From positions 2,170,001 to 2,234,000 of the forward strand of contig NZ_LR590484.1 of the NCBI RefSeq assembly GCF_901482695.1: DNA of 64,000 nucleotides. Reading direction: 5' to 3'. The number at the start of each line of letters is the position of its first letter. Position 1 is the stretch's first letter. The notes under the pieces are model-generated. The model was not told where the DNA came from. It made no database searches and saw only the letters and a program-made list of their open reading frames with translations. This document shows positions 1-64,000 of this stretch, piece after piece. The translations under genes were made by a program, and so were the position numbers. The DNA comes from Sphingobacterium thalpophilum. GTDB lineage: Bacteria > Bacteroidota > Bacteroidia > Sphingobacteriales > Sphingobacteriaceae.

Positions 1-350
1 TCGTAGTCCAGGTGTTTTGTAACAGAATCATTGTGCATCGGCTTGATATTCGTCTTTGTGGAGTCCAGGTTTCTCCAAAAAATAATTTCTTCCTTGTCAT
101 CAGTGATAATTGCAGGTAAGTTCAGACTGTCGCGAACTGCATAGATAAACGTGATAAACTCATCATCGACATCGGGCATGGTCATGATGTTTTTCGTACT
201 CATGGCCCAGACCTGTGCTTTGGAACGTTCGGCATGGGCGAGATTGCGAACGAGATAATTGGTATAGACCAATGAAGCAACGGCGATAACTGCTGCAAAT
301 ATCAGCAGGATAAACTTCCAGCGTTGTTGGCTTATCTGATAAGGTTTCAT
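1..350 (-). CDS. Sensor histidine kinase, N-terminal part (cut by window edge)
   Basis: Reading the minus strand from the ATG at 350 gives an open frame of 116 codons running off the window. It starts MKPYQISQQRWKF, then one membrane segment at about residues 13-32, then a soluble stretch (AERSKAQVWAMSTKNIM ... ITDDKEEIIFWRNLD) typical of the periplasmic sensing part of Bacteroidota HAMP/PAS histidine kinases. The kinase core would lie outside the window, so the assignment rests on this N-terminal pattern only. It is divergent from gltX, with 119 bases between the two start codons. Its stimulus cannot be told. Confidence 0.65.
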   Translation of the reverse strand, partial: MKPYQISQQRWKFILLIFAAVIAVASLVYTNYLVRNLAHAERSKAQVWAMSTKNIMTMPDVDDEFITFIYAVRDSLNLPAIITDDKEEIIFWRNLDSTKTNIKPMHNDSVTKHLDY

Positions 351-457
351 GATGTGCTATTCGTCTCTTTACCGCAAATTACTGAATAAATGTCTGTTTT
401 CTGCACTTTTATTTCAGCTTGGGAGGGGTGCTGATGTCCAAATCAAAATTTTTGTGG

Positions 458-465
458 TAATTTTG
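458..465 (+). promoter_or_regulatory. -7 promoter box of gltX
   Basis: TAATTTTG matches the Bacteroidota -7 consensus TAnnTTTG and lies only 4 bases before the gltX ATG at 470. Transcription would begin at or next to the start codon, so the mRNA is probably leaderless or nearly so. No TTTG is present at the ideal -33 distance. Confidence 0.5.
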
Positions 466-469
466 CGGC

Positions 470-1990
470 ATGAGTTCAGAAAGAAAAGTAAGAGTGCGTT
501 TTGCACCTAGTCCCACGGGTGGTCTGCACCTTGGAGGCGTACGTACAGCGTTATTTAATTTTCTCTATGCGCGTCAGCATCAGGGAGATTTTATTTTACG
601 TGTCGAGGATACGGATCAGACTCGTTTTGTGCCCGGAGCGGAAGAGTATATCAACGAATGTCTGGCTTGGTGTGGCCTGACACCGGATGAAAGCCCTTCA
701 AAGGGCGGGAAATATGGTCCTTATCGGCAGAGCGAAAGGAAACCAGCTTATCGTCAATATGCCGAACAACTCGTTGCTGGGGGCTATGCTTACTACGCCT
801 TTGATACAGCTGCGGAACTGGAGGAGCAGCGGAAGCTGCAGCCTAACTTCCGCTACAGCCACGAAAACAGGCTGCAACTGCGCAATTCTTTGAGCCTTAG
901 TGAAACTGAAACTCAACAATTATTGGAGTCCGGTGCGCCGTATACAATTCGGATAAAGGTTCCTACAGATGAGACGGTCACGTTTACCGATATGATCCGT
1001 GGGAAAGTGGCTTTTGATACCAATCTGGTTGACGATAAGGTACTGCTCAAAGCAGACGGCATGCCCACCTACCATCTGGCGGTCGTGGTGGATGACAAGG
1101 CTATGGAGATATCTCATGTCTTCCGTGGTGAAGAATGGTTGCCCTCGGCTCCGATCCATATATTATTATGGGAGTACCTGGGCTGGGGAGACAGCATGCC
1201 TGCATGGGCTCATTTGCCATTGATCCTCAAACCGGATGGAAATGGGAAATTGAGTAAGCGTGACGGCGACCGTCTGGGATTCCCGGTCTATGCCATGAAC
1301 TGGACGGATCCTAAATCTGGGGACACCACCAAAGGATTTCGTGAAATGGGGTTCATGGCCGCGGCATTTGTCAATATGTTGGGGGTGCTGGGCTGGAACG
1401 ATGGTACAGAACAGGAGCTGTTCTCGCTCGACGAGCTGATACAGAAATTCAGTGTAGACCGTATCAGCAAGGCTGGGGCGAAGTTTGATTTTGAAAAGGC
1501 AAAATGGTTTAATCACGAATGGATCAAGCGTTCTTCAGGCGAAAGCCTGCTGCCGCAGGTCAAAGAGGTGTTGGCCCATCATCAGGTTGACGCCGAAGAA
1601 GGCTATATTGGACGTGTGCTGGATGCCATTAAGGAGCGTCTGACCTTTGTGGAAGATTTTTGGGCACAGGCTTCTTTCTTTTTCGTGCAGCCAGCTGAAT
1701 ATGATCTGAATGCCGTGAAGCCAAAATGGTCTGCGGAGAAAACAGCATTTTTTGAAAATATCATTCCGTCATTTGAAAATTTTGGCAATTGGGAAGCACC
1801 TGCTCTGGAAGCTTTCTTCAAAGATGCCATTCAGGCTTCGGGTATGAAAATTGGCGAATTAATGATGCCGTTCCGGATTATGCTGGTGGGCGGTAAATTT
1901 GGTCCTGATGTATTCCAGATCGTCGAGTTATTGGGGCAGCAGGAAGTGGTGGCCCGCATCCGAAAAGCACTTGTTGAATTTGGAGCTTAA
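470..1990 (+). CDS. gltX: Glutamate--tRNA ligase
   Basis: Cytoplasmic class I aminoacyl-tRNA synthetase that charges tRNA-Glu with glutamate using ATP. The 506-residue length is normal for bacterial GluRS. The HIGH-type ATP-binding signature is seen as PSPTGGLHLGG (residues 14-23) and the KMSKS-type loop as KLSKR (260-264). The C-terminal half is the anticodon-binding helical domain. The ATG at 470 sits directly after a -7 promoter box, which fixes this start. The gene is monocistronic: a strong hairpin terminator follows at 2015. Because the window also has a separate glnS, a direct GlnRS route for glutamine is present and GltX need only be discriminating. Confidence 0.97.
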   Translation: MSSERKVRVRFAPSPTGGLHLGGVRTALFNFLYARQHQGDFILRVEDTDQTRFVPGAEEYINECLAWCGLTPDESPSKGGKYGPYRQSERKPAYRQYAEQLVAGGYAYYAFDTAAELEEQRKLQPNFRYSHENRLQLRNSLSLSETETQQLLESGAPYTIRIKVPTDETVTFTDMIRGKVAFDTNLVDDKVLLKADGMPTYHLAVVVDDKAMEISHVFRGEEWLPSAPIHILLWEYLGWGDSMPAWAHLPLILKPDGNGKLSKRDGDRLGFPVYAMNWTDPKSGDTTKGFREMGFMAAAFVNMLGVLGWNDGTEQELFSLDELIQKFSVDRISKAGAKFDFEKAKWFNHEWIKRSSGESLLPQVKEVLAHHQVDAEEGYIGRVLDAIKERLTFVEDFWAQASFFFVQPAEYDLNAVKPKWSAEKTAFFENIIPSFENFGNWEAPALEAFFKDAIQASGMKIGELMMPFRIMLVGGKFGPDVFQIVELLGQQEVVARIRKALVEFGA

Positions 1991-2014
1991 GCTACCTCAT
2001 CATATATCTTATCG

Positions 2015-2052
2015 GAAGGCTGTTGCAAACTGAAATGCAACAGCCTTCTTTT
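2015..2052. terminator. Bidirectional terminator between gltX and the MFS gene
   Basis: Perfect 13-bp stem GAAGGCTGTTGCA / TGCAACAGCCTTC with an 8-base loop, followed by TTTTATAA on the plus strand. It lies 24 bases after the gltX stop and directly after the stop of the minus-strand transporter gene. Confidence 0.85.
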
Positions 2053-3628
2053 ATAAATAGGGCAGCCGCAGCCGCATGAAAAGTGTTTTAACAGGGCCAA
2101 GCAGAAAAATCGTACAGGTAACCGCTGCCCCTAATATGCCCAGATAAGTAAATATCTCCATATTGCTGAGCAAAGAAGCTTGCTGGCTTACGGTAGCGCC
2201 CAGTTTTTTCGTGGCCAGAAGCCTGGCAAGGTTGTCACCATAAGTACCGCTATAGTTGAGCACCAGCGTTTCCCAATAGGATCCGATGATCGGGTTGCTG
2301 CTGTTCAGCGTCTGTTCGAGCTGCACGAAATGTTTTTGATTGAAGGTATAACTGAGGTTTTGAATCAGTGCGAAACCCATATTTGTGCTCCAAAACCGCA
2401 CAGTTGTGCCCATCAGTCCTGCATTGCCGACGTGATGTGAAGCGACACCTGTCAAAATATAGATGACAAGGGGCGTAAAAAGCCAACCTTGTCCTACCCC
2501 TTGGATGAATAGGGGAAGGCCTACGGTCGTCATTGTGGTGTCGGGATAGCATGCGGGAACAAACAGAAAACAGGAAGCTGTCAGCAGCAGGAAACCCGGT
2601 CCAAAAATATATTTTGGGCTAACGTCTTTTAGCAACAGCAGGCCCGAACTGCCGACCCCTATGATCGTGCCGGCGACATTGATATATTGAATATCAACGA
2701 CGTAATGCCACGGCCATTTCCAGACGGAGGCCATCACCGTATACACATTATTGAGGCCGCTACGAATGATATAAAAAAGGGCGAAGAGCAGGGTACCATA
2801 CAAGATATTTCTGTACCGTAACACATCAAAGTGGAACAGCGGGCGTTTAACCAGAGATTGTTTGAGAACAAATAGGGCACCAAAAATAAGGAACAGGGAC
2901 GAGTTGACGATAATACTACCATGCGCAAACCAATAATATTTGCGCCCATAAATCAGCACATATGCACCACAGCTGAGCGATAGTAAGAGGAAAAGACAGC
3001 TTGCGAGATCGATCTGATAAAGGGGGAATTTTCTGCTTAATCGATTGTTGTTCAGGAAAACAACTGCAATGGCGATGACAATCAGATGCCAGTAAAAAAC
3101 TACCCGGATCATATCCTCCCAACCATAGTCCATAATGCTCTCTTTAAGCAGGGAGGTTGTTATGGTCCCGCCTGTCAGCATGAAGGTATATAAGAAAAAG
3201 TAGGCGATAGTCCGGCTTTTAGGATGTTTGATCTGCATCATTGCCAGGGGTAGGAAGCAAGCTCCCTCGAGCACGCAGAAAATACCTTCGGCAACACGGA
3301 GCACACCAATGACGAAAGGATCTCTCGTTAATGAAATACCCAATAAGATAAGGATAGAGATCGAACAGCTCAACAGAATATATGTCCGCACTCTGAAATA
3401 AGAAAATAACCGCTGGAAAGTCAACAGCGCTACCACCACAGCGCCATACATCAACGAAAGAAAGTATTGGATGTCTTCCAGCTCAATGCCTAAGGCCGAA
3501 GCTGTAAAAGCAGTATTGGAGTGGAATAACGTCAGTAGCATAAGATGTGGAAACATCGCCAGGATCATCAGCGGCAATTTTATCCACTCAGGTACCCAGC
3601 CATAATATAATGATTTGTCTGCGCTCAT
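2051..3628 (-). CDS. MFS efflux transporter, DHA2/EmrB-like
   Basis: Inner-membrane protein of 525 residues with about 14 hydrophobic segments, the size and layout of DHA2-family drug:proton antiporters such as EmrB. It begins 6 bases after the stop of an HlyD/EmrA-type adaptor gene on the same strand, so the two almost certainly form one transcript and one pump. Sequence identity to EmrB is clearly loose: classic MFS motif A is not obvious, and the family call leans on hydrophobicity, length and partner. No outer-membrane TolC-like channel is encoded here, so the third component must come from elsewhere. The substrate is unknown. Confidence 0.8.
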   Translation of the reverse strand: MSADKSLYYGWVPEWIKLPLMILAMFPHLMLLTLFHSNTAFTASALGIELEDIQYFLSLMYGAVVVALLTFQRLFSYFRVRTYILLSCSISILILLGISLTRDPFVIGVLRVAEGIFCVLEGACFLPLAMMQIKHPKSRTIAYFFLYTFMLTGGTITTSLLKESIMDYGWEDMIRVVFYWHLIVIAIAVVFLNNNRLSRKFPLYQIDLASCLFLLLSLSCGAYVLIYGRKYYWFAHGSIIVNSSLFLIFGALFVLKQSLVKRPLFHFDVLRYRNILYGTLLFALFYIIRSGLNNVYTVMASVWKWPWHYVVDIQYINVAGTIIGVGSSGLLLLKDVSPKYIFGPGFLLLTASCFLFVPACYPDTTMTTVGLPLFIQGVGQGWLFTPLVIYILTGVASHHVGNAGLMGTTVRFWSTNMGFALIQNLSYTFNQKHFVQLEQTLNSSNPIIGSYWETLVLNYSGTYGDNLARLLATKKLGATVSQQASLLSNMEIFTYLGILGAAVTCTIFLLGPVKTLFMRLRLPYL

Positions 3629-3634
3629 GATTCA

Positions 3635-4684
3635 TTAGGATTGATGAACGGCGTGCACAACCACGTTCATGCCTGCACGCAGTTTTGATATATTCTGCTG
3701 TGGTAAGAAGACGATTTTGATCGGGATACGCTGTTCGATCTTGACGAAATTACCCGTTGCGTTGTCCTGTGGAATGACTGAAAATCTGGAACCCGAGGCA
3801 GGGGAAAACGAGTGGATCTTTCCCTTAAAATGCATTTTTGGAAATGCGTCCACCTGGATGATCACTTCAGTCCCTTCCATCAGATCTTCGATCTGTGTCT
3901 CCCTGAAGTTGGCGTTGATCCATTTCTCTTCACTGACGACATTGACCAAGGTCTGCCCTTCTTTCACAAACTGTCCCGGCTGGATAGATCTTTTGCCGAC
4001 AAATCCATCATAAGGTGCGGTGACTACGGTATAGGAGAGGAATAGGGCCGCATTGTCTCGGGCAGCCTTTTTCAGATCGATATTGGCCTTGGCAGGCAGC
4101 TGACTAGCCTTGTCCTTACTGGTACTTAATAAAGCAGCGTTGTATTCCTCCTGACTGGTGTGGAGCTGGGCCAACGCCATATCGTATGCAGCTTTCGCAT
4201 GATCATATTGCTGCCTGGTGGCAGCATCCGCTTCAAGTAGGCTTTTATAGCGGTTATAATCTTGTTCGGTCTGCCACACGCTGACCTTTGCAGCTTCTAG
4301 CTTCGCCTTTTGCACTGAAATGTTATTGGCGGTAACATGTACATTTTTGGCGATGACTTCGGCGTTCTGCTGGCTATTGCGCAATTCGGCGCTGGCCATG
4401 GCTACCTTGGTCTGGTACTCGCCTGCATCGAGGATGACCAGCGTGTCCCCACGATGGACATATTGGTTTTCCTCGAACCGTACCTCTTTCACAAATCCGG
4501 GGATTCTGCTGGCGACCGGCGTTACATATTGATCGACCTGCGCGTCATTGGTCGTTACGTGCCGGCTGGTAAACATCAGATGGTTAATGAGTATGCCTAT
4601 ACCAACCAAAAGCAGGGCAATGGCAAATACAACGAGAAGTTTATTGAACCCAGCTGCCTTTTCTATTTTTTCCTTTTTACTCAT
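3635..4684 (-). CDS. HlyD/EmrA-family periplasmic adaptor protein
   Basis: 349-residue membrane-fusion protein of an efflux pump. One N-terminal membrane anchor (about residues 14-34, LLVVFAIALLLVGIGILI) is followed by the first half of a lipoyl/barrel-sandwich domain (YVHRGDTLVILDAGEY), a long coiled-coil hairpin rich in Ala/Gln/Lys (about 75-190), then the second half (GFVGKRSIQPGQFVKEGQTLV) and a beta-barrel C-terminus. It probably links the downstream MFS transporter to an outer-membrane channel. It is divergently transcribed from the AraC-type regulator at 4943, which is the likely controller of the pump. Confidence 0.9.
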   Translation of the reverse strand: MSKKEKIEKAAGFNKLLVVFAIALLLVGIGILINHLMFTSRHVTTNDAQVDQYVTPVASRIPGFVKEVRFEENQYVHRGDTLVILDAGEYQTKVAMASAELRNSQQNAEVIAKNVHVTANNISVQKAKLEAAKVSVWQTEQDYNRYKSLLEADAATRQQYDHAKAAYDMALAQLHTSQEEYNAALLSTSKDKASQLPAKANIDLKKAARDNAALFLSYTVVTAPYDGFVGKRSIQPGQFVKEGQTLVNVVSEEKWINANFRETQIEDLMEGTEVIIQVDAFPKMHFKGKIHSFSPASGSRFSVIPQDNATGNFVKIEQRIPIKIVFLPQQNISKLRAGMNVVVHAVHQS

Positions 4685-4906
4685 GATATCAATCTATTTT
4701 AGACCTCTCTGTATTCTGACGCTCCAAGTATTACACCGAAATCCCCTGTTGACCATTGTCGGTATGAATCTGCACTGGTCCGCTACGACGAAGAAACTGG
4801 GGGATATAACGGTGTGAAGCGTATAAGATGCATGGAGAAGGCCGCGTACAAAGATACAGTAAGGTGCATCCATATCATTTTGTATAGTCGGACCAAAATT
4901 TGTTCA

Positions 4907-4938
4907 TTTGCGCCATTTTTGAAAAAAATGTATCTTAG
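4907..4938 (+). promoter_or_regulatory. Candidate promoter of the AraC-type regulator
   Basis: TTTG at 4907-4910, a 20-base gap, then TATCTTAG at 4931-4938, one mismatch from TAnnTTTG. If real, transcription starts near 4945, which rules out longer N-terminal extensions of the regulator and places it in the 258-bp divergent region shared with the efflux genes. Confidence 0.4.
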
Positions 4939-4942
4939 ATTA

Positions 4943-5749
4943 ATGAATCGGGAACAACTTGCGGCTATTGATGCTGACGAATATGACTTTTATGTGGACC
5001 ATAACTATGTGGATCGCATAGATTCGCGGGAATTCAGGCATCGGAAAGCGAGATTATTATATGCTGAAGGCGGGATCATCCATATTTTTACCGCGGAAAA
5101 GCATTGGTATCTTCCGGGAAGGTTTTATATGTGGATTCCTTCGGATACGATGTACCATCTTGAAAGCTCCAGCTCGCATATCCATTTGTACAGTTTCTAC
5201 TTCAAAACGGATGCGCATGAAGCCAGTGTTTTAGCAAAGCCCGGTATATTTCTGAGTAACGATCTGATGCACGAGATGTTTTTGTTTGCCCGGGACTGGA
5301 CAGGCGGCATTCATGCGCAGAACGATTATGCGAAATACTGTTTGCTGCGTGCGATGAAAGCCATTATTCCGGAAATGAGCAGTCCGATAGATGCTTTTCC
5401 CATGCAGCATCCCTATCCTAAAAGTGAAAAGCTCCGGAGTATCGCCCGGTACCTGACTGCGAACATCGACAAGTCGTTTACAATAGAACAGGTAGCGGCG
5501 CGGTTTGGTATGAGCAGCCGTTCGTTATCACGGCTTTTTAAAGAGGACATGGGCATCAGTTATATCCGTTTTCTAAGAGCTATACGTATTTCGAAAGCGC
5601 TAGAACTGATGTCGGAGAATAGTTATTCTATCTTTGAGATTGCTTTTCGGGTAGGCTATAATGAACTTTCGTCTTTCAGCAATATCTTTACACGGGTGAC
5701 TGGAATCCGACCTTCGGTCTATATGTCAAAAATTAATGCTTACAAATAA
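4943..5749 (+). CDS. AraC-family transcriptional regulator
   Basis: Predicted 268-residue DNA-binding regulator. The C-terminal 100 residues hold the two helix-turn-helix units of the family: TIEQVAARFGMSSRSLSRLFKE and the second unit ending FEIAFRVGYNELSSFSNIFTRVTGIRPSVY. The N-terminal 150 residues look like a cupin-type sensing domain (HRKARLLYAEGGIIHIFTAEKHWYLPGRFYMWIPS). The frame is open back to a GTG at 4814, but I chose the ATG at 4943 because a promoter-like element overlaps the earlier ATG at 4928. Its position, divergent from the HlyD/MFS pair, suggests that it controls that pump in response to a small ligand; this is inference from position. Confidence 0.9.
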   Translation: MNREQLAAIDADEYDFYVDHNYVDRIDSREFRHRKARLLYAEGGIIHIFTAEKHWYLPGRFYMWIPSDTMYHLESSSSHIHLYSFYFKTDAHEASVLAKPGIFLSNDLMHEMFLFARDWTGGIHAQNDYAKYCLLRAMKAIIPEMSSPIDAFPMQHPYPKSEKLRSIARYLTANIDKSFTIEQVAARFGMSSRSLSRLFKEDMGISYIRFLRAIRISKALELMSENSYSIFEIAFRVGYNELSSFSNIFTRVTGIRPSVYMSKINAYK

Positions 5750-6257
5750 CCCTGGAGGGTTACGTTGACATCGCTTTCCTTAAATGGGCATTTCAGTCAT
5801 CTTATGACGGTGGGAATTTTTTAGCTCATGTATTCTGTCAGAAGGTCTGGGCCTTTTTGTTAGCATAAACAGCAAACAGTTTGTCATGGACTGTTACCAT
5901 TTTGATCTGAACACCTTGTTGTTGGTAGACGGTTATAAGTTCAGATTCAAGTGATGGTAGTTTATGGCTAAGTACCTGTAGAGAGGGGCAAACTGCTGTA
6001 TGTTACCACTCAACTACCAGACGTTTGCAGGATATGAGGGGGAGTTGGTGACAAACTGCAGGAAGTCTATGTGAAACAGCATGCAGTCTGTTATCGATGC
6101 ATAGCACAAGATTGCAGATGTCATACACTTTGCCATAAACTGCTCTGTGTTCGCGATACAATATAGGGAGTCTATGTTGGCTTGTAAAGCGTCTGAGACA
6201 AACTGCTATCTGTTTATGACCGATGATTTTCGGATCAGCTGTCATAAACAGCTGATC
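5750..6257. repeat. Non-coding spacer with degenerate ACAAACTGC-type repeats
   Basis: 510-bp gap between the AraC gene and the SNF2 helicase gene without a credible ORF. From about 5865 on it holds many copies of a loose motif, (G/C)A(C/T)AAAC(T/A)GC, on both strands: near 5865, 5989, 6051, 6073, 6133, 6198 and 6241. Some copies are followed by AGTCTATGT (6064, 6169). Spacing is irregular, about 20-60 bases, as expected for a decayed tandem array. The first 100 bases show nothing I recognise. Confidence 0.5.
6233..6257 (-). terminator. Hairpin directly after the SNF2 helicase stop codon
   Basis: Perfect 10-bp stem GATCAGCTGT / ACAGCTGATC with loop CATAA, ending 2 bases before the minus-strand stop codon at 6260-6262. 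No T-run follows, so it could be a factor-dependent terminator or an mRNA 3'-end stabiliser. It competes with a second perfect pairing, CTGTTTATGAC (6210-6220) with GTCATAAACAG (6241-6251). Confidence 0.4.
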
Positions 6258-6259
6258 AC

Positions 6260-9145
6260 CTAGGCCAAAAGCTCCTGCAGATCTTCCTGAGAAAGCGATT
6301 TAATGAAACTTTCTTCAGTGGTGATCAGGCTCTGTGCGATGGACTTCTTTTTGTTTTGCAGTGCAAGTATTTTCTCTTCCACAGTATCTTTGCTGATAAA
6401 CTTATAAATAAATACATTGCGGGTCTGACCGATCCGATGGGAGCGGTCTACGGCTTGCTGCTCCACTGCGGGGTTCCACCAAGGGTCCAGGATAAACACA
6501 TAGTCGGCCTCGATCAGGTTGAGGCCAACACCGCCTGCTTTGATCGATATCAAAAATAACTTGGTGTCGTTATTTTTTCGGAACTGGGACACGGCTTCAT
6601 CCCGGTTTTTGGTTCCCCCGTCGAGATAAGCGTAATTGGTGCCCTTCTTATCGAAATATTGCCTAAAGATATTGAGCTGTTTGACAAACTGCGAAAAGAT
6701 GAGGACTTTGTTTCCCCTGCGCATCACCATTTCAAGGGTGTCGATAACGGCTTCGAATTTTCCGGAATCGCCGATAAAGTTTTCATCCACCATCTTCGGG
6801 TGATTGGCCAGCTGTCTCAGTTTGGTGAGTCCCTGCAGCAGCGCAATTTGTGAGGACTTCGGCTTGTTGTCCATCTGCCCATCCAGAATGGCATTTCGAT
6901 ATTCTGATTTGACAGTTTCATACAGTTCGGCTTGTTTGTCTGTCATTTCACAATACAACACTTGCTCTGTCTTGGGAGGCAGCTCCGTGGCAACCTGGTC
7001 TTTTGTACGTCTAAGGATAAAGGGTTTGACAATGGCTTGCAGCCGCTGTGCCTTTTCCTCATCTTTTTTCTTTTCGATCGGATGTACAAACTCCTTCTGA
7101 AAGTAGGTGTAGCTGCCCAGCAATCCGGGATTGGTAAAATGCATCTGCGCCCATAGGTCGGAAACAGAGTTTTCGACAGGTGTACCGCTCAGAGCCAGTT
7201 TGTTTTTGCTTTTAAGACTTTTTATGGCCTTAAACGATTTTGATGTTGGGTTTTTGATATTTTGACTTTCATCTAAAATGATGTAGTTAAAATAAAAGCT
7301 GCTGAGGATGTCCTCATCGATGCGCACGATGCCGTAGGTCGTGATCACTAGATCATAGTTGGCAAAGAATGAAGTGTCTTTGATGCGGTTATTGCCGGTA
7401 TGCAGGTGTATTTTAAGCTGTGGCGCAAATTGCTGAGCTTCTTTCTGCCAGTTGTATACCAAGGAGGTCGGCAGTACCAGCAACGAGGTGTTAACTTGCT
7501 CATCCTTGTGCCGTTCTTCTTTTTGTTGTTGTAGCAGGGCGAGTGTTTGGACGGTCTTGCCAAGCCCCATATCGTCGGCAAGACAGCCGCCAAATTTATA
7601 TTGTTTTAGGAAGTTAAACCAGTTGTAACCCGCCTTCTGATAGGGGCGAAGATGGCCTTTGAAATGTTTTGGTTCGGGAATGTCCACAATCTCTTCAAAA
7701 TTGGCCAGATTCTGCAACTTTCGGTTAAACACCAACTGTGTATGCTCGCTGATTTCGAAAAGCAGGCCGATGTGCACCTTATTCAGCTTCAGCTCGTGCT
7801 TGTCTGTCGAAAACTGAAAAAGATGGTTGTACTGCGCAAACCATTCTTCGGGAATCATGGCAATCTCGCCATTTGGCAGCGTAAATTCCTTGATATTATT
7901 TAAGATATGGTTTCGGAGCTGGATAAATGGTATTTCATACGGGCCAAACTTGGCAATAGCACGGATATCAAACCAGTCATTTTCTTCATCGATAGAAATA
8001 TCCAATGAAGTGTGCCCGATGAAAAAGCGTTTTTCCTCATGCCCCTGTACGATCTGGAAGCCTAAAGCTTGTAGCTCTTGCTGATGGGCGTTCATCCAGT
8101 CAAATACATTGACCGGTTTTCCGGATGTGGCGGCAGGAGTTAGTAATCCCAGCTGTCGGTCGGCCGTTTCGAGTCCCAGTGCGTTTAGATGGGCCTGCTG
8201 CTGCGTTTCCCATTGAAGGGAACGTTTGACACGGTGAAATACGTAGTGGTCTTTTGCCTCATCGTATTCCATCCGTACGGTTACTTTATTCTCTGCCCCT
8301 GCAGTAAAGATATGGGGACCATATTGAAATTGCAGCTGCAGTTGCGAGGCGCCATGTTCGATATAGATCAGCCGCAGCAGTGGTACGGCCTCATGTTGGT
8401 GCGTCCGGATATCAAAACCTTCGGCATAGACATGATAGCGTTCAATCAATCCACAGACAAACGTTTCAAAGTACTTCTTCTCGGTGCTTCGGCCAACCGA
8501 AATATATCTCTTGTTGAGAAAAGGGCTTAATTTTTTGCCCTCCAAAGGCTGATCAAAGTAATACAGCGTATTGTTTAACAGTAGCCAAGCCTGAATGTTA
8601 GTGAGCACGATGGCATTTTTAAACATGAACTCCAATCGCTGGTCTTCGTATTTGATCGTCGGAAAGTAGCGGGTTTCCTCTTCATTCCGGCGGAAATGGA
8701 AGAGTATGGATGCTGCGGATGTCGCCAGTTTGATTTCCTGATCTGCCGGGTAGCCATCCTTGCTCATCATAAAGAGAGGCTTGTGCCCGATGGCTTCAAA
8801 AACCTGAATCATCTTCTCATCGATCTTTGGGCGCAGGACATCGTACAATTTTTTATCAAAAACCTTGGAGAAGAAATCCACGGGCCGGATTGCTTTCTTA
8901 TAATATTTTTTTATGAGATTGGTCTGTTCGATCTGGTCCAGCAGCCGGATAAGTTTGTAGTCGGTTTCGTCCAGTTCAGCCGCATAAGCATCCACGGTAT
9001 TGCTGAATATCCGTTGATATCGCAAAGAGTATGTCCCATTGGGATTGAGTTGAACCATGTGAGGTTCAATAAGATACCCTAAATAAGGATGCTCACAGAT
9101 AGAATAAACAATTTTATATACTGGAAATGACTTTGACTGTTGCAT
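6260..9145 (-). CDS. SNF2-family DEAD/DEAH helicase-like ATPase
   Basis: 961-residue cytoplasmic protein. The first 450-500 residues are a poorly conserved domain of the kind found in front of bacterial SNF2 proteins. The C-terminal half is a complete Swi2/Snf2 motor: Walker A DDMGLGKT (around 525), DESQ box (around 623), LALSGTPVEN (motif III), and the second RecA lobe with KVLIFSQFVKQL, GGVGLNLIEADYVF and the motif VI stretch QQAVDRSHRIGQT. Such proteins translocate on double-stranded DNA and remodel bound proteins; bacterial RapA helps recycle RNA polymerase, but this is a different subfamily. I use the ATG at 9145; the open frame extends 14 codons further to a TTG at 9187 without support. 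No nuclease or methylase neighbour suggests a defence role. Confidence 0.92.
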   Translation of the reverse strand: MQQSKSFPVYKIVYSICEHPYLGYLIEPHMVQLNPNGTYSLRYQRIFSNTVDAYAAELDETDYKLIRLLDQIEQTNLIKKYYKKAIRPVDFFSKVFDKKLYDVLRPKIDEKMIQVFEAIGHKPLFMMSKDGYPADQEIKLATSAASILFHFRRNEEETRYFPTIKYEDQRLEFMFKNAIVLTNIQAWLLLNNTLYYFDQPLEGKKLSPFLNKRYISVGRSTEKKYFETFVCGLIERYHVYAEGFDIRTHQHEAVPLLRLIYIEHGASQLQLQFQYGPHIFTAGAENKVTVRMEYDEAKDHYVFHRVKRSLQWETQQQAHLNALGLETADRQLGLLTPAATSGKPVNVFDWMNAHQQELQALGFQIVQGHEEKRFFIGHTSLDISIDEENDWFDIRAIAKFGPYEIPFIQLRNHILNNIKEFTLPNGEIAMIPEEWFAQYNHLFQFSTDKHELKLNKVHIGLLFEISEHTQLVFNRKLQNLANFEEIVDIPEPKHFKGHLRPYQKAGYNWFNFLKQYKFGGCLADDMGLGKTVQTLALLQQQKEERHKDEQVNTSLLVLPTSLVYNWQKEAQQFAPQLKIHLHTGNNRIKDTSFFANYDLVITTYGIVRIDEDILSSFYFNYIILDESQNIKNPTSKSFKAIKSLKSKNKLALSGTPVENSVSDLWAQMHFTNPGLLGSYTYFQKEFVHPIEKKKDEEKAQRLQAIVKPFILRRTKDQVATELPPKTEQVLYCEMTDKQAELYETVKSEYRNAILDGQMDNKPKSSQIALLQGLTKLRQLANHPKMVDENFIGDSGKFEAVIDTLEMVMRRGNKVLIFSQFVKQLNIFRQYFDKKGTNYAYLDGGTKNRDEAVSQFRKNNDTKLFLISIKAGGVGLNLIEADYVFILDPWWNPAVEQQAVDRSHRIGQTRNVFIYKFISKDTVEEKILALQNKKKSIAQSLITTEESFIKSLSQEDLQELLA

Positions 9146-9239
9146 TAAATATAGCGGACCTTGTAAATAAAGGTTTCTAATATACAATAAAATATAGCAT
9201 TAACCGCAATTTTTCCGATGAAATTTTAAAAAATAGGGA

Positions 9240-10019
9240 TTAAAAAGTACCCTCAAAGACAAATTCTGCCGGTCCTTTGAGAAAGACGTTGGTAAACTGT
9301 GTTCCTTTTTTGTGAAATGATATATAGAGCTGTCCTCCCAGAACACGGATAGGTATATGAATATTTCCTTCGAGATTTTGCTGCAGGGCTACGGCCATTG
9401 CCGCTGCTGTGGCTCCAGTGCCGCAGGCATAGGTTTCGTCTTCCACTCCACGCTCAAAGGTACGGAGAAAATAGCCTTCGCCTTCTTTTTCGATGAAGTT
9501 GACGTTGATCCCTTCTTTTTTGTAGGTATCGTTATTGCGGATGGCCGAACCCTCCTGAAAGACATTTTTTTTCTGTAAGTCAGTGACGAAGTCTACATAA
9601 TGTGGTGATCCTGTCTGTAAAATGTAAGCTTCACCATCACGCTGGAAGCTGTCGACGTCGATCATCTGTAAATCGACCAAGTCGGGAGATAAGGTAGCAT
9701 GATGTATGCCGTCGACTGCCAAAAAGACAGTTTTGTCAGTAATGATTCCCAAATCGCGCGCGAAGGCGACTATACAACGGCCACCATTGCCGCACATACT
9801 GCCTTCACGGCCGTCTGCATTGTAGTATACCATCTCAAAATCATAATTTTCCTTCTCCTGAAGCAGCATCAGACCATCTGCGCCTATGCCAAAACGGCGG
9901 TCGCACAGCTTCGCTACCAGCGCCTCGTCGGCGCGGTCAAACGATTGGTTGCGATTATCTATCAAAATGAAATCGTTTCCTGCTCCCTGATATTTTGAAA
10001 ATCTTATTTTCGATGCCAT
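9240..10019 (-). CDS. dapF: Diaminopimelate epimerase
   Basis: Converts LL-diaminopimelate to the meso form, the step before lysine and the crosslinking residue of peptidoglycan; cytoplasmic and cofactor-free. At 259 residues it has the usual length. The two catalytic cysteines are visible: Cys76 in GSMCGNGGRC and Cys199 in YACGTGATAAA. The glycine-rich AGNDFILID start is also typical. It is monocistronic and divergent from the HtrA protease gene. A TATTTTTG -7 box on the minus strand (10038-10045) lies 18 bases before the ATG, inside a 10-bp inverted repeat. Confidence 0.97.
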   Translation of the reverse strand: MASKIRFSKYQGAGNDFILIDNRNQSFDRADEALVAKLCDRRFGIGADGLMLLQEKENYDFEMVYYNADGREGSMCGNGGRCIVAFARDLGIITDKTVFLAVDGIHHATLSPDLVDLQMIDVDSFQRDGEAYILQTGSPHYVDFVTDLQKKNVFQEGSAIRNNDTYKKEGINVNFIEKEGEGYFLRTFERGVEDETYACGTGATAAAMAVALQQNLEGNIHIPIRVLGGQLYISFHKKGTQFTNVFLKGPAEFVFEGTF

Positions 10020-10033
10020 TGCCTTGATTTATA

Positions 10034-10059
10034 GTAACAAAAATACGTTTTTTTGTTAC
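10034..10059 (-). promoter_or_regulatory. Inverted repeat overlapping the dapF -7 box
   Basis: Perfect 10-bp inverted repeat GTAACAAAAA (10034-10043) / TTTTTGTTAC (10050-10059). The left arm contains the minus-strand -7 box TATTTTTG (10038-10045). It could be an operator of dapF or just an AT-rich hairpin in the divergent region. Confidence 0.4.
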
Positions 10060-10160
10060 AAAAAAACGATATAAAGTTAAGAATTGTTAAAATGATTGTA
10101 TTTGTCTACCAATTAACATTTTTTAACGTGCCGTATTTTCCGAAGGTTTTGAAATGGTAT

Positions 10161-10168
10161 TACATTTG
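10161..10168 (+). promoter_or_regulatory. -7 promoter box upstream of the HtrA gene
   Basis: TACATTTG fits TAnnTTTG. Transcription from about 10175 would give a leader of roughly 75 bases before the ATG at 10252. No good TTTG is seen at the -33 distance. Confidence 0.4.
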
Positions 10169-10251
10169 AACATATCCGAATAAAATCGGTAATTTTAAGA
10201 GCAAAAATTATCAGCTTTATATTAAGACATTTTAAAAATAGATATAAGTTT

Positions 10252-11802
10252 ATGAATAAGGTCGGTTTAACGCTATTAACAGCTGTTTTCGGTGGAGCAG
10301 TAGCATTAGGTGGTTACAAGCTTATTGAAAATAAAAAAATTGATGTGAGGTCTTTTGAAGACAGACAGAAAGTTTATTTTGCCAATAATCCAACAGGAGT
10401 GATGTCGTCGACAGGCAATCCTGATTTCACACAGGCCGCCGCGGCGGTATCACCGGGTGTAGTACATATCAAAACGACATATACCAGAAAAGGATCACAG
10501 CAACAGCAGGGATCTCCGTTTGACTTTTTCGAGGATTTCTTCGGTATGCCACAAGGTGGTGGACGCCGCCAGATGCAGGCGCAGCCTGTACAGGCTTCCG
10601 GTTCGGGTGTCATCATTTCGGATGATGGCTACATCGTTACAAACAATCACGTGGTCGAAGATGCAGACAAAATCGAAGTGGTTCTGACAGATAAACGTAG
10701 TTTTGAAGCAAAGTTAATCGGTCGTGACCCCAATACCGATATTGCCCTATTGAAAGTGGCCGGCAAAGGTCTTCCTGTGGTGAAGCTGGGTAACTCAGAC
10801 AATGTCAATGTCGGTGAATGGGTGCTGGCATTTGGTTATCCGCTTGGGCTTCAGTCCACCGTGACGGCCGGTATCGTCAGTGCTACAGGCCGTGATATCG
10901 GTATCCTTAGAGAAGGACAGCAACGCGGTAACCCCTTCGGTGGCGGGCAGGATCAGATTCCGGTAAGTTCGGCCATTGAATCCTTTATCCAGACCGATGC
11001 GGTAATCAACAAAGGTAATAGTGGCGGAGCGTTGACCAATGCTTCCGGCGAGCTGATCGGTATTAACTCAGCCATCGCTTCTCCAACGGGTGTATATGCC
11101 GGTTATGGTTTTGCCATCCCGGTCAATCTGGTGAAGAAGATCGTAGATGACTTTGTCGAGTTCGGCAATGTTAAACGCGGCTATATTGGTGTCAGCTATA
11201 GACCGATCACGCCTGAATTGTCTGAAGAGAAAGGTATTACGGATATCAACGGGCTGTATGTGGAGGATGTGGTTAGTGGAGGAGCGGCAGCAGCTGCAGG
11301 TATCAAGAAAGGTGATATCTTAACTAAAATCAATGGCAAAGTGATTACCGGTTCGCCAGTATTGAGTGAAACGATCGGCCGTCTACGTCCGGGAGATAAA
11401 GTCAATATCACCTACAAACGCGATGGTAAGGAAAAACAGGTTGCTTTAACCTTGAAAGGTGAGGAATCTGTGAAGTCTGCAGGCCCAAGTGGTAAAGCTT
11501 CGAAGAGCGCAACTGAAATTTATAATAAACTGGGGGCTAGTTTCATTCCTGCGTCAGCAGCTAAGAAAAAGGAACTGGGCATAAATTCTGGTGTAGTCGT
11601 TACGCAAGTGAACCGTGGTGGTATCTTTGACTATTTCGGTGTGGAACGCGGTCTTGTCATCACAGAAATCAATGGCAAACCCGTGAATAGTGTGGACGAT
11701 GTTGAAATGGCTTTAGGTGCAACTCAACGTAATATTGTACGTCTGAAAGGTGTTTCTCCTCAAGGCGGTACAGTTCAATTGAGCTTCCCTGTAGAGTACT
11801 AA
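10252..11802 (+). CDS. HtrA/DegP-type serine protease with two PDZ domains
   Basis: 516-residue envelope protease/chaperone that degrades or refolds damaged periplasmic proteins. An N-terminal hydrophobic segment (about residues 4-22) acts as signal or anchor. The trypsin-like domain shows the triad His133 (TNNHVVED), Asp163 (NTDIALLK) and Ser257 (NKGNSGGAL). Two PDZ domains follow (about 305-395 and 420-510, the first with NGLYVEDVVSGGAA). A Gln/Gly/Arg-rich low-complexity stretch at 82-112 corresponds to the flexible LA loop of DegP. The gene ends in a strong terminator and appears monocistronic. In Bacteroidota these are commonly named Do-family proteases; I leave the symbol blank because DegP and DegQ types cannot be told apart here. 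Confidence 0.95.
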   Translation: MNKVGLTLLTAVFGGAVALGGYKLIENKKIDVRSFEDRQKVYFANNPTGVMSSTGNPDFTQAAAAVSPGVVHIKTTYTRKGSQQQQGSPFDFFEDFFGMPQGGGRRQMQAQPVQASGSGVIISDDGYIVTNNHVVEDADKIEVVLTDKRSFEAKLIGRDPNTDIALLKVAGKGLPVVKLGNSDNVNVGEWVLAFGYPLGLQSTVTAGIVSATGRDIGILREGQQRGNPFGGGQDQIPVSSAIESFIQTDAVINKGNSGGALTNASGELIGINSAIASPTGVYAGYGFAIPVNLVKKIVDDFVEFGNVKRGYIGVSYRPITPELSEEKGITDINGLYVEDVVSGGAAAAAGIKKGDILTKINGKVITGSPVLSETIGRLRPGDKVNITYKRDGKEKQVALTLKGEESVKSAGPSGKASKSATEIYNKLGASFIPASAAKKKELGINSGVVVTQVNRGGIFDYFGVERGLVITEINGKPVNSVDDVEMALGATQRNIVRLKGVSPQGGTVQLSFPVEY

Positions 11803-11837
11803 AACTGAATTAAGAATTGGTTGATTAATATAGTTTA

Positions 11838-11875
11838 GGTGGTACTAACCGTCCGGTTAGGCCACCTTTTTTTCT
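11838..11875 (+). terminator. Intrinsic terminator after the HtrA gene
   Basis: GGTGG-TA-CTAACC, loop GTCC, GGTTAG-G-CCACC, followed by TTTTTTTCTTTT. The stem has 11 pairs with a small internal bulge; a textbook structure. Confidence 0.9.
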
Positions 11876-11994
11876 TTTAATGGTTTTAAGTTTAGTTAAT
11901 TTGCGTAATTAAAACAGGTCACAGCCGGATGATCCGGTATCAGGAAGTCGGGGGGTGCTGTTGTGTTGGCTACAACAATTAAAAAAATATAGGA

Positions 11995-12435
11995 ATGAAA
12001 ATTTTAATGGTTTGTTTGGGAAATATCTGCCGTTCGCCGCTGGCTCACGGAATATTGAGACAAAAAGTAAAAGATAAACAGCTGAATTGGGTGATTGAGT
12101 CCGCCGGTACCGGTGATTGGCATATCGGCGAAGCGCCAGACCGTAGGGCCATTGCCGTCGCCAAAAAATATGGCGTAGATATATCCGCGCAGCGGGCGAG
12201 GCATTTTAACCCGGCTTTTTTTCAGGAGTATGATTATATTTTTGTGATGGACCGGCAAAATTTTGCGGACGTATGCGCGCAAGCGGAGAATCAGGAAGAC
12301 CTCAACAAGGTCAGGCTGTTCTTAAACGATGATATCGTGCCGGATCCCTATTTTGACGACCAGCTATTTGATCCGGTTTTTCAGATGATCAATCAGCGTT
12401 GTGAGGAAGTAATTGCGGAACTATCTTTGGCCTAA
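11995..12435 (+). CDS. Low-molecular-weight protein-tyrosine phosphatase
   Basis: 146-residue cytoplasmic phosphatase. The P-loop CX5R is near the N-terminus (Cys7-LGNIC-Arg13, followed by SP), and the general acid lies in DPYF (Asp117), as required by the family. Such enzymes remove phosphate from protein tyrosines, often tyrosine kinases of polysaccharide export, but no such kinase or capsule gene is nearby, so the substrate is unknown. Its stop codon is immediately followed by the ATG of a possible 54-codon ORF. Confidence 0.93.
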   Translation: MKILMVCLGNICRSPLAHGILRQKVKDKQLNWVIESAGTGDWHIGEAPDRRAIAVAKKYGVDISAQRARHFNPAFFQEYDYIFVMDRQNFADVCAQAENQEDLNKVRLFLNDDIVPDPYFDDQLFDPVFQMINQRCEEVIAELSLA

Positions 12436-12600
12436 ATGACATTCATATTACCTCGACATCGACAAATTAATATTATTTTGTTCGATAATTGCCGAACGGG
12501 GCTATACCGGGATGACAGGTGGTTATATCCACTGCATGCTGCACTGAACGGCGGTTGTGCGTATGTTGTATGTTCGGATCAACACATCCTGACTGATTAA
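12436..12600 (+). CDS. Possible small protein, 54 codons
   Basis: An ATG directly adjoining the phosphatase stop codon opens a frame of 54 codons that ends 9 bases before the next gene. The peptide begins MTFILPRHRQINIILFDNC and contains three Cys and a Trp-Leu-Tyr-Pro-Leu-His run. I do not recognise it. In favour: exact fit in the gap and coupling to the upstream stop. Against: an AT-rich promoter-like segment (near 12465-12485) lies inside it, and random 54-codon frames are common. Confidence 0.3.
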   Translation: MTFILPRHRQINIILFDNCRTGLYRDDRWLYPLHAALNGGCAYVVCSDQHILTD

Positions 12601-12609
12601 AAAAATAAA

Positions 12610-12957
12610 ATGAAAGCAGCAGAAGTAAACAAGAAGTGGGCTATTCTACAGGCGGAAATAGCTTCTTTATTTGATATGGAAAAACCTGACATCAAGGTCT
12701 GTCTATTCCTTATTGGTGTACAGGAATTGGGGAAGGGGCCCCAAAACTTCTCGAAGAGGGAGAAGGAAGAGCTGATGCATATTGCGACTTGTCGGCTTTT
12801 TAGTGCTATGGGATTCTATAGCCTAAAAGGTCTGGATGAACAGGGCTGGCCACATTGGGAACTGGTAAAACCTATCCCCAATTATACCCTGTTGGAACAG
12901 GAGCTTATCATCAAATCCCTGATTATTGATTATTTTGAAGAATTAAACGTCATTTAA
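12610..12957 (+). CDS. Conserved hypothetical protein, 115 residues
   Basis: Small soluble protein without signal peptide or membrane segment, mixed helices and an acidic C-terminus (IIDYFEELNVI). It starts after an A-rich stretch and stops 3 bases before the cyclophilin ATG, so the two are likely co-transcribed. I recognise no domain. The pattern of charged and aromatic residues (QELGKGPQNFSKREKEELMH) and its tight placement support a real gene, of the type often conserved as an unnamed family in Bacteroidota. Confidence 0.75.
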   Translation: MKAAEVNKKWAILQAEIASLFDMEKPDIKVCLFLIGVQELGKGPQNFSKREKEELMHIATCRLFSAMGFYSLKGLDEQGWPHWELVKPIPNYTLLEQELIIKSLIIDYFEELNVI

Positions 12958-12960
12958 AAC

Positions 12961-13719
12961 ATGAGATTTTTAAAAGTTTCTCTGATAGCCGTTTGTTGCT
13001 TACTGCATACACTCACTTTTGCGGCCACACCTGTTTATAAATATGTGCAGATCGTCACCGACAAGGGGACCTGTGTACTGCGCCTCTACAATGAGACGCC
13101 CAAACACCGGGACAACTTTGTAAAGCTTGCGAAAAGCAAATATTACGATGGTATGCTTTTCCATCGGGTTATCCAGAACTTTATGATTCAGGGCGGCGAT
13201 CCGGACTCAAAAAATGCTGTGGGTGGAGCGCAGCTGGGTAATGGTGGTCCGGGCTATACCATTCCGGCGGAAATTCAGGATGGGCTGTTTCACAAGAAAG
13301 GTACGATAGGTGCCGCCCGTGACAATAATCCGGCAAAGGCATCTTCGGGTTCTCAGTTTTACCTGGTTCAAGGCAAAGTATTCACCGCAGAGGACCTGGA
13401 CCGTCTGGAGAAAACGCGGATGAACGGGAAGAAATTCTCGGACCTGCAACGGCAGGCTTATACCACCATCGGCGGAACACCTCATCTGGACTGGAACTAT
13501 ACCGTCTTTGGAGAGCTTGTGAAAGGCGTGGATATCATCGACCAAATAGCGGCTGTGAAGACTGATAAACATGACCGGCCAGAAGTGGATCAAAAGATGA
13601 GCATGCACGTACTGACAAGGCGTGAAGCCTTGAATCTGGAACGTGAGTTACAGGGACTCAAACCGAAGACGGGGTTCTTTACCAAAATCGGTGATCTTTT
13701 CTCCTCAAAGGACTATTAA
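12961..13719 (+). CDS. Cyclophilin-type peptidyl-prolyl isomerase, exported
   Basis: 252 residues. An N-terminal signal peptide (about 1-21, ending TFAA) directs it to the periplasm. The cyclophilin domain has the expected landmarks FHRVIQNFMIQGGDP, the GSQFYLVQG strand and the FGELVKGVDIIDQI helix; the active-site Arg in FHRV and the Gln in FMIQGGD are kept. It has a family-typical insertion (about residues 140-165, KTRMNGKKFSDLQRQAY) and a C-terminal extension after the domain. It catalyses prolyl cis-trans isomerisation during folding of envelope proteins. It is tightly spaced with the upstream 115-residue gene and 30 bases from exonuclease III. Confidence 0.93.
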   Translation: MRFLKVSLIAVCCLLHTLTFAATPVYKYVQIVTDKGTCVLRLYNETPKHRDNFVKLAKSKYYDGMLFHRVIQNFMIQGGDPDSKNAVGGAQLGNGGPGYTIPAEIQDGLFHKKGTIGAARDNNPAKASSGSQFYLVQGKVFTAEDLDRLEKTRMNGKKFSDLQRQAYTTIGGTPHLDWNYTVFGELVKGVDIIDQIAAVKTDKHDRPEVDQKMSMHVLTRREALNLERELQGLKPKTGFFTKIGDLFSSKDY

Positions 13720-13749
13720 TTTGTTAAATCCAATACCCCTATCTAAACA

Positions 13750-14517
13750 ATGAAAATAGTAACGTATAATGTGAACGGGTTGCGTGCAGCGCTAAAGAAG
13801 GACTGGCTGGGATGGCTCAAGGGCGTGGATGCGGATGTTGTGTGTCTTCAGGAGATCAAGGCCTCTCCAGATCAGATACCGGAAGTGGTACTGCTGGAAG
13901 AGATGGGCTATGAACATTACTGGTATCCAGCACAGAAAAAAGGGTATAGTGGTGTCGCTCTCTTCACCAAGATATCTCCCGCACATGTCGAATATGGTTG
14001 CGGTCATGAAGACTATGACTTTGAAGGTCGTATCATCCGTGCTGATTTCGGTCAGGTTTCGGTGATGAGCACCTATTTCCCGTCCGGTACAACCGGCGAT
14101 GTGCGGCAGGAATTTAAATACCGCTTTCTGGACGATTTTCAACAATATAGTGATAAGCTTCTGGTCGAGAAGCCAAATCTGGTTGTCTGTGGGGATTATA
14201 ATATCTGCCATCGTGCTATTGATATCCATAATCCAAAGTCCAATGCAAATTCTTCGGGATTCCTGCCTGAAGAGCGCGAATGGATGGAAAATTTCATCAA
14301 CTCGGGTTATATTGACTCTTTTCGCCACCTGAATCCAGATCCTCATCACTATACCTGGTGGAGCTACCGCGCCGGAGCGCGGGCACGCAACTTAGGCTGG
14401 CGCATCGATTATAATATGGTGTCAAAGCCTTTGGAGACACGGATCCGTACGTCAAAAATTTTGGCGGACGCCGTGCATTCGGACCATTGTCCTGTGCTAT
14501 TGGAACTTGATGTATAG
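13750..14517 (+). CDS. xth: Exodeoxyribonuclease III / AP endonuclease
   Basis: 255-residue Mg2+-dependent DNA-repair enzyme of the EEP family. It cuts at abasic sites and removes 3' blocking groups. Characteristic motifs are all present: YNVNGLRAA near the N-terminus, the metal-binding Glu in LQEIKA (Glu36), GDYNICH in the middle and the C-terminal HSDHCPV. The length is standard. It appears to be the last gene of a short unit with the cyclophilin gene and ends at a bidirectional terminator. Confidence 0.96.
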   Translation: MKIVTYNVNGLRAALKKDWLGWLKGVDADVVCLQEIKASPDQIPEVVLLEEMGYEHYWYPAQKKGYSGVALFTKISPAHVEYGCGHEDYDFEGRIIRADFGQVSVMSTYFPSGTTGDVRQEFKYRFLDDFQQYSDKLLVEKPNLVVCGDYNICHRAIDIHNPKSNANSSGFLPEEREWMENFINSGYIDSFRHLNPDPHHYTWWSYRAGARARNLGWRIDYNMVSKPLETRIRTSKILADAVHSDHCPVLLELDV

Positions 14518-14536
14518 GTCAAGGTATTACTCGAAT

Positions 14537-14570
14537 AAAAAAAGCTTTCGCGATCACGAAAGCTTTTTTT
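14537..14570. terminator. Bidirectional intrinsic terminator after xth
   Basis: AAAAAAAGCTTTCG and CGAAAGCTTTTTTT form a perfect 14-bp stem around the loop CGATCA. A and T runs on both sides allow it to work in both directions; it lies 19 bases after the xth stop. Confidence 0.92.
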
Positions 14571-14691
14571 ATTTGAACTGTTGTTCTAATTGGCCTGACA
14601 GAACACAGGGTGCTGCGAACACCGTTGCACGCTCGCGTGAGCATGACCGATTTATGTCTACAGATTGCAGAGCTTCTGTACTGTCCGATAG

Positions 14692-15753
14692 CTAGCCACG
14701 GCTGTGGATAATGGACAGCTGCTGTGCAACTTTCTCCGCAATGGACAGGAAGGACTTTGTAACAGGGTCTTCGGCATCTATCGCGACCGGAAAGCCGTTG
14801 TCTCCGGCGTCAGATATCCCTTTCAGCAAGGGGATCTCACCCAAAAACGGCACTTTATATTCTTCGGCCAAACGCTTTCCGCCGTCTTTCCCGAAAATAT
14901 AGTATTTGTTGTCTGGCAGTTCTGCTGGTGTAAAATAGGCCATATTTTCCACTACCCCCAATAAGGGGATATTGATGCTGTCCATCAGAAACATGCCGAT
15001 ACCCTTCACAGCGTCGGCCAGGGCCACATGTTGTGGTGTCGTGACAATAACGGCTCCGGCAATCGGGAAGGTCTGAGATACGGTAATGTGGATATCTCCG
15101 GTCCCCGGCGGCATGTCTACGATCAGATAGTCCAGTTCGCCCCAGTTGGCATCATTGAAAAGTTGCTTGATGGCCGATGTTGTCATTGGGCCACGCCACG
15201 GAATCGGTTGATTGGGATCAGTGAAAAAGCCTATGGATAATAGTTTTAGGCCGAATTTTTCCAAAGGCTCTATTTTTACCTGTCCATTCGGCATTTCAAC
15301 AGATCCCGGCTTGGCGCCTTCCAGACCAAACATAATTGGTAGGGAGGGGCCATAGATATCCGCATCCAGCAAGCCTGTTTTAGCTCCCTTCGCCTGTAAA
15401 GCCAGTGCTAAATTGGCCGCAACGGTAGATTTGCCGACGCCGCCTTTGCCGGATGCCACCAAAATAATGTTTTTGATGCCAGCGACTTGCGCTCCCTGCC
15501 TTGCAATGACATTTGAAGTCATATTGATCGATACCTCAAGATTTTTGTCAACGAAATGTGTAATGGCATTTCGGCAGGCGTGTTCGATATGATCTTTTAA
15601 TGGACAGGCAGGCGTGGTTAATATGACGTCGAAGCTCACTTTATTCTCTTCAATCTGAATATTCTGAATCATATTCAATGTTACAAGATCCTTCTTTAAA
15701 TCAGGCTCTTCAACATAGGATAATGCGTTTAATATTTGTTCTTTGGTAACCAT
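14692..15753 (-). CDS. Mrp/ApbC-type P-loop ATPase, iron-sulfur carrier
   Basis: 353-residue cytoplasmic protein that belongs to the Mrp/NBP35 family involved in loading Fe-S clusters. It has an N-terminal MIP18/DUF59 domain (about 1-85) and a deviant Walker A motif GKGGVGKST (102-110), followed by DADIYGPS and the DMPPGTGD switch. The CxxC pair that carries the bridging cluster in many homologues (after ENM-Y-F) is missing: the sequence reads ENMAYFTPAELPDNKYYIFG. The gene is convergent with xth. Confidence 0.93.
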   Translation of the reverse strand: MVTKEQILNALSYVEEPDLKKDLVTLNMIQNIQIEENKVSFDVILTTPACPLKDHIEHACRNAITHFVDKNLEVSINMTSNVIARQGAQVAGIKNIILVASGKGGVGKSTVAANLALALQAKGAKTGLLDADIYGPSLPIMFGLEGAKPGSVEMPNGQVKIEPLEKFGLKLLSIGFFTDPNQPIPWRGPMTTSAIKQLFNDANWGELDYLIVDMPPGTGDIHITVSQTFPIAGAVIVTTPQHVALADAVKGIGMFLMDSINIPLLGVVENMAYFTPAELPDNKYYIFGKDGGKRLAEEYKVPFLGEIPLLKGISDAGDNGFPVAIDAEDPVTKSFLSIAEKVAQQLSIIHSRG

Positions 15754-15902
15754 CTAGTATTCATTTGAAATCATGGAATACAAAGCTACTCAATGCGGCG
15801 CAATTTCCTGTCATCTGTTTGTTTTTAATGGCCGAAGACCAGTGGTGCCAGTTGGTCGGTCGTTTGCGCGCAATTATAATTGTATATAAAAGCAAATTTA
15901 TC

Positions 15903-15910
15903 TAAGTTTG
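15903..15910 (+). promoter_or_regulatory. -7 promoter box upstream of the GT51 gene
   Basis: TAAGTTTG matches TAnnTTTG and lies 37 bases before the ATG at 15948. No TTTG is found at the ideal -33 distance. Confidence 0.4.
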
Positions 15911-15947
15911 ACTGTTGATATGCATGGATTTGCATTAAATTGTATTT

Positions 15948-18164
15948 ATGTCCAATCGGTTTATAACATCTCTGAAGTCCCGCAAGTGGCGGTGGCTTTA
16001 TATAACTTTTGCTGTTTTCTTGATTTTGGTTGTCGTGGTTGGGACCTATGCCTATCAAAAGAGGGATAGCATGCTCATGGGCGCAATCAATAAAGCGAAG
16101 GCCAAGTTGCTGGAAAAGTATGATATGGACCTGAAAATCCAATATTACGCTTTTCAGGGTATGAACGCTGTACAGTTTAAAAATATACAGCTACTACCCA
16201 GAAATCGCGCACCTTTGGCGCAAATTGATGACCTGACGGTGTCGGTTAAGCTATGGCCTCTTCTTTTTGGGGATGTTAAGCTGGGGCAGGTGATCTTGGA
16301 CAATGGTATGGTGTCATTGGTCAAGAAAGACTCGATAAGCAATTATGACTTTCTGTTCAAGAAGCAGAAAAAAGATACCGTGGAAAATGACAATCCAAAG
16401 CAGAATCTGGCGGCGCTGGCGGACCGGTTGCTCAAGAATGTGTTTTTTAAGGTGCCCAACGATTTAGATCTTAAAAATTTTGAGCTTTCTTACCGGGACG
16501 ATAGCACCTCGCAGCGTATTGTCGTTCCATCGGCTGTGATCGATGGTGGCGATCTGGAATCGAAATTTCTCTTAAATGACCATGAGGCCGCATGGAATCT
16601 TACCGGAACAATAGATTCGGATAATCAAGAATGTGATTTACGCTTATTTTCGGACAAAAAAGAAGTAAATCTTCCCCTTTTGCAGCGGAAGTTTGGTCTT
16701 GCCGTGAGTTTTGATGAAATCTCCTTTCGCCTGGACAAGGCGCACCGGCGGAATAAAGAATTGCTGGAGCTGCATGGTCAATGGGGATTTAAGAACCTCA
16801 AGCTTAATCACTGGCGCATATCCAGTAACGATGTGATCTTTCCCGAAGCGACCATGCAGGGAAGCCTCAATATCGGTGCGTCCTCTATGGAAATCAGTAA
16901 GGAAAGCACTGTTCAGGTCAAAGACTTCGTGTTTTCGCCCTATGTCAAGTATATGCATAAGCCGGAGAAGGAGATTTTCCTGGCTATCCATACCGAAAGA
17001 ATAAAAGCGCAGGATTTTTTCGACGCGATGCCAACGGGCTTATTTCCGGGCCTGAATGGTATTCAGGTTGAGGGACATATCCAATATGACCTGAATTTTG
17101 CCCTACAGCTGAAGCGGCCGGAGAACCTGCTTTTCTCTTCTAGGATGGACGATAAGGACCTCCGCGTGATCAAGTGGGGCGAGGCTAATATAGCAATGCT
17201 CAATACACCTTTTACGTATACCGCCTATGAAGACGGCAAACCTATGCGCGAAATCGTTGTAGGGCCTCAGAATCCCAACTTCACGCCGCTGGATCAGATA
17301 TCCCGTTATATGCAGATCAGTTTGATCAACACCGAGGATCCGTTTTTCTTCCGTCATAAGGGGTTTGAGGAAAAAGCTTTCAAGCTATCGATAGTGACAA
17401 ACATCAAAGAAAAAGGTTTTAAACGTGGAGCCAGTACAATCTCTATGCAATTGGTTAAGAACGTGTTTTTAAACCGCAATAAGACGGTGGTCCGGAAGCT
17501 GGAAGAGATCTTGTTGGTCTGGCTGATGGAACGCTCTCAGCAGGTCAGCAAAAAACGGATGTACGAAGTCTACTTGAATGTCATTGAATGGGGCAATAAT
17601 GTATACGGTATTACCGAGGCAGCCCGTTATTATTTTGGAAAGACGCCAGCACAATTGGGGCTAGGGGAGAGCATCTTTTTATCTAGTATTGTTCCGCGCC
17701 CGAAAAAAGGGCTGAACTTTTTCGACTGGACAGGCCACCTGAAAGGAAATATGCTGCGCTATTTCAATACCTACGGTCATATTATGACCAAAACGGGGCA
17801 GATCGGTGTGGATTCAACTACGTCCAATTATGGCTTTTATGAGGTGCTGCTGCAGCCGCACTTGCGCCCGCCGAGACCTGCGGTCGCAGACTCCGTAGAA
17901 ACGATCGACATGGGAGAGGATCCGCTGTTGTTTGACGATCTTGGCGGCGGTACGCCGGCGAGCAGCCTGGAAAGTGTATCCGTCCCTCAAAATCTGAAAA
18001 AGATGCCCCTGACAAAAAAGGGACAGGAGGCGTCAGCTGAAGAAGAAAAACCCAAACGGTCGTTGTTTGACCGCTTACTGGGGCGCAACAAAGAGGAGAA
18101 AGAGGGGAAGGACAACAGTGAAGATAACAAGGACTCCAAACGCGAGCAAAAACGGGAAGAGTAA
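15948..18164 (+). CDS. GT51 peptidoglycan glycosyltransferase with AsmA-like N-terminal region
   Basis: 738-residue inner-membrane protein. One membrane anchor (about 16-36) is followed by some 400 residues resembling the AsmA-type beta-rich repeats of envelope proteins (KFNIQ-like pattern: LKIQYYAFQGMNAVQFKNIQL). The C-terminal half has the GT51 lipid II polymerase motifs: EDPFFFRHKG (catalytic Glu463), RGASTISMQLVKN, RKLEEILLVWLMER and the YLN motif near KKRMYEVYLN. No penicillin-binding transpeptidase domain follows; instead there is a highly charged Lys/Glu tail (about 680-738) that is probably disordered. It would polymerise glycan strands without crosslinking them, so it is a monofunctional enzyme of unusual size. 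hpt follows 43 bases downstream. Confidence 0.88.
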   Translation: MSNRFITSLKSRKWRWLYITFAVFLILVVVVGTYAYQKRDSMLMGAINKAKAKLLEKYDMDLKIQYYAFQGMNAVQFKNIQLLPRNRAPLAQIDDLTVSVKLWPLLFGDVKLGQVILDNGMVSLVKKDSISNYDFLFKKQKKDTVENDNPKQNLAALADRLLKNVFFKVPNDLDLKNFELSYRDDSTSQRIVVPSAVIDGGDLESKFLLNDHEAAWNLTGTIDSDNQECDLRLFSDKKEVNLPLLQRKFGLAVSFDEISFRLDKAHRRNKELLELHGQWGFKNLKLNHWRISSNDVIFPEATMQGSLNIGASSMEISKESTVQVKDFVFSPYVKYMHKPEKEIFLAIHTERIKAQDFFDAMPTGLFPGLNGIQVEGHIQYDLNFALQLKRPENLLFSSRMDDKDLRVIKWGEANIAMLNTPFTYTAYEDGKPMREIVVGPQNPNFTPLDQISRYMQISLINTEDPFFFRHKGFEEKAFKLSIVTNIKEKGFKRGASTISMQLVKNVFLNRNKTVVRKLEEILLVWLMERSQQVSKKRMYEVYLNVIEWGNNVYGITEAARYYFGKTPAQLGLGESIFLSSIVPRPKKGLNFFDWTGHLKGNMLRYFNTYGHIMTKTGQIGVDSTTSNYGFYEVLLQPHLRPPRPAVADSVETIDMGEDPLLFDDLGGGTPASSLESVSVPQNLKKMPLTKKGQEASAEEEKPKRSLFDRLLGRNKEEKEGKDNSEDNKDSKREQKREE

Positions 18165-18207
18165 ATAGAGAACCTGGGTTCTCATCGACGATGAAAATCA
18201 GAATAGA

Positions 18208-18747
18208 ATGAAAAAAATTGAAATTGACGGATTGGTTTTTGAACCACTATTTGAAGAAGAGCAGATTCAGAAACGGGTTCGTCTGATGGGGATAGATATT
18301 AGTTTGCGGTATGAGCATAAGCAGCCTGTTTTTATCGGCGTATTAAATGGATGCTTTATGTTTATGGCCGACCTGTTGAAACAGATCGAAGTGCCCTGTG
18401 AGATGTCTTTCATTAAACTGGCTTCTTATATAGGTACCGGCCAATCGGAGCTGAATGAACTTTTGGGTCTCGGTATCGATCTGGAAGGACGCGATGTCAT
18501 TATCGTGGAGGATATTGTCGATTCTGGTCATTCACTGAAACATACGCTGGATGCTGTAAAACGTTTAAATCCGGCGAGTGTCATTGCCTGTGCCCTGCTA
18601 GTGAAACCCGAAGCACTGCAATATCATTTCGAAGAGCTGACCTATGTCGGATTTGAAATTAGCAAGGAGTTTGTCGTCGGGTACGGTATGGACTATAATG
18701 GCCTTTGTCGTAATCTTCCCGACATCTATAAAAATGTGCCCGCCTAA
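18208..18747 (+). CDS. hpt: Hypoxanthine phosphoribosyltransferase
   Basis: 179-residue cytoplasmic purine-salvage enzyme that joins hypoxanthine or guanine with PRPP to give IMP or GMP. The PRPP-binding signature is clear: VIIVEDIVDSGHSL (about residues 97-110). FIGVLNGCFMFMADLL and the C-terminal FVVGYGMDYNGLCRNLP are also family landmarks. The stop codon lies inside a long perfect hairpin shared with the convergent tag gene. Confidence 0.95.
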   Translation: MKKIEIDGLVFEPLFEEEQIQKRVRLMGIDISLRYEHKQPVFIGVLNGCFMFMADLLKQIEVPCEMSFIKLASYIGTGQSELNELLGLGIDLEGRDVIIVEDIVDSGHSLKHTLDAVKRLNPASVIACALLVKPEALQYHFEELTYVGFEISKEFVVGYGMDYNGLCRNLPDIYKNVPA

Positions 18748-18788
18748 GATTTCTTCCACATCCAGGGATGCGGAAGAAATCTTAGGCG
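18741..18788. terminator. Long hairpin between hpt and tag that contains the hpt stop codon
   Basis: A perfect 17-bp stem, CGCCTAAGATTTCTTCC (18741-18757) with its complement at 18772-18788, continued by CATC/GATG inside. The hpt TAA (18745-18747) is part of the stem, and the tag stop begins 7 bases after it. There is no proper T-run on either strand, so this is not a canonical intrinsic terminator, but it probably ends or protects both convergent messages. Confidence 0.7.
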
Positions 18789-18794
18789 GATCAA

Positions 18795-19361
18795 TTAAAA
18801 TTTAAATGAACAGCTTTCAATATGGTCATTGACCATGCCTACGGCTTGCATATAGGCATAACAGATCGTGGAACCGAAAAACCGGAATCCCCTTTTTTTC
18901 ATATCCTTTGCGATCTTATCGGATATCGCTGTCGTCGCAGGAACCTGTGATAAACTTTCCCAATGGTTGATTAGCGGCTGTCCCTCCGGCAGAAAGGTAT
19001 ACAGATAGTCGTAAAAACTGCCGAATTCGGCCTGCACTTTTTTGAACAACTGCGCGTTTGTGATGGTGGATTCAATTTTATTCCGATGTTTGATGATACC
19101 CGAGTCTTGCAGGAGTGCATCTACATCCTGAGCGGTATAGGCCGCCACTTTATCGACATCGAAGTCCGAAAAAGCCTCTTTGTAGGCTGACCGCCGACGT
19201 AAAATTGTAATCCAGCTTAATCCGGCCTGAGCCGATTCCAATATCAAAAACTCAAATAACGTTTTATCGTCTTTAACCTGTCGCCCCCATTCGTTGTCAT
19301 GATAATCCATATACTGCTTATCCGATCCTGACCACTGGCAGCGTATTAGCTCTTTGTGCAT
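18795..19361 (-). CDS. tag: DNA-3-methyladenine glycosylase I
   Basis: 188-residue DNA-repair enzyme that excises 3-methyladenine. The family-specific features are present: CQW near the N-terminus (first zinc ligand), YHDNEWG, the FEFLILESAQAGLSW helix and the C-terminal GFRFFGSTICYAYMQAVGMVNDH, which supplies the remaining zinc ligands. Length is normal. It is convergent with hpt, 47 bases from it, and divergent from the DUF4271 gene. Confidence 0.95.
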   Translation of the reverse strand: MHKELIRCQWSGSDKQYMDYHDNEWGRQVKDDKTLFEFLILESAQAGLSWITILRRRSAYKEAFSDFDVDKVAAYTAQDVDALLQDSGIIKHRNKIESTITNAQLFKKVQAEFGSFYDYLYTFLPEGQPLINHWESLSQVPATTAISDKIAKDMKKRGFRFFGSTICYAYMQAVGMVNDHIESCSFKF

Positions 19362-19480
19362 GTTCCTTGAATATTTTTGGATGCAATATAACTTTTTATC
19401 CTAACTTTACGACCATAAAAGAGTTTCGCGTTTAAATGGCCTGTGATTTTCTACATCGCCGAAAAGAAACAGTGTATTCA

Positions 19481-20452
19481 ATGGAAGTTAACGTCTTTAA
19501 ATATCATATTCTATTTATCTTTTTACTAGTATTCTCTGTCTCGGGTCTCCACGCACAGCGAGGGGCACAGCGTAAGGCTGCCCCAGACAGCTTGGTCTTA
19601 CCGGATAGTACAACACTGCGGGCCGATTCCGTTCCCTCCGCAAATCAGCAAGTGTTGGCTTCCCTGAATCCCGCGTTTCAAAAGCAATATCAGATCACTA
19701 CAATAAAAGGGGGCAATCTGCTTGTCCATAATATATATCGTACCGACGTCTTGCAATATTTTCACGGGAGGCCCGAGAAAAATCTTTTTGAAAGACAGTA
19801 TGGTACGCCTAAGCCGCATCGGGAAAATTGGATTTTATTTACCAGTCTTTTCTTAATCTTTGGGGTAGGCCTGATCCGCATCTTCTTCCCTTCGGATATT
19901 AAGCTGGTTTTTCAAGGGTATTTTGATGATCGGGTGTTGCTTTCGGTGAGCAAAGAGGACACCATTCTGACCTCCTGGCCGTTTATATTTTTGTTTATCC
20001 TGTTTTCTGGGGCTATAGGGTTGTTTGTGAGTCTGTTTTATGCTTATGAATTAAACCGCTTTGATCTCATTACATTCCCCAACTATATCAAGACCGTCGG
20101 TATGGTCGGCGGGCTGTTTGCATTGAAAATCGGCTTTATCCGATTTTTATCTTTTGTTTTTGAAATCGGGAAGCTAGTGAAGGAGTATGTCACGGTGTTG
20201 TATCTGATTTACTTTAACACCCTTTTTTTAATGTTGCCGGTGTTGCTGATCCTGAGCCTCGTATCTTTACCGACGGTAGGCGTGGTACTCCATATCGCTA
20301 TTGGTGGAGCAATATTGCTGTTTATGTACCGGTTTCTCAAAACGGCGGCTCATATTATGTCAATGTATAAATTTTCAATTTCCTATTTAATTTTGTACCT
20401 TTGTTGCCTAGAAATAGCACCAATATTAATACTGTTAAGATTATTGAGCTAA
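19481..20452 (+). CDS. DUF4271 membrane protein
   Basis: 323 residues when begun at the ATG at 19481 (MEVNVFKYHI); the frame is open 15 codons further back but that leader (MACDFLHRRKE) looks unrelated. A signal peptide ending LHAQ is followed by a short periplasmic region and about seven membrane segments from residue 125 on (FTSLFLIFGVGLIRIFF, FIFLFILFSGAIGLFVSLFY, and others). This matches the DUF4271 family of Bacteroidota, which has no known activity. It is paired with hemD: the hemD start lies 11 bases after its stop. That pairing is commonly seen in the phylum, but no functional link is proven. Confidence 0.8.
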   Translation: MEVNVFKYHILFIFLLVFSVSGLHAQRGAQRKAAPDSLVLPDSTTLRADSVPSANQQVLASLNPAFQKQYQITTIKGGNLLVHNIYRTDVLQYFHGRPEKNLFERQYGTPKPHRENWILFTSLFLIFGVGLIRIFFPSDIKLVFQGYFDDRVLLSVSKEDTILTSWPFIFLFILFSGAIGLFVSLFYAYELNRFDLITFPNYIKTVGMVGGLFALKIGFIRFLSFVFEIGKLVKEYVTVLYLIYFNTLFLMLPVLLILSLVSLPTVGVVLHIAIGGAILLFMYRFLKTAAHIMSMYKFSISYLILYLCCLEIAPILILLRLLS

Positions 20453-20463
20453 AACTGGTTAAT

Positions 20464-21234
20464 ATGCAAACTTCAGACGTAGAAAGAGCAAAGAAGGTAA
20501 AAAGTGTACTGGTTACTTTACCAAAACCTGAAAACGATAAGTCCCCTTATTATGATTTAGCAAAGAAATACGGGTTAAAATTAGACTTTCGAGGTTTTAT
20601 ACACGTAGAAGGAGTTCCTGCCAAAGATGTGCGTAGGGATAAAATTAATTTAGCGGATTATACTGCGGTTATATTTACGAGCAGAAATGCGGTAGATCAT
20701 TTTTTTAGGATATGCGAGGAGATGCGGTTTGAGGTATCGGCAGACATGAAGTATTTCTGTATTTCGGAGACAATCGCGCTCTATCTACAAAAGTATATTC
20801 AATATAGAAAACGAAAAATATTCTTTGGAAAGCAGACCGCCAAAGATTTGGAAGAGGTGCTAAAAAAACACAAAACTGAAAACTTCCTGTTCCCATGTTC
20901 GGACGTTGCGAATGAAGAGACAAGCAACTGGTTACAGCAAAATGGCTATAAATTTACACCAGCAGTTCTATTCAGAACAGTAGTCAGCGACCTTAGCGAT
21001 CTAAAAGACGTATTTTACGATATTATCGTGTTTTTTAGCCCTTCCAGCGTTCAGTCATTGTATGAGAATTTTCCAGATTTTAAGCAGAATAATACACGTA
21101 TTGCCGCTTTTGGTGCTTCGACGCAACAGGCTCTTTTGGATCATGGGTTGATTTTGGATATTCCAGCGCCCACGCCGAAAGCGCCAAGCATGACTATGGC
21201 CGTGGAAGACTATATCAAAAAAGTAAACAAATAA
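20464..21234 (+). CDS. hemD: Uroporphyrinogen-III synthase
   Basis: 256-residue cytoplasmic enzyme that closes hydroxymethylbilane to uroporphyrinogen III in haem and sirohaem synthesis. The family is poorly conserved, but the pattern KSVLVTLPKP...SPYY, the TAVIFTSRNAVDHFF strand-helix, FLFPCSDVANEE and the C-terminal DIIVFFSPSSVQSL...AAFGASTQQALLDHG are typical. I use the ATG at 20464 (MQTSDVERAKK); the open frame continues upstream into the DUF4271 gene to a TTG. It is translated right behind DUF4271 and ends at an intrinsic terminator. Other haem genes are not in the window. Confidence 0.92.
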   Translation: MQTSDVERAKKVKSVLVTLPKPENDKSPYYDLAKKYGLKLDFRGFIHVEGVPAKDVRRDKINLADYTAVIFTSRNAVDHFFRICEEMRFEVSADMKYFCISETIALYLQKYIQYRKRKIFFGKQTAKDLEEVLKKHKTENFLFPCSDVANEETSNWLQQNGYKFTPAVLFRTVVSDLSDLKDVFYDIIVFFSPSSVQSLYENFPDFKQNNTRIAAFGASTQQALLDHGLILDIPAPTPKAPSMTMAVEDYIKKVNK

Positions 21235-21263
21235 TTGCCTTTAATGAAGGCCAGAAATAGAAG

Positions 21264-21287
21264 AGGGTTTTTTAAAACCCTTTTTTT
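21264..21287 (+). terminator. Intrinsic terminator after hemD
   Basis: AGGGTTTT, loop TT, AAAACCCT, followed by TTTTTT; 29 bases after the hemD stop. The two bases in the middle mean the loop must open to at least four. Confidence 0.8.
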
Positions 21288-21665
21288 CTGCCTGAGCATG
21301 TTCATTGATCCATGTTTTGCATTTAAAGTATCAGCACGGCCCGGGTCTTATTATTGATCCGGTTTTCGTTAAGGCATCTATCAGCGGACGGTCAATTATT
21401 AGCTGGAAATTGCCTTTAGCGGGTTATTATTGCTGTTGATATCTGCACGGGAATAGCCGCTTTATTGGACTATTTATTTTGCTGACGAAGGGAACTGCTT
21501 GGGTCAAAATGTAAGAAAAGTGACGGATGTCATTGAGATTTTAATTATATTTCTATTAAATTGTGGCGGAACTATTTGTTCCAATTAAAGATAAGCTATA
21601 TGCGTTATTTTTAAAATTTGGCAGAAATATTTTTTATGTTTGTAAGTAAGCAAAATTAGTCAGTC
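21288..21665. other. Intergenic region without a recognised gene
   Basis: About 380 bases between the hemD terminator and the cupin gene. I find no convincing ORF. It contains a small inverted repeat GGAAC-TATTT-GTTCC (21568-21582) and a -7-like box TATGTTTG (21635-21642) 23 bases before the downstream start, with a TTTG (21617-21620) that is too close (14 bases) to be an ideal -33 element. Confidence 0.5.
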
Positions 21666-22535
21666 GTGAAGTTAAAGCAAGTTGATAAAATTTCGGGCAT
21701 TCAACCAGAAGACTTTTTAAAGAACTATCTGAAACCAGGAGTTCCGGTGGTGATAACAGATTTCATCAGTGCTGATAGTCCTGCATGGAAGAAATGGAAT
21801 TATGACTATTTTAAGGAGATTGCCGGGGATATTAAGATCGATGTCTACGGCAAAGAAGAAGAGTCGATGGACCGCGCTGCCAGCGCACCAGTTGGACAAA
21901 TGACATTTGCAGAATACTTGGATCTGATCAGTAAAGAGCCAACCGAATTGCGATTGTTTCTGTTCAATCTGCTCAAAATAAGGCCCGAACTTAAACAGGA
22001 CGTGATTTACAATGACGTCACTGGTGGTAAAGTCTTGCAATGGTTGCCATTCATGTTTTTTGGCGGAGAAGGTTCAAGCACCAGAAATCACTTTGATATC
22101 GACATGTCGCACGTGTTTATATCGCAGTTTCAGGGGCTCAAACGGATTTGGCTTTTCCCCAACGATCAGTCGGATCTGATGTACAAACTGCCGTACAACT
22201 TTCATAGCATTGCCAATCCGAAATACAGCAACGAAGAGGAGTTTCCGGGCATTAAGTATCTGGAGGGCTATGAAGCCGTGATCCACCCCGGAGAAACCTT
22301 ATATATGCCGGCCGGTTGGTGGCACTATATTCAGTATGAAACCGAAGGGTACTCCATTTCGGTAAGGGCCCTTGCCAATTCCATCAGTGAAAAGCTCAAG
22401 GGTGCCCGTAATCTCTTTATCACAAGGCATTTTGATAATACGATGCGGAAGATCTTCAAGGAACATTGGTTCAAGTATAAAATCAATACCGCCAAACGCC
22501 GCGCAAATAATGCGATCAAAAGAAATAAACGTTAA
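21666..22535 (+). CDS. Cupin-like (JmjC/cupin_8) oxygenase
   Basis: 289-residue predicted Fe(II)/2-oxoglutarate-dependent protein of the JmjC-like cupin_8 group, whose members hydroxylate proteins or small molecules. The first metal-binding pair HFD is in RNHFDIDMSHVFISQFQGLK, followed by RIWLFP; the distal His is in PAGWWHYIQYE, and YEAVIHPGETLYMP is the classic strand before it. A basic, Lys/Arg-rich tail (about 270-289) may bind nucleic acid or ribosome. The start is GTG at 21666 since no ATG lies near the N-terminal LKQVDKISG. Substrate unknown; monocistronic with its own terminator. Confidence 0.85.
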   Translation: MKLKQVDKISGIQPEDFLKNYLKPGVPVVITDFISADSPAWKKWNYDYFKEIAGDIKIDVYGKEEESMDRAASAPVGQMTFAEYLDLISKEPTELRLFLFNLLKIRPELKQDVIYNDVTGGKVLQWLPFMFFGGEGSSTRNHFDIDMSHVFISQFQGLKRIWLFPNDQSDLMYKLPYNFHSIANPKYSNEEEFPGIKYLEGYEAVIHPGETLYMPAGWWHYIQYETEGYSISVRALANSISEKLKGARNLFITRHFDNTMRKIFKEHWFKYKINTAKRRANNAIKRNKR

Positions 22536-22536
22536 C

Positions 22537-22577
22537 AAAAAGAGGTATCCAGAAAGTTCGGATGCCTCTTTTTGTTT
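22537..22577 (+). terminator. Intrinsic terminator after the cupin gene
   Basis: AAAAAGAGGTATCC and GGATGCCTCTTTTT form a 14-bp stem (one G-T pair) around a 9-base loop, one base after the stop codon, followed by GTTTCTC. It could also serve the convergent addB transcript only weakly, since addB stops 88 bases away. Confidence 0.85.
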
Positions 22578-22664
22578 CTCGATAACCTAAAATTCTTCGG
22601 ATACGTCGTTTTGCTTTTCAGCCCTTTATTTGGTGGCCGAGCCTCCTAACGTGATGCGCCCATT

Positions 22665-25544
22665 CTATTCTTCGGCTTCGGGGCTTTTGCTCGCGTCCCT
22701 ATAGAAGAGCGTATAGGGATCACTTGGATAGATGACCGCATCCGGATGATGTTTAAAGGGTATTGCCGGATCAAAAATTTCGTTGAGTATATTTCGCAGA
22801 AATTGGACAAAATTATCCTTCTGGAATGCCAAAAACTCAGCGGTTAGAACACCTTCCTTTCCATGGAATAAGGTACCTTCTTCCCTCATCTTCCTTGCGA
22901 CATACAAGTGTGGCTCAAGTGCCTTCCGACCTGTTTTTTGTTCAAAAACATAGGCATAAAACAAGGTCTGTACCATCGCTTTATTTTCCGTATTAGGCCC
23001 AAATACCTGTTGTATGTCTTTGAACGTGACGGAGTCGCCACCGGTCTTATAGTCGACAATCCGGCTAATGATACGCTCGTCATGCGTGACGACTTCATCC
23101 ACACGGTCGATGATACCGTATAGTGTCACCTGTGCTTCCTTTCCGTCGACTGTAATGGGAAAGGGCAGTACATAGTCTGTATCATTCTCCAGTTCGATGA
23201 TGCGGAACGCTTTGTAATTACTGATGTCGTGCTCAAGATACATTTTCACATACTCACTGGCGATCTTGAGCATAATCCGTTGTAGGCTATTCAAATCTTC
23301 GATCCCTTCGACAGTTGTCTGGTATTGGAGGCCAATCTCGCGGAGGACAAAAGGTTCTATCTGGTCGAAGTGCCGGCGAAGAACTGCTGTGGATGTGAAA
23401 TTTTCCTGCCCTTTGAAGGGTAGGAATATCTTTTCCATGACATTGTGGATGACCGTTCCAAGCTTGTTCATTTCAAACTCCTGTGAGATGGAAGGTGGCT
23501 CTTTTATATTGGCGATATGTTTTAGGAAAAATTGTAGCGGAGACTGTAGATAGGTCGTCAAGGCTGTTGCTGATATTCTTTTTTGATGCACAATAAAGTC
23601 CTCGTACATCTTTTCCCATACTGGTCCGTTTTTCTCGACAATGATCTCTGCTGCTTTGTCTGCAAATTGAATTGGCTGCTGTTGCACCTTCCGTTCGAAA
23701 CGAAACTTGCTTTCAAACTCGAGCTGTTTGATAAATCGGCTTTCTTCTCCTGTTGAGCTCTCATCCACAAGACCGTTATAAAAAATATGTATCCCTTCAC
23801 TGTACTGGAAATGCCGGTAAAACAGGTAGGCCGACAAAGCGTCCTGATTTTCTAGTACCGGCAGGCCGTAGGCGCTCCTTAAGCTATTGGGGATAAAGGT
23901 TGGTGAATTGGATGTCTTGGGTAAAACGCCTTCGTTGGCTCCCAGTATAAAGACGTTGTCAAAGTTTAAACAGCGGCTTTCGAGCAGCCCCATAATCTGT
24001 ATTCCTTTGAGCGGGTCACCCTCGATGGCTGAATTTATCGGCGAAATGGCTTTTTTGATTAGGCCGATCTGAAAACTGATGCTTAAAGGAGCAAGTGTCT
24101 CGAATCCCAGCAGCAGCTGGTTCAGTGTTTTCTTGGTCTCCATCAGGAGGTTGTTGTCAATCTGGCGGATGCGTTCCCGGGAGGAAATGCTGTGCAGCAG
24201 ATCCTCGATTATTTGGACAAGCGAGGGGATCAGCTGAGCGGCATCGGCAATAGGGACAAAAAATCGGGGCAGACAGCTTTTGAATGTCAATTCCTCCAGC
24301 GGGATTTCAAATAGCTGTTTGTCCGCAATTTCCTTTTGTATCTTTAGTTTATCCTGTAGCGGAACCAATGTCAGGGGATGATTGATAAAGGTCTCGACAA
24401 TTTGATAAGAGATCTTACGCCTTTTGAATTGGGAGATCTCAAGGTGTACCTCCATCCACAGGTCCAGTATACCGTATATGGGGGACTGTGTCAGCGGGTA
24501 TCCGGTCGTAATATTGGGATTGACATCCGGTAAGCTCTGCAGCAATGGGACCAGCAGATTTTCGTCTGCAAGTAAGATGGCTGCTGTTTTATCTTCCGAA
24601 TGCTGGCTTTGTAGAATATCATACAGCAACTTTGTCTGGCTTATTTTGCCGGTGCTTGCATACAGATTTACCGTGGAAGTTCTATTGCCAATGATATTCG
24701 GGCTGTCACCCAGCGCATTGACCAATCCGGTCTGGAAGATATTTCGGCGGATAAACAAGCCGGCTTCCTGCATGTTGTCTTCCAGATAGTAAGCATCCGC
24801 ATCAAAGTAAAATAGTGCACGTCCTTCCTCCTGCCATTGCTTGAAGAGTTTGGCCTCCGCTTTATTCAGGGCGTTAAAGCCGACGAATAGAACCTGCTGA
24901 AAAGAGGCAATAAAGTCCTGCGCTGCGGCTCTGCCTTCGGCCAGCTCCCGGTATATGGTGGGGTAATTGGTCTGATTTAGTGATTTTAGTCTTTCCTTGA
25001 AACGGTCGTATAATACAGGAAGCCGTTTCCAGAGCTGTAGGAAACGCTCTTGCACACCGCTATGCCCTGCAATCGAGAAGGCCTGCCAGAACTGCCGTAT
25101 AAAGCCCTGTTGTTCGGGCGTCAAGTGTTGAAATGCAATATCAATTTTCGTATTGTCGTAGAGCTCCATATAGATCTGCTGGATCGGAACCAGGTCATAA
25201 TCCAGCTGCCCAAAATCGCTTAATATAATTTCTGCAATAGGGTAAAATTCTTCCAGGGTCTCTGCTTCTTTGCCTTCTGCCGCCAGGAGCTCATTGTGGA
25301 TGTTGAAGAGCAGGAAAAATTGACCCAATGGACTGGCCTCGGTTGCCTCTGTCGACCGTTTGAAAAATTCCTGGATAGTAAAAAACTGTGGGGACCAGAT
25401 CGCCTGCCCATATACATCGGCTAGGTGTTTTTTGAGGTAGGTGATGGGCCGCTTGTTATTAAACACGATGGCAATCTCGCTCAGATCGTTGCCGAAACGT
25501 CTTTTGATATCTTCTGCTACTAATTTTAAAAAGGCTGTCTGCAT
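22665..25544 (-). CDS. AddB-like PD-(D/E)XK nuclease subunit
   Basis: 959-residue partner of an AddAB-type recombination helicase-nuclease. The N-terminal part is a degenerate UvrD-like fold (IAIVFNNKRPITYLKKHL, in place of a functional Walker A). The C-terminal third has the RecB-type nuclease core: GIIDRVDEV and IVDYKTGG (Asp-x-Lys of the PD-(D/E)XK site). The four cysteines that hold an Fe-S cluster in Firmicutes AddB are not present: only isolated Cys are seen (SCLPRFF, RCLNFDN). It begins 7 bases after the AddA-like gene and is surely in one operon with it. Role: processing of double-strand breaks for RecA loading. Confidence 0.87.
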   Translation of the reverse strand: MQTAFLKLVAEDIKRRFGNDLSEIAIVFNNKRPITYLKKHLADVYGQAIWSPQFFTIQEFFKRSTEATEASPLGQFFLLFNIHNELLAAEGKEAETLEEFYPIAEIILSDFGQLDYDLVPIQQIYMELYDNTKIDIAFQHLTPEQQGFIRQFWQAFSIAGHSGVQERFLQLWKRLPVLYDRFKERLKSLNQTNYPTIYRELAEGRAAAQDFIASFQQVLFVGFNALNKAEAKLFKQWQEEGRALFYFDADAYYLEDNMQEAGLFIRRNIFQTGLVNALGDSPNIIGNRTSTVNLYASTGKISQTKLLYDILQSQHSEDKTAAILLADENLLVPLLQSLPDVNPNITTGYPLTQSPIYGILDLWMEVHLEISQFKRRKISYQIVETFINHPLTLVPLQDKLKIQKEIADKQLFEIPLEELTFKSCLPRFFVPIADAAQLIPSLVQIIEDLLHSISSRERIRQIDNNLLMETKKTLNQLLLGFETLAPLSISFQIGLIKKAISPINSAIEGDPLKGIQIMGLLESRCLNFDNVFILGANEGVLPKTSNSPTFIPNSLRSAYGLPVLENQDALSAYLFYRHFQYSEGIHIFYNGLVDESSTGEESRFIKQLEFESKFRFERKVQQQPIQFADKAAEIIVEKNGPVWEKMYEDFIVHQKRISATALTTYLQSPLQFFLKHIANIKEPPSISQEFEMNKLGTVIHNVMEKIFLPFKGQENFTSTAVLRRHFDQIEPFVLREIGLQYQTTVEGIEDLNSLQRIMLKIASEYVKMYLEHDISNYKAFRIIELENDTDYVLPFPITVDGKEAQVTLYGIIDRVDEVVTHDERIISRIVDYKTGGDSVTFKDIQQVFGPNTENKAMVQTLFYAYVFEQKTGRKALEPHLYVARKMREEGTLFHGKEGVLTAEFLAFQKDNFVQFLRNILNEIFDPAIPFKHHPDAVIYPSDPYTLFYRDASKSPEAEE

Positions 25545-25551
25545 CGTGAAT

Positions 25552-28500
25552 TTATTTTACTTCAATTAACTGATTCGATTTCGCATAGTACAGGTAGGCC
25601 TTAACATTGCGATAGCCCAGATTCTCCAGATTCTTTTTGTAGTTGTCTACTTGATATTTGTGGCCGACGTAGTCCGTCTGCGTGAACTTAAAATCGAGCA
25701 CGATGGTCTCTTCCTTGGAAGTAAAGACTTTGTCCGGCCGGATGGTCTCACCTTCGGAGGTAATAATGCTGGCTTCATTCCAGATTTTATACTTTCCGGT
25801 GAGCCAACCGTTGATGATCGGGTGATGCCAGATCTGGTTGATCTCCTGCATCAGGAAAGGTTCGTCCTCTTTCGAGAGGACACCCGCCTGAATGAATTGA
25901 TGCACGAGTTTGGGGATGTCCTTCTCTTTGGAGATCTGAGACATAATCTCATGTGCCAATATACCATACTGAGCTGCTTTTTCAAGCATCATAATGTCAT
26001 TGACACTGCGGGTACTGGATTTTTCCAGTGCCATTTCCAGTGCTCTGGAAATCGGATAGGATTCCAACGACACAATCTGCTCGTCGGCGCTGTCTTTTTT
26101 TTCGCGCCTGATGACCTGATCGATATGAAGCGCCGCGTCGGTCAGGGGAAAGGGAGATTCAGGAGAGTCGAGTACCTGGTACAATATATCGCTGATATAC
26201 TCATTTTTGAGGTCGTAACCTGTGATTTCTCCCGTTTTTTTGTCCACCGATTCTTTAAACGCCGGGGCAGTAATATAGAGGTGCTCAACCGCGCGCGTGG
26301 TGGCCACATAAAATGTATTGAGTGCATCCATATAGTTGAATAACATCTCCTCAAAATACTGTTTGAAAAACAGGGATTTGCCGACTGTGGATGTATACTT
26401 TATCGGGATTTTGCCCAACTGCGCAAAAGGTGTATCCCATGTGTCGATCCAGAAGTCCCCATTAATCATTCCGTCCAGATCCCAGGAGCAAAAGGGCAGC
26501 ATGACGACATCATAAGCAAGTCCCTTGGATTTGTGTATGGTACTTACCTCGATGGCGTTGATGTCACCATTAGAGGGTAGAACAGCACGGTTTCCATCTT
26601 CTTCCCAGAATTCCAGGAACTGGACAATTCCGCGCTCGCCGTTGGCTGAAAATGCTGAAATCATATCCTTGAATGCCAGAAGGTAGGGGAGGTGTATGTT
26701 GTGGGCTGAGGTGAGTCCATAGATTTCAATGAGCTTTTCGATCAAGTGCACCAGCGGTTGTTTTTGCCAACTTTCCCAGGAATCAATCAGAGGCTGAGGC
26801 AGAAAACCGTCCAGCGCCCGGATGTCGTTGGCGGCAAATCTCAGCCAGGCCTCCTGTGGCAGTACCTTTTGCTGAATGGCCTGGTACAGGTAGACCATTT
26901 TTGCTTTATGGATGCTATGCTTGTCTGAGTTATATACCAGCGCCTTCAGCGTTTCGACCAGCAGGAGCACCGCATCGTTGCTGGCCAGCGACAGGGCATC
27001 ACCAGATATCACTTCCAGCGATAGCTGATGCTCTTTTTTGAAATCCATCAGCTTTTGGATCACCAGTCTGGCCTGGGCGTTGCTACGCACGAGGATACCG
27101 ATCTGCCCAGCCTCGTATCGTTGCGTCAGAAGCCATTCCCTTATTTTTTCGCAGAGCATCTGCAGGGATTGCTCCACGACCTGGTTTCTGCGGTAGCGGC
27201 CATCGGCCACCGGAAGGTATGCGATTTCGATGGAGCCCAGTTTATCGGTCTGGTTTTTCTTGTGTTCCGGTATTTCCTGCTGACTGTTTTGATAAGCCTG
27301 TACGAGCATGCTGTCATTGCCTGAGCTGTTCCACCAGTCCTTGCCAGCCTGGTCTAGGCTCTCATATACTTTTTCGTTGAGCAACCGCTGCAGCTGTCCG
27401 GGAATCGTGCTGAACAGGTAATTGTTGAGCGTAATGATGTTCGGCAGGCTTCTGAAATTTGTATCGAGGCTGCCATTTTCAACAATGGCAGATTTGGTCT
27501 GCTCGGCGAGGTGAAAAGCCGCGCCGATTTGCTGTTCGACCTGCTGCAGCAAAATCCGCCAGTCCCCATTGCGCCAGCGGTAGATACTCTGTTTGACATC
27601 GCCGACGATCAGGTGCTCACTTAGGCTGCCTGTGGCATCAGCAAGAGCGTTGATCAATAGAGGACTGTAGTTTTTCCACTGGATACGGGAGGTATCCTGA
27701 AACTCATCAAACAGAAAGTAATTAAAGCGGTTTCCAATTTTCTCCCAGATAAAGGTGGGGTCGCTGTTTTCGTCAAGGCCGAGTTTGTTCAATAATAGCT
27801 GAGAGTCTGAAATAAGCTGGGCACCGTTGTCCTTGCGCCATTGGGTCAGTAGATCGCTCATCTCTTTAAGCAGACGTAAGTAATAGAGGTTGTTCTGTAC
27901 AGCTTGGTAGGCGATAAATGCAGGCAGGCTTTCCTGTAAAGTCTGAAAAGACTGCAGAATCGGAGTGAAGGCTGCCATCAGGTCATAACGGACATTTTTG
28001 TCGCTGTCGGTAAACTCATTTTCGTTGTCGATTAACTGTACATATTTATCTAAGAGCTTGGCGATTTCCGAAGCACTGAGTTTATCCACATTCTTGTTGA
28101 CCTTACTGGCTGAGAAGAGCTTATTGCGCGATTTTCCTTTAAGTTCACTTTCTGTTAGGTTAAACTTTTTGCAGGTTTCCCCAAACGTTTCGATACTCAA
28201 GGATAGAGCTTCAGTGTATGCACGTATCTTCTGGTCGATCTCCTGATTCAGCAGATTGAAAACTTCCCTGGGATTGGCGGAGTTGATATATCCATCAAAT
28301 TCCTGAAAGTTTTCGGAGAAGATCAGACTGGCCAGTCCCATTAACTGTTGGCGATAGTTCCAGTTTTCGTTTTTCGCTATCTTTTTCTCCGCGTAGGCGA
28401 TGATCCAATCCAGAAGATCGGGGCGTTCGTCCAGGAGCTGGTTGAGCATGATGGTCAGATCCTTTTTCACTTTGTTGACATTCATCTCAATTTTATATGC

Positions 28501-28902
28501 GGCGTCCAGATTGAGCTCATAGGTAAACGCGCGGATCACTTTTTGGGAGAATCCGTCAATCGTGCTGATCGTAAAATGGCTATAATCATGTAATATCCGA
28601 CGGTATACACGAAATGATTTTTCCTGGATCAAGTATGAGTTCCAGTCTGGGTACTGCTGCAAGAGAAGCTTTCTGAAATCTTCGATTTTAGCCGATGTGT
28701 CTCCCGTCGCCAGACCGTGGAGAACCGAGAGGATGCGTTCTTTCATTTCGGCGGTAGCCTTATTGGTAAAGGTGACGGCGAGAATCTCCCTGTAGCTATT
28801 TTCATTGGATAGCAATAAGCTCAGGTAATGCAAGGTTAAGCTAAAAGTTTTTCCCGAACCAGCCGAAGCTTTTAGTATTTTTAATGGCGCGACAGATTTC
28901 AT
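25552..28902 (-). CDS. AddA-like UvrD-family helicase/nuclease
   Basis: 1116 residues from the ATG at 28902. All SF1A helicase motifs are visible: ASAGSGKTF (Walker A, residue 11 on), TFTNKATAEMKERI, DEFQDTSRIQW (motif II), VGDVKQSIYRWR (III), LDTNFRSLPNI (IV), STIHKSKGLAYDVVMLPF (V) and FYVATTRAVEHLYI (VI). The C-terminus has a second RecB-like nuclease core, IRPDKVF...IVLDFKFT. The open frame continues upstream to 29070 into the promoter region of the divergent lipoprotein gene; the 56 extra residues are not homologous in character and are rejected. With the AddB-like protein it would resect broken DNA ends. Confidence 0.92.
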   Translation of the reverse strand: MKSVAPLKILKASAGSGKTFSLTLHYLSLLLSNENSYREILAVTFTNKATAEMKERILSVLHGLATGDTSAKIEDFRKLLLQQYPDWNSYLIQEKSFRVYRRILHDYSHFTISTIDGFSQKVIRAFTYELNLDAAYKIEMNVNKVKKDLTIMLNQLLDERPDLLDWIIAYAEKKIAKNENWNYRQQLMGLASLIFSENFQEFDGYINSANPREVFNLLNQEIDQKIRAYTEALSLSIETFGETCKKFNLTESELKGKSRNKLFSASKVNKNVDKLSASEIAKLLDKYVQLIDNENEFTDSDKNVRYDLMAAFTPILQSFQTLQESLPAFIAYQAVQNNLYYLRLLKEMSDLLTQWRKDNGAQLISDSQLLLNKLGLDENSDPTFIWEKIGNRFNYFLFDEFQDTSRIQWKNYSPLLINALADATGSLSEHLIVGDVKQSIYRWRNGDWRILLQQVEQQIGAAFHLAEQTKSAIVENGSLDTNFRSLPNIITLNNYLFSTIPGQLQRLLNEKVYESLDQAGKDWWNSSGNDSMLVQAYQNSQQEIPEHKKNQTDKLGSIEIAYLPVADGRYRRNQVVEQSLQMLCEKIREWLLTQRYEAGQIGILVRSNAQARLVIQKLMDFKKEHQLSLEVISGDALSLASNDAVLLLVETLKALVYNSDKHSIHKAKMVYLYQAIQQKVLPQEAWLRFAANDIRALDGFLPQPLIDSWESWQKQPLVHLIEKLIEIYGLTSAHNIHLPYLLAFKDMISAFSANGERGIVQFLEFWEEDGNRAVLPSNGDINAIEVSTIHKSKGLAYDVVMLPFCSWDLDGMINGDFWIDTWDTPFAQLGKIPIKYTSTVGKSLFFKQYFEEMLFNYMDALNTFYVATTRAVEHLYITAPAFKESVDKKTGEITGYDLKNEYISDILYQVLDSPESPFPLTDAALHIDQVIRREKKDSADEQIVSLESYPISRALEMALEKSSTRSVNDIMMLEKAAQYGILAHEIMSQISKEKDIPKLVHQFIQAGVLSKEDEPFLMQEINQIWHHPIINGWLTGKYKIWNEASIITSEGETIRPDKVFTSKEETIVLDFKFTQTDYVGHKYQVDNYKKNLENLGYRNVKAYLYYAKSNQLIEVK

Positions 28903-28974
28903 GGAATGAAGGTAGAAAGTAAAAAGTGAATTGGCAAAAATGGGCGCTATAATTTTATTTTGGAAAAATATATT

Positions 28975-28982
28975 TAAATTTG
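28975..28982 (+). promoter_or_regulatory. -7 promoter box of the lipoprotein gene
   Basis: TAAATTTG fits TAnnTTTG, 31 bases before the ATG at 29014, in the AT-rich divergent region between the AddA-like gene and the lipoprotein gene. Confidence 0.4.
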
Positions 28983-29013
28983 TTTCTGATTTGTTAACCG
29001 AAAATACCGTTTT

Positions 29014-29937
29014 ATGAAATACTTTGTTTATATCCTCCTGTTCGGCAGTCTGTTTATTTATTCCTGTCAAAAAGATAAGAATGGAAAAGGAGATAGCAGA
29101 CTCGTATTATTAAAAGTTGCGCAGCAATCTGGCCAGAGTTTTAAACAAACTACCTATGCATTTCAATATGACGACCAAGGACGTCTTATAAAATTAAATG
29201 ATGAGCTCTTTCATTATGGAGCAAACGGACGAGTTGATTATTCACGTATCGCTTTCAAAGGCCAAATGAACGGAATGAACTCGGAAAGAATCGTCCGCTT
29301 AAGTTACCATTGGGATGAACAAAGGCGTCTTACGCGTGTTGTGCTCGACAGCCTGTACATTAAGCAGTCACCCATGAGCGGAGGGGTGAGCAGTACGGGA
29401 ACTGAATCACTACTTAAAGGTATTGTATTGAGCACATATTCTTATGCTTCGGGTTTGTCTGTGCCAACAAAGATTATCTTCAGAAAGTGGAAGATCCCGT
29501 ATCAGGAAATTGAACGTGAGGAGGAGGTGACGTATGTGTACCAAGGCGATAATATACAGCAATCTAAAGGCTTTTTATCCGTCACCTCATTTCCCGATAT
29601 TCCGGCGAATTATACGCTCAATCTGACAGCTTTTCAATTTTATCAATATGCTACTACAGTAAATCCGCTTCATCCTATTTATAGACAAATGGGGTTTAAT
29701 CCGGTCGATATCAATCAGGCGGTTTCTAAAAATCTTCCAAATGCTTTTTTTGGCAGTCTGGTTGAAGGCTGGTCGGAGAGCGAAGCCCAGCCGGACTGGA
29801 CAAAGAAAACGGATGTCAACCTTACATTGGATGCCGGCGGAAAAGCTACTGCGATGGATTATGTGCTGAAAGGTGATTTTGAGGAGCTTAAGAATGTCAC
29901 TTTTGGTGCACTTTCATTAAATTATGTTTACGAATAA
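29014..29937 (+). CDS. Hypothetical lipoprotein with YD-repeat-like stretch
   Basis: 307 residues. A signal peptide with a lipobox (FIYSC, Cys18) marks an envelope lipoprotein. The body has a pattern of YAFQYDDQGRLIKL and LSYHWDEQRRLTRV, short elements reminiscent of the beta-strand repeats in DUF4595/RHS-like Bacteroidota lipoproteins. No enzymatic motif is seen. The gene is single, divergent from the nuclease-helicase pair, and followed closely by the rpsP promoter. Function unknown. Confidence 0.75.
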   Translation: MKYFVYILLFGSLFIYSCQKDKNGKGDSRLVLLKVAQQSGQSFKQTTYAFQYDDQGRLIKLNDELFHYGANGRVDYSRIAFKGQMNGMNSERIVRLSYHWDEQRRLTRVVLDSLYIKQSPMSGGVSSTGTESLLKGIVLSTYSYASGLSVPTKIIFRKWKIPYQEIEREEEVTYVYQGDNIQQSKGFLSVTSFPDIPANYTLNLTAFQFYQYATTVNPLHPIYRQMGFNPVDINQAVSKNLPNAFFGSLVEGWSESEAQPDWTKKTDVNLTLDAGGKATAMDYVLKGDFEELKNVTFGALSLNYVYE

Positions 29938-29948
29938 AAAAAAATCAC

Positions 29949-29984
29949 TATCTTTGCGTCCCCTCTAGCATGAAGCTCGGGGGA
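29949..29984 (+). promoter_or_regulatory. rpsP promoter box and leader hairpin
   Basis: TATCTTTG (29949-29956) is a perfect -7 box 11 bases after the upstream stop codon. Just behind it TCCCCT (29959-29964) and AGC (29967-29969) can pair with GCT and GGGGGA (29975-29984), a 9-bp hairpin with loop ATGAA, at the very 5' end of the rpsP leader. If transcription starts inside the left arm the hairpin would not form, so only the box is well supported. Confidence 0.5.
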
Positions 29985-30014
29985 TATGTTGAATACATAA
30001 AATAAAATTACAAA

Positions 30015-30536
30015 ATGGCAACTAAAATCAGATTGCAAAGACACGGTAAAAAAGGACGTCCTTTTTACCATGTAGTCGTAGCGGATTCTCGCGCTCCTCG
30101 TGACGGTAAATTCATCGAACGTATTGGTTCTTACAACCCAAACACAAATCCTGCAACTATCGTTCTGGATTTTGAGAAAGCTTTGGATTGGATGAATAAA
30201 GGTGCACAACCTACTGATACTGCACGTGCTATCCTTTCTTACAAAGGTGTTCTTTACAAAAAACACTTGCAAGGTGGTGTAAAAAAAGGTGCTTTTGATG
30301 AAGCTGCTGCTGAAGCTAAATTCAATGCTTGGGTTGAAGCTCAGGAAGCTAGAATCTCTGGTAAAAAAGATGGTTTAGCTCAATCTAAAGCAGAAGTGAA
30401 GAAAGCTGCTTTGGCTGCTGAAGCAAAGAAAAAAGAAGAAATTGCTGCTGCTGTAGCTGCTAAAAATGCTCCTGTAGCAGAAGAGCCTGCGGCAGAGGAA
30501 GCTGAAGCTCCAGCATCAGAAGAAACTGAAGGTTAA
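30015..30536 (+). CDS. rpsP: 30S ribosomal protein S16
   Basis: Small-subunit ribosomal protein. The first 80 residues are canonical S16 ([33 protein letters not shown]). The remaining 90 are an extension rich in Ala, Lys and Glu ([20 protein letters not shown]..., then Pro/Glu), as often seen in Bacteroidota but about twice the length of S16 in proteobacteria. Codon use is strongly biased to a few codons (GCT, AAA, GAA, GGT), unlike the neighbours, which fits very high expression. It starts behind a perfect -7 box and a terminator separates it from rimM. Confidence 0.97.
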
Positions 30537-30557
30537 TTCTTTCATAAAGTATTCGAG

Positions 30558-30589
30558 AAAGCCGACTCAATCCTGAGCCGGCTTTTTTT
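30558..30589 (+). terminator. Intrinsic terminator between rpsP and rimM
   Basis: AAAGCCG-A-CTCA, loop ATCC, TGAG-C-CGGCTTT with a following T-run (30583-30589). One internal mismatch. Partial read-through would let rimM be made at a lower level than S16; alternatively rimM has its own promoter. Confidence 0.85.
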
Positions 30590-30608
30590 ACTCATATTAA
30601 ATACGCTA

Positions 30609-31133
30609 ATGACTGTAGATCAAAGTTTTTATATTGGCTATATCAGCAAGACGCGTGGTCTCAAAGGTGAGATGCAGCTGTTTTTCGAATTTGAAGACTA
30701 CGAAATTCTGGATATGGATGTCCTTTTTTTGGAAGTGAACAAAAAGCTTGTTCCGTATTTTATCGACACGATAAAATTGCAGAAAAATAGTACAGCATAT
30801 GTAACATTCGAAGATGTCGACCATATTGACAAAGCGCAGCCTCTCGTTCGTAAGAAGGTATATCTACCCAATGAAAAGATGCCAGAGCGTGATCCGGATG
30901 ATTTTCGATATACGGACTTAATCGGCTTTTTGGTGATAGACGAAAATCATGGTGAACTGGGCGAAATTATTGACGTACAGGAATTTCCACAGCAGTTTGT
31001 CGCTACCGTAGATATGGACGGTAAGGAACTGATGTTTCCGTTGTCTGATGATCTCATTTTGGGGATAGATGGGGAGGAAGAAATTATAGAGGTCAACCTG
31101 CCGGAAGGGTTAATCGATCTGTACAACGAATAG
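30609..31133 (+). CDS. rimM: Ribosome maturation factor RimM
   Basis: 174-residue cytoplasmic factor that binds S19 in the 30S head during assembly. N-terminal RimM barrel (YIGYISKTRGLKGEMQLFF) and C-terminal PRC-barrel (DLIGFLVIDENHGELGEIIDV, MFPLSDDLI) are both visible. In many bacteria rimM is followed by trmD and rplS; here it is followed by a SAM riboswitch and metF. The gene sits behind rpsP with an intrinsic terminator in between. Confidence 0.95.
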   Translation: MTVDQSFYIGYISKTRGLKGEMQLFFEFEDYEILDMDVLFLEVNKKLVPYFIDTIKLQKNSTAYVTFEDVDHIDKAQPLVRKKVYLPNEKMPERDPDDFRYTDLIGFLVIDENHGELGEIIDVQEFPQQFVATVDMDGKELMFPLSDDLILGIDGEEEIIEVNLPEGLIDLYNE

Positions 31134-31228
31134 AGCAGTAGCGGATTGCACTGTCGACTTTGTTGCTATTTTTTATGGATTTTCGAAAAATAGTTTTGTG
31201 TTTTGATTTTTTAAAACGATATTAGCAT

Positions 31229-31331
31229 CGCTTATAGAGAAAGGCCGAGGGACTAGACCCAATGAAGCCTTAGCAACCTGTATTATTCAAGGTGCTAAAT
31301 TCTACCCTACTCCATGTGGGAAAGATAAGTT
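31229..31331 (+). promoter_or_regulatory. SAM-I riboswitch (S-box) upstream of metF
   Basis: All conserved S-box blocks are present in order: CTTAT (P1 5' strand, 31231), AGAGAAAGGCCGAGGGACT, GACCCAATGAAGCC, TTAGCAACC, AAGGTGCTAAATTCTACC and GGGAAAGATAAG (P1 3' strand, 31325-31329). The P1 arms CTTAT and ATAAG are complementary. The aptamer binds S-adenosylmethionine and would lower metF expression when it is plentiful. Downstream, TTACAT-GC-CGA (31330) can pair with TCGATGTAA (31365-31373), but no T-run follows, so control of translation start is more likely than termination. Confidence 0.93.
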
Positions 31332-31401
31332 ACATGCCGATAAATACTCCCGGATCCGTGCGTTTCGATGTAAGCCAACCAAAACTAAAAACAGATTTTT
31401 A

Positions 31402-32358
31402 ATGAAGATTATCGACCATATCCAGAACGCAAAAGGAAAGACACTGTTTTCTTTTGAGCTATTACCTCCGGCAAAAGGCCAAGGAATCCAGAGTATTTTT
31501 AAAACGATGGATGAGCTGATGGAATTCAAGCCACCTTTTATTGACGTCACTTATCATCGGGAGGATTATATCTACAAAGAACATGCTAGTGGCCTGCTGG
31601 AGAGAGTCTCTTATCGCAAACGTCCCGGCACAGTGGCCATATGTGCGGCCATTATGAACAAATATAAGGTGGACGCTGTTCCGCATCTGATCTGTGGTGG
31701 TTTCACAAAAGAAGAGACCGAAAATGCGCTGATCGACCTCAATTTTCTGGGTATAGATAATGTTTTGGTACTCCGGGGCGATGCGCGCAAAGGGGATGCA
31801 GACTTTATACCGACTGAAGGCGGACACGCTTTTGCCACCGATTTGTTGCAGCAGGTGGTGGATATGAATAAGGGCAAATATCTCCACGAGGATATCGTGA
31901 CCTCCGAAAAGACCGATTTCTGTATCGGTGTGGCCGGATATCCCGAGAAACATTTTGAATCTCCCAACTTTAATACCGACTTTAAGTACCTGAAACAGAA
32001 AATTGATATGGGTGCCGAGTTTATCGTTACCCAGATGTTTTTTAACGTTGATAAGTATAAAGAATTTGTGATCAAATGCCGGGATAATGGCATTCATGTA
32101 CCTATTATTCCGGGCCTCAAGCCGTTGACCACCAAAAAGCAGCTAGTTACCCTGCCCCGCATTTTCCATTTGGACATTCCCGAAGAACTGAGTGATGCGG
32201 TTGCGGCCTGTAAAACAAATGCTGATGTCAGACAGGTAGGCGAGGAATGGCTGGTGCAGCAGTGCCAGGAACTGATTAAATTTGGCGCCCCAGTGCTGCA
32301 TTTCTACACCATGAGTAATCCCGGACCGACAAAGAAAATTGTAGAAAAGCTGGCTTAA
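31402..32358 (+). CDS. metF: Methylenetetrahydrofolate reductase
   Basis: 318-residue FAD enzyme that reduces 5,10-methylene-THF to 5-methyl-THF, the methyl donor for methionine synthesis. Family motifs: FSFELLPPAKGQG at the N-terminus, DVTYH, VDAVPHLICGGFTKEE, NVLVLRGDARKGD, GVAGYPEKH, and the FAD-site stretch GAEFIVTQMFFNVDKY. Length is normal. Control by the SAM-I riboswitch directly upstream closes the logic: high SAM shuts off methyl supply. Methionine synthase is not in the window. Confidence 0.97.
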   Translation: MKIIDHIQNAKGKTLFSFELLPPAKGQGIQSIFKTMDELMEFKPPFIDVTYHREDYIYKEHASGLLERVSYRKRPGTVAICAAIMNKYKVDAVPHLICGGFTKEETENALIDLNFLGIDNVLVLRGDARKGDADFIPTEGGHAFATDLLQQVVDMNKGKYLHEDIVTSEKTDFCIGVAGYPEKHFESPNFNTDFKYLKQKIDMGAEFIVTQMFFNVDKYKEFVIKCRDNGIHVPIIPGLKPLTTKKQLVTLPRIFHLDIPEELSDAVAACKTNADVRQVGEEWLVQQCQELIKFGAPVLHFYTMSNPGPTKKIVEKLA

Positions 32359-32511
32359 TTCTGGTAGCGACAGGTTGCTAAGCTATCTACCAGGTGCCTT
32401 CGCCGGTGGTCTATGCTGTTAAATTGTGTTAATTAACACTTTTAACTCGAGATTACTTGATAATTTACGTACCGAAAAAGGAGTATAAAATTTTGAACCA
32501 ATTGACACCTT

Positions 32512-35500
32512 ATGACGTACAATAGATTAAACTCGATCTTCGGCTGTGCCTGTGGCCTTGTTGCTACATTTGTCTATATCGCAACGGCCGAAAAAACGGT
32601 AAGCTGGTGGGACTGCGGTGAATTTATTGCCTGTGCTTACAAGCTTGAAATAGCCCATCAGCCCGGAGCACCGCTCTTCCTTCTCATCCAGAACATATTT
32701 TCAAACTTGGCACTAGGCAACGCTGGCAAAATCGCCTACTGGATGAACATCGGTTCGGCATGCTGTAGCGGCCTGACTGTGGCATTTTTGTTCTGGACAA
32801 TAACTGCTTTGGTGAAGAAAGTGCTCAAGCGGGCAGAGCAGGCACCCTTGGCTTACTTTGCACAAGTTTTTGGAGCTGGGGCTATCGGAGCTATGGCTTT
32901 CAGTTTCAGTGATACGTTTTGGTACTCGGCTGTTGAATCTGAGGTATATGCCATGTCTTCATTATGTACGGCAGTGGTCTTCTGGGCGATACTCAAGTGG
33001 GAAGTGCGTGCCGATCAGGCCGGAAGTGACCGTTGGCTGATTTTTATCGCTTTTGTGATGGGGCTGTCGATCGGAGTCCACCTGTTAAATCTGCTGGCTA
33101 TTCCAGCCATCGCCATGGTCATCTACTTTAGGAGGGCCAAAGAAATTAGCCCGAAAGGTATTTTTAAGGCCTTGGTGATAGGCATTCTGGCTTTGGGGAT
33201 GATCCTTTGGGGTGTGATCCAATGGCTGGTGGGCATCGCTTCAAAGTTAGATCTCCTGTTTGTGAACTCACTGGGATTGGGCTTTGGCTCGGGCATTTCC
33301 TTTCTCTGTATTCTATTGATCACAGGTTTGGTATATGGTCTGTATTATTCACATAAGAGAAAAAAATATACCTTAAATACCACCATATTGGCCCTGTGCT
33401 TCGTGCTGTTTGGGTATAGTTCCTATACGATGGTCCTGATCCGGGGCAAAGCGAACCCATCGCTGAACAATAATGCACCAGACAATGTCTTTTCTTTTTT
33501 AGGTTATCTGGAACGGGAGCAGTATGTCAAGGAACCGCTGCTAAAAGGTCCATACTATGATTCCCAGGTAGTCGCTGTCAAAAACAGGACGGGCTATCGG
33601 AAAGATGAGTCCAACTATAGCCCGTTTACACGGATAGACAAATATGAATACGACCGGGAAACTTTCTTCCCCCGCATCTATAGCCAAGATGCCAGCCATA
33701 GGGCGTATTACCGCAGTTATCTTCAGCTGAAAGAGGGCGAAAAACCACAGTTTTCGGATAATTTTAAGTTTTTCTTCAACTTCCAGCTGGGAGAAATGTA
33801 TGCCAGATACTTTTTATGGAATTTTGTGGGCAGACAAAACGATAAGCAGGGATATGGAACTTATACGGAGGGAAACTGGCTATCTGGCATCAAAGCTGTG
33901 GATCAGTGGCGTCTGGGAGGGCAGTACCATCTTCCAAAGTCACAGGAGCATGACCCCAGCCGAAATACCTATTTTTTCTTGCCTTTGCTGCTCGGAATAG
34001 CAGGAGCCGTCTGGCTATACCGAAATAATAAGGCGTATACGTTGGTGCTTACGTTGTTATTTATGTTTACAGGCCTTGCGATCGTCGTTTATCTCAACCA
34101 GACGCCGTTGCAGCCGCGGGAACGCGATTATGCGTATGCAGGGTCATTTTATGTATTTGCCATCTGGATCGGTCTGGGTTTAATTGCCATAGTACGTTTT
34201 CTGAAGCGTTTTGCGCAGATGCGTTTTGCGCTGATCACAGGTTTATCTTTTGCTTTATTGGCTGGCCCTGTGATCATGGCTTATCAAAACTGGGATGATC
34301 ACAACCGCTCAGAAAAATCGCTGGCGCGGGACGTGGCACGCAACTATCTGGAGAGCTGCGAGCCTAACGCCATTTTGTTTACCTATGGCGATCACGATAC
34401 TTTTCCGCTATGGTATCTGCAGGAAGTGGAAGGTGTACGCAGGGATGTACGCATCGTCGTGCTGAGCTACCTGAGCGGAGACTGGTATATGCAGCAGGCA
34501 AAAAAGTCCACCTATCAGGCTGCCGGTCTTCCGCTGACGATTCCTGCGGAGAAAACGAAGAAGGGCGTCCGCGACTACATTCCTTTTATCGACCGGCAAC
34601 TGACGGAAGCTGTGGATGTCAGCCAGCTGCTGCAGTTTGTCACTTCAGACGATTCGGCTTACCAAGTGCAGCTGGCCTCCGGAGAGCTGGCTAACTATTT
34701 TCCTGCCAAAAAACTGCGGCTGACGGTTGATAAGCAGGCCGTACTTCAGAACAAAGCAGTTCCCACAGCGTTCGAACAGGCCATTTTACCAGCCATGGAG
34801 TGGGAAATTCCCACGGATTACTTGAGCAGATCAGAGCTCACCTTACTTTCCGTACTGGAAAATAACCATTGGGACAGACCGATTTATTTTTCTAATATGC
34901 TTCCCGGCGACAGCAAGTTGGGATTGGATAAGTATCTTGTGAATGAGGGGTTTGTGTCGAGATTGATGCCTGTCGCAGCGGCAGATAACGACCGGGAGAG
35001 CGGGACCACCAGTCAATTGGTGAATGTCGATGCGCTTTATCATAATATCATGAATACCTACCGCTGGGGGAATAGTAAAAATGCCAGCTATTTGGACACA
35101 GATTCTTTCCGTTTTGCCAGCATGTACGCCAGAGATATTTTTGGAAAAACGGCCCGCTTACTTTTAGCAAAAGGGCGGGTAAAGGCCGCCGGGGAGGTGG
35201 CTAAGAAAGCCTATGATCAGTTGCCAGACCGGGTGTATGCCATGTCTGACGCCATAAATTATGCCGATATTATTGATAGCTTGTACCGTTCGGGGCAGCA
35301 TCAGCTAGCGGGAAAGATGCTTGACCGCAATCTGGACTATGTCGCCGACAATATGGAATATCTGCATCAGCTACAGATGGAGAAAAAGAACTTGAGCTTT
35401 GAATGGAACGACATCCAGACGGGAGTGGATTCTGTGGACCGCTACCGGGATATTTTGCTTGAAGCAAATGATGCGGACCGGCTGGCACGGGTTGAGGCAC

Positions 35501-35541
35501 TCCGGCGCCAGTATGAACAATGGTATGGTTTAACAGAGTGA
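32512..35541 (+). CDS. DUF2723 multi-pass membrane protein (putative GT-C glycosyltransferase)
   Basis: 1009-residue inner-membrane protein. Roughly twelve membrane segments occupy the first 600 residues, with the family hallmark SWWDCGEF (about 32-39) and IAHQPGAPLF in the first periplasmic loop. The acidic pair in this loop resembles the catalytic loop of GT-C glycosyltransferases that use lipid-linked sugars. The C-terminal 400 residues are soluble and partly TPR-like. DUF2723 proteins are near-universal in Bacteroidota; protein or glycan glycosylation is inferred, not shown. Monocistronic, with a bidirectional terminator shared with glnS. Confidence 0.87.
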   Translation: MTYNRLNSIFGCACGLVATFVYIATAEKTVSWWDCGEFIACAYKLEIAHQPGAPLFLLIQNIFSNLALGNAGKIAYWMNIGSACCSGLTVAFLFWTITALVKKVLKRAEQAPLAYFAQVFGAGAIGAMAFSFSDTFWYSAVESEVYAMSSLCTAVVFWAILKWEVRADQAGSDRWLIFIAFVMGLSIGVHLLNLLAIPAIAMVIYFRRAKEISPKGIFKALVIGILALGMILWGVIQWLVGIASKLDLLFVNSLGLGFGSGISFLCILLITGLVYGLYYSHKRKKYTLNTTILALCFVLFGYSSYTMVLIRGKANPSLNNNAPDNVFSFLGYLEREQYVKEPLLKGPYYDSQVVAVKNRTGYRKDESNYSPFTRIDKYEYDRETFFPRIYSQDASHRAYYRSYLQLKEGEKPQFSDNFKFFFNFQLGEMYARYFLWNFVGRQNDKQGYGTYTEGNWLSGIKAVDQWRLGGQYHLPKSQEHDPSRNTYFFLPLLLGIAGAVWLYRNNKAYTLVLTLLFMFTGLAIVVYLNQTPLQPRERDYAYAGSFYVFAIWIGLGLIAIVRFLKRFAQMRFALITGLSFALLAGPVIMAYQNWDDHNRSEKSLARDVARNYLESCEPNAILFTYGDHDTFPLWYLQEVEGVRRDVRIVVLSYLSGDWYMQQAKKSTYQAAGLPLTIPAEKTKKGVRDYIPFIDRQLTEAVDVSQLLQFVTSDDSAYQVQLASGELANYFPAKKLRLTVDKQAVLQNKAVPTAFEQAILPAMEWEIPTDYLSRSELTLLSVLENNHWDRPIYFSNMLPGDSKLGLDKYLVNEGFVSRLMPVAAADNDRESGTTSQLVNVDALYHNIMNTYRWGNSKNASYLDTDSFRFASMYARDIFGKTARLLLAKGRVKAAGEVAKKAYDQLPDRVYAMSDAINYADIIDSLYRSGQHQLAGKMLDRNLDYVADNMEYLHQLQMEKKNLSFEWNDIQTGVDSVDRYRDILLEANDADRLARVEALRRQYEQWYGLTE

Positions 35542-35577
35542 GGATAGCAAACGAGAGGCTCACATACTGAAAAAGAA

Positions 35578-35613
35578 AAGAGCAGTCCAGATGGTTGGAC
35601 TGCTCTTGTTGTT
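35578..35613. terminator. Bidirectional terminator between the DUF2723 gene and glnS
   Basis: AAGAGCAGTCCA and TGGACTGCTCTT form a perfect 12-bp stem around GATGGT. On the plus strand it is followed by GTTGTTTC and on the minus strand by TTCTTTTTC. Confidence 0.88.
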
Positions 35614-35628
35614 TCTACTTCGGTAACG

Positions 35629-37299
35629 TTATGCGTTTTTTTTCACCTCTTTACCCCATGAATCTTTGAGTGTGACTGTCCGGTTGAAAACCAAATGGTC
35701 TGGAGTCGCATGGGTATCCAGCGTGAAGTAACCTAGTCGTATGAACTGGTATCCTTTTCCCGGTATGGCGTTCGCCAGATCGGGCTCTATGTAGGCGCGT
35801 TCGACGATTTGCAAGCTGCCGGGATTAATGGAATCTTTAAAATTCTCGGCGGCTGCTGGATTTTCGTCGTTGAACAGCCTGTCGTATAGCCGCACTTCTG
35901 CTTGTTTAGCGTGAGCTGCGGAAATCCAGTGGATCGTTCCTTTGACTTTCAGCCCAGATGTATCTTCGCCCGACTTGGAGTTGGGTACATAGGTACAGTG
36001 CACTTCGGTGATCTGACCGTTGTCATCTTTCACAAAATCGTGGCAGGTGACGATATAAGCATGTTTCAGGCGTACAGATAGGCCCGGACCCAAACGGAAG
36101 AATTTTTTCGGCGCATTTTCCATAAAATCTTCGCGCTCTATCCAGAGTTCTTTAGAGAAAGGAATCTCCCGGGATCCCTCACCACCTTCAACTTCTGGAT
36201 TGTTCTCACCGATAAGCTGTTCGACCTGACCCTCGGGATAGTTTGTGATGATCAGCTTGATCGGGTCAAGTACAGCCATCCGGCGCCAGGCTGTCTTATT
36301 GAGGTCTTCGCGGATGCAAAACTCCAATAAACTGACGTCTATCATATTTTCGCGCTTTTGCACACCGATTTTCTCGCAAAAGTTGCGGATACTGGCCGGT
36401 GTATACCCCCTACGTCTCAATCCCGAAATCGTCGGCATACGCGGGTCGTCCCAGCTTTCAACGATCTTATCATTGACCAGCTGAAGCAGTTTGCGTTTGC
36501 TCATAACGGTATAGGTCATATTGAGTCTTGCAAATTCGTACTGTTTTGATGGGAAAATTTCTAATTTTTCGATGCACCAGTCGTACAAAGGGCGATGCGG
36601 AATGAACTCAAGCGTACAGATGGAATGCGTGATTTGCTCAATGGAATCTGACTGTCCATGCGCAAAATCATACATTGGATAAATACACCATTTATCGCCC
36701 GTGCGGTGATGATGAGCATGCTTAATGCGGTACAATAAAGGGTCACGCATATGCATATTTGGACTGGCCAGATCAATTTTTGCACGGAGTACTTTCTCCC
36801 CGTCCTTATATTTTCCGGCGCGCATATCTGCAAACAATGTCAGATTTTCTTCGATAGACCGGTCACGGTAGGGCGTCGGAACGCCGGCCTCGGTAGGAGT
36901 GCCCTTTGCTGCTGCAATTTCCTCGGCTGTGCTATCATCAACATAGGCCAGACCTTTTTTGATCAGCTCCACGGCGTAACCATATAAGGTCTCAAAGTAA
37001 TCTGAAGTATAGAGTTCCTGTGCCCACTGGAAACCAAGCCATTGAATATCTTTTTTGATGCTTTCAACGTATTCGGTATCCTCAGTGACAGGGTTAGTGT
37101 CATCAAAACGTAGATTAGTCTTGCCATTATACTGCTGTGCTAATCCAAAATTCAGGCAGATGGATTTGGCGTGACCAATGTGGAGGTAACCATTTGGTTC
37201 AGGAGGAAAACGTGTCAAAACACGTCCGCCATGCTTTCCTGTACGAAGATCTTCTTCGACAATTTCCTCGATAAAATTTAATGATTTTTCTTCACTCAT
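35629..37299 (-). CDS. glnS: Glutamine--tRNA ligase
   Basis: 556-residue class I aminoacyl-tRNA synthetase for tRNA-Gln. HIGH motif [14 protein letters not shown] (about 32-45) and KMSKS-type VMSKRKL are visible; the C-terminal half holds the two anticodon-binding barrels ([13 protein letters not shown] at the end). A TAACTTTG -7 box on the minus strand (37304-37311) lies 4 bases before the ATG, so the message is nearly leaderless. Its presence shows direct glutaminylation, as in other Bacteroidota. Confidence 0.97.
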
Positions 37300-37303
37300 A
37301 ATA

Positions 37304-37311
37304 CAAAGTTA
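37304..37311 (-). promoter_or_regulatory. -7 promoter box of glnS
   Basis: TAACTTTG on the minus strand, a perfect TAnnTTTG, separated from the glnS ATG by 4 bases. Confidence 0.5.
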
Positions 37312-37429
37312 GTTATTAGAAGTGAGATATTAGCTAGATCGCCACAGATATTCGACGTCTATAGAAGGCTGTAAACAGCGAAAAGCGGAGGATGTGGACA
37401 GGAGGAGTTGGACTTGTCCCTACGGAAAT

Positions 37430-37454
37430 AAAAAAGGGACGAAATTTTCGTCCC
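37430..37454 (-). terminator. Intrinsic terminator of the carbonic anhydrase gene
   Basis: On the minus strand GGGACGAAAATTTCGTCCC is a near-perfect palindrome followed by TTTTTTATT; 14 bases after the gene's stop codon. Confidence 0.88.
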
Positions 37455-37468
37455 TGTGACCGATTTTA

Positions 37469-38116
37469 CTATTTGTAAGCGAACACCTTTCCGAGGGATT
37501 CATTGCTTGTAAAAGTACAATTTTGATTGATCAGTTCACCGGTACCGATATTGATTACCATTCCGTGTACAGCAAGTGGCTGACCATTTTTCCACGCATT
37601 TTGGATAATCGATGTGGAGCAAAGATTAAAGACCTGTTCTTTAACGTTCAGTTCAACCAGGCGGTCTGCTTTTTTTTCAGGATCCGCAATATTGTCGATC
37701 TCTTCGCTATGCAGACGATATACATCTTTAATGTGGCAAAGCCAGTTGTCGATGATACCGAATTGGCTGCTGCTCAAAGATGCGGCAACACCGCCACAGC
37801 CGTAGTGCCCCGCAACGATAACCTGTTTTACCTTCAGCACATTGACCGCATAGTCGAGCACGCTGAGCAAGCTCATGTCCGAGTGGATAACCATGTTGGC
37901 AATATTGCGGTGAACAAAGACTTCTCCCGGTTTTTTGCCTGTCAACTCGTTTGCCGGCACGCGGCTATCAGCACAGCCAATCCACAGAACTTCGGGGCTC
38001 TGACCTTTTGCCAACTGCTGGAAGCGTCCTGTGGTATCATTTTTCACAAACTCCATCCAGTCTTGGTTTCCTTTAATAATGTTGTCGAATCCTGCTTTTA
38101 AATCTTTATTTTCCAT
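37469..38116 (-). CDS. Beta-class carbonic anhydrase
   Basis: 215-residue zinc enzyme interconverting CO2 and bicarbonate. Zinc ligands and active-site pair are all there: Cys48, Asp50 and Arg52 (GCADSRVPANE), His104 and Cys107 (GHYGCGG). It lies 90 bases downstream of a SulP anion transporter gene on the same strand and ends with its own terminator. The pair suggests bicarbonate uptake followed by equilibration in the cytoplasm, serving carboxylases such as those of fatty-acid and anaplerotic metabolism; the coupling is inferred from position. Confidence 0.96.
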   Translation of the reverse strand: MENKDLKAGFDNIIKGNQDWMEFVKNDTTGRFQQLAKGQSPEVLWIGCADSRVPANELTGKKPGEVFVHRNIANMVIHSDMSLLSVLDYAVNVLKVKQVIVAGHYGCGGVAASLSSSQFGIIDNWLCHIKDVYRLHSEEIDNIADPEKKADRLVELNVKEQVFNLCSTSIIQNAWKNGQPLAVHGMVINIGTGELINQNCTFTSNESLGKVFAYK

Positions 38117-38205
38117 ATTTTTTTATATCCTTTTGCTGCTTTACAGCTTTTTCTCGTATTTATTACTAGTACAAATTTCTAAAATTATTGTTCATTTCGA
38201 ACAGT

Positions 38206-39741
38206 TTATTTTTTATAAACGACCTGCAAAAGTTCGATTTCCTTACCTTTGCTTTTGGCGTTCTGTTCGAAGTCTTTGATGACTTCAATGACATCCTTGT
38301 CTATAAATTTACTGAATGTCCCATCAATACGGATCTTACTGACTGATTTGGGCAGGCTATACAGCTTTTGCTGAATTGGAACCTTATTCAGAAATGAGAC
38401 TTCCTCTGCCAGTGTGATGACGGCCTTATCTTCCTCATTATCCTTTTCGAGGTTATACTTAAAAGCATTTTTCATATTTGCCTTTAAGATATAGAAGGTC
38501 GCTACGACAATACCGATACCCACACCCATCAGGAGGTCTGTCAGCACGACAGCCACAATCGTAACGAAGAATGGAATAAACTGATCCAGACCTTTTCTGT
38601 ACATGGAGGTAAACAGGCTTGGTTTGGCCAGCTTATATCCTGTGTGCAATAGGATTGCTGCCAGGCAGGCCAGAGGGATCATGTTTAACAGGGTGGGGAT
38701 CGCCAATATCGCAACGATGAGCCACATACCGTGCAACATAGCCGATTGTCTTGTTTTGGCGCCGGCATTGACATTTGCTGACGAGCGGACGATAACCGAA
38801 GTCAACGGCAAACCGCCCAGGAGCCCGCTGGTCATATTGCCCACACCCTGCGCAATGAGCTCACGGTTGGTCGGCGTGTTGCGCTTATAGGGGTCTATTT
38901 TGTCAACAGCTTCGATGCTAAGGAGGGTTTCGAGGCTGGCAATAATGGCAATCGTAAATGCCACGATCCACACATCTTTGTTGACAATCTGAGTGAAATC
39001 CGGCAAGGTGAATAGCCCCGTAAATTCAGCAAAAGAGCCAACGATGGGGACCACTACAAACTGTTTGTCATGCAGCTGAAAAGAAGAGCCCTGAAAGAAA
39101 TAAGCTAGAATGACACCGACAATAACCACAACCAGTGGTGCCGGTACTTTGCTGAGTTTCGGAATGGCCGGCCAGAAAATCAAGATCGCCAGCGACAGAG
39201 CACATATAATGAATGCGCCAAAGTTGATAGCGGATACCAATGTATCGAAGTACGCGCCGATGCCGTGTCCATTGTCTAATTCAAAAGCATGGGTTTCCAC
39301 CAATCCCAGTGCGAGAGGGATCTGCTTCATAATGATTGTGATACCGATTGCGGCCAGCATACCCACGATAACTGCTGAAGGGAAGTAGTTTCCGATCATG
39401 CCAGCCTTGAGTATACCCAAAATCACCTGTAGCACACCCGCAATGACGACCGCGAGCAAGAAAGTTTCATAGGCCCCCAGGCTCTGTATAGCTCCGAGTA
39501 CGATAACCGTAAGCCCAGCGGCTGGTCCGCTCACACTTAATGGTGATTTACTGATTGAAGCGACGACGATTCCACCAATTACACCTGTCAATAATCCTGC
39601 AAACAATGGCGCACCTGAGGCCATTGCAATTCCCAAACATAATGGAAGTGCCACCAAAAACACCACAACACTAGCTGGGAAATCATATTTTAAGTCTCTT
39701 TTCGAAAGTTTCAGAAAAGCAGACGTACGAGTTCCAAACAT
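38206..39741 (-). CDS. SulP-family anion transporter
   Basis: 511-residue inner-membrane protein with 10-14 membrane helices (VVFLVALPLCLGIAMASGAPLFAGLLTG near the start, GNMTSGLLGGLPLTSVIVRSSANVNAGAKTRQSA in the middle, a SulP signature) and a shortened STAS-like C-terminal domain (VSKIRIDGTFSKFIDKDVIEVIKDFE). SulP proteins carry sulfate, bicarbonate or other anions. The carbonic anhydrase next door argues for bicarbonate. The substrate cannot be read from the sequence. Confidence 0.93.
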   Translation of the reverse strand: MFGTRTSAFLKLSKRDLKYDFPASVVVFLVALPLCLGIAMASGAPLFAGLLTGVIGGIVVASISKSPLSVSGPAAGLTVIVLGAIQSLGAYETFLLAVVIAGVLQVILGILKAGMIGNYFPSAVIVGMLAAIGITIIMKQIPLALGLVETHAFELDNGHGIGAYFDTLVSAINFGAFIICALSLAILIFWPAIPKLSKVPAPLVVVIVGVILAYFFQGSSFQLHDKQFVVVPIVGSFAEFTGLFTLPDFTQIVNKDVWIVAFTIAIIASLETLLSIEAVDKIDPYKRNTPTNRELIAQGVGNMTSGLLGGLPLTSVIVRSSANVNAGAKTRQSAMLHGMWLIVAILAIPTLLNMIPLACLAAILLHTGYKLAKPSLFTSMYRKGLDQFIPFFVTIVAVVLTDLLMGVGIGIVVATFYILKANMKNAFKYNLEKDNEEDKAVITLAEEVSFLNKVPIQQKLYSLPKSVSKIRIDGTFSKFIDKDVIEVIKDFEQNAKSKGKEIELLQVVYKK

Positions 39742-39861
39742 AAAATTCGTGTTTATCTGTTAAACAAATCTTCATGAAGCATGCTGCGACAGTTAAGGAT
39801 AGGTGCCAAAGCGTTCCCTTCCAACGTCGACTGTAGGCAGTATGTTCAATAAAAAAGTCAA

Positions 39862-39895
39862 TAAAAAACCGCACAGGCTGGGATTCAGCTTGCGG
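39862..39895 (-). terminator. Intrinsic terminator after the small exported protein gene
   Basis: On the minus strand CCGCA-AGCTG ... CAGC-CTG-TGCGG is followed by TTTTTTATTG. It separates the 111-residue gene from the SulP gene. Confidence 0.75.
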
Positions 39896-39929
39896 ATGAA
39901 GTCATACATCCCTAATGGGACGTATAGTT

Positions 39930-40265
39930 TTAACAGTTAGGAGGCGGAGTTGGAACCGTAGGATGGAAAGCTAAAATGCTTTTCTCGTTTTTTAGATAGT
40001 TTTTCTGTTTTCCTTGGTTCTCAACGAGGATACTTTCAAAAACAATAGGGTCGTCTGTTTTTGTATTGAAGAATTTTGAGGCCGTTTCAAGCGTGTCGCT
40101 GCTTGCGCCATTGTTGTTCTCGATTTCAAGCTGCAAAACAACCTGTAAGATGGTATTTTGATCTAAACTGTTCGAAAAAATAGGCGAAATAGATATGGCC
40201 ATCTTTGTGAAAAAGATGATCGCACAAATGAATGCGGCCACAAATCTAAATCTCTTATTTAACAT
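39930..40265 (-). CDS. Hypothetical exported or membrane-anchored protein, 111 residues
   Basis: N-terminal hydrophobic segment (about residues 8-25, FVAAFICAIIFFTKMAISI) preceded by basic residues, then a polar, Asn/Ser/Thr-rich body and a proline-rich end (TVPTPPPNC) with a terminal cysteine. No known domain. A real gene is supported by its own intrinsic terminator and by the signal-like N-terminus. The region upstream (40266-40436) is AT-rich and holds the divergent start of the HerA-like gene. Confidence 0.6.
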   Translation of the reverse strand: MLNKRFRFVAAFICAIIFFTKMAISISPIFSNSLDQNTILQVVLQLEIENNNGASSDTLETASKFFNTKTDDPIVFESILVENQGKQKNYLKNEKSILAFHPTVPTPPPNC

Positions 40266-40436
40266 TTTTTATTACCTTTATCTTAATTGTTTTACATCGT
40301 AAAAATAGCAATTCTATGTTAATTTCAAATTAAAAGTGCGAAAAAAATGCATTTTGGCACGAAATTGTGACGAAAAGATTATTTTTTGGTAAGTTTTGAA
40401 TCAAATTTATAATACATACATTTTAAGCCTTTTCTC

Positions 40437-41978
40437 ATGGCAAATAAAGAACAATTTATTGAGAAGGTTCAAGCTTCTTATAACCCCAAAGGGGCGTTTA
40501 TATACTTAGGTGCCGGAATTCTGAACGGCGAAATCCTGGCGGAGGCGAAAGTGAACCTAGCCTTGAAAATGATGAACCGTCACGGCTTGATCGCAGGAGC
40601 AACAGGAACTGGTAAAACGCGGACATTGCAGCTCATAGCCGAGCAGCTGTCGGACGCCGCGGTGCCCGTATTCATGCTCGATGTCAAGGGAGATCTCTCT
40701 GGTCTTGCGGTTCCAGGCGTAAGCAATCAGGCCCTCATTGACCGTGGGAATGCTGTAGGCGTGCCCTTTGTACCTTCGAGCTTTCCTGTTGAGCTCTATT
40801 CGCTGTCAGGCAATAAGGGCATTCCGATGCGGATTACTGTGGAGGATTTTGGCCCTGTTTTGCTGGGTAGAATTTTAGAGTTGAACGAAACGCAGACAGG
40901 GGTACTGGCAGCGATGTTTAAATACGCACAGGATCATCAGATGCCTTTGATCGACTTTGACGATACCAAGAAGCTGTTGACCTATCTTTCGGATGGTCCG
41001 GGAAGTGAGGAAATCAAAAACGATTACGGTAAGATCAGCTCGGCGAGCTCGGGAACTATTCTCCGTAAGATTGTTGCATTGGAACAGCAGGGATTGGCGC
41101 ACATCTTTGGCGAAAAGGAATTTGATATTAACGATTTATTCCAGAAAGTGGATGGCAAAGGTGTGATCAGCTTATTGAATATTTCGGATGTGCAGGACCA
41201 GCCTGTGCTCTACTCAACGTTTTTGCTGAGTTTGTTGGCGCAGCTTTTCAAAAATATGCCGGAGGTAGGCGATCCTGATAAACCCAAATTGGTCTTTTTC
41301 TTTGACGAAGCCCATCTGCTCTTCAATGGAGCATCAAAAGCGTTCTTGACGCAGGTGGATCAGATTATCCGCTTGATCCGTTCTAAAGGAATCGGCGTAT
41401 TTTTCTGCACCCAGTCTCCGACAGATGTTCCTGAATCGGTGTTGGCGCAATTAGGAAACCGTGTGCAACATGCTTTGCGGGCCTTTACTCCCAATGATGC
41501 CGAAAACCTAAAGAAAACCGTAAAGACCTATCCGAAATCAGATTTTTATGAGATCGACCAGATCCTGACTTCCTTAGGTACGGGCCAGGCGCTGATCACG
41601 GTACTGAACGATAAGGGAATTCCGACTGAAGTCGTAGCGACCCACCTTGTAGCCGCCCGTGCAGTGATGGGGCCCGCAGATGACGCGACGATCCAGCAGA
41701 TCATCAATCAGTCTGACCTGCGTATGAAGTATCTGGAGAGGCTGGAAAATCGTTCTGCGGCAGAAATTATTGATGAGAAAATGCAAGTTGTAGCACAGGA
41801 GGAGCAGCGTGCGGCTGCCGAAAAAGAAGCCGCTAAGGCGAGCAGGTCCACTTCGAGAAGACAGACTCCGCTGGAGGCTGCACAGCGGACGGCGACGACG
41901 ACGCTCGCAAGAGAAGGCGTAAAGCTGCTGGGTAAACTTGCCACAGGCTTACTAAATGCATTTTTAAAAAAGAAATAA
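40437..41978 (+). CDS. HerA-like ATPase (DUF853)
   Basis: 513-residue cytoplasmic P-loop ATPase of the FtsK/HerA superfamily, DUF853 branch. Walker A GATGTGKT (residues 54-61), Walker B-type LVFFFDEAH (about 284-292), and the conserved MLDVKGDLSGLAVPG, ALEQQGLAHIFGE and SKGIGVFFCTQSPTDVP stretches. HerA helicases usually act with NurA nuclease, but no such gene is here, so this family member has an unsettled role; DNA translocation is inferred. C-terminal tail rich in Ala/Arg. Monocistronic. Confidence 0.92.
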   Translation: MANKEQFIEKVQASYNPKGAFIYLGAGILNGEILAEAKVNLALKMMNRHGLIAGATGTGKTRTLQLIAEQLSDAAVPVFMLDVKGDLSGLAVPGVSNQALIDRGNAVGVPFVPSSFPVELYSLSGNKGIPMRITVEDFGPVLLGRILELNETQTGVLAAMFKYAQDHQMPLIDFDDTKKLLTYLSDGPGSEEIKNDYGKISSASSGTILRKIVALEQQGLAHIFGEKEFDINDLFQKVDGKGVISLLNISDVQDQPVLYSTFLLSLLAQLFKNMPEVGDPDKPKLVFFFDEAHLLFNGASKAFLTQVDQIIRLIRSKGIGVFFCTQSPTDVPESVLAQLGNRVQHALRAFTPNDAENLKKTVKTYPKSDFYEIDQILTSLGTGQALITVLNDKGIPTEVVATHLVAARAVMGPADDATIQQIINQSDLRMKYLERLENRSAAEIIDEKMQVVAQEEQRAAAEKEAAKASRSTSRRQTPLEAAQRTATTTLAREGVKLLGKLATGLLNAFLKKK

Positions 41979-42042
41979 CAGAAAATTCATGTTTTACGTC
42001 TTCAGATAAACCCAGTTTGGCTGCGGCAAGGGAATGTGTCCA

Positions 42043-42074
42043 TTTGCTTTTACAGGCAATTTTAGCTAAGTTTG
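42043..42074 (+). promoter_or_regulatory. Promoter of the nucleotidyltransferase gene
   Basis: TTTG (42043-42046), 20 bases, TAAGTTTG (42067-42074): both Bacteroidota boxes match exactly. Expected start near 42081, giving a 30-base leader before the ATG at 42111. Confidence 0.7.
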
Positions 42075-42110
42075 CGGACGAAAAGAAAGTTCTATTAACG
42101 CAATTTAAAT

Positions 42111-43022
42111 ATGAGTAAACCAACCCTTTTGATTTTGGCAGCAGGAATGGCTAGCCGGTATGGTTCTTTAAAACAAGTAGATGGTTTTGGCCCACACGGT
42201 GAGACAATTATTGACTATTCCATCTATGATGCCATTCGTGCAGGATTTGGAAAAGTTGTTTTCATTATCCGCGAAGAATTTCTGGATAAAATGAAAGAAG
42301 TTTTTGATAAAAAATTGGAAGGTAAAATTGAGGTAGACTACGCTTTTCAAGATTTTGATTTAACGAAGTTCGGTGTCAGTCATGTCATCGAGAGAACCAA
42401 ACCCTGGGGTACTGCACATGCTGTCATGAGCGCAAAAGATAAGGTGAAGGAGCCTTTCTGCGTCATCAATGCCGACGATTTCTACGGATCAGATTCTTTT
42501 GAAAAAATGGCCAGGTTTTTAACTACCGAAGTCTCTGACGAGCAGATGTCCTTGATGGGCTTTCAGGTAGGTAATACCATGTCCGACTACGGCTATGTCT
42601 CCCGCGGTGTCTGTGAAGTTAGCCCTACAGGGCATATGGAAAGTGTCACGGAGCGTACTAATATCTATTATAAAGGCGAAGGTGACAGCCGCAGGATTGT
42701 GTATGAAGAGAACGGCGTTGAATACGACCTCGATCCTCAGACGCGTGTTTCAATGAACTTCTGGGGTTTTACGCCCAAAATTTTCGAAGTGGCACAATCC
42801 ATGTTTCCGGCATTTGTGGAAGAGAATAAAGAAAATCCAAAAGCCGAATTCTTTATTCCTTCTGTTCCGGATTATATGGTAAAACATAAAATGGCGGATT
42901 TCAAGGTAATCCCAACCTCATCCAAATGGTTTGGCGTTACATACAAAGAAGATAAACCCATCGTTCAGGAATCAATTTCCAAATTGGTTGCCGAAGGGGT
43001 GTATCCCGAAAAGTTATTTTAA
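42111..43022 (+). CDS. Sugar-phosphate nucleotidyltransferase family protein
   Basis: 303-residue cytoplasmic enzyme with the GT-A-like pyrophosphorylase fold. The nucleotide-binding loop is a variant, LAAGMASRYGSLKQVD (residues 9-24), and the metal-binding strand is INADDFYGSDSF (about 120). The body differs from RmlA and GalU, so the sugar and nucleotide are unknown. A good promoter precedes it; a DUF-type gene follows 115 bases later. No sugar-pathway genes are adjacent. Confidence 0.85.
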   Translation: MSKPTLLILAAGMASRYGSLKQVDGFGPHGETIIDYSIYDAIRAGFGKVVFIIREEFLDKMKEVFDKKLEGKIEVDYAFQDFDLTKFGVSHVIERTKPWGTAHAVMSAKDKVKEPFCVINADDFYGSDSFEKMARFLTTEVSDEQMSLMGFQVGNTMSDYGYVSRGVCEVSPTGHMESVTERTNIYYKGEGDSRRIVYEENGVEYDLDPQTRVSMNFWGFTPKIFEVAQSMFPAFVEENKENPKAEFFIPSVPDYMVKHKMADFKVIPTSSKWFGVTYKEDKPIVQESISKLVAEGVYPEKLF

Positions 43023-43137
43023 GAGCTAAAAGAAATAGCTTATATTGAACCTGTATTGTGTAGGCAATGCAGGTTTTTTTTTGAAGACGAAGGAAACCCG
43101 GAGCTGCCTGTGGTAATTTCGCTAATAGCTGGTTTAC

Positions 43138-43818
43138 ATGAAAAGATTGCTTAAAGTGTTAGGGTATATTATTTTAGGAATTATTGGTTTTTGCGTTTTA
43201 TATCTCGTAGCGGAATACAGCTTGTCGAGGCTTGCTGCCGCTCGTATCGATGCCGCTGCTGACCGCAGTGTTCAGGTATATGTGAAATCCAATGGCGTTC
43301 ACACCGATGTGGTAGTGCCTGTGCTGTCCGCCGAGATGGACTGGTCTACCTTATTCCCTTATGCCAACACGCGGGGAAAAAAAACGGATTACCACTATGT
43401 GGGCATAGGCTGGGGCGACAAAGGCTTCTATCTGGAGACGCCGGAATGGAAGGATCTGAAAGCTTCGACAGCTTTTACTGCTGCTTTCGGTCTTGGCGAG
43501 TCTGCCATCCATGTGACATATTATCGGGCCATTCAGGAAAACGATCTATGTTTTGGCTATAAAATAAGTCCACAGCAGTATCGTGCATTGATACAATATA
43601 TACACGAGTCGCTGGATCTGCACGAGGGGCATCCCATCTTGGTCGAAACGAATGCCCAATATGATGATGCGGATGCGTTTTATGAAGCTAAGGGCGCTTA
43701 CAGTATGTTTTATTCCTGTAATACCTGGACCAATAACGCTTTGAAGAAAGCCGGTATGCCTGCCGGTATATGGGCGACATTGGACAAAGGCATATTGAGC
43801 CACTATAGAAAAAAATAA
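43138..43818 (+). CDS. TIGR02117/DUF2459 family protein
   Basis: 226 residues. One N-terminal membrane segment (about 7-27, VLGYIILGIIGFCVLYLVAEY) then a soluble domain with the family marks SNGVHTDVVVPV, HYVGIGWGDKGFYLETP, HVTYYRA and YSMFYSCNTWTNNALKKAGMPAGIW. The Cys/His pattern (HTD...NTW with SCN) recalls NlpC-like thiol hydrolases, but activity is unproven. The name in databases comes from a urease-region observation that does not apply here. The gene shares a bidirectional terminator with dnaK. Confidence 0.85.
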   Translation: MKRLLKVLGYIILGIIGFCVLYLVAEYSLSRLAAARIDAAADRSVQVYVKSNGVHTDVVVPVLSAEMDWSTLFPYANTRGKKTDYHYVGIGWGDKGFYLETPEWKDLKASTAFTAAFGLGESAIHVTYYRAIQENDLCFGYKISPQQYRALIQYIHESLDLHEGHPILVETNAQYDDADAFYEAKGAYSMFYSCNTWTNNALKKAGMPAGIWATLDKGILSHYRKK

Positions 43819-43823
43819 GGAAA

Positions 43824-43858
43824 TAAAAAAAGCTCCGGGCCGAAGGCCGGAGCTTTTT
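43824..43858. terminator. Bidirectional terminator between the TIGR02117 gene and dnaK
   Basis: AGCTCCGG and CCGGAGCT (43831-43838, 43847-43854) around GCCGAAGG, flanked by A-run on the left and T-run on the right, so both strands have a U-tract. Confidence 0.92.
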
Positions 43859-43877
43859 CCTTTTCTGATCAGCGAAG

Positions 43878-45782
43878 TTATTTCACTTCTTCGTAATCCA
43901 CGTCAGTGACATCATCACCGCCCTGGTTTCCGCCTTGCGCCTGGCCGGCATCTCCCTGTGGCTGTTGTGCGCCACCTTGTGAAGCAGCGTACATTTCTTC
44001 TGAAGCCGCATTCCATGCATTTTGCAATTCTGCAGAAGCGGCATCGATATCAGCGAAGTTTTTCGCTTCATATGCTGCTTTTAACTTAGTTAAGCCAGCT
44101 TCGATAGGCGCTTTTTTATCTGCTGAAATTTTATCGCCGTATTCTTTCAATTGTTTTTCAGTTGAGAAGATCAGCGCGTCAGCTGCATTAATTTTGTCAG
44201 CTTCCTCTTTCATTTTTTTATCTGCATCCGCATTTGCTTCAGCTTCCTCTTTCATACGTTTGATTTCTTCGTCAGAAAGACCTGAAGAAGCTTCAATACG
44301 GATGTTTTGCTCTTTACCAGTCGCTTTATCTTTTGCTGATACTTTGATGATACCATTGGCATCGATGTCAAAAGTAACTTCGATTTGCGGAACGCCACGT
44401 GGTGCTGGTGGAATATCGTTCAAGTGGAAGCGGCCGATGGTACGGTTTTGGTTTGCCATTGGACGTTCACCTTGTAAGATATGGATCTCCACAGAAGGCT
44501 GATTGTCTGATGCTGTAGAGAATGTTTCTGATTTTTTGGTCGGAATCGTTGTATTGGCCTCGATCAGTTTGGTCATTACGCCACCCATGGTCTCAATACC
44601 CAACGAAAGTGGGGTAACATCCAATAACAAGACATCTTTTACTTCACCAGTCAATACACCACCTTGGATAGCTGCCCCTAGAGCGACCACTTCGTCTGGG
44701 TTTACACCTTTAGAAGGCTCTTTTCCAAAGAAGTTTTTCACGGCATCAACGATAGCAGGGATACGTGTCGAACCACCCACAAGGATAATTTCGTCGATAT
44801 CTGATTTGCTGAAACCGGCATTTTTCAATGCAGATTCACAAGGTGCAATCGTTCTTTGAATTAAATCTGCTGCCAAAGCTTCAAATTTAGCGCGTGACAA
44901 TGTACGGACTAAGTGTTTTGGTCCAGTTGCGTCAGCAGTGATGTATGGTAAATTGATTTCTGTTGATGTTGCGCTTGACAATTCAATTTTCGCTTTTTCA
45001 GCAGCTTCTTTCAAACGTTGCAATGCCATAGGATCTTTTTTCAGATCAAAGCCATTGTTGTCGTTTTTAAACTCTTCATTTAACCAGTTAATGATCACGT
45101 TGTCAAAGTCGTCACCACCTAAGTGTGTATCACCGTCGGTTGATTTGACTTCAAATACACCATCACCTAATTCCAATACTGAAACGTCATGTGTACCACC
45201 ACCACAGTCAAATACGACAATTTTCATGTCTTTGTGTGCCTTATCAAGGCCGTAAGCCAATGCTGCAGCAGTAGGTTCGTTGATGATACGTTTGACAGAG
45301 AGTCCGGCGATCTCACCAGCTTCTTTAGTGGCTTGACGTTGCGCGTCGTTGAAGTATGCAGGAACGGTAATTACTGCCTCAGTCACTTCCTGACCCAAGA
45401 AATCTTCAGCTGTTTTCTTCATTTTTTGAAGAATCATAGCAGAAATTTCTTGTGGAGTATATTTGCGGTCGTCAATTTCTACGCGTGGCGTATTGTTGTC
45501 GCCCTTAACGACTTTGTAAGGAACATGTTCAGCTTCTTTGACTGATTCGTCGTATGAAAGACCCATAAAACGTTTGATAGAATAAATCGTCTTATGTGGG
45601 TTGGTAATTGCCTGACGTTTGGCTGGGTCACCAACTTTACGCTCTCCACCTTCTACGAAAGCTACGATTGAAGGCGTGGTACGTTTACCTTCGTTATTCG
45701 TAATTACTACAGGCTCGTTACCTTCCATTACGGCAACACATGAGTTTGTAGTACCTAAGTCAATTCCTATAATTTTAGACAT
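43878..45782 (-). CDS. dnaK: Chaperone protein DnaK (Hsp70)
   Basis: 634-residue cytoplasmic ATP-dependent chaperone. I use the ATG at 45782 ([20 protein letters not shown]); the 17 upstream codons are leader sequence. ATPase signatures: [27 protein letters not shown] (normally GGGTFDVS; here H) and [12 protein letters not shown]. The substrate-binding domain follows the [14 protein letters not shown] linker. The C-terminus is Gln/Gly-rich and ends in a DVDYEEVK tail. Codon use is strongly biased, as in rpsP. Neither grpE nor dnaJ is adjacent. Confidence 0.98.
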
Positions 45783-45914
45783 ATCTTGTATTTTAATTTT
45801 TTTACTAAAACAAATTCTATCATCTATTATCAACCCTTATGCCAATCGAAATGTTTTGTAAAAAAATCACTATTTGTCATCAATTTGTCCTGATGTACTG
45901 CCAAACTGACATTT

Positions 45915-46787
45915 TCAGTAGACCAGTTGTTCCAATATCCGCTTTTTGGCGGATTCATTCTGTCGATTGCGTGGCATATATCTGCCAAAGAGATCGGTAA
46001 ATTCGGTAAACTTCATCTTTTTGGATTTCTTGTCGCGCCAGTCTGATGGAACAGGGTTATTGGTATAAGCCACATTGGTGGCCCAGTATTGGATATGCAT
46101 TTCGGGGATGACCAAACCTAGTATCATGCCCGGAAGGCCATGTGTCAGTGCCGGTCCGGCAGATACCGGGATCTCTTCGGTATAATAGGCAATAAGATAA
46201 AGGGAGTCTTTGGTCGCGCCGTTCACTCGGCGGCAGTTGATCCCTGCGATATTGCGGAATTCTTCGGTGAAACGCCATGTGATACTATCCAGCGTTTCTG
46301 AGAGGAGGTATTTTTCATCTACATCCAGTTGGATATCGGCCGTCCCCGCTTTTAGATCCTGATACAGCACTTTGGCATTGCGGCTGCTGCGTCCGCCATA
46401 CATGCCCCAGGCACCACCGCCACGTACAGAACCACGGTTTCTGTTGCCGCGAGCAGAATTTGCTGCACCCGTCGTTGTCCGCATTTTGCCGCTCGTATTT
46501 TGCTTTTCTTCGCCGGTATTGTCATCCTGCAGCAGCACGGTCGAATTTTCGTCGAAATACAGGTTCAGCTTTTCCGTCTGGGATTCGGGAATATTATCCA
46601 TATAATCCAGCATCATGCCGCCGCGCATTCCTGAATTCCTGTCGCTGGACAGCTCCCGTATGCGGGCCTTGGTGTACATCACCTTATCAAAACTTATCGT
46701 ACCGCGACTGCCAAAATAGGCGTATTGTGCCTGTAGAGATCGTACAGACAGACAGCATAGTATCATGAATAAACAGATTCTAATCAT
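45915..46787 (-). CDS. GLPGLI family protein
   Basis: 290-residue secreted protein with signal peptide (cleavage after SLQA). The family name-giving motif appears as GLPGMI (THGLPGMILGLV, about residues 218-229), and YDxK-type strands (TISFDKVMYTKARI) are typical. A Gly/Arg/Ser-rich insert (about 110-135, RGNRNRGSVRGGGAWG) is low complexity. The ATG lies inside the end of the TonB-receptor gene (8-bp overlap), so the two are translationally coupled. GLPGLI proteins are widespread in Bacteroidota, their role unproven; the linkage implies action with that receptor. Confidence 0.9.
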   Translation of the reverse strand: MIRICLFMILCCLSVRSLQAQYAYFGSRGTISFDKVMYTKARIRELSSDRNSGMRGGMMLDYMDNIPESQTEKLNLYFDENSTVLLQDDNTGEEKQNTSGKMRTTTGAANSARGNRNRGSVRGGGAWGMYGGRSSRNAKVLYQDLKAGTADIQLDVDEKYLLSETLDSITWRFTEEFRNIAGINCRRVNGATKDSLYLIAYYTEEIPVSAGPALTHGLPGMILGLVIPEMHIQYWATNVAYTNNPVPSDWRDKKSKKMKFTEFTDLFGRYMPRNRQNESAKKRILEQLVY

Positions 46788-49470
46788 TTCCTTTACCTAA
46801 ATATTTGTTAAAATCCCACTTCACACCCAGGAGAAAATAGCGTGTCAATACTTGCTGAACCGATTCTGAATAGTTCGTGTCGCTATTGGTACGGCGGGTG
46901 TTGTTAAACGTGTTAAAGAGGTCAAAAGCTTTGACACTGAGTGTGAGGCTCTGGTCTTTTAGTACTTTTTTCTCCAGTTCGACATTGGTGAAAAACTGAT
47001 TGATTGATTCTCTATAAAGTTTTGTCGGTCCTGTATAGCTGTAATATAGATTGGTGACAATATTGAATTTCTTCGGAAGGAAATATTTGATATATCCCGA
47101 AGCACTGCCTTCGAAGCTGGTGGCATCGTACTGTTTATTAATTGAGTTTTGTTGCAGATTGAGTCCGGTATTCAACGATAAATCAAAGTCGAAGCCCTTA
47201 GAATTTTGTTCATTCACACTTGCGCCTACGCCAAAAGAAGTATTTTTCGCATTGTTCAGAAGGAATTCGCCGGCGGACTGCTCGTTTCCGAACCTCGTAT
47301 AGCTGTAGCTGTTGTTGTAGCGGAAATTTGCACTTTTATTGAAGTTGATGCGGCGGTTGGCCAAAGGTTGCATGTGGTTGATGTTGAGCCCCGCATTCCA
47401 GTTTGACTTACCGGACAGATTTTCATAGCTGCTGATCTGTGCCGAATTTTCGAGTACTGTTGTTTTGTTTACAATGGGGTTGCGGATAAAAGAAATATTC
47501 CCATTGACATTCATATTGGTTCCCTTCAATAAACTAAATGCGTTGTAGTTGGCGGAGATGTTGTTGTTGACCGCGCGTTTCAGGTCTGGGTTACCGACCT
47601 GTTGGAACAATGGATTGGTCTGCGGCTGCAGAGGCTGTAATTGCTCAAAAGAAGGGATGATGCTGGAACTCATATAGGACAGCCGGATATTTTTGCTCTT
47701 TGTGATCCTGTAATTCGCATCAAGATTCAAGTTGTTGTCCCAGAAATTTCTAGATAGGTCAATATGCCGGTAGCTATCTTGCAGTTTTTGATCTTTGTAG
47801 AAGGTTCGGTTGGATACATTAATGTCAAATTTTTCCTTTCTGTACGATAGGTGGACATTGATCCCTTGATTGGTATTGTCGTCGATCTGGTTTTTTGAAT
47901 ATAAGGAATCGAATTGGTGGGTTATATTATCAACCGAATTTTGTGTATTGGTGCGTTTGGAATAATTGAAACTATAGCCTAGCGCTATGTTCATAAAATC
48001 ACTTATCCGTTTGTTGAAATTGAGCGAAGACGCAAAATCATTCCCCCTATTATTGCCTGTTCTGTCCTGGTTGATACGGGTGGTGTCATTACTTTTAAAA
48101 ATGATGGTCTCAGAGTTTACCTTGCTGGTGGAAGTGGACTCATTCCTGTTGTTCGCGATCATCAGATTGAGTGAACTCCCCGCCTTCAGTCTCTTTCGGT
48201 AGTTTAAACGCAGGTTGTTGCTCCTGGTTGATGTGTTTGATGCGTTCTCCTCTCTGAATTTACTGATGTCGGTTCCTTGGCCATCCCTCGTAAAGCTTTC
48301 GGTATTGTTGCTATTGTCGTTATTTAGCCAGTTGGCATTTGCCTGGACGTCCATGTTTTGGGTAGAGTCCAGCCGGATGTTGAAATGCGACCTGACGCCA
48401 TTGGTCCGCGAACCGCTTTTTGTGCGGTTTTTACTGTTTGTCTCCAGGATGGAATTATCTGGAAGGACGTTTTTATTATAATTTTCAGATTCGTTTTTGT
48501 TGCTATTGTTATTATAGTTATAATTGGCATTTACCTTTAAGGCTTTCTTGAAAAACTGGTTCTCGTAGTTTGCGCCGAGCGAGGTGCTTAATGGCTGGCC
48601 CGTAATCTGGTTGTTCATGCGCATAGAACCCTCAAATCCGTTGGCGCCGCCCATATTGTTGTGGTTGGCGGTAATGCCGATCCGCTCCGTTCTGTTAAAT
48701 TTCGCTGCAAATAGATTGCCGGCGTAGAGCTCTTTTGTGCCGCCGAGGGCTTCCATATTCCCGAAAATACCCTTCCTTGCCTTCTCCTTCAACACCACGT
48801 TTACGGTCTGGATGCGGACACCATCATCTATACCGGACAGCTCCGCTTCTTCCGATTTTTTCTCATACAATTGCACTTTATCTACCGCATCAGCCCGAAC
48901 ATTGCGGATAGCAATTTTGGGATCGTAGCCAAAAAACTCTTCGCCATCGATAAACACCTTTTGAACAGCCTTTCCCTGAGCGGTAATGCTGCCATTGCCC
49001 GATACGGTAAAGCCGGGCAGGCGCCGTAGGAGATCCTCGAGTTTAGCATTTTTTTCGGTTGCAAAACTGGCGGCATCATACTCGATGGTATCGCCTTTCA
49101 GCGTAATGGGCAGCCTGCGGGTGACGATGACTTCCTCGAGCACATTTTTTTGTGAACTGATTTTGATCTCTTTCAGGTCGATGTCATTATCTGCTACTGC
49201 GATAGTATCGCTATACAGTTCGAACTTAGGGTAGGTGGCCAGCACGATGTAGCTTCCGGGAGTGACATTTTTCAGCATAAATTTCCCCTCTTCATTTGCT
49301 CTGTTGTAATAACGGAGCACCGAATCTCTGTTCAGTAAGATGATGGAGGCGTTAGTCAACGGTTTGTTGTCTGCTTTGTCTATGATTTTCCCCTTTATGC
49401 TTATTTGAGCGACAGCAACGCCGTGAACAAAAAGTAATAAGAGCAGTATGATGTGAATTAATCTTTTCAT
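46780..49470 (-). CDS. TonB-receptor-like outer-membrane beta-barrel protein
   Basis: 896 residues. Signal peptide (1-21), a carboxypeptidase-regulatory-like domain (ISIKGKIIDKADNKPLTNASIILLN, about 23-105), a plug domain (LEDLLRRLPGFTVSGNGSITAQGK, KVFIDGEEFFGYDPK), then an Asn/Ser/Thr-rich beta barrel ending in an aromatic-rich strand (VLTRYFLLGVKWDFNKYLG). Part of the family of outer-membrane beta-barrels with TonB-like plug but no obvious TonB box. It overlaps the GLPGLI gene by 8 bases and has no SusD partner. Cargo unknown. Confidence 0.9.
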   Translation of the reverse strand: MKRLIHIILLLLLFVHGVAVAQISIKGKIIDKADNKPLTNASIILLNRDSVLRYYNRANEEGKFMLKNVTPGSYIVLATYPKFELYSDTIAVADNDIDLKEIKISSQKNVLEEVIVTRRLPITLKGDTIEYDAASFATEKNAKLEDLLRRLPGFTVSGNGSITAQGKAVQKVFIDGEEFFGYDPKIAIRNVRADAVDKVQLYEKKSEEAELSGIDDGVRIQTVNVVLKEKARKGIFGNMEALGGTKELYAGNLFAAKFNRTERIGITANHNNMGGANGFEGSMRMNNQITGQPLSTSLGANYENQFFKKALKVNANYNYNNNSNKNESENYNKNVLPDNSILETNSKNRTKSGSRTNGVRSHFNIRLDSTQNMDVQANANWLNNDNSNNTESFTRDGQGTDISKFREENASNTSTRSNNLRLNYRKRLKAGSSLNLMIANNRNESTSTSKVNSETIIFKSNDTTRINQDRTGNNRGNDFASSLNFNKRISDFMNIALGYSFNYSKRTNTQNSVDNITHQFDSLYSKNQIDDNTNQGINVHLSYRKEKFDINVSNRTFYKDQKLQDSYRHIDLSRNFWDNNLNLDANYRITKSKNIRLSYMSSSIIPSFEQLQPLQPQTNPLFQQVGNPDLKRAVNNNISANYNAFSLLKGTNMNVNGNISFIRNPIVNKTTVLENSAQISSYENLSGKSNWNAGLNINHMQPLANRRINFNKSANFRYNNSYSYTRFGNEQSAGEFLLNNAKNTSFGVGASVNEQNSKGFDFDLSLNTGLNLQQNSINKQYDATSFEGSASGYIKYFLPKKFNIVTNLYYSYTGPTKLYRESINQFFTNVELEKKVLKDQSLTLSVKAFDLFNTFNNTRRTNSDTNYSESVQQVLTRYFLLGVKWDFNKYLGKGND

Positions 49471-49541
49471 GTACTGGCTATATCTGTCAAAGATAATCTA
49501 GCAAAGTGTTAAGTAGTGTTAAATTGATAATATAAGGATTT

Positions 49542-49574
49542 TTTGAGAAAGTTGTATCTAAAAAATTACCTTTG
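49542..49574 (+). promoter_or_regulatory. Promoter of the thioredoxin-fold gene
   Basis: TTTG (49542-49545), 21 bases, TACCTTTG (49567-49574). Both boxes match the Bacteroidota consensus. Start expected near 49581, only about 9 bases before the ATG at 49590. Confidence 0.75.
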
Positions 49575-49589
49575 CACAAAATAGATGTT

Positions 49590-50144
49590 ATGACGTTTGA
49601 ATTTTATTTACAGCAGTTTGAAGATATCTTGAATCATCCCGAAAATCACCCGACATATCAGGACGAAGAGTACTTTCAATATACAAAAATGAATTGGTCC
49701 AGAATGGGACGTTGGTTGAAGCGTTTCGAGCTGTCCGTGGATTTTCAACAGTTTATTGCAGGTGTATCACAAAAACAGCAATGGATAATTATTACAGAGC
49801 CATGGTGTGGTGACGCTGCACATTCGGTGCCCATGCTGGTGAAGATGGCTGCACAGAATCCAAATATTACAGTCGACATCCAGTTGCGTGACAGCGCGCC
49901 TTTTCTGATCGATTCGTATTTGACAAACGGGGGAAAATCTATTCCGATCCTTGTTGTGCGTGACGAAGAAGGCCGGGATATAGCGGTCTGGGGGCCTCGT
50001 CCCAAAGCGTGCCAACAGCTATTTTTAAGGTTAAAAGAAGCTGGCAAAGACTTTTCGGAGATCAAAGAAGAGATCCAGAAATGGTATAACGCAGATAAAG
50101 GCGGGGAAATCCAAAAGGAAATTCAATCCCTGCTGGGGAAATAA
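49590..50144 (+). CDS. Thioredoxin-fold protein with a single active-site cysteine
   Basis: 184 residues from the ATG at 49590; a TTG six codons earlier lies in the promoter box and is rejected. The redox site is PWCGDAAHS (Cys73), where the usual CxxC is Cys-Gly-Asp-Ala: one cysteine only. The rest of the fold is present: QWIIITEPWCGDAA strand-helix, IPILVVRDEEGRDI with a cis-Pro region (SIPILV). It may act as a thiol monoreductase or a binding module. Convergent with the ankyrin gene. Confidence 0.85.
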   Translation: MTFEFYLQQFEDILNHPENHPTYQDEEYFQYTKMNWSRMGRWLKRFELSVDFQQFIAGVSQKQQWIIITEPWCGDAAHSVPMLVKMAAQNPNITVDIQLRDSAPFLIDSYLTNGGKSIPILVVRDEEGRDIAVWGPRPKACQQLFLRLKEAGKDFSEIKEEIQKWYNADKGGEIQKEIQSLLGK

Positions 50145-50183
50145 ATCTTTTTGCTTTCACCAAAACTGCCGGTACAAAACGCG

Positions 50184-50873
50184 CTACTCCAATAAGGTTG
50201 CGATCGCAGTAAAACCACGTTGTCTGGCATGTTGTAAGGGCGTAATGCCTTCACTGTCTGGGATGGTTTTGTCGCATTTGGCGTCCAACAGGATTTTGAC
50301 AATCTCCACATACTTTTGACTTCCGTCGCCGAGTATGATGGCTTCCAGCAACGCTGTCCAACCTAAGCGGTTGACGTGATCTATGGGGAATCCTTTCGTA
50401 TTGGCCAGTAAGCGTACGGTCTCAATATGCCCGCGCTCACAGGCAGGGATCAGTGCCGTACCATGATAACGGTTGAAGATTTTGAAGTCTGCACCGTGCT
50501 TGAGATAAAGCCTGACCAGCTCCGTATAACCAGCTGCGCCGGCATATAAAAAGGGGCTGTCCGCGTTATCGCTCTGCAGGTTGACATCGGCACCATATCG
50601 CAGTAATAGCTGCGCCATATCCCTATTATTTTTTTCTGTGGCAATCAGGAGCAAGGATTTCGAATCGGCTGCTTTTCGGTTGGCATCACCGCCTGCTGCC
50701 AGATAGTTTTTTACCGCGCTGATCTGTCCACTGACGACAGCAGCGATGATGTTGTCTTGATTCATATTGTCCTGGTGGTTTGTGGTGTCCATACTTTTGC
50801 ACTGAACAGATAGGCTTACTATTATCGTAAGCAATAATAGCCTGCAGTGTATTTGTCGGATGTATTTTTTCAT
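50184..50873 (-). CDS. Ankyrin-repeat lipoprotein
   Basis: 229 residues. Signal peptide with lipobox SVQC (Cys25), then about five ankyrin repeats (for example AVKNYLAAGGDANRKA, DMAQLLLRYGADVNLQS, ELVRLYLKHGADFKIF, LGWTALLEAIILGDGS, GITPLQHARQRGFTAIATLLE). A small envelope protein for protein-protein binding; partner unknown. It stops 39 bases from the convergent thioredoxin-fold gene without a clear terminator. Confidence 0.88.
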   Translation of the reverse strand: MKKYIRQIHCRLLLLTIIVSLSVQCKSMDTTNHQDNMNQDNIIAAVVSGQISAVKNYLAAGGDANRKAADSKSLLLIATEKNNRDMAQLLLRYGADVNLQSDNADSPFLYAGAAGYTELVRLYLKHGADFKIFNRYHGTALIPACERGHIETVRLLANTKGFPIDHVNRLGWTALLEAIILGDGSQKYVEIVKILLDAKCDKTIPDSEGITPLQHARQRGFTAIATLLE

Positions 50874-51013
50874 GTATGTAAAGCCGATCCTTGATGAAAG
50901 ACAAATCTAGCATTTAACTTAGCAGCAATTTTGTTAAATTTATACCATTGGTTGTCAAATTTATCTTTCAGAGACCTTACATGTGACGGGAGCTACAAAA
51001 TTAAGTACAAGAT

Positions 51014-51373
51014 ATGAACATAGAAGAGTTAAGAGAATATTGTCTGTCCATTGGTCCGGTCATGGAAGAGACGCCTTTTGGTCCGGATACGCTGGTGTTT
51101 AAGATCGGGGGCAAAGTTTTTCTGCTCGTCGGACTCGACCAGATCGGGGAGCTTCGGTTTAATGTAAAATGTGACCCCGAGCGGGCCATTGCACTGCGGG
51201 AAACGTATAGTCAGACGGTATTGCCGGGATATCATATGAATAAAAAGCACTGGAATACCGTGTTTGCAAATCGCGAACTGGATGACAGTACGCTACAGCA
51301 GCTCATCCAGCATAGTTATGAACTTGTCGTCAACAGCTTGTCACGTAAAATCAGGGAAGAACTCCATATTTAA
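51014..51373 (+). CDS. MmcQ/YjbR family protein
   Basis: 119-residue cytoplasmic protein. The family pattern is clear: LREYCLSIGPVMEETPFGPDTLVFKIGGKVFLLV, FNVKCDPERAIALRETY, LPGYHMNKKHWNTV, DSTLQQLIQHSYELVV. The fold resembles a DNA-binding CyaY-like unit, but function is not settled. Monocistronic between an ankyrin gene (divergent) and the broken PCMD gene. Confidence 0.92.
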   Translation: MNIEELREYCLSIGPVMEETPFGPDTLVFKIGGKVFLLVGLDQIGELRFNVKCDPERAIALRETYSQTVLPGYHMNKKHWNTVFANRELDDSTLQQLIQHSYELVVNSLSRKIREELHI

Positions 51374-51430
51374 AAGGCCTTGCGAAATGTAAAGAATTAG
51401 TTGCGGGACGAGAAAAGCCGCCAGAAATAA

Positions 51431-51460
51431 TTTGTTTGAGACGGGGAGTTCGTAGCTTTG
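51431..51460 (+). promoter_or_regulatory. Promoter of the PCMD lipoprotein gene
   Basis: TTTG (51431-51434), 18 bases, TAGCTTTG (51453-51460), both consensus. Start near 51467, giving a leader of about 50 bases before the ATG at 51516. Confidence 0.6.
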
Positions 51461-51515
51461 CCCCATCCGTGTATCACTCAATACATGGCTGTCATTTTAC
51501 ACGAATATTATTTTT

Positions 51516-52711
51516 ATGAAACGAAGAGGAATTGACCTGTTAGGGATTTGTTTTATGCTGCTTTTAGGTCTTGGAAGTTGCATAAAAGAAGAAGCGCTGA
51601 ATATGGAAGCAGATATCGTCGGCGTTCGTAGCGCTGAGGATGTGTTTTTGCTGGATCCAGTCATTGCCAATAATCAGGTTACGCTTTATCTTAAACCGAA
51701 TAGCCATGATCTGGCCAAGTTGAATATCAACTTTGATCTTACTCCGGGTGCGACGATCAAACTGTTGGCTGATTCTTTAAAAATGCCGGTTGGAGAACAG
51801 GATACGAGTAAGGTGCTCGTCGATCAGCTGTTAGCAAATGGTGTCTATTATCAAGTGACCTCAGAAGACCGCCGTTTTAACAAAAATTATCTCGTGAAAA
51901 TTGTGAAAACCGATAATGGCTTTGTACCGACGGAGTACGGTTTTGAGGACGTTAAGATAGATGAAGATGATAAATTACGATTTTCTTCAACACAATAGAT
52001 GGTCAGGATTTCTACAACTGGGGGTCGGGCAACGCGAGCTTCTCGCTGACATTAAGTATGGGAGGTGGAACAAAAGCGCCTGAATCTTACCCGACAAAAA
52101 CAACGACAGATGCACATTCGGGTTCGAAAGCAGCGTTATTGGAAACCAAGCTGACGGGGTCTTTTGGTGCACTGTTTAAAAAACCGATAGCAGCGGGAAA
52201 TCTTTTTATAGGGTCATTTGACACAGGGCCAGTATTAACTGACCCGCTTGCCGCAACCCACTTTGGCCTGCCATTTAATCAAATCCCAGTGGCCTTGGAA
52301 GGGTACTATAAATATACTCCGGGAGCAACTGTCACAGACAAAGATTTAAAGCCCGTCGACATAAAGGATTCATGTGACATCTATGCCGTATTCTACAACC
52401 GCAAGCAGCTGATGGACTCGGAGCCTGACCCGAAAAAGAAGAAATCTTTTCTCACTGGCCATAACATCTTGACGGATCGGAGTATTGTTGCTATCGCCCG
52501 TCTTGATGATGGTAGCGCAACGGCTGGAGATGGCTTTGTCAAATTTGTTCTGCCATTTAAATACACGGCCCCGGTCGACGCTGCTGCTGTGACTAATCTG
52601 GATTACAGCATTGCCATTGTGATGTCGTCAAGTAAGTATGGCGATAATTTTATCGGAGCTGTGGGAAGTAAATTGATTGTGGATGATCTGAAAATTGTAA
52701 CGAAAAAATAA
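51516..52711 (+). pseudogene. Frameshifted PCMD-domain lipoprotein
   Basis: Two consecutive frames form one protein of about 398 residues. The first (51516-51998) has a lipobox (GLGSC, Cys22) and an Ig-like N-terminal domain ending GFEDVKIDEDDK. The second frame, which opens at 51974, continues FFNTIDGQDFYNWGSGNASF and then the PCMD-like domain (AALLETKLTG, AAGNLFIGSF, FNQIPVALEGYYKYTPG, DSCDIYAVFYN) to 52711. A one-base deletion (or two-base insertion) must lie between 51972 and 51995, since the second frame has a TAA at 51971 and the first a TAG at 51996. PCMD (putative carbohydrate metabolism domain) proteins are Bacteroidota surface lipoproteins. Either a true pseudogene or a sequencing error. 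Confidence 0.85.
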
Positions 52712-53472
52712 TGAATAATAAACTTTATATCGTCATGCTGCTGATCATGACCTGTTTTCTCGGGGTCATCCATGCACAGGAAAGGGCTGATAAGGCTGAC
52801 AAGCTGGGGCTGCAGTTTGTTTTAGGTGGGCAGGTAGGCGGTGCAACGCCATTATCTTTGCCGCGGGAAATCCGAAAGATTAAAAGCTACAGTCCAAATG
52901 TACCCTTTTTTGTCGGAGCAAAAGCGAACTATACCTTGGACTCCAGATGGGGCCTGTCGTTGGGTCTTCTTTTTGATGGAAAGGGCATGGACACAAAGGC
53001 CTCGGTAAAGAGTTATAAAACCACGTTTAATGCTGTGAATGACTCGAGGGAGGAATTAAGGGGGTATTATACTGGAGACATTACGACGAAAGTACATAAT
53101 CTGTATGTTTCCTTGCCCTTACAGGCTGTTTACAGGCTCGCTGAGCGATGGGATCTGCTTGCTGGACCTTATGTCTCCTTTGCCGTCCGGAAAGAATTTT
53201 ATGGCGAAGCGTATAATGGATATCTAAGGCATGAGCAGCCGACGGGCAACAAGATTGTCGTCGATCATGCTGATTATGACTTTAAAGAAAGCGTGCGGAA
53301 CATAGATGTGGGGTTAAGTGCCGGAACGCAATATCATATCAATGGGAGGTTTCTAGCCTTGGCTCAGCTCAATTATGGGTTTAATAATATCATGAAAACC
53401 GGTTTTGAAAGTATCAGTTTCGGGTTGCACAATATCTTTTTAAATGTGGGCATCGGTTACAGGTTAAAATAA
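52711..53472 (+). CDS. Outer-membrane beta-barrel protein (PorT-like)
   Basis: 253 residues. Signal peptide (1-22, ending VIHAQ) and an eight-strand-like beta barrel (FVLGGQVGGATPLSL, LSLGLLFDGKGM, HNLYVSLPLQAVYRLAERWDLLAGPYVSF, DVGLSAGTQYHING, SFGLHNIFLNVGIGYRL) typical of PorT/OmpW-size porin-family proteins in Bacteroidota. The ATG overlaps the TAA of the PCMD gene (TAATG), so the two are translationally coupled and the barrel may be the partner of that lipoprotein. Ends at a 19-bp perfect terminator. Confidence 0.87.
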   Translation: MNNKLYIVMLLIMTCFLGVIHAQERADKADKLGLQFVLGGQVGGATPLSLPREIRKIKSYSPNVPFFVGAKANYTLDSRWGLSLGLLFDGKGMDTKASVKSYKTTFNAVNDSREELRGYYTGDITTKVHNLYVSLPLQAVYRLAERWDLLAGPYVSFAVRKEFYGEAYNGYLRHEQPTGNKIVVDHADYDFKESVRNIDVGLSAGTQYHINGRFLALAQLNYGFNNIMKTGFESISFGLHNIFLNVGIGYRLK

Positions 53473-53486
53473 AGATCAGTTAATCT

Positions 53487-53528
53487 GTGCATAAAAAAGC
53501 CGATCATACGATCGGCTTTTTTATGCAC
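53487..53528. terminator. Bidirectional terminator with a 19-bp stem
   Basis: GTGCATAAAAAAGCCGATC and its exact complement flank ATAC. The A6 and T6 runs are within the stem, so both strands form a hairpin with a U-tract. It ends both the barrel gene and the convergent oxygenase gene. Confidence 0.95.
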
Positions 53529-53571
53529 AATGCAAAATGAATCCGGTATAATGTTGTCGCTGTGTGTATTC

Positions 53572-54534
53572 TTACATCTTCAGACCAATTTCCCGCAATC
53601 TTTCGTCTAAATACTGTCCGGCGGTATAGTCTTCATATACTTTGGGGTGAGTTGCATCGATACAGGAATCCAGAGAAGCCAGGCTCATCGATGATTTTGG
53701 GTGTAGAAAGAACGGAATTGAATATCTTGAGGTGCCCATTTTTTCACGAGGTGGATTAACAACACGGTGCGTGGTTGATTTCAGCTTATTGTTGGTCAGG
53801 CGCTGCAGCATGTCACCCACGTTGATGACGATATCTTCACCCTTCGCTTTTATGGGGAACCATTCACCCTCTTTGGTTAAGACCTCCAGGCCATCCGCAC
53901 TGGCGCCGATGAGCAGCGTGATCAAATTAATGTCTTCATGTGCTCCTGCACGCACAGCATCCGGTGCCAATGCATCCGGGTCAGTGATCGGGAAGTAATG
54001 GATCGCACGTAAAATCGAATTGCCATTGATAACAAATTGCTCAAAATACGTCTCCTCAAGGCCTAAATAGACAGCGATGGCTTTCAGGAGCTCGCGACCG
54101 GTATCTTCTAACTTTTTATAGACTTCAGCAGTCACGCTGTTGAAGCGGGGAATTTCTTCGACTTCGGGATTGTCAGGGAAATCTGTTTTGGAATATTCTT
54201 CACCAACAATGGTCTGGCCGCGCTGCCAAAATTCCTTGAGGTCCGGCGTTTTGGCATCTTTTGCTTTTTCCCTCCCCTTAGCTGTGTATCCACGCTGACC
54301 GGCAAGCTCAGGAAATTCATATTTTTCTTTCGTCTCCGTAGGCAGATTAAAGAATGCAGGGACGACTTGGTAGAGTTCTTCGATCAGTTCTTTAGATAAG
54401 CCATGATTTGCGATAGTCACAAAGCCTGTTTCGTTGAATGCCTTGCCGATATCCTGAATAAATTGATTCCGTTGTTCCTGGGTACCTTGTGTATAATGCA
54501 ACAAGTCCAAGCGAGGTATGTTTACTAAAGCCAT
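53572..54534 (-). CDS. 2-oxoglutarate/Fe(II) oxygenase, isopenicillin-N-synthase type
   Basis: 320-residue cytoplasmic oxygenase. The N-terminal DIOX_N domain begins with IPRLDLLHY. The metal ligands are His199 and Asp201 (AHEDINLITLL) and His256 (THRVVNPP), with the 2-oxoglutarate-binding Arg270-x-Ser272 (RYSIPFF). Length is typical. Such enzymes hydroxylate or desaturate small molecules; no antibiotic or other biosynthetic genes are near, so substrate is unknown. Single gene. Confidence 0.93.
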   Translation of the reverse strand: MALVNIPRLDLLHYTQGTQEQRNQFIQDIGKAFNETGFVTIANHGLSKELIEELYQVVPAFFNLPTETKEKYEFPELAGQRGYTAKGREKAKDAKTPDLKEFWQRGQTIVGEEYSKTDFPDNPEVEEIPRFNSVTAEVYKKLEDTGRELLKAIAVYLGLEETYFEQFVINGNSILRAIHYFPITDPDALAPDAVRAGAHEDINLITLLIGASADGLEVLTKEGEWFPIKAKGEDIVINVGDMLQRLTNNKLKSTTHRVVNPPREKMGTSRYSIPFFLHPKSSMSLASLDSCIDATHPKVYEDYTAGQYLDERLREIGLKM

Positions 54535-54766
54535 ACGATGTTGATGTTTGTTTGGACAAATTTAAAGCAATTAATTTTGAATGTCGTATATTGGCTGTGA
54601 ATAAAAGTTGTTTAATTTCTATTATCTGGCTGTTTATCAGTTGTTAAAAGTTTTCCACATATTGACTTTTGGTCATTGAAACGTAAGAAAAACGCTGCCT
54701 GGCGCTTATCGTTGGCGATTTAACAAAAATTACATCTTCGTGCTTGTTATTCTAAATCTTTCCTGT

Positions 54767-54774
54767 TATATTTG
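54767..54774 (+). promoter_or_regulatory. -7 promoter box of the MarR/beta-oxidation unit
   Basis: TATATTTG, a perfect -7 box, about 18 bases before the first ATG and 35 before the preferred MarR ATG at 54810. CTTG (54743-54746) lies at the -33 position, one mismatch. Confidence 0.55.
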
Positions 54775-54809
54775 TTATGCAAGCATAATAAATGACTTGT
54801 GGATACGCT

Positions 54810-55250
54810 ATGAACCAAAATCAGACAATAGACTATTTTCTAAAAACAGGCTGGCAGACGATTGCCAATAAATATAACCAGATCGCTTCTCAGCACGGGT
54901 TTACGCAAGCAGCCGGTTATATTTTAATTAATATCCATAAAGAGGGGACACCTGTTTCCCAGATCGCCAATTTGACGGGAGTTAAAACAACAAGTTTGTC
55001 TCGTGTGTTGAATAATTTGGAGTCGTTGGGATTTATCTATCGCGAGACCAGTACGACGGACAAGCGGTCTGTAAAAGTGTACTTGACCGAACTGGGCCGT
55101 GAGAAGAGGAGGATCGCAAAAGACGTAGTGCGTAATTTCAATCAGTATCTGGCTGAAAATTTTTCTGAGGAAGAGCGTAATCAGCTGATTGCTTCATTGG
55201 CCAAGCTCAATGAGTTAGCGTCCAACTATAGAGAAGAAGTAGTCATTTAA
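54810..55250 (+). CDS. MarR-family transcriptional regulator
   Basis: 146 residues (ATG at 54810; an ATG at 54792 would add six). The winged helix is visible: TPVSQIANLTGVKTTSLSRVLNNLESLGFIYRE, then TDKRSVKVYLTELGREKRRIA. It stands first in a unit with the three beta-oxidation genes, 38 bases before fadJ, and is the likely repressor or sensor of acyl-CoA supply, as inferred from position. Confidence 0.92.
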   Translation: MNQNQTIDYFLKTGWQTIANKYNQIASQHGFTQAAGYILINIHKEGTPVSQIANLTGVKTTSLSRVLNNLESLGFIYRETSTTDKRSVKVYLTELGREKRRIAKDVVRNFNQYLAENFSEEERNQLIASLAKLNELASNYREEVVI

Positions 55251-55288
55251 GTGAAACCAAGTGCGCAGATGTGCATGATAAATATATT

Positions 55289-57718
55289 ATGATGAACAGA
55301 AATATTAGAAAAGTGGCAGTTCTCGGTTCGGGTGTTATGGGCTCGCGAATTGCATGTCATTTTGCTAACATTGGTGTTGAGGTGCTGTTGCTGGATATTG
55401 TTCCCCGTGAACTTTTGCCTGCAGAGCAGGCGAAAGGGTTGACATTGGAGAGCAAGGTCGTCCGGGACCGGATTGTCAACAGTTCGCTGGAGACAGCCTT
55501 AAAAACAAATCCATCACCAATTTACAGCAAATCATTCGTAAAGCGTATCAAGACCGGTAATTTTGATGATAATTTGAAAGATATCGCACATGTGGACTGG
55601 ATCATTGAGGTCGTGGTCGAGCGCCTGGATATCAAAAAATCTGTCTTTGAGCGCGTAGAGCAGTTCCGTAAGCCCGGTACGCTGATCACGTCCAATACTT
55701 CTGGGATTCCTATTCATCTGATGGCGGAGGACCGCAGCGAAGATTTCAAAGATCATTTTTGCGGTACGCACTTTTTTAATCCGCCGCGTTACCTTCCGTT
55801 ATTAGAAGTGATTCCGACGCCACATACCAAACCCGAAGTAGTCGATTTTATCCTGCATTTTGGGGATAAGATGTTGGGCAAATCCGTGGTTTTATGTAAA
55901 GATACTCCAGCCTTTATCGGCAACCGTATCGGCGTGTATTCTATGCTTGCCGTAACGCATTTGGTCGAACCTCTGGGGCTGACGGTAGAAGAAGTGGATA
56001 AATACACTGGTCCAGCGATGGGGCATCCCAAATCGGCGACATTCCGTACGGCGGATGTTGTAGGACTCGACACCTTGGTCAATGTGGCTAATGGGCTGGC
56101 CCAAAATGCACCGGAGGATGAAGCCAAGGGGGTGTTTACGCTGCCTGAATTTGTCAGCAAGATGGTGGAAAATAAATGGCTTGGTGAAAAGACAAAAAAA
56201 GGCTTTTACGAGAAGGTCAAAGGTGCCGATGGTAATTCCGAAATTTTATCCTTAAATCTTCAGACACTGGAATATGGCACACAGCAGAAAGTTAAATCGT
56301 CCACACTGGAAGCGACCAAGCCCGTCGAGGATATCCGCCAGCGTATGAAAGTGTATGAACAGGGGACCGATAAAGCTGCTGCGCTCTTCCGGGCGATGCA
56401 TTATCCCTTGTTTGAATATGTGTCACGCCGCGTGCCGGAGATTACAGATGACTTTTTCCGTATAGACGATGCCATGCGTGCTGGCTTTGGCTGGGAACTT
56501 GGACCTTTTGAAGTCTGGGATGCATTGGGTGTTCGGGAGACATTGGCGAAAATTAAAGCCGAAGAGAAGCGCCTGCCCGGTCAGGATGGCGAAGTGGCTT
56601 CTTGGGTACACGAAATGCTGGAGTCTGGGCATGAGTCGTTCTATACCATCAAAAATGGTGTTCGTCATTACTACGATATCGCTACAAAATCGTATAAACC
56701 GATTCCCGGTACTGAAGACCTGATTGTATTGGACCATATTCGTGAAAGCAAAACGATCTGGAAGAATACAGGTGTGTCGATCATTGACCTCGGAGATGGA
56801 ATCATCAACTGTGAATTCTATACCAAGATGAATACCATTGGTGGCGACGTGATCCAGGGCTTAAACAAAGCGATTGATCTAGCCGAAAAAGAGTACCGTG
56901 GCCTGGTCATTTCCAACGATGGGAAAAACTTTTCTGCTGGGGCAAATATCGGAATGATTTTCATGATGGCGGTCGAACAGGATTTTGACGAGCTGAATAT
57001 GGCTGTACGGGCGTTTCAGAATACGTCCATGCGCCTGCGCTATTCCTCCATACCGGTCGTCGTAGCACCGTTTCAGATGACTTTGGGTGGCGGGTGCGAG
57101 TTTGCGATGCATGCCGATTTTGTGCAGGCGCATGCCGAAACGTATATGGGACTCGTGGAACTCGGAGTAGGTGTCATCCCCGGCGGGGGCGGTACAAAAG
57201 AGTTTACCCTCCGCGCTTCCGACGAATTTAAAAGTGATCAGATCGTACAAAATACGTTGAAAGATAAATTTTTGACCATTGGTCAGGCAAAGGTTTCCAC
57301 TTCGGCTGTCGAAGCGTACGAATTGGGCTATCTGCAGGAGGGCAAATTCGCGATCACCATGAATCGGGCGCGACTGCTGGCCGATGCAAAAGCCAAAGCA
57401 TTGGAATTGGCTGATGCCGGCTATGTGCAGCCTACACCGCGTGATGATATCAAAGTTCTGGGCAATCAGGGGCTAGGTATTGTCTATGTCGGGGCATCTT
57501 CCATGCGGGAAGGAAACTATATATCGGACTATGACCGTAAGATTTCAGAAAAGTTGGGCTGGGTCATGTGTGGCGGCAACCTGTCGGCACCTACTGAAGT
57601 CTCTGAGCAATATCTATTGGATCTGGAACGTAAGACCTTTTTGGAACTTTGTGCGGAGCGCAAGACCCTTGAACGGATACAGCATATGCTCACCAAGGGG
57701 AAGCCTTTGCGGAATTAG
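55289..57718 (+). CDS. 3-hydroxyacyl-CoA dehydrogenase / enoyl-CoA hydratase
   Basis: About 809-residue bifunctional beta-oxidation enzyme. The NAD-binding half comes first (VAVLGSGVMGSRIACHFANIGVEVLLLD), with the dehydrogenase C-terminal pair of domains, then the crotonase half (NFSAGANIGMIF, TLGGGCEFAMHADF, GVIPGGGGTKEF). This order is opposite to FadB/FadJ of enterobacteria and common in Bacteroidota. It hydrates enoyl-CoA and oxidises the L-3-hydroxyacyl-CoA. The oxyanion-hole motif and the catalytic Glu region (LGVGVIPGGGG) are intact. The start may be 55289 or 55292. It is second in the unit and shares the MarR promoter. Confidence 0.95.
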   Translation: MMNRNIRKVAVLGSGVMGSRIACHFANIGVEVLLLDIVPRELLPAEQAKGLTLESKVVRDRIVNSSLETALKTNPSPIYSKSFVKRIKTGNFDDNLKDIAHVDWIIEVVVERLDIKKSVFERVEQFRKPGTLITSNTSGIPIHLMAEDRSEDFKDHFCGTHFFNPPRYLPLLEVIPTPHTKPEVVDFILHFGDKMLGKSVVLCKDTPAFIGNRIGVYSMLAVTHLVEPLGLTVEEVDKYTGPAMGHPKSATFRTADVVGLDTLVNVANGLAQNAPEDEAKGVFTLPEFVSKMVENKWLGEKTKKGFYEKVKGADGNSEILSLNLQTLEYGTQQKVKSSTLEATKPVEDIRQRMKVYEQGTDKAAALFRAMHYPLFEYVSRRVPEITDDFFRIDDAMRAGFGWELGPFEVWDALGVRETLAKIKAEEKRLPGQDGEVASWVHEMLESGHESFYTIKNGVRHYYDIATKSYKPIPGTEDLIVLDHIRESKTIWKNTGVSIIDLGDGIINCEFYTKMNTIGGDVIQGLNKAIDLAEKEYRGLVISNDGKNFSAGANIGMIFMMAVEQDFDELNMAVRAFQNTSMRLRYSSIPVVVAPFQMTLGGGCEFAMHADFVQAHAETYMGLVELGVGVIPGGGGTKEFTLRASDEFKSDQIVQNTLKDKFLTIGQAKVSTSAVEAYELGYLQEGKFAITMNRARLLADAKAKALELADAGYVQPTPRDDIKVLGNQGLGIVYVGASSMREGNYISDYDRKISEKLGWVMCGGNLSAPTEVSEQYLLDLERKTFLELCAERKTLERIQHMLTKGKPLRN

Positions 57719-57874
57719 GATTGGAGATTTGATCTGTTAAATAAGGAGAAAGTAGAAGAATGGTGTTCTCCACTAGATGAGATCCAAAAAATGATTTTCG
57801 GATTTCAAAAAAAAAATTAAAAACTACTATGTGACATGGGGATATCTCCAATCTCACATCTTAATATTCAAATA

Positions 57875-59047
57875 ATGGAAGCATATATAGTAGCAGGATT
57901 TCGTACAGCAGTAGGTAAAGCGCCTCGAGGAGGATTTCGCTTTATGCGCGCCGATGATTTAGCGGCAGACGTGATTAAACATCTCGTGTCCACTGTACCG
58001 AATTTGAATAAAGAAGATATAGACGATGTTATCGTTGGAAATGCAATGCCCGAAGCCGAGCAGGGACTTAATATGGCCCGTTTTATTTCTTTGATGGGAT
58101 TGGACACCGATAAAGTTCCGGGAGTTACTGTGAATCGTTATTGTGCATCTGGGCTCGAGACTATTGCGACCGCCGTTGCCAAGATCAAGGCCGGTATGGC
58201 CGATGTGATTGTCGCAGGCGGTGTGGAGGTGATGTCAGGTATGCCATTCGGAGGCTGGAAAATCGTTCCGAACCCTGCAGTGGCTAAGGAGCACCCAGAC
58301 TGGTATTGGGGGATGGGGCTTACAGCGGAAGCAGTGGCAAAGGACTTTAATGTATCGCGTGAGGATCAGGATGCTTTTGCGTTAAAATCCAATCAGAAGG
58401 CCGTAGCTGCTATTCAGAACGGACACCTTAAAGATGGGATCGTGCCGATCACAGTCAAGGAAAATTACCTGAAAGATGGTAAGCTGAGCACGCGTGAGTA
58501 CGTGGTGGATACCGACGAAGGTCCACGGGCAGATACGTCATTGGAGGCACTCGCCAAATTAAAACCGGTCTTTGCTGCCAACGGCTCTGTGACGGCAGGA
58601 AATTCATCGCAGACTTCAGATGGAGCGGCATTCGTGCTGGTCATGTCAGAAGCGAAAGTCAAAGAGCTGGGGATAAAACCAGTTGCCAAACTAATCAGCT
58701 TCGCTGTCGCTGGCGTGCCGCCCCGAATCATGGGCATCGGACCGATATATGCTATTCCAAAAGCGTTGAAACAGGCCGGACTAACAAAAGAGGATATCGA
58801 TTTATTTGAATTAAATGAAGCCTTTGCGTCGCAGTCCTTAGCCGTTATCCGTGAACTGGGACTGGATGAAGATAAGGTGAATGTCAATGGCGGAGCCATT
58901 GCATTGGGGCATCCCCTAGGTTGCACAGGGGCCAAGCTTACGGTACAGATCCTTCATGAACTGAAACGTCGGGGCAAAAAATATGGTATGGTCACGATGT
59001 GCGTGGGCACGGGACAAGGAGCAGCCGGTATTTTTGAAATACTGTAG
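57875..59047 (+). CDS. Acetyl-CoA C-acyltransferase (thiolase)
   Basis: 390-residue thiolase that cleaves 3-ketoacyl-CoA into acetyl-CoA and a shortened acyl-CoA. Nucleophile Cys90 (NRYCASGLETIA), catalytic His in GHPLGCTGA, and the second Cys in MVTMCVGTGQGAAGIFE are all conserved. I use the ATG at 57875 (MEAYIVAGFRT); an upstream ATG at 57836 adds 13 unlike residues. It follows the bifunctional enzyme by 156 bases. Confidence 0.97.
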   Translation: MEAYIVAGFRTAVGKAPRGGFRFMRADDLAADVIKHLVSTVPNLNKEDIDDVIVGNAMPEAEQGLNMARFISLMGLDTDKVPGVTVNRYCASGLETIATAVAKIKAGMADVIVAGGVEVMSGMPFGGWKIVPNPAVAKEHPDWYWGMGLTAEAVAKDFNVSREDQDAFALKSNQKAVAAIQNGHLKDGIVPITVKENYLKDGKLSTREYVVDTDEGPRADTSLEALAKLKPVFAANGSVTAGNSSQTSDGAAFVLVMSEAKVKELGIKPVAKLISFAVAGVPPRIMGIGPIYAIPKALKQAGLTKEDIDLFELNEAFASQSLAVIRELGLDEDKVNVNGGAIALGHPLGCTGAKLTVQILHELKRRGKKYGMVTMCVGTGQGAAGIFEIL

Positions 59048-59294
59048 ATAGTGAATAAAGATCAAGGAATCAGAATATGGGACTTGCATGAGGCTCAAGT
59101 TTTGAATTAGAAATACAATTATTGCTATCTGTTGAACTAGGTTTTTAGCGAAATCCCCTGTAGGGATGCTGTTGCCAGATTTGGTAATATTCAGAAAAGT
59201 ATATCAAATTTTATTAAAACCTTGAATTAATTATAAATCAATGTAGGGAAAAGGTCTTTTATCCTTGTTCTTTACACATTTAATCCAATAAGCT

Positions 59295-61076
59295 ATGAAC
59301 GAAAATAAAGCAATAAAAGGCGGAGAATTCGTGATAAGAGAAACGCCATATACCGCTATTTTTATTCCAGAAGAGTTTGATGAAGAGGCGAAAATGATCC
59401 GCCAAACCTGTCTAGACTTTTTAGAGACGGAGGTATTAAATAAGCTTGACCGCATCGATGCGCAGGAGGAAGGCCTGATGCCAAGTTTGTTGGACAAAGC
59501 TGGTGAACTGGGTATGCTAGGAGTATCTATTCCCGAGCAGTATGGTGGATTTGGAAAGAATTTTAATACGTCTATGCTTGTCGCCGATGCTGTAGGGGGC
59601 GGATTTTCGTTTGCCGTAGCCTTGTCGGCACATACTGGTATTGGCACATTGCCGATTCTCTATTATGGCAACGCGGCACAAAAAGCTAAGTATGTTCCCA
59701 AACTAGCTACAGGTGAGTGGAAAGCGTCCTATTGTCTGACCGAACCGAACGCAGGATCGGATGCGAATTCAGGACGTACCTCAGCAAAATTAAATGCCGA
59801 TGGAACACATTATCTCATCAATGGACAGAAGATGTGGATTACCAATGGTGGTTTTGCGGATATCTTCATTGTATTTGCCAAAATTGAAGATGATAAAAAT
59901 CTTACGGCCTTTATTGTTGAAAAAGAATTTGGTGGCATCACCATGAATCCCGAAGAACATAAATTGGGAATCAAGGGGTCTTCTACGCGTCAGATTTTTT
60001 TCAACGATTGTCCGGTGCCTATTGAAAATATGCTTTCCGAGCGTGGAAACGGCTTTAAAATTGCAGTGAATATTCTGAATATTGGACGGATAAAACTGGG
60101 AGCTGCTACGAATGGGTCGGCACGGATGGTCATTAGTCACGCTGTCCAATATGCCAACGAACGTGTACAGTTTAATCTTCCCATTTCTAAGTTCGGCGCA
60201 ATCCGCCACAAGCTTGCCGAAATGGCGACGCGGCTGTTCGCTGTAGAGTCGGCCTCCTATCGCGCTGGTCAGAATATTGATGATGCTTACGATGCTTTGA
60301 TCGCTGAGGGCATGGATGAAGCCAAAGCAAAGCTTAAATCCGTTGAGCAGTTTGCTATAGAGTGTGCCATCATCAAAGTATGGTGCTCTGAGATGTTGGA
60401 CTATGTGGTGGATGAGGGTGTACAAATTTATGGCGGAATGGGCTATTCAGCGGATGCCCCCATGGAGCGCGCCTACCGCGACTCGCGTATCAATCGAATT
60501 TTCGAAGGGACCAACGAGGTGAACAGGTTACTGATTGTGGATATGCTGTTAAAACGGGCGATGAAAGGCGAGCTGGATCTAATGGGACCAGCGCAGGCCG
60601 TTGCAGGTGAACTACTTGCTATTCCTGATTTCGCAGAAGAGGATGATGCACCATTTGCCGCTGAGAAGAAAGTTATTGCCAACCTGAAAAAAGCAGGACT
60701 GTTAATTGCTGGAGCAGCGGTGCAAAAACTGATGATGTCACTTTCAAAAGAAGAAGAGATCCTGATGAACATTGCTGACATTATAGGTTATGTCTACATT
60801 GCCGAATCCGTGCTGCTGCGTGCCGAGAAACTTGTTCATGCGGGTTCTGAAAAAGCCGTGTACGCAACCGATATGGCAAAAATCTATCTGTACGGTGCCA
60901 TAGATAAGGTAAGTGTGGCGGGAAAAGAAGCGTTGTATTCATTTGCTGAAGGCGATGAACTCAACATGATGTTGGTCGGTCTGCGTAGGTTCACCAAAGC
61001 CCAGCCGTTCAATATCAAGGACGCGCGGCAGCGAATTGCCAAAAAATTGATAGAAGAAAATAGATATTGTTTTTGA
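59295..61076 (+). CDS. Acyl-CoA dehydrogenase
   Basis: 593-residue FAD enzyme that starts beta-oxidation by forming trans-2-enoyl-CoA. N-terminal helical domain, middle beta domain with YCLTEPNAGSDANS and KMWITNGGFADIFIVFAK, and the C-terminal catalytic region with QIYGGMGYSADAPMERAYRDSRINRIFEGTNEV (Glu of EGTNE as base). It is longer than the 380-residue short-chain enzymes; the additional 170-residue C-terminal part resembles the long FadE/VLCAD-like type. Separated from the thiolase by 247 bases with no terminator; probably in the same unit. A hairpin terminator follows. Confidence 0.95.
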   Translation: MNENKAIKGGEFVIRETPYTAIFIPEEFDEEAKMIRQTCLDFLETEVLNKLDRIDAQEEGLMPSLLDKAGELGMLGVSIPEQYGGFGKNFNTSMLVADAVGGGFSFAVALSAHTGIGTLPILYYGNAAQKAKYVPKLATGEWKASYCLTEPNAGSDANSGRTSAKLNADGTHYLINGQKMWITNGGFADIFIVFAKIEDDKNLTAFIVEKEFGGITMNPEEHKLGIKGSSTRQIFFNDCPVPIENMLSERGNGFKIAVNILNIGRIKLGAATNGSARMVISHAVQYANERVQFNLPISKFGAIRHKLAEMATRLFAVESASYRAGQNIDDAYDALIAEGMDEAKAKLKSVEQFAIECAIIKVWCSEMLDYVVDEGVQIYGGMGYSADAPMERAYRDSRINRIFEGTNEVNRLLIVDMLLKRAMKGELDLMGPAQAVAGELLAIPDFAEEDDAPFAAEKKVIANLKKAGLLIAGAAVQKLMMSLSKEEEILMNIADIIGYVYIAESVLLRAEKLVHAGSEKAVYATDMAKIYLYGAIDKVSVAGKEALYSFAEGDELNMMLVGLRRFTKAQPFNIKDARQRIAKKLIEENRYCF

Positions 61077-61104
61077 TTGATAATGATTATTGGTTTTGGT
61101 TATG

Positions 61105-61134
61105 TGGCCGGAGAGCGATCTTCGGCCATTTTTG
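61105..61134 (+). terminator. Intrinsic terminator after the acyl-CoA dehydrogenase
   Basis: TGGCCG (61105-61110) and CGGCCA (61123-61128) form a stem around a 12-base loop, followed by TTTTTG. It closes the beta-oxidation unit, 29 bases after the stop. Confidence 0.75.
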
Positions 61135-61199
61135 TGTTACAATAGGTAAAATATCGGTAATTATGCTAAATTTAATTTTTTTAATACTAACCAGAACAT

Positions 61200-62456
61200 A
61201 TGGCATCATCAAGATCATTTGCATTTACAGAAGATTGGGTAGTAGTCATTTTAGGGCTAGCTACCATTTTTTTAGCGCTTTCGGGTGTCGTCGCGCCGGT
61301 GCCCAGTTTTTCTTGGGGCGACTCTGCGGAGTTGGTTTCCACGATCGCGGATTCGGCCAATATGGCCAAATTAGGACAACAATTTATTTTTGTCTTTGCC
61401 ACAGCGGTTTTGGGAGCTTGGCTGCTCGGTAAGTCGGTCAGATCCCTCCTTGTCGTATTTCCAGTGGTCTTTGTTCTAACGGTATTGGCACTGATACTGG
61501 CAGGTAATGCGACGGTAAAAGAATACAATCTGGAGGCGGTTATTTTTAGTCTGGCCGTCGGGCTATTGATCAGCAATTGTTTCAAGTTACCCGACTGGTT
61601 TAAAGAAGCCCTGAGTACTGAATTGTATGTTAAAATCGGCCTCATCTTATTGGGTACAACCGTGATCTTCGGCGATATCCTCAAAGCAGGATCGCTCGGG
61701 CTTATTCAGGCACTTGCTGTAGTTCTTTCGGTATGGTATTTCGCTTTCTGGATATGTAAAAAACTAAAGATTGACAAAGAAATGTCGCTGATGCTGTCCA
61801 GTGCGGTTTCAATATGTGGAGTCTCGGCTGCTATTGCAACTTCCGGAGCGATAAAAGGAGATAGCAAGAAGCTGTCTTATGTGATTTCTTTAGTGCTTAT
61901 TACGGCGATTCCAATGATGATATTCATGCCCTACATGGCCGAATGGATGGGGCTTTCCCAAGAAGTCACCGGTGCATGGCTCGGCGGAAGCATTGATACC
62001 ACCGGAGCAGTCGTCGCATCTGGCTCACTCGTGGGTGAAGAGGCTTTGAAGATCAGTACGATAGTTAAATTCTCACAAAACGTATTGCTCGGCCTTGCCG
62101 CTTTTGCTATCAGTATTTATTGGACCTACGCCAAGTCGGTCGATGAGGAAACTAAGCGTGATAAGCCTACGCTGAAAATTATCTGGGAGCGTTTCCCTAA
62201 GTTTGTGCTTGGTTTCGTGTTTGCTTCCCTGCTTTTCTCTTTCGTCATTTCGCCTGAAAAGGTGGACGCCGTCAAAGGAAGCCTAAAGAATCTACAAGGA
62301 CTCTGGTTTACCTTGGCTTTTACTTCGATTGGCTTGGAAACAAACTTCAAAGACCTATTTGTCCAAGATAATAAGAAACCTCTTTATGCTTTTCTGATCG
62401 CTCAGACGTTTAATGTAGCGATTACCCTGCTGATCGCCCTATTGCTATTCCGTTAA
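61200..62456 (+). CDS. YeiH/UPF0324-family transporter (putative sulfate exporter)
   Basis: 418-residue inner-membrane protein with about 10-12 helices. Family-like stretches: KIGLILLGTTVIFGDIL, SLMLSSAVSICGVSAAIATSGAIKG, GAWLGGSIDTTGAVVASGSLVGE, TIVKFSQNVLLGLAAF. Members are annotated as putative sulfate exporters, from the link of some to taurine or sulfonate degradation; the substrate is not proven here. It is followed by a 600-base region leading to a TonB receptor gene. Whether the two belong together is unknown. Confidence 0.88.
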   Translation: MASSRSFAFTEDWVVVILGLATIFLALSGVVAPVPSFSWGDSAELVSTIADSANMAKLGQQFIFVFATAVLGAWLLGKSVRSLLVVFPVVFVLTVLALILAGNATVKEYNLEAVIFSLAVGLLISNCFKLPDWFKEALSTELYVKIGLILLGTTVIFGDILKAGSLGLIQALAVVLSVWYFAFWICKKLKIDKEMSLMLSSAVSICGVSAAIATSGAIKGDSKKLSYVISLVLITAIPMMIFMPYMAEWMGLSQEVTGAWLGGSIDTTGAVVASGSLVGEEALKISTIVKFSQNVLLGLAAFAISIYWTYAKSVDEETKRDKPTLKIIWERFPKFVLGFVFASLLFSFVISPEKVDAVKGSLKNLQGLWFTLAFTSIGLETNFKDLFVQDNKKPLYAFLIAQTFNVAITLLIALLLFR

Positions 62457-62509
62457 TCTGGCAAGCCCGCGGAAAGCGCAATGAGAGCTACCCATCTTAA
62501 AAACTGTTT

Positions 62510-62534
62510 CCTCTCCTTGCTCCGAAAGGAGAGG
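62510..62534. repeat. Palindromic element after the transporter gene
   Basis: CCTCTCCTT (62510-62518) and AAGGAGAGG (62526-62534) around GCTCCGA. There is no T-run. The form, a CT-rich palindrome between genes, is like the short repeated intergenic palindromes common in bacterial genomes; whether it is repeated elsewhere cannot be judged from this window. The rest of 62457-62699 shows nothing I recognise; it becomes AT-rich towards 62700. Confidence 0.45.
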
Positions 62535-62699
62535 CCTACCCATTATTGACGAAGGTCAAGCGTGGCTGTCACCGTAGCGACCTTAAGCATGTGATGAGTC
62601 CTATAATTGGTTAAGTGACTGATATTAAGCGTGTATAGTGTATTTTGAAAAAAAATATTATAAAATCTATCAAATTAGTAGTCTTTTAAAAATTATTTA

Positions 62700-62707
62700 T
62701 ATATTTG
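62700..62707 (+). promoter_or_regulatory. -7 promoter box of the leader region
   Basis: TATATTTG is a perfect -7 box. A start near 62714 would place the folded leader and the 32-codon ORF on one transcript. No TTTG lies at -33; the upstream DNA is AT-rich. Confidence 0.55.
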
Positions 62708-62721
62708 TGCTGTTATCCGGA

Positions 62722-62816
62722 TGGCTTACGTCAAGAAGGTTAACGTGAAAACGAGGTGAATCCCGAGGTGCATGTCATTGAGCTACGGACGGTGGCATGT
62801 CGGTGTTCGCCAGCCA
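62722..62816 (+). ncRNA. Candidate structured leader RNA, three-way-junction fold
   Basis: Hand folding gives P1 TGGCT/AGCCA (62722-62726, 62812-62816), P2 TACGT/ACGTG (62727-62731, 62743-62747, 11-base loop), and a longer P3: CCGA/TCGG (62763-62766, 62800-62803), CATG/CATG (62771-62774, 62796-62799) and CATTG/CGGTG (62776-62780, 62790-62794) around a 9-base loop. It resembles no riboswitch class I know. Several pairs are G-U and the stems are short, so the fold is a hypothesis. It contains a 12-codon frame (MAYVKKVNVKTR, 62721-62759). Confidence 0.35.
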
Positions 62817-62838
62817 ATAAATAATTAATTAGAAAAGA

Positions 62839-62937
62839 ATGAAACAAGATTACTTCTCAAAAAAACGATCACGGTTAGTTTCCGAAAATCAGTTGAAGAT
62901 CAGCTTTACAGTTGGGGCTGAGCGAATGTGTAGCTAG
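62839..62937 (+). CDS. Small ORF, 32 codons, ending Met-Cys-Ser (candidate leader peptide)
   Basis: An ATG at 62839, preceded by AGAAAAGA, opens a frame of 32 codons ending in TAG. The peptide starts MKQDYFSKKRSR and ends TVGAERMCS; it is basic in the first half. It lies between a -7 box and an intrinsic terminator that ends 56 bases after its stop, which is the layout of a leader peptide with attenuation or of a free-standing small gene. I do not recognise it from sequence; the codon choice looks natural and the frame has a purposeful composition. Cysteine near the C-terminus and the neighbouring putative sulfate exporter make sulfur-linked control thinkable, nothing more. Confidence 0.5.
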   Translation: MKQDYFSKKRSRLVSENQLKISFTVGAERMCS

Positions 62938-62942
62938 AATTT

Positions 62943-62962
62943 CTCTCTTATACTCTCTTATA
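62943..62962 (+). repeat. Tandem 10-base repeat
   Basis: CTCTCTTATA occurs twice in direct tandem, right between the small ORF stop (62935-62937) and the terminator (62967). Pyrimidine-rich, single-stranded in the predicted RNA; may be a protein-binding or pausing site, or simply a slippage duplication. Confidence 0.6.
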
Positions 62963-62966
62963 TTGG

Positions 62967-62993
62967 AAAAGGGAAGCCGAAGCTTCCCTTTTT
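62967..62993 (+). terminator. Intrinsic terminator upstream of the TonB receptor
   Basis: AAAAGGGAAGC, loop CGAA, GCTTCCCTTTTT: perfect 11-bp stem with stable GNRA-like tetraloop and T-run. It sits in front of, not behind, the receptor gene, so expression of the receptor needs read-through or a further promoter between 62993 and 63068, where none is obvious. Confidence 0.9.
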
Positions 62994-63005
62994 AAAGTTT
63001 TAACA

Positions 63006-63071
63006 ATGAAACAAGTATCGATTGGCGTTGGCACTTGTTTAAGTTCACTATTAAACTGTATAAATTTATGA
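63006..63071 (+). CDS. Mini-ORF, 21 codons, overlapping the receptor start
   Basis: ATG at 63006 opens MKQVSIGVGTCLSSLLNC and ends in a TGA that overlaps the receptor ATG (ATGA at 63068-63071). This arrangement fits translational coupling. Its first ten bases, ATGAAACAAG, are identical to those of the 32-codon ORF upstream. The frame may be chance; the exact overlap and the repeated start are the arguments for it. Confidence 0.35.
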   Translation: MKQVSIGVGTCLSSLLNCINL

Positions 63072-64000
63072 AAAAAAATGCTATTTTTCGAATTAGCGTC
63101 ATTTTAGGCCTCGTGCTGACGGGTATATCACAGAGTTATGGCCAAGTAGAAAATCCAAAACCTATTATAAATGCTTCATTGACAGGTACGGTAATCGATG
63201 CGGTCACGAAAGAACCCCTGCAGGGAGTCACTGTTCAGCTGGAAGCCGTGACACATCAGGTGAAAACCGATAGCAAAGGTGTTTTCCAGTTTGTCACAGG
63301 ACAAAAATTGCCTTTTACCCTGATTGTTTCTATCGTTGGATACCAGACCCGTCGGATTGTGGTTGAACAGTCGCCTGCGGTGATTGAGCTTACTCCCCGG
63401 CTGGAGGCACTGGATCAGGTGGTGGTCACGGCGCGCAGAAGAAAAGAGCAATTACAGGATGTGCCAATTCCCGTGTCGATTATCCGCGGAACAGCATTGG
63501 AAGATGCGGGAGCATTTAACGTCAACAGATTAAAAGAGCTTGTTCCCACCGTACAGCTTTACTCCTCGAATGCACGTAATACGACACTCAATATTCGGGG
63601 GCTGGGCTCAACCTATGGCCTCACCAATGATGGTATCGACCCCGGTGTGGGATTTTATTTGGACGGCGTTTATATTGCACGCCCGGCAGCTACCTGGCTG
63701 GATTTTATTGATATCGACTAGATAGAAGTGCTGCGGGGCCCACAGGGAACCCTCTTTGGAAAGAACACCACAGCTGGAGCTTTTAACATTACCTCGCGTC
63801 TGCCGCAGTTCACGCCCGAAGCGAATGTTGAAGTGAGTTACGGGAATCAGGGATTTATTCAGGCGAAGACATCGATTTCAGGACCGCTGGCCAAAAATTT
63901 AGCTGCCCGGGCCTCTTTTTCAGGAACGCAGCGGGATGGTAACCTCTTCAATGTGCATACCAACCGCAAGATTAATGATATCAATAATTTGGGATTTAGG
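63068..64000 (+). pseudogene. TonB-dependent receptor interrupted by an amber codon (continues past the window)
   Basis: Start ATG at 63068 (MKKNAIFRIS), signal peptide ending SYGQ, carboxypeptidase-regulatory-like domain (ASLTGTVIDAVTKEPLQGVTV), then the plug (VVVTARRRKEQLQDVPIPVSII; LNIRGLG; GVGFYLDGVYIARP). At codon 218 (63719-63721) the frame reads GAC TAG ATA GAA, giving DID-stop-IEVLRGPQGTLFGKN. In relatives this position is Gln or Arg (D-R/Q-IEVLRGPQG), so a CAG-to-TAG change explains it. The same frame then stays open to the window end with a normal barrel start. The receptor is truncated unless the stop is suppressed or is a sequencing error. Cargo is unknown. Confidence 0.88.

Follow-up and report, generated by a model that had tools for sequence, protein, structure and literature searches.

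Genes and features upstream of the receptor gene

The 64,000 nucleotides analysed here (the window) are part of a 5.96-Mb one-contig genome of Sphingobacterium thalpophilum and end within the gene of a TonB-dependent receptor. The region in front of this gene contains a promoter motif, a short ORF, an intrinsic terminator and several smaller elements (Table 1). The -7 box, the 32-codon ORF, the tandem repeat, the terminator and the 21-codon mini-ORF had been listed by an initial annotation, made from the letters alone, and a check of the sequence found each of them in its place; the palindrome, the second hairpin and a stop codon within the receptor gene are additions of this study. Directly upstream of the element, in the window as well as in relatives, lies a gene for a YeiH-family putative sulfate exporter (61200-62456); apart from this exporter, the neighbours of the receptor in the S. 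thalpophilum genome include no sulfur enzymes.

Table 1. Features of the element and of the receptor gene that follows it (window positions)
Feature	Position	Strand	Basis
15-bp palindrome CTATCAAATTAGTAG, candidate sulfur-regulator operator	62667-62681	+	comparison
-7 box TATATTTG (TAnnTTTG)	62700-62707	+	sequence; conserved in congeners
5' leader, foldable, not conserved	62714-62838	+	folding, comparison
Leader peptide ORF, 32 codons, end Arg(CGA)-Met-Cys-Ser	62839-62937	+	sequence MKQDYFSKKRSRLVSENQLKISFTVGAERMCS and comparison with relatives
Candidate regulatory Cys codon UGU (residue 31), on which the downstream geometry is anchored	62929-62931	+	comparison
Pyrimidine tract, two near-copies, candidate antiterminator strand (segment 2)	62940-62959	+	comparison
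Tandem 10-base repeat TCTCTTATAC/TCTCTTATAT	62944-62963	+	sequence
Intrinsic terminator hairpin and U-run (segments 3 and 4)	62966-62993	+	folding, covariation
21-codon mini-ORF overlapping the receptor ATG	63006-63071	+	not conserved as a frame
Second hairpin ACAAGU-UCGAU-UGGC-GUUGG-ACUUGU, conserved, 5' of the receptor	63011-63038	+	comparison, folding
TonB-dependent receptor gene, extends beyond the window end	63068-64000	+	95% identical to an intact 865-aa orthologue

The receptor gene of the window has a lone in-frame TAG (63719-63721) in the plug domain (..DFIDID*IEVLRGPQG..), at the position of a Gln in the 95%-identical orthologue. Close orthologues do not have this TAG; single stops are reported for some more distant ones, which were not checked singly. 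The TAG may be a sequencing error. It may also be that the window copy of the element is decaying: it has only one Cys codon, its 5' leader is unrelated and its receptor is interrupted.

A leader ORF with a Cys codon at its end

A DNA search with the leader identified ten congeners, with the similarity confined to the 3' part of the leader, that is to the start of the 32-codon ORF. In these congeners the order of ORF, pyrimidine repeat, terminator and receptor is the same, as far as the contigs reach. The block of promoter, ORF and terminator is thus more than a chance arrangement, as all three recur. In the alignment of the peptides, M1, K2, Y5, K8 and the R-M-C close to the end are kept and little besides: the body of the peptide has 28-41% identity to that of the window, close relatives included. 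By sequence, the ORF has what is expected of an attenuator, a short reading frame with one or more Cys codons at its end; there is one such codon in the window and two in its clade.

The receptor served as a second starting point, with orthologues in 93 of 201 family genomes and 75 of 94 genus genomes. Upstream of the genus orthologues there are often short ORFs that end in MRMC, KRMC or similar and that mostly have exactly 32 codons. Counted across species that are related, and thus not as independent events, a short ORF ending in MC plus 0-2 residues is found in 33 of 54 deduplicated congener upstream regions (0.17 expected from dinucleotide shuffles) and an MC end at exactly 32 codons in 24 of the 54 (0.01 in dinucleotide shuffles), and in other genera 9 of 45 upstream regions have an ORF with at least three Cys among its last seven residues (0.12 in dinucleotide shuffles). 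The peptide bodies are mostly diverged among the species counted. Ends of the Cys-run type in other genera are, for example, ..YMCCCC, ..KTCCCC, ..DCCCCC and SSSPCCCCCCVSCN.

Throughout these peptides R-M-C is conserved far better than multiple Cys, and conservation extends to the nucleotides: the Arg preceding Met-Cys is encoded by CGA in all 36 leaders collected via their receptor, and CGA is the rarest Arg codon (5.8% of the Arg codons in 17 window genes). Two copies of the element have a UGA stop codon in place of the Cys codon, and some congeners lack the leader ORF. At one congener locus (L010, G005) the RMCC end of the leader was lost by a deletion, apparently between GTTGTT repeats.

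Terminator, pyrimidine tract and second hairpin

In the window and its clade, an intrinsic terminator lies between the leader ORF and the receptor gene. The hairpin of the window folds with -17.5 kcal/mol (z score of -4.35) and none of 200 shuffles was equally good. Among 24 non-redundant attenuators, which were picked for their common layout with atypical copies excluded, 98% of the cells of the structure are paired, both sides change in 6 of the 8 pairs of the terminator stem, and the observed covariation was reached by none of 500 shuffles.

The pyrimidine tract is a possible pairing partner of the terminator's 5' arm; measured from the first base of the Cys codon, it begins at 14.1 nt (sd 2.1). 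The start of the tract does not shift with the stop codon, whose distance from the Cys codon is 6, 9, 12 or 24 nt: the slope of tract start against stop codon is 0.02 ± 0.12, or -0.09 ± 0.26 without the single +24 case. Given the size of its footprint, a ribosome with the Cys codon in the A site should end about where the tract starts. The score of the antiterminator pairing has p < 0.05 in 3 of 18 sequences, with a combined p of 0.0045 (dinucleotide shuffles); in the clade of the window the pairing is not above dinucleotide shuffles (p 0.51). Support for an antiterminator step is weak.

The U-run, and with it a recognisable terminator, is missing from many paralogous hairpins. In nearly all genera with poly-Cys ORFs no intrinsic terminator was found, by a finder that overlooked hairpins with overlap of U-run and stem, the window's own included, so that these blanks are weak evidence. 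Both the paralogues without U-run and the poly-Cys genera without terminator indicate that the output may there be translational or Rho-dependent.

The second hairpin has a UGGC loop and an inner stem that varies on one side only; in the copies with an identified receptor start, its TTGGCG lies 43-47 nt upstream of the receptor ATG. The mini-OR​F of the initial annotation occupies the same region and does overlap the receptor ATG at 63068, but it is not conserved as a reading frame: its counterparts in relatives have 15, 17 or 21 codons or are fused to the receptor. The conserved feature of this region is the RNA hairpin.

Promoter and palindrome

A sigma-70 scan for a promoter was uninformative for this phylum. 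The motif of the -7 box, TAnnTTTG, is the sigma-A motif in Flavobacterium (PMC9723704). The centre of the palindrome lies about 40 bp before the inferred transcription start. The palindrome is conserved in congeners and other genera; as CTAYNAAWTTNRTAG with up to two mismatches it is present in most receptor upstream regions. A TAnnTTTG motif is found at most 30 nt away at 59 of 94 palindrome sites versus 7% at random places, with a spacing of 18-19 nt at most sites.

The relaxed palindrome occurs in 163 of 251 family genomes; within single genomes the bare relaxed palindrome hardly exceeds its control, which makes individual sites uncertain. The strict palindrome has only two sites in the S. 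thalpophilum genome and the regulon was therefore read from relatives. Elsewhere the palindrome stands before sulfur genes, with sites upstream of genes for a TauE/SafE sulfite exporter, a peroxiredoxin, a NifS/IscS-like enzyme and SerC; a TlpA-like protein and YceI are also encoded next to sites (all names from reading the sequences), and several receptors with poly-Cys ORFs are beside palindrome sites as well. The second strict site of the S. thalpophilum genome (L108 / L015) is flanked by a small gene and by a gene that was named DUF3050-like from its sequence; no leader ORF was seen at this site. Two loci (L200, L224) have an additional copy of CAATTGGCGTTGGCAACG near the transcription start, upstream of the leader ORF.

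Copies elsewhere in the genus

In the 94 genus genomes, ATGCGAATGTGY (Met-Arg-Met-Cys) has 184 matches, compared to 45 for the reversed control. Twenty match regions were read: most have a leader, the hairpins and a TonB/SusC receptor, and some are chance matches (e.g. L268, L269, L270, L274, L276). Neighbours of the copies identified by Pfam are SusD, a sulfatase, an FGE sulfatase-maturation enzyme, a rhodanese-thioredoxin, AhpC/TSA and a sulfite-oxidase-type molybdopterin oxidoreductase with cytochrome c.

A second copy that is intact (MNQSFNLIPSSSRAYPLSCLSYFSDISMRMCSCG) is located at about 4484421-4484525 in the S. thalpophilum genome, and a decayed copy is found upstream of a sulfatase at about 3852326. 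The decayed copy (L194) consists of palindrome and hairpin, without leader ORF or receptor; its relatives L198 and L202 retain the leader, and in L202 UGA takes the place of the Cys codon.

When the genome collection was scanned with a combined pattern, 55 elements were found, all but two in records named Sphingobacterium (the exceptions are one Parapedobacter and one Sphingobacteriaceae bacterium); as the pattern derives from the genus, the scan could not reveal a wider spread. A poly-Cys-stop pattern was also run across the class. Hardly any of the loci read turned out to be leader ORFs, and we therefore claim no spread beyond the family.

Proposed mechanism and alternatives

Comparison shows that the ORF end, the spacing and the terminator stem are conserved and that related copies have sulfur genes in their surroundings. 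Most likely, the element is a switch that would open the receptor gene under cysteine shortage, because the arrangement recurs in front of receptors in dozens of Sphingobacterium species, in some cases near sulfur-scavenging genes. We give a probability of about 0.62 to the reading that the segment is a cysteine- or sulfur-responsive leader-peptide attenuator of the TonB receptor gene; that the 32-codon ORF would be the leader peptide of an attenuator family dispersed in Sphingobacterium is, judged from the sequences, largely right. The initial annotation had proposed control of the receptor by translation of the leader, and this now has strong comparative support from the Cys-ended ORF, the conserved geometry, the covarying stem and the dozens of copies before receptors. 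Of the recurrence upstream of TonB receptors that it had suggested looking for, the ORF end and the terminator bear it out; the leader fold and the peptide body do not.

The scheme that we infer for translation, stalling, antitermination, signal and regulator is as follows. Transcription would start just downstream of the -7 box, probably under a regulator on the palindrome, and ribosomes would translate the 32-codon leader. Under a shortage of cysteinyl-tRNA, the ribosome would wait with the Cys codon of Met-Cys in the A site and its leading edge would end just upstream of the pyrimidine tract; the free tract could base-pair with the terminator's 5' arm and RNA polymerase would thus continue into the receptor gene. 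With ample cysteine, the ribosome would advance to the stop codon and cover the tract, the terminator would form and transcription would end.

Counted against attenuation are the antiterminator pairing, which does no better than shuffles in most species and in the clade of the window, the UGA codon in two copies, the paralogues without U-run and the congeners without ORF, and further the single Cys codon of the window, its interrupted receptor and neighbours that are mostly not sulfur enzymes. Four of these observations, the UGA copies, the missing U-runs, the terminator-less poly-Cys genera and the ORF-less congeners, indicate that the output step may differ between lineages.

Such an output could be on translation or mRNA stability rather than on termination, with the leader ribosome opening or closing the start region of the receptor. 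The U-run-less paralogous hairpins and the nearly fixed distance of the second hairpin to the receptor ATG are consistent with this, as are several poly-Cys genera that have Cys codons in predicted hairpins near the receptor start and no terminator seen; the very stable hairpin with complete U-run in the clade of the window argues for termination, and we regard an effect on translation or stability as possible, if rather unlikely.

The signal may also be other than cysteinyl-tRNA (e.g. copper, thiol stress or a small molecule) if the RMRM-C end and the CGA codon stall the ribosome alone, by nascent-chain or codon-programmed arrest. The conservation of R-M-C over multiple Cys, the invariance of the rare CGA, the leader length of mostly 32 codons and the two UGA copies, which retain the remainder of the element, all fit an arrest of this kind. 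In other genera, though, plain Cys runs without RMRM precede the orthologous receptors, and some copies adjoin sulfur-scavenging genes; we consider arrest alone unlikely. A combination is conceivable, and we put it forward tentatively: the rare CGA and the Arg-Met end might slow the ribosome near codon 31 with the Cys codon as a gate, and programmed pause and cysteine supply would together decide on the transcription of sulfur-scavenging receptors.

A free-standing small gene was an alternative of the initial annotation; its peptide would then act by itself (e.g. in metal binding). The ORF has a promoter and a terminator of its own and its C-terminal MC is conserved; the body of the peptide is not, and this makes a free-standing small protein very unlikely, the more so as the ORF is repeatedly found directly upstream of receptors, is followed by conserved RNA hairpins and has an Arg codon that is invariant at nucleotide level.

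A ligand-binding leader RNA (riboswitch) in 62714-62838 that controls the receptor, also suggested initially, is highly improbable: the 95-nt leader is foldable, but its fold is no better than chance (z score of -1.43; 20 of 200 shuffles are equally good) and absent from relatives, whose leaders are unrelated, and a search of the window and the segment against Rfam gave no sensible match for the leader even at an E-value of 10, leaving it with neither a conserved aptamer nor a known family. The sole Rfam match lies elsewhere in the window, a SAM riboswitch (RF00162, 71.6 bits) at 31229-31331, upstream of an ORF at 31402-32358.

Comparison with known systems

The literature searched, which covered few subscription journals, contained no description of the Sphingobacterium Cys-leader family and no prior description of a sensor that combines pause and codon. 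That the arrangement is no known system, as the initial annotation had it, is thus roughly right for the Bacteroidota literature searched; the principle of attenuation by a Cys-ended leader peptide is already known. If the attenuator reading is true, the Bacteroidota gain a cysteine-sensing leader peptide whose targets are nutrient receptors rather than biosynthesis, and a number of TonB/SusC receptors would be tied to sulfur scavenging. Because a simple pattern suffices to find copies, the controlled receptors and enzymes would form a sulfur regulon open to testing, and the usual length of 32 codons, the invariant CGA and the Cys-anchored spacing yield sharp predictions of the site at which the ribosome stops.

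Leader peptides with Cys runs were predicted before cys operons of Mycobacterium and relatives, without conserved terminators (Seliverstov 2005, PMC1262725), and polycysteine ORFs are, according to the passages citing this work, cysteine-responsive attenuators in mycobacteria (Canestrari 2020, cited in PMC13236596 and PMC9094748). The likeness is a short ORF upstream of the gene, with Cys codons close to the end and a proposed sensing of cysteine, and the difference is that the actinobacterial ORFs precede cys or cbs genes with no conserved terminator, whereas the Sphingobacterium element precedes TonB/SusC receptors. Also unlike the mycobacterial ORFs, it has an MRMC end, mostly 32 codons, an invariant CGA, a terminator and a second hairpin. 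Near the stop there is a single Cys in the window and there are two in its clade, with runs only before orthologues in other genera, and in place of a leaderless start the ORF of the window begins about 125 nt downstream of the inferred transcription start.

Within the Bacteroidota, control of amino-acid operons by leader-peptide attenuation was inferred in Flavobacterium psychrophilum (PMC9723704). Long 5' UTRs of Bacteroides thetaiotaomicron contain leader-like sORFs (PMC7366714); these also resemble leader peptides, and the available part of that paper gives no Cys motif or receptor family and leaves them uncharacterised. In Pseudomonas aeruginosa, sulfur limitation induces an arylsulfatase and a 1-Cys peroxiredoxin (PMC12581299), genes that resemble those following the palindrome or lying close to copies of the leader; the response differs in its regulators, and the accessible text of this source mentions no leader peptide.

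The Sphingobacterium element resembles the trp, his and ilv attenuators in having candidate regulatory codons in a leader ORF and a terminator downstream of it; an alternative pairing is possible. Unlike these, it would control a nutrient receptor rather than biosynthesis, its candidate regulatory codon is at the very end of the ORF and its candidate antiterminator strand is positioned relative to that codon.
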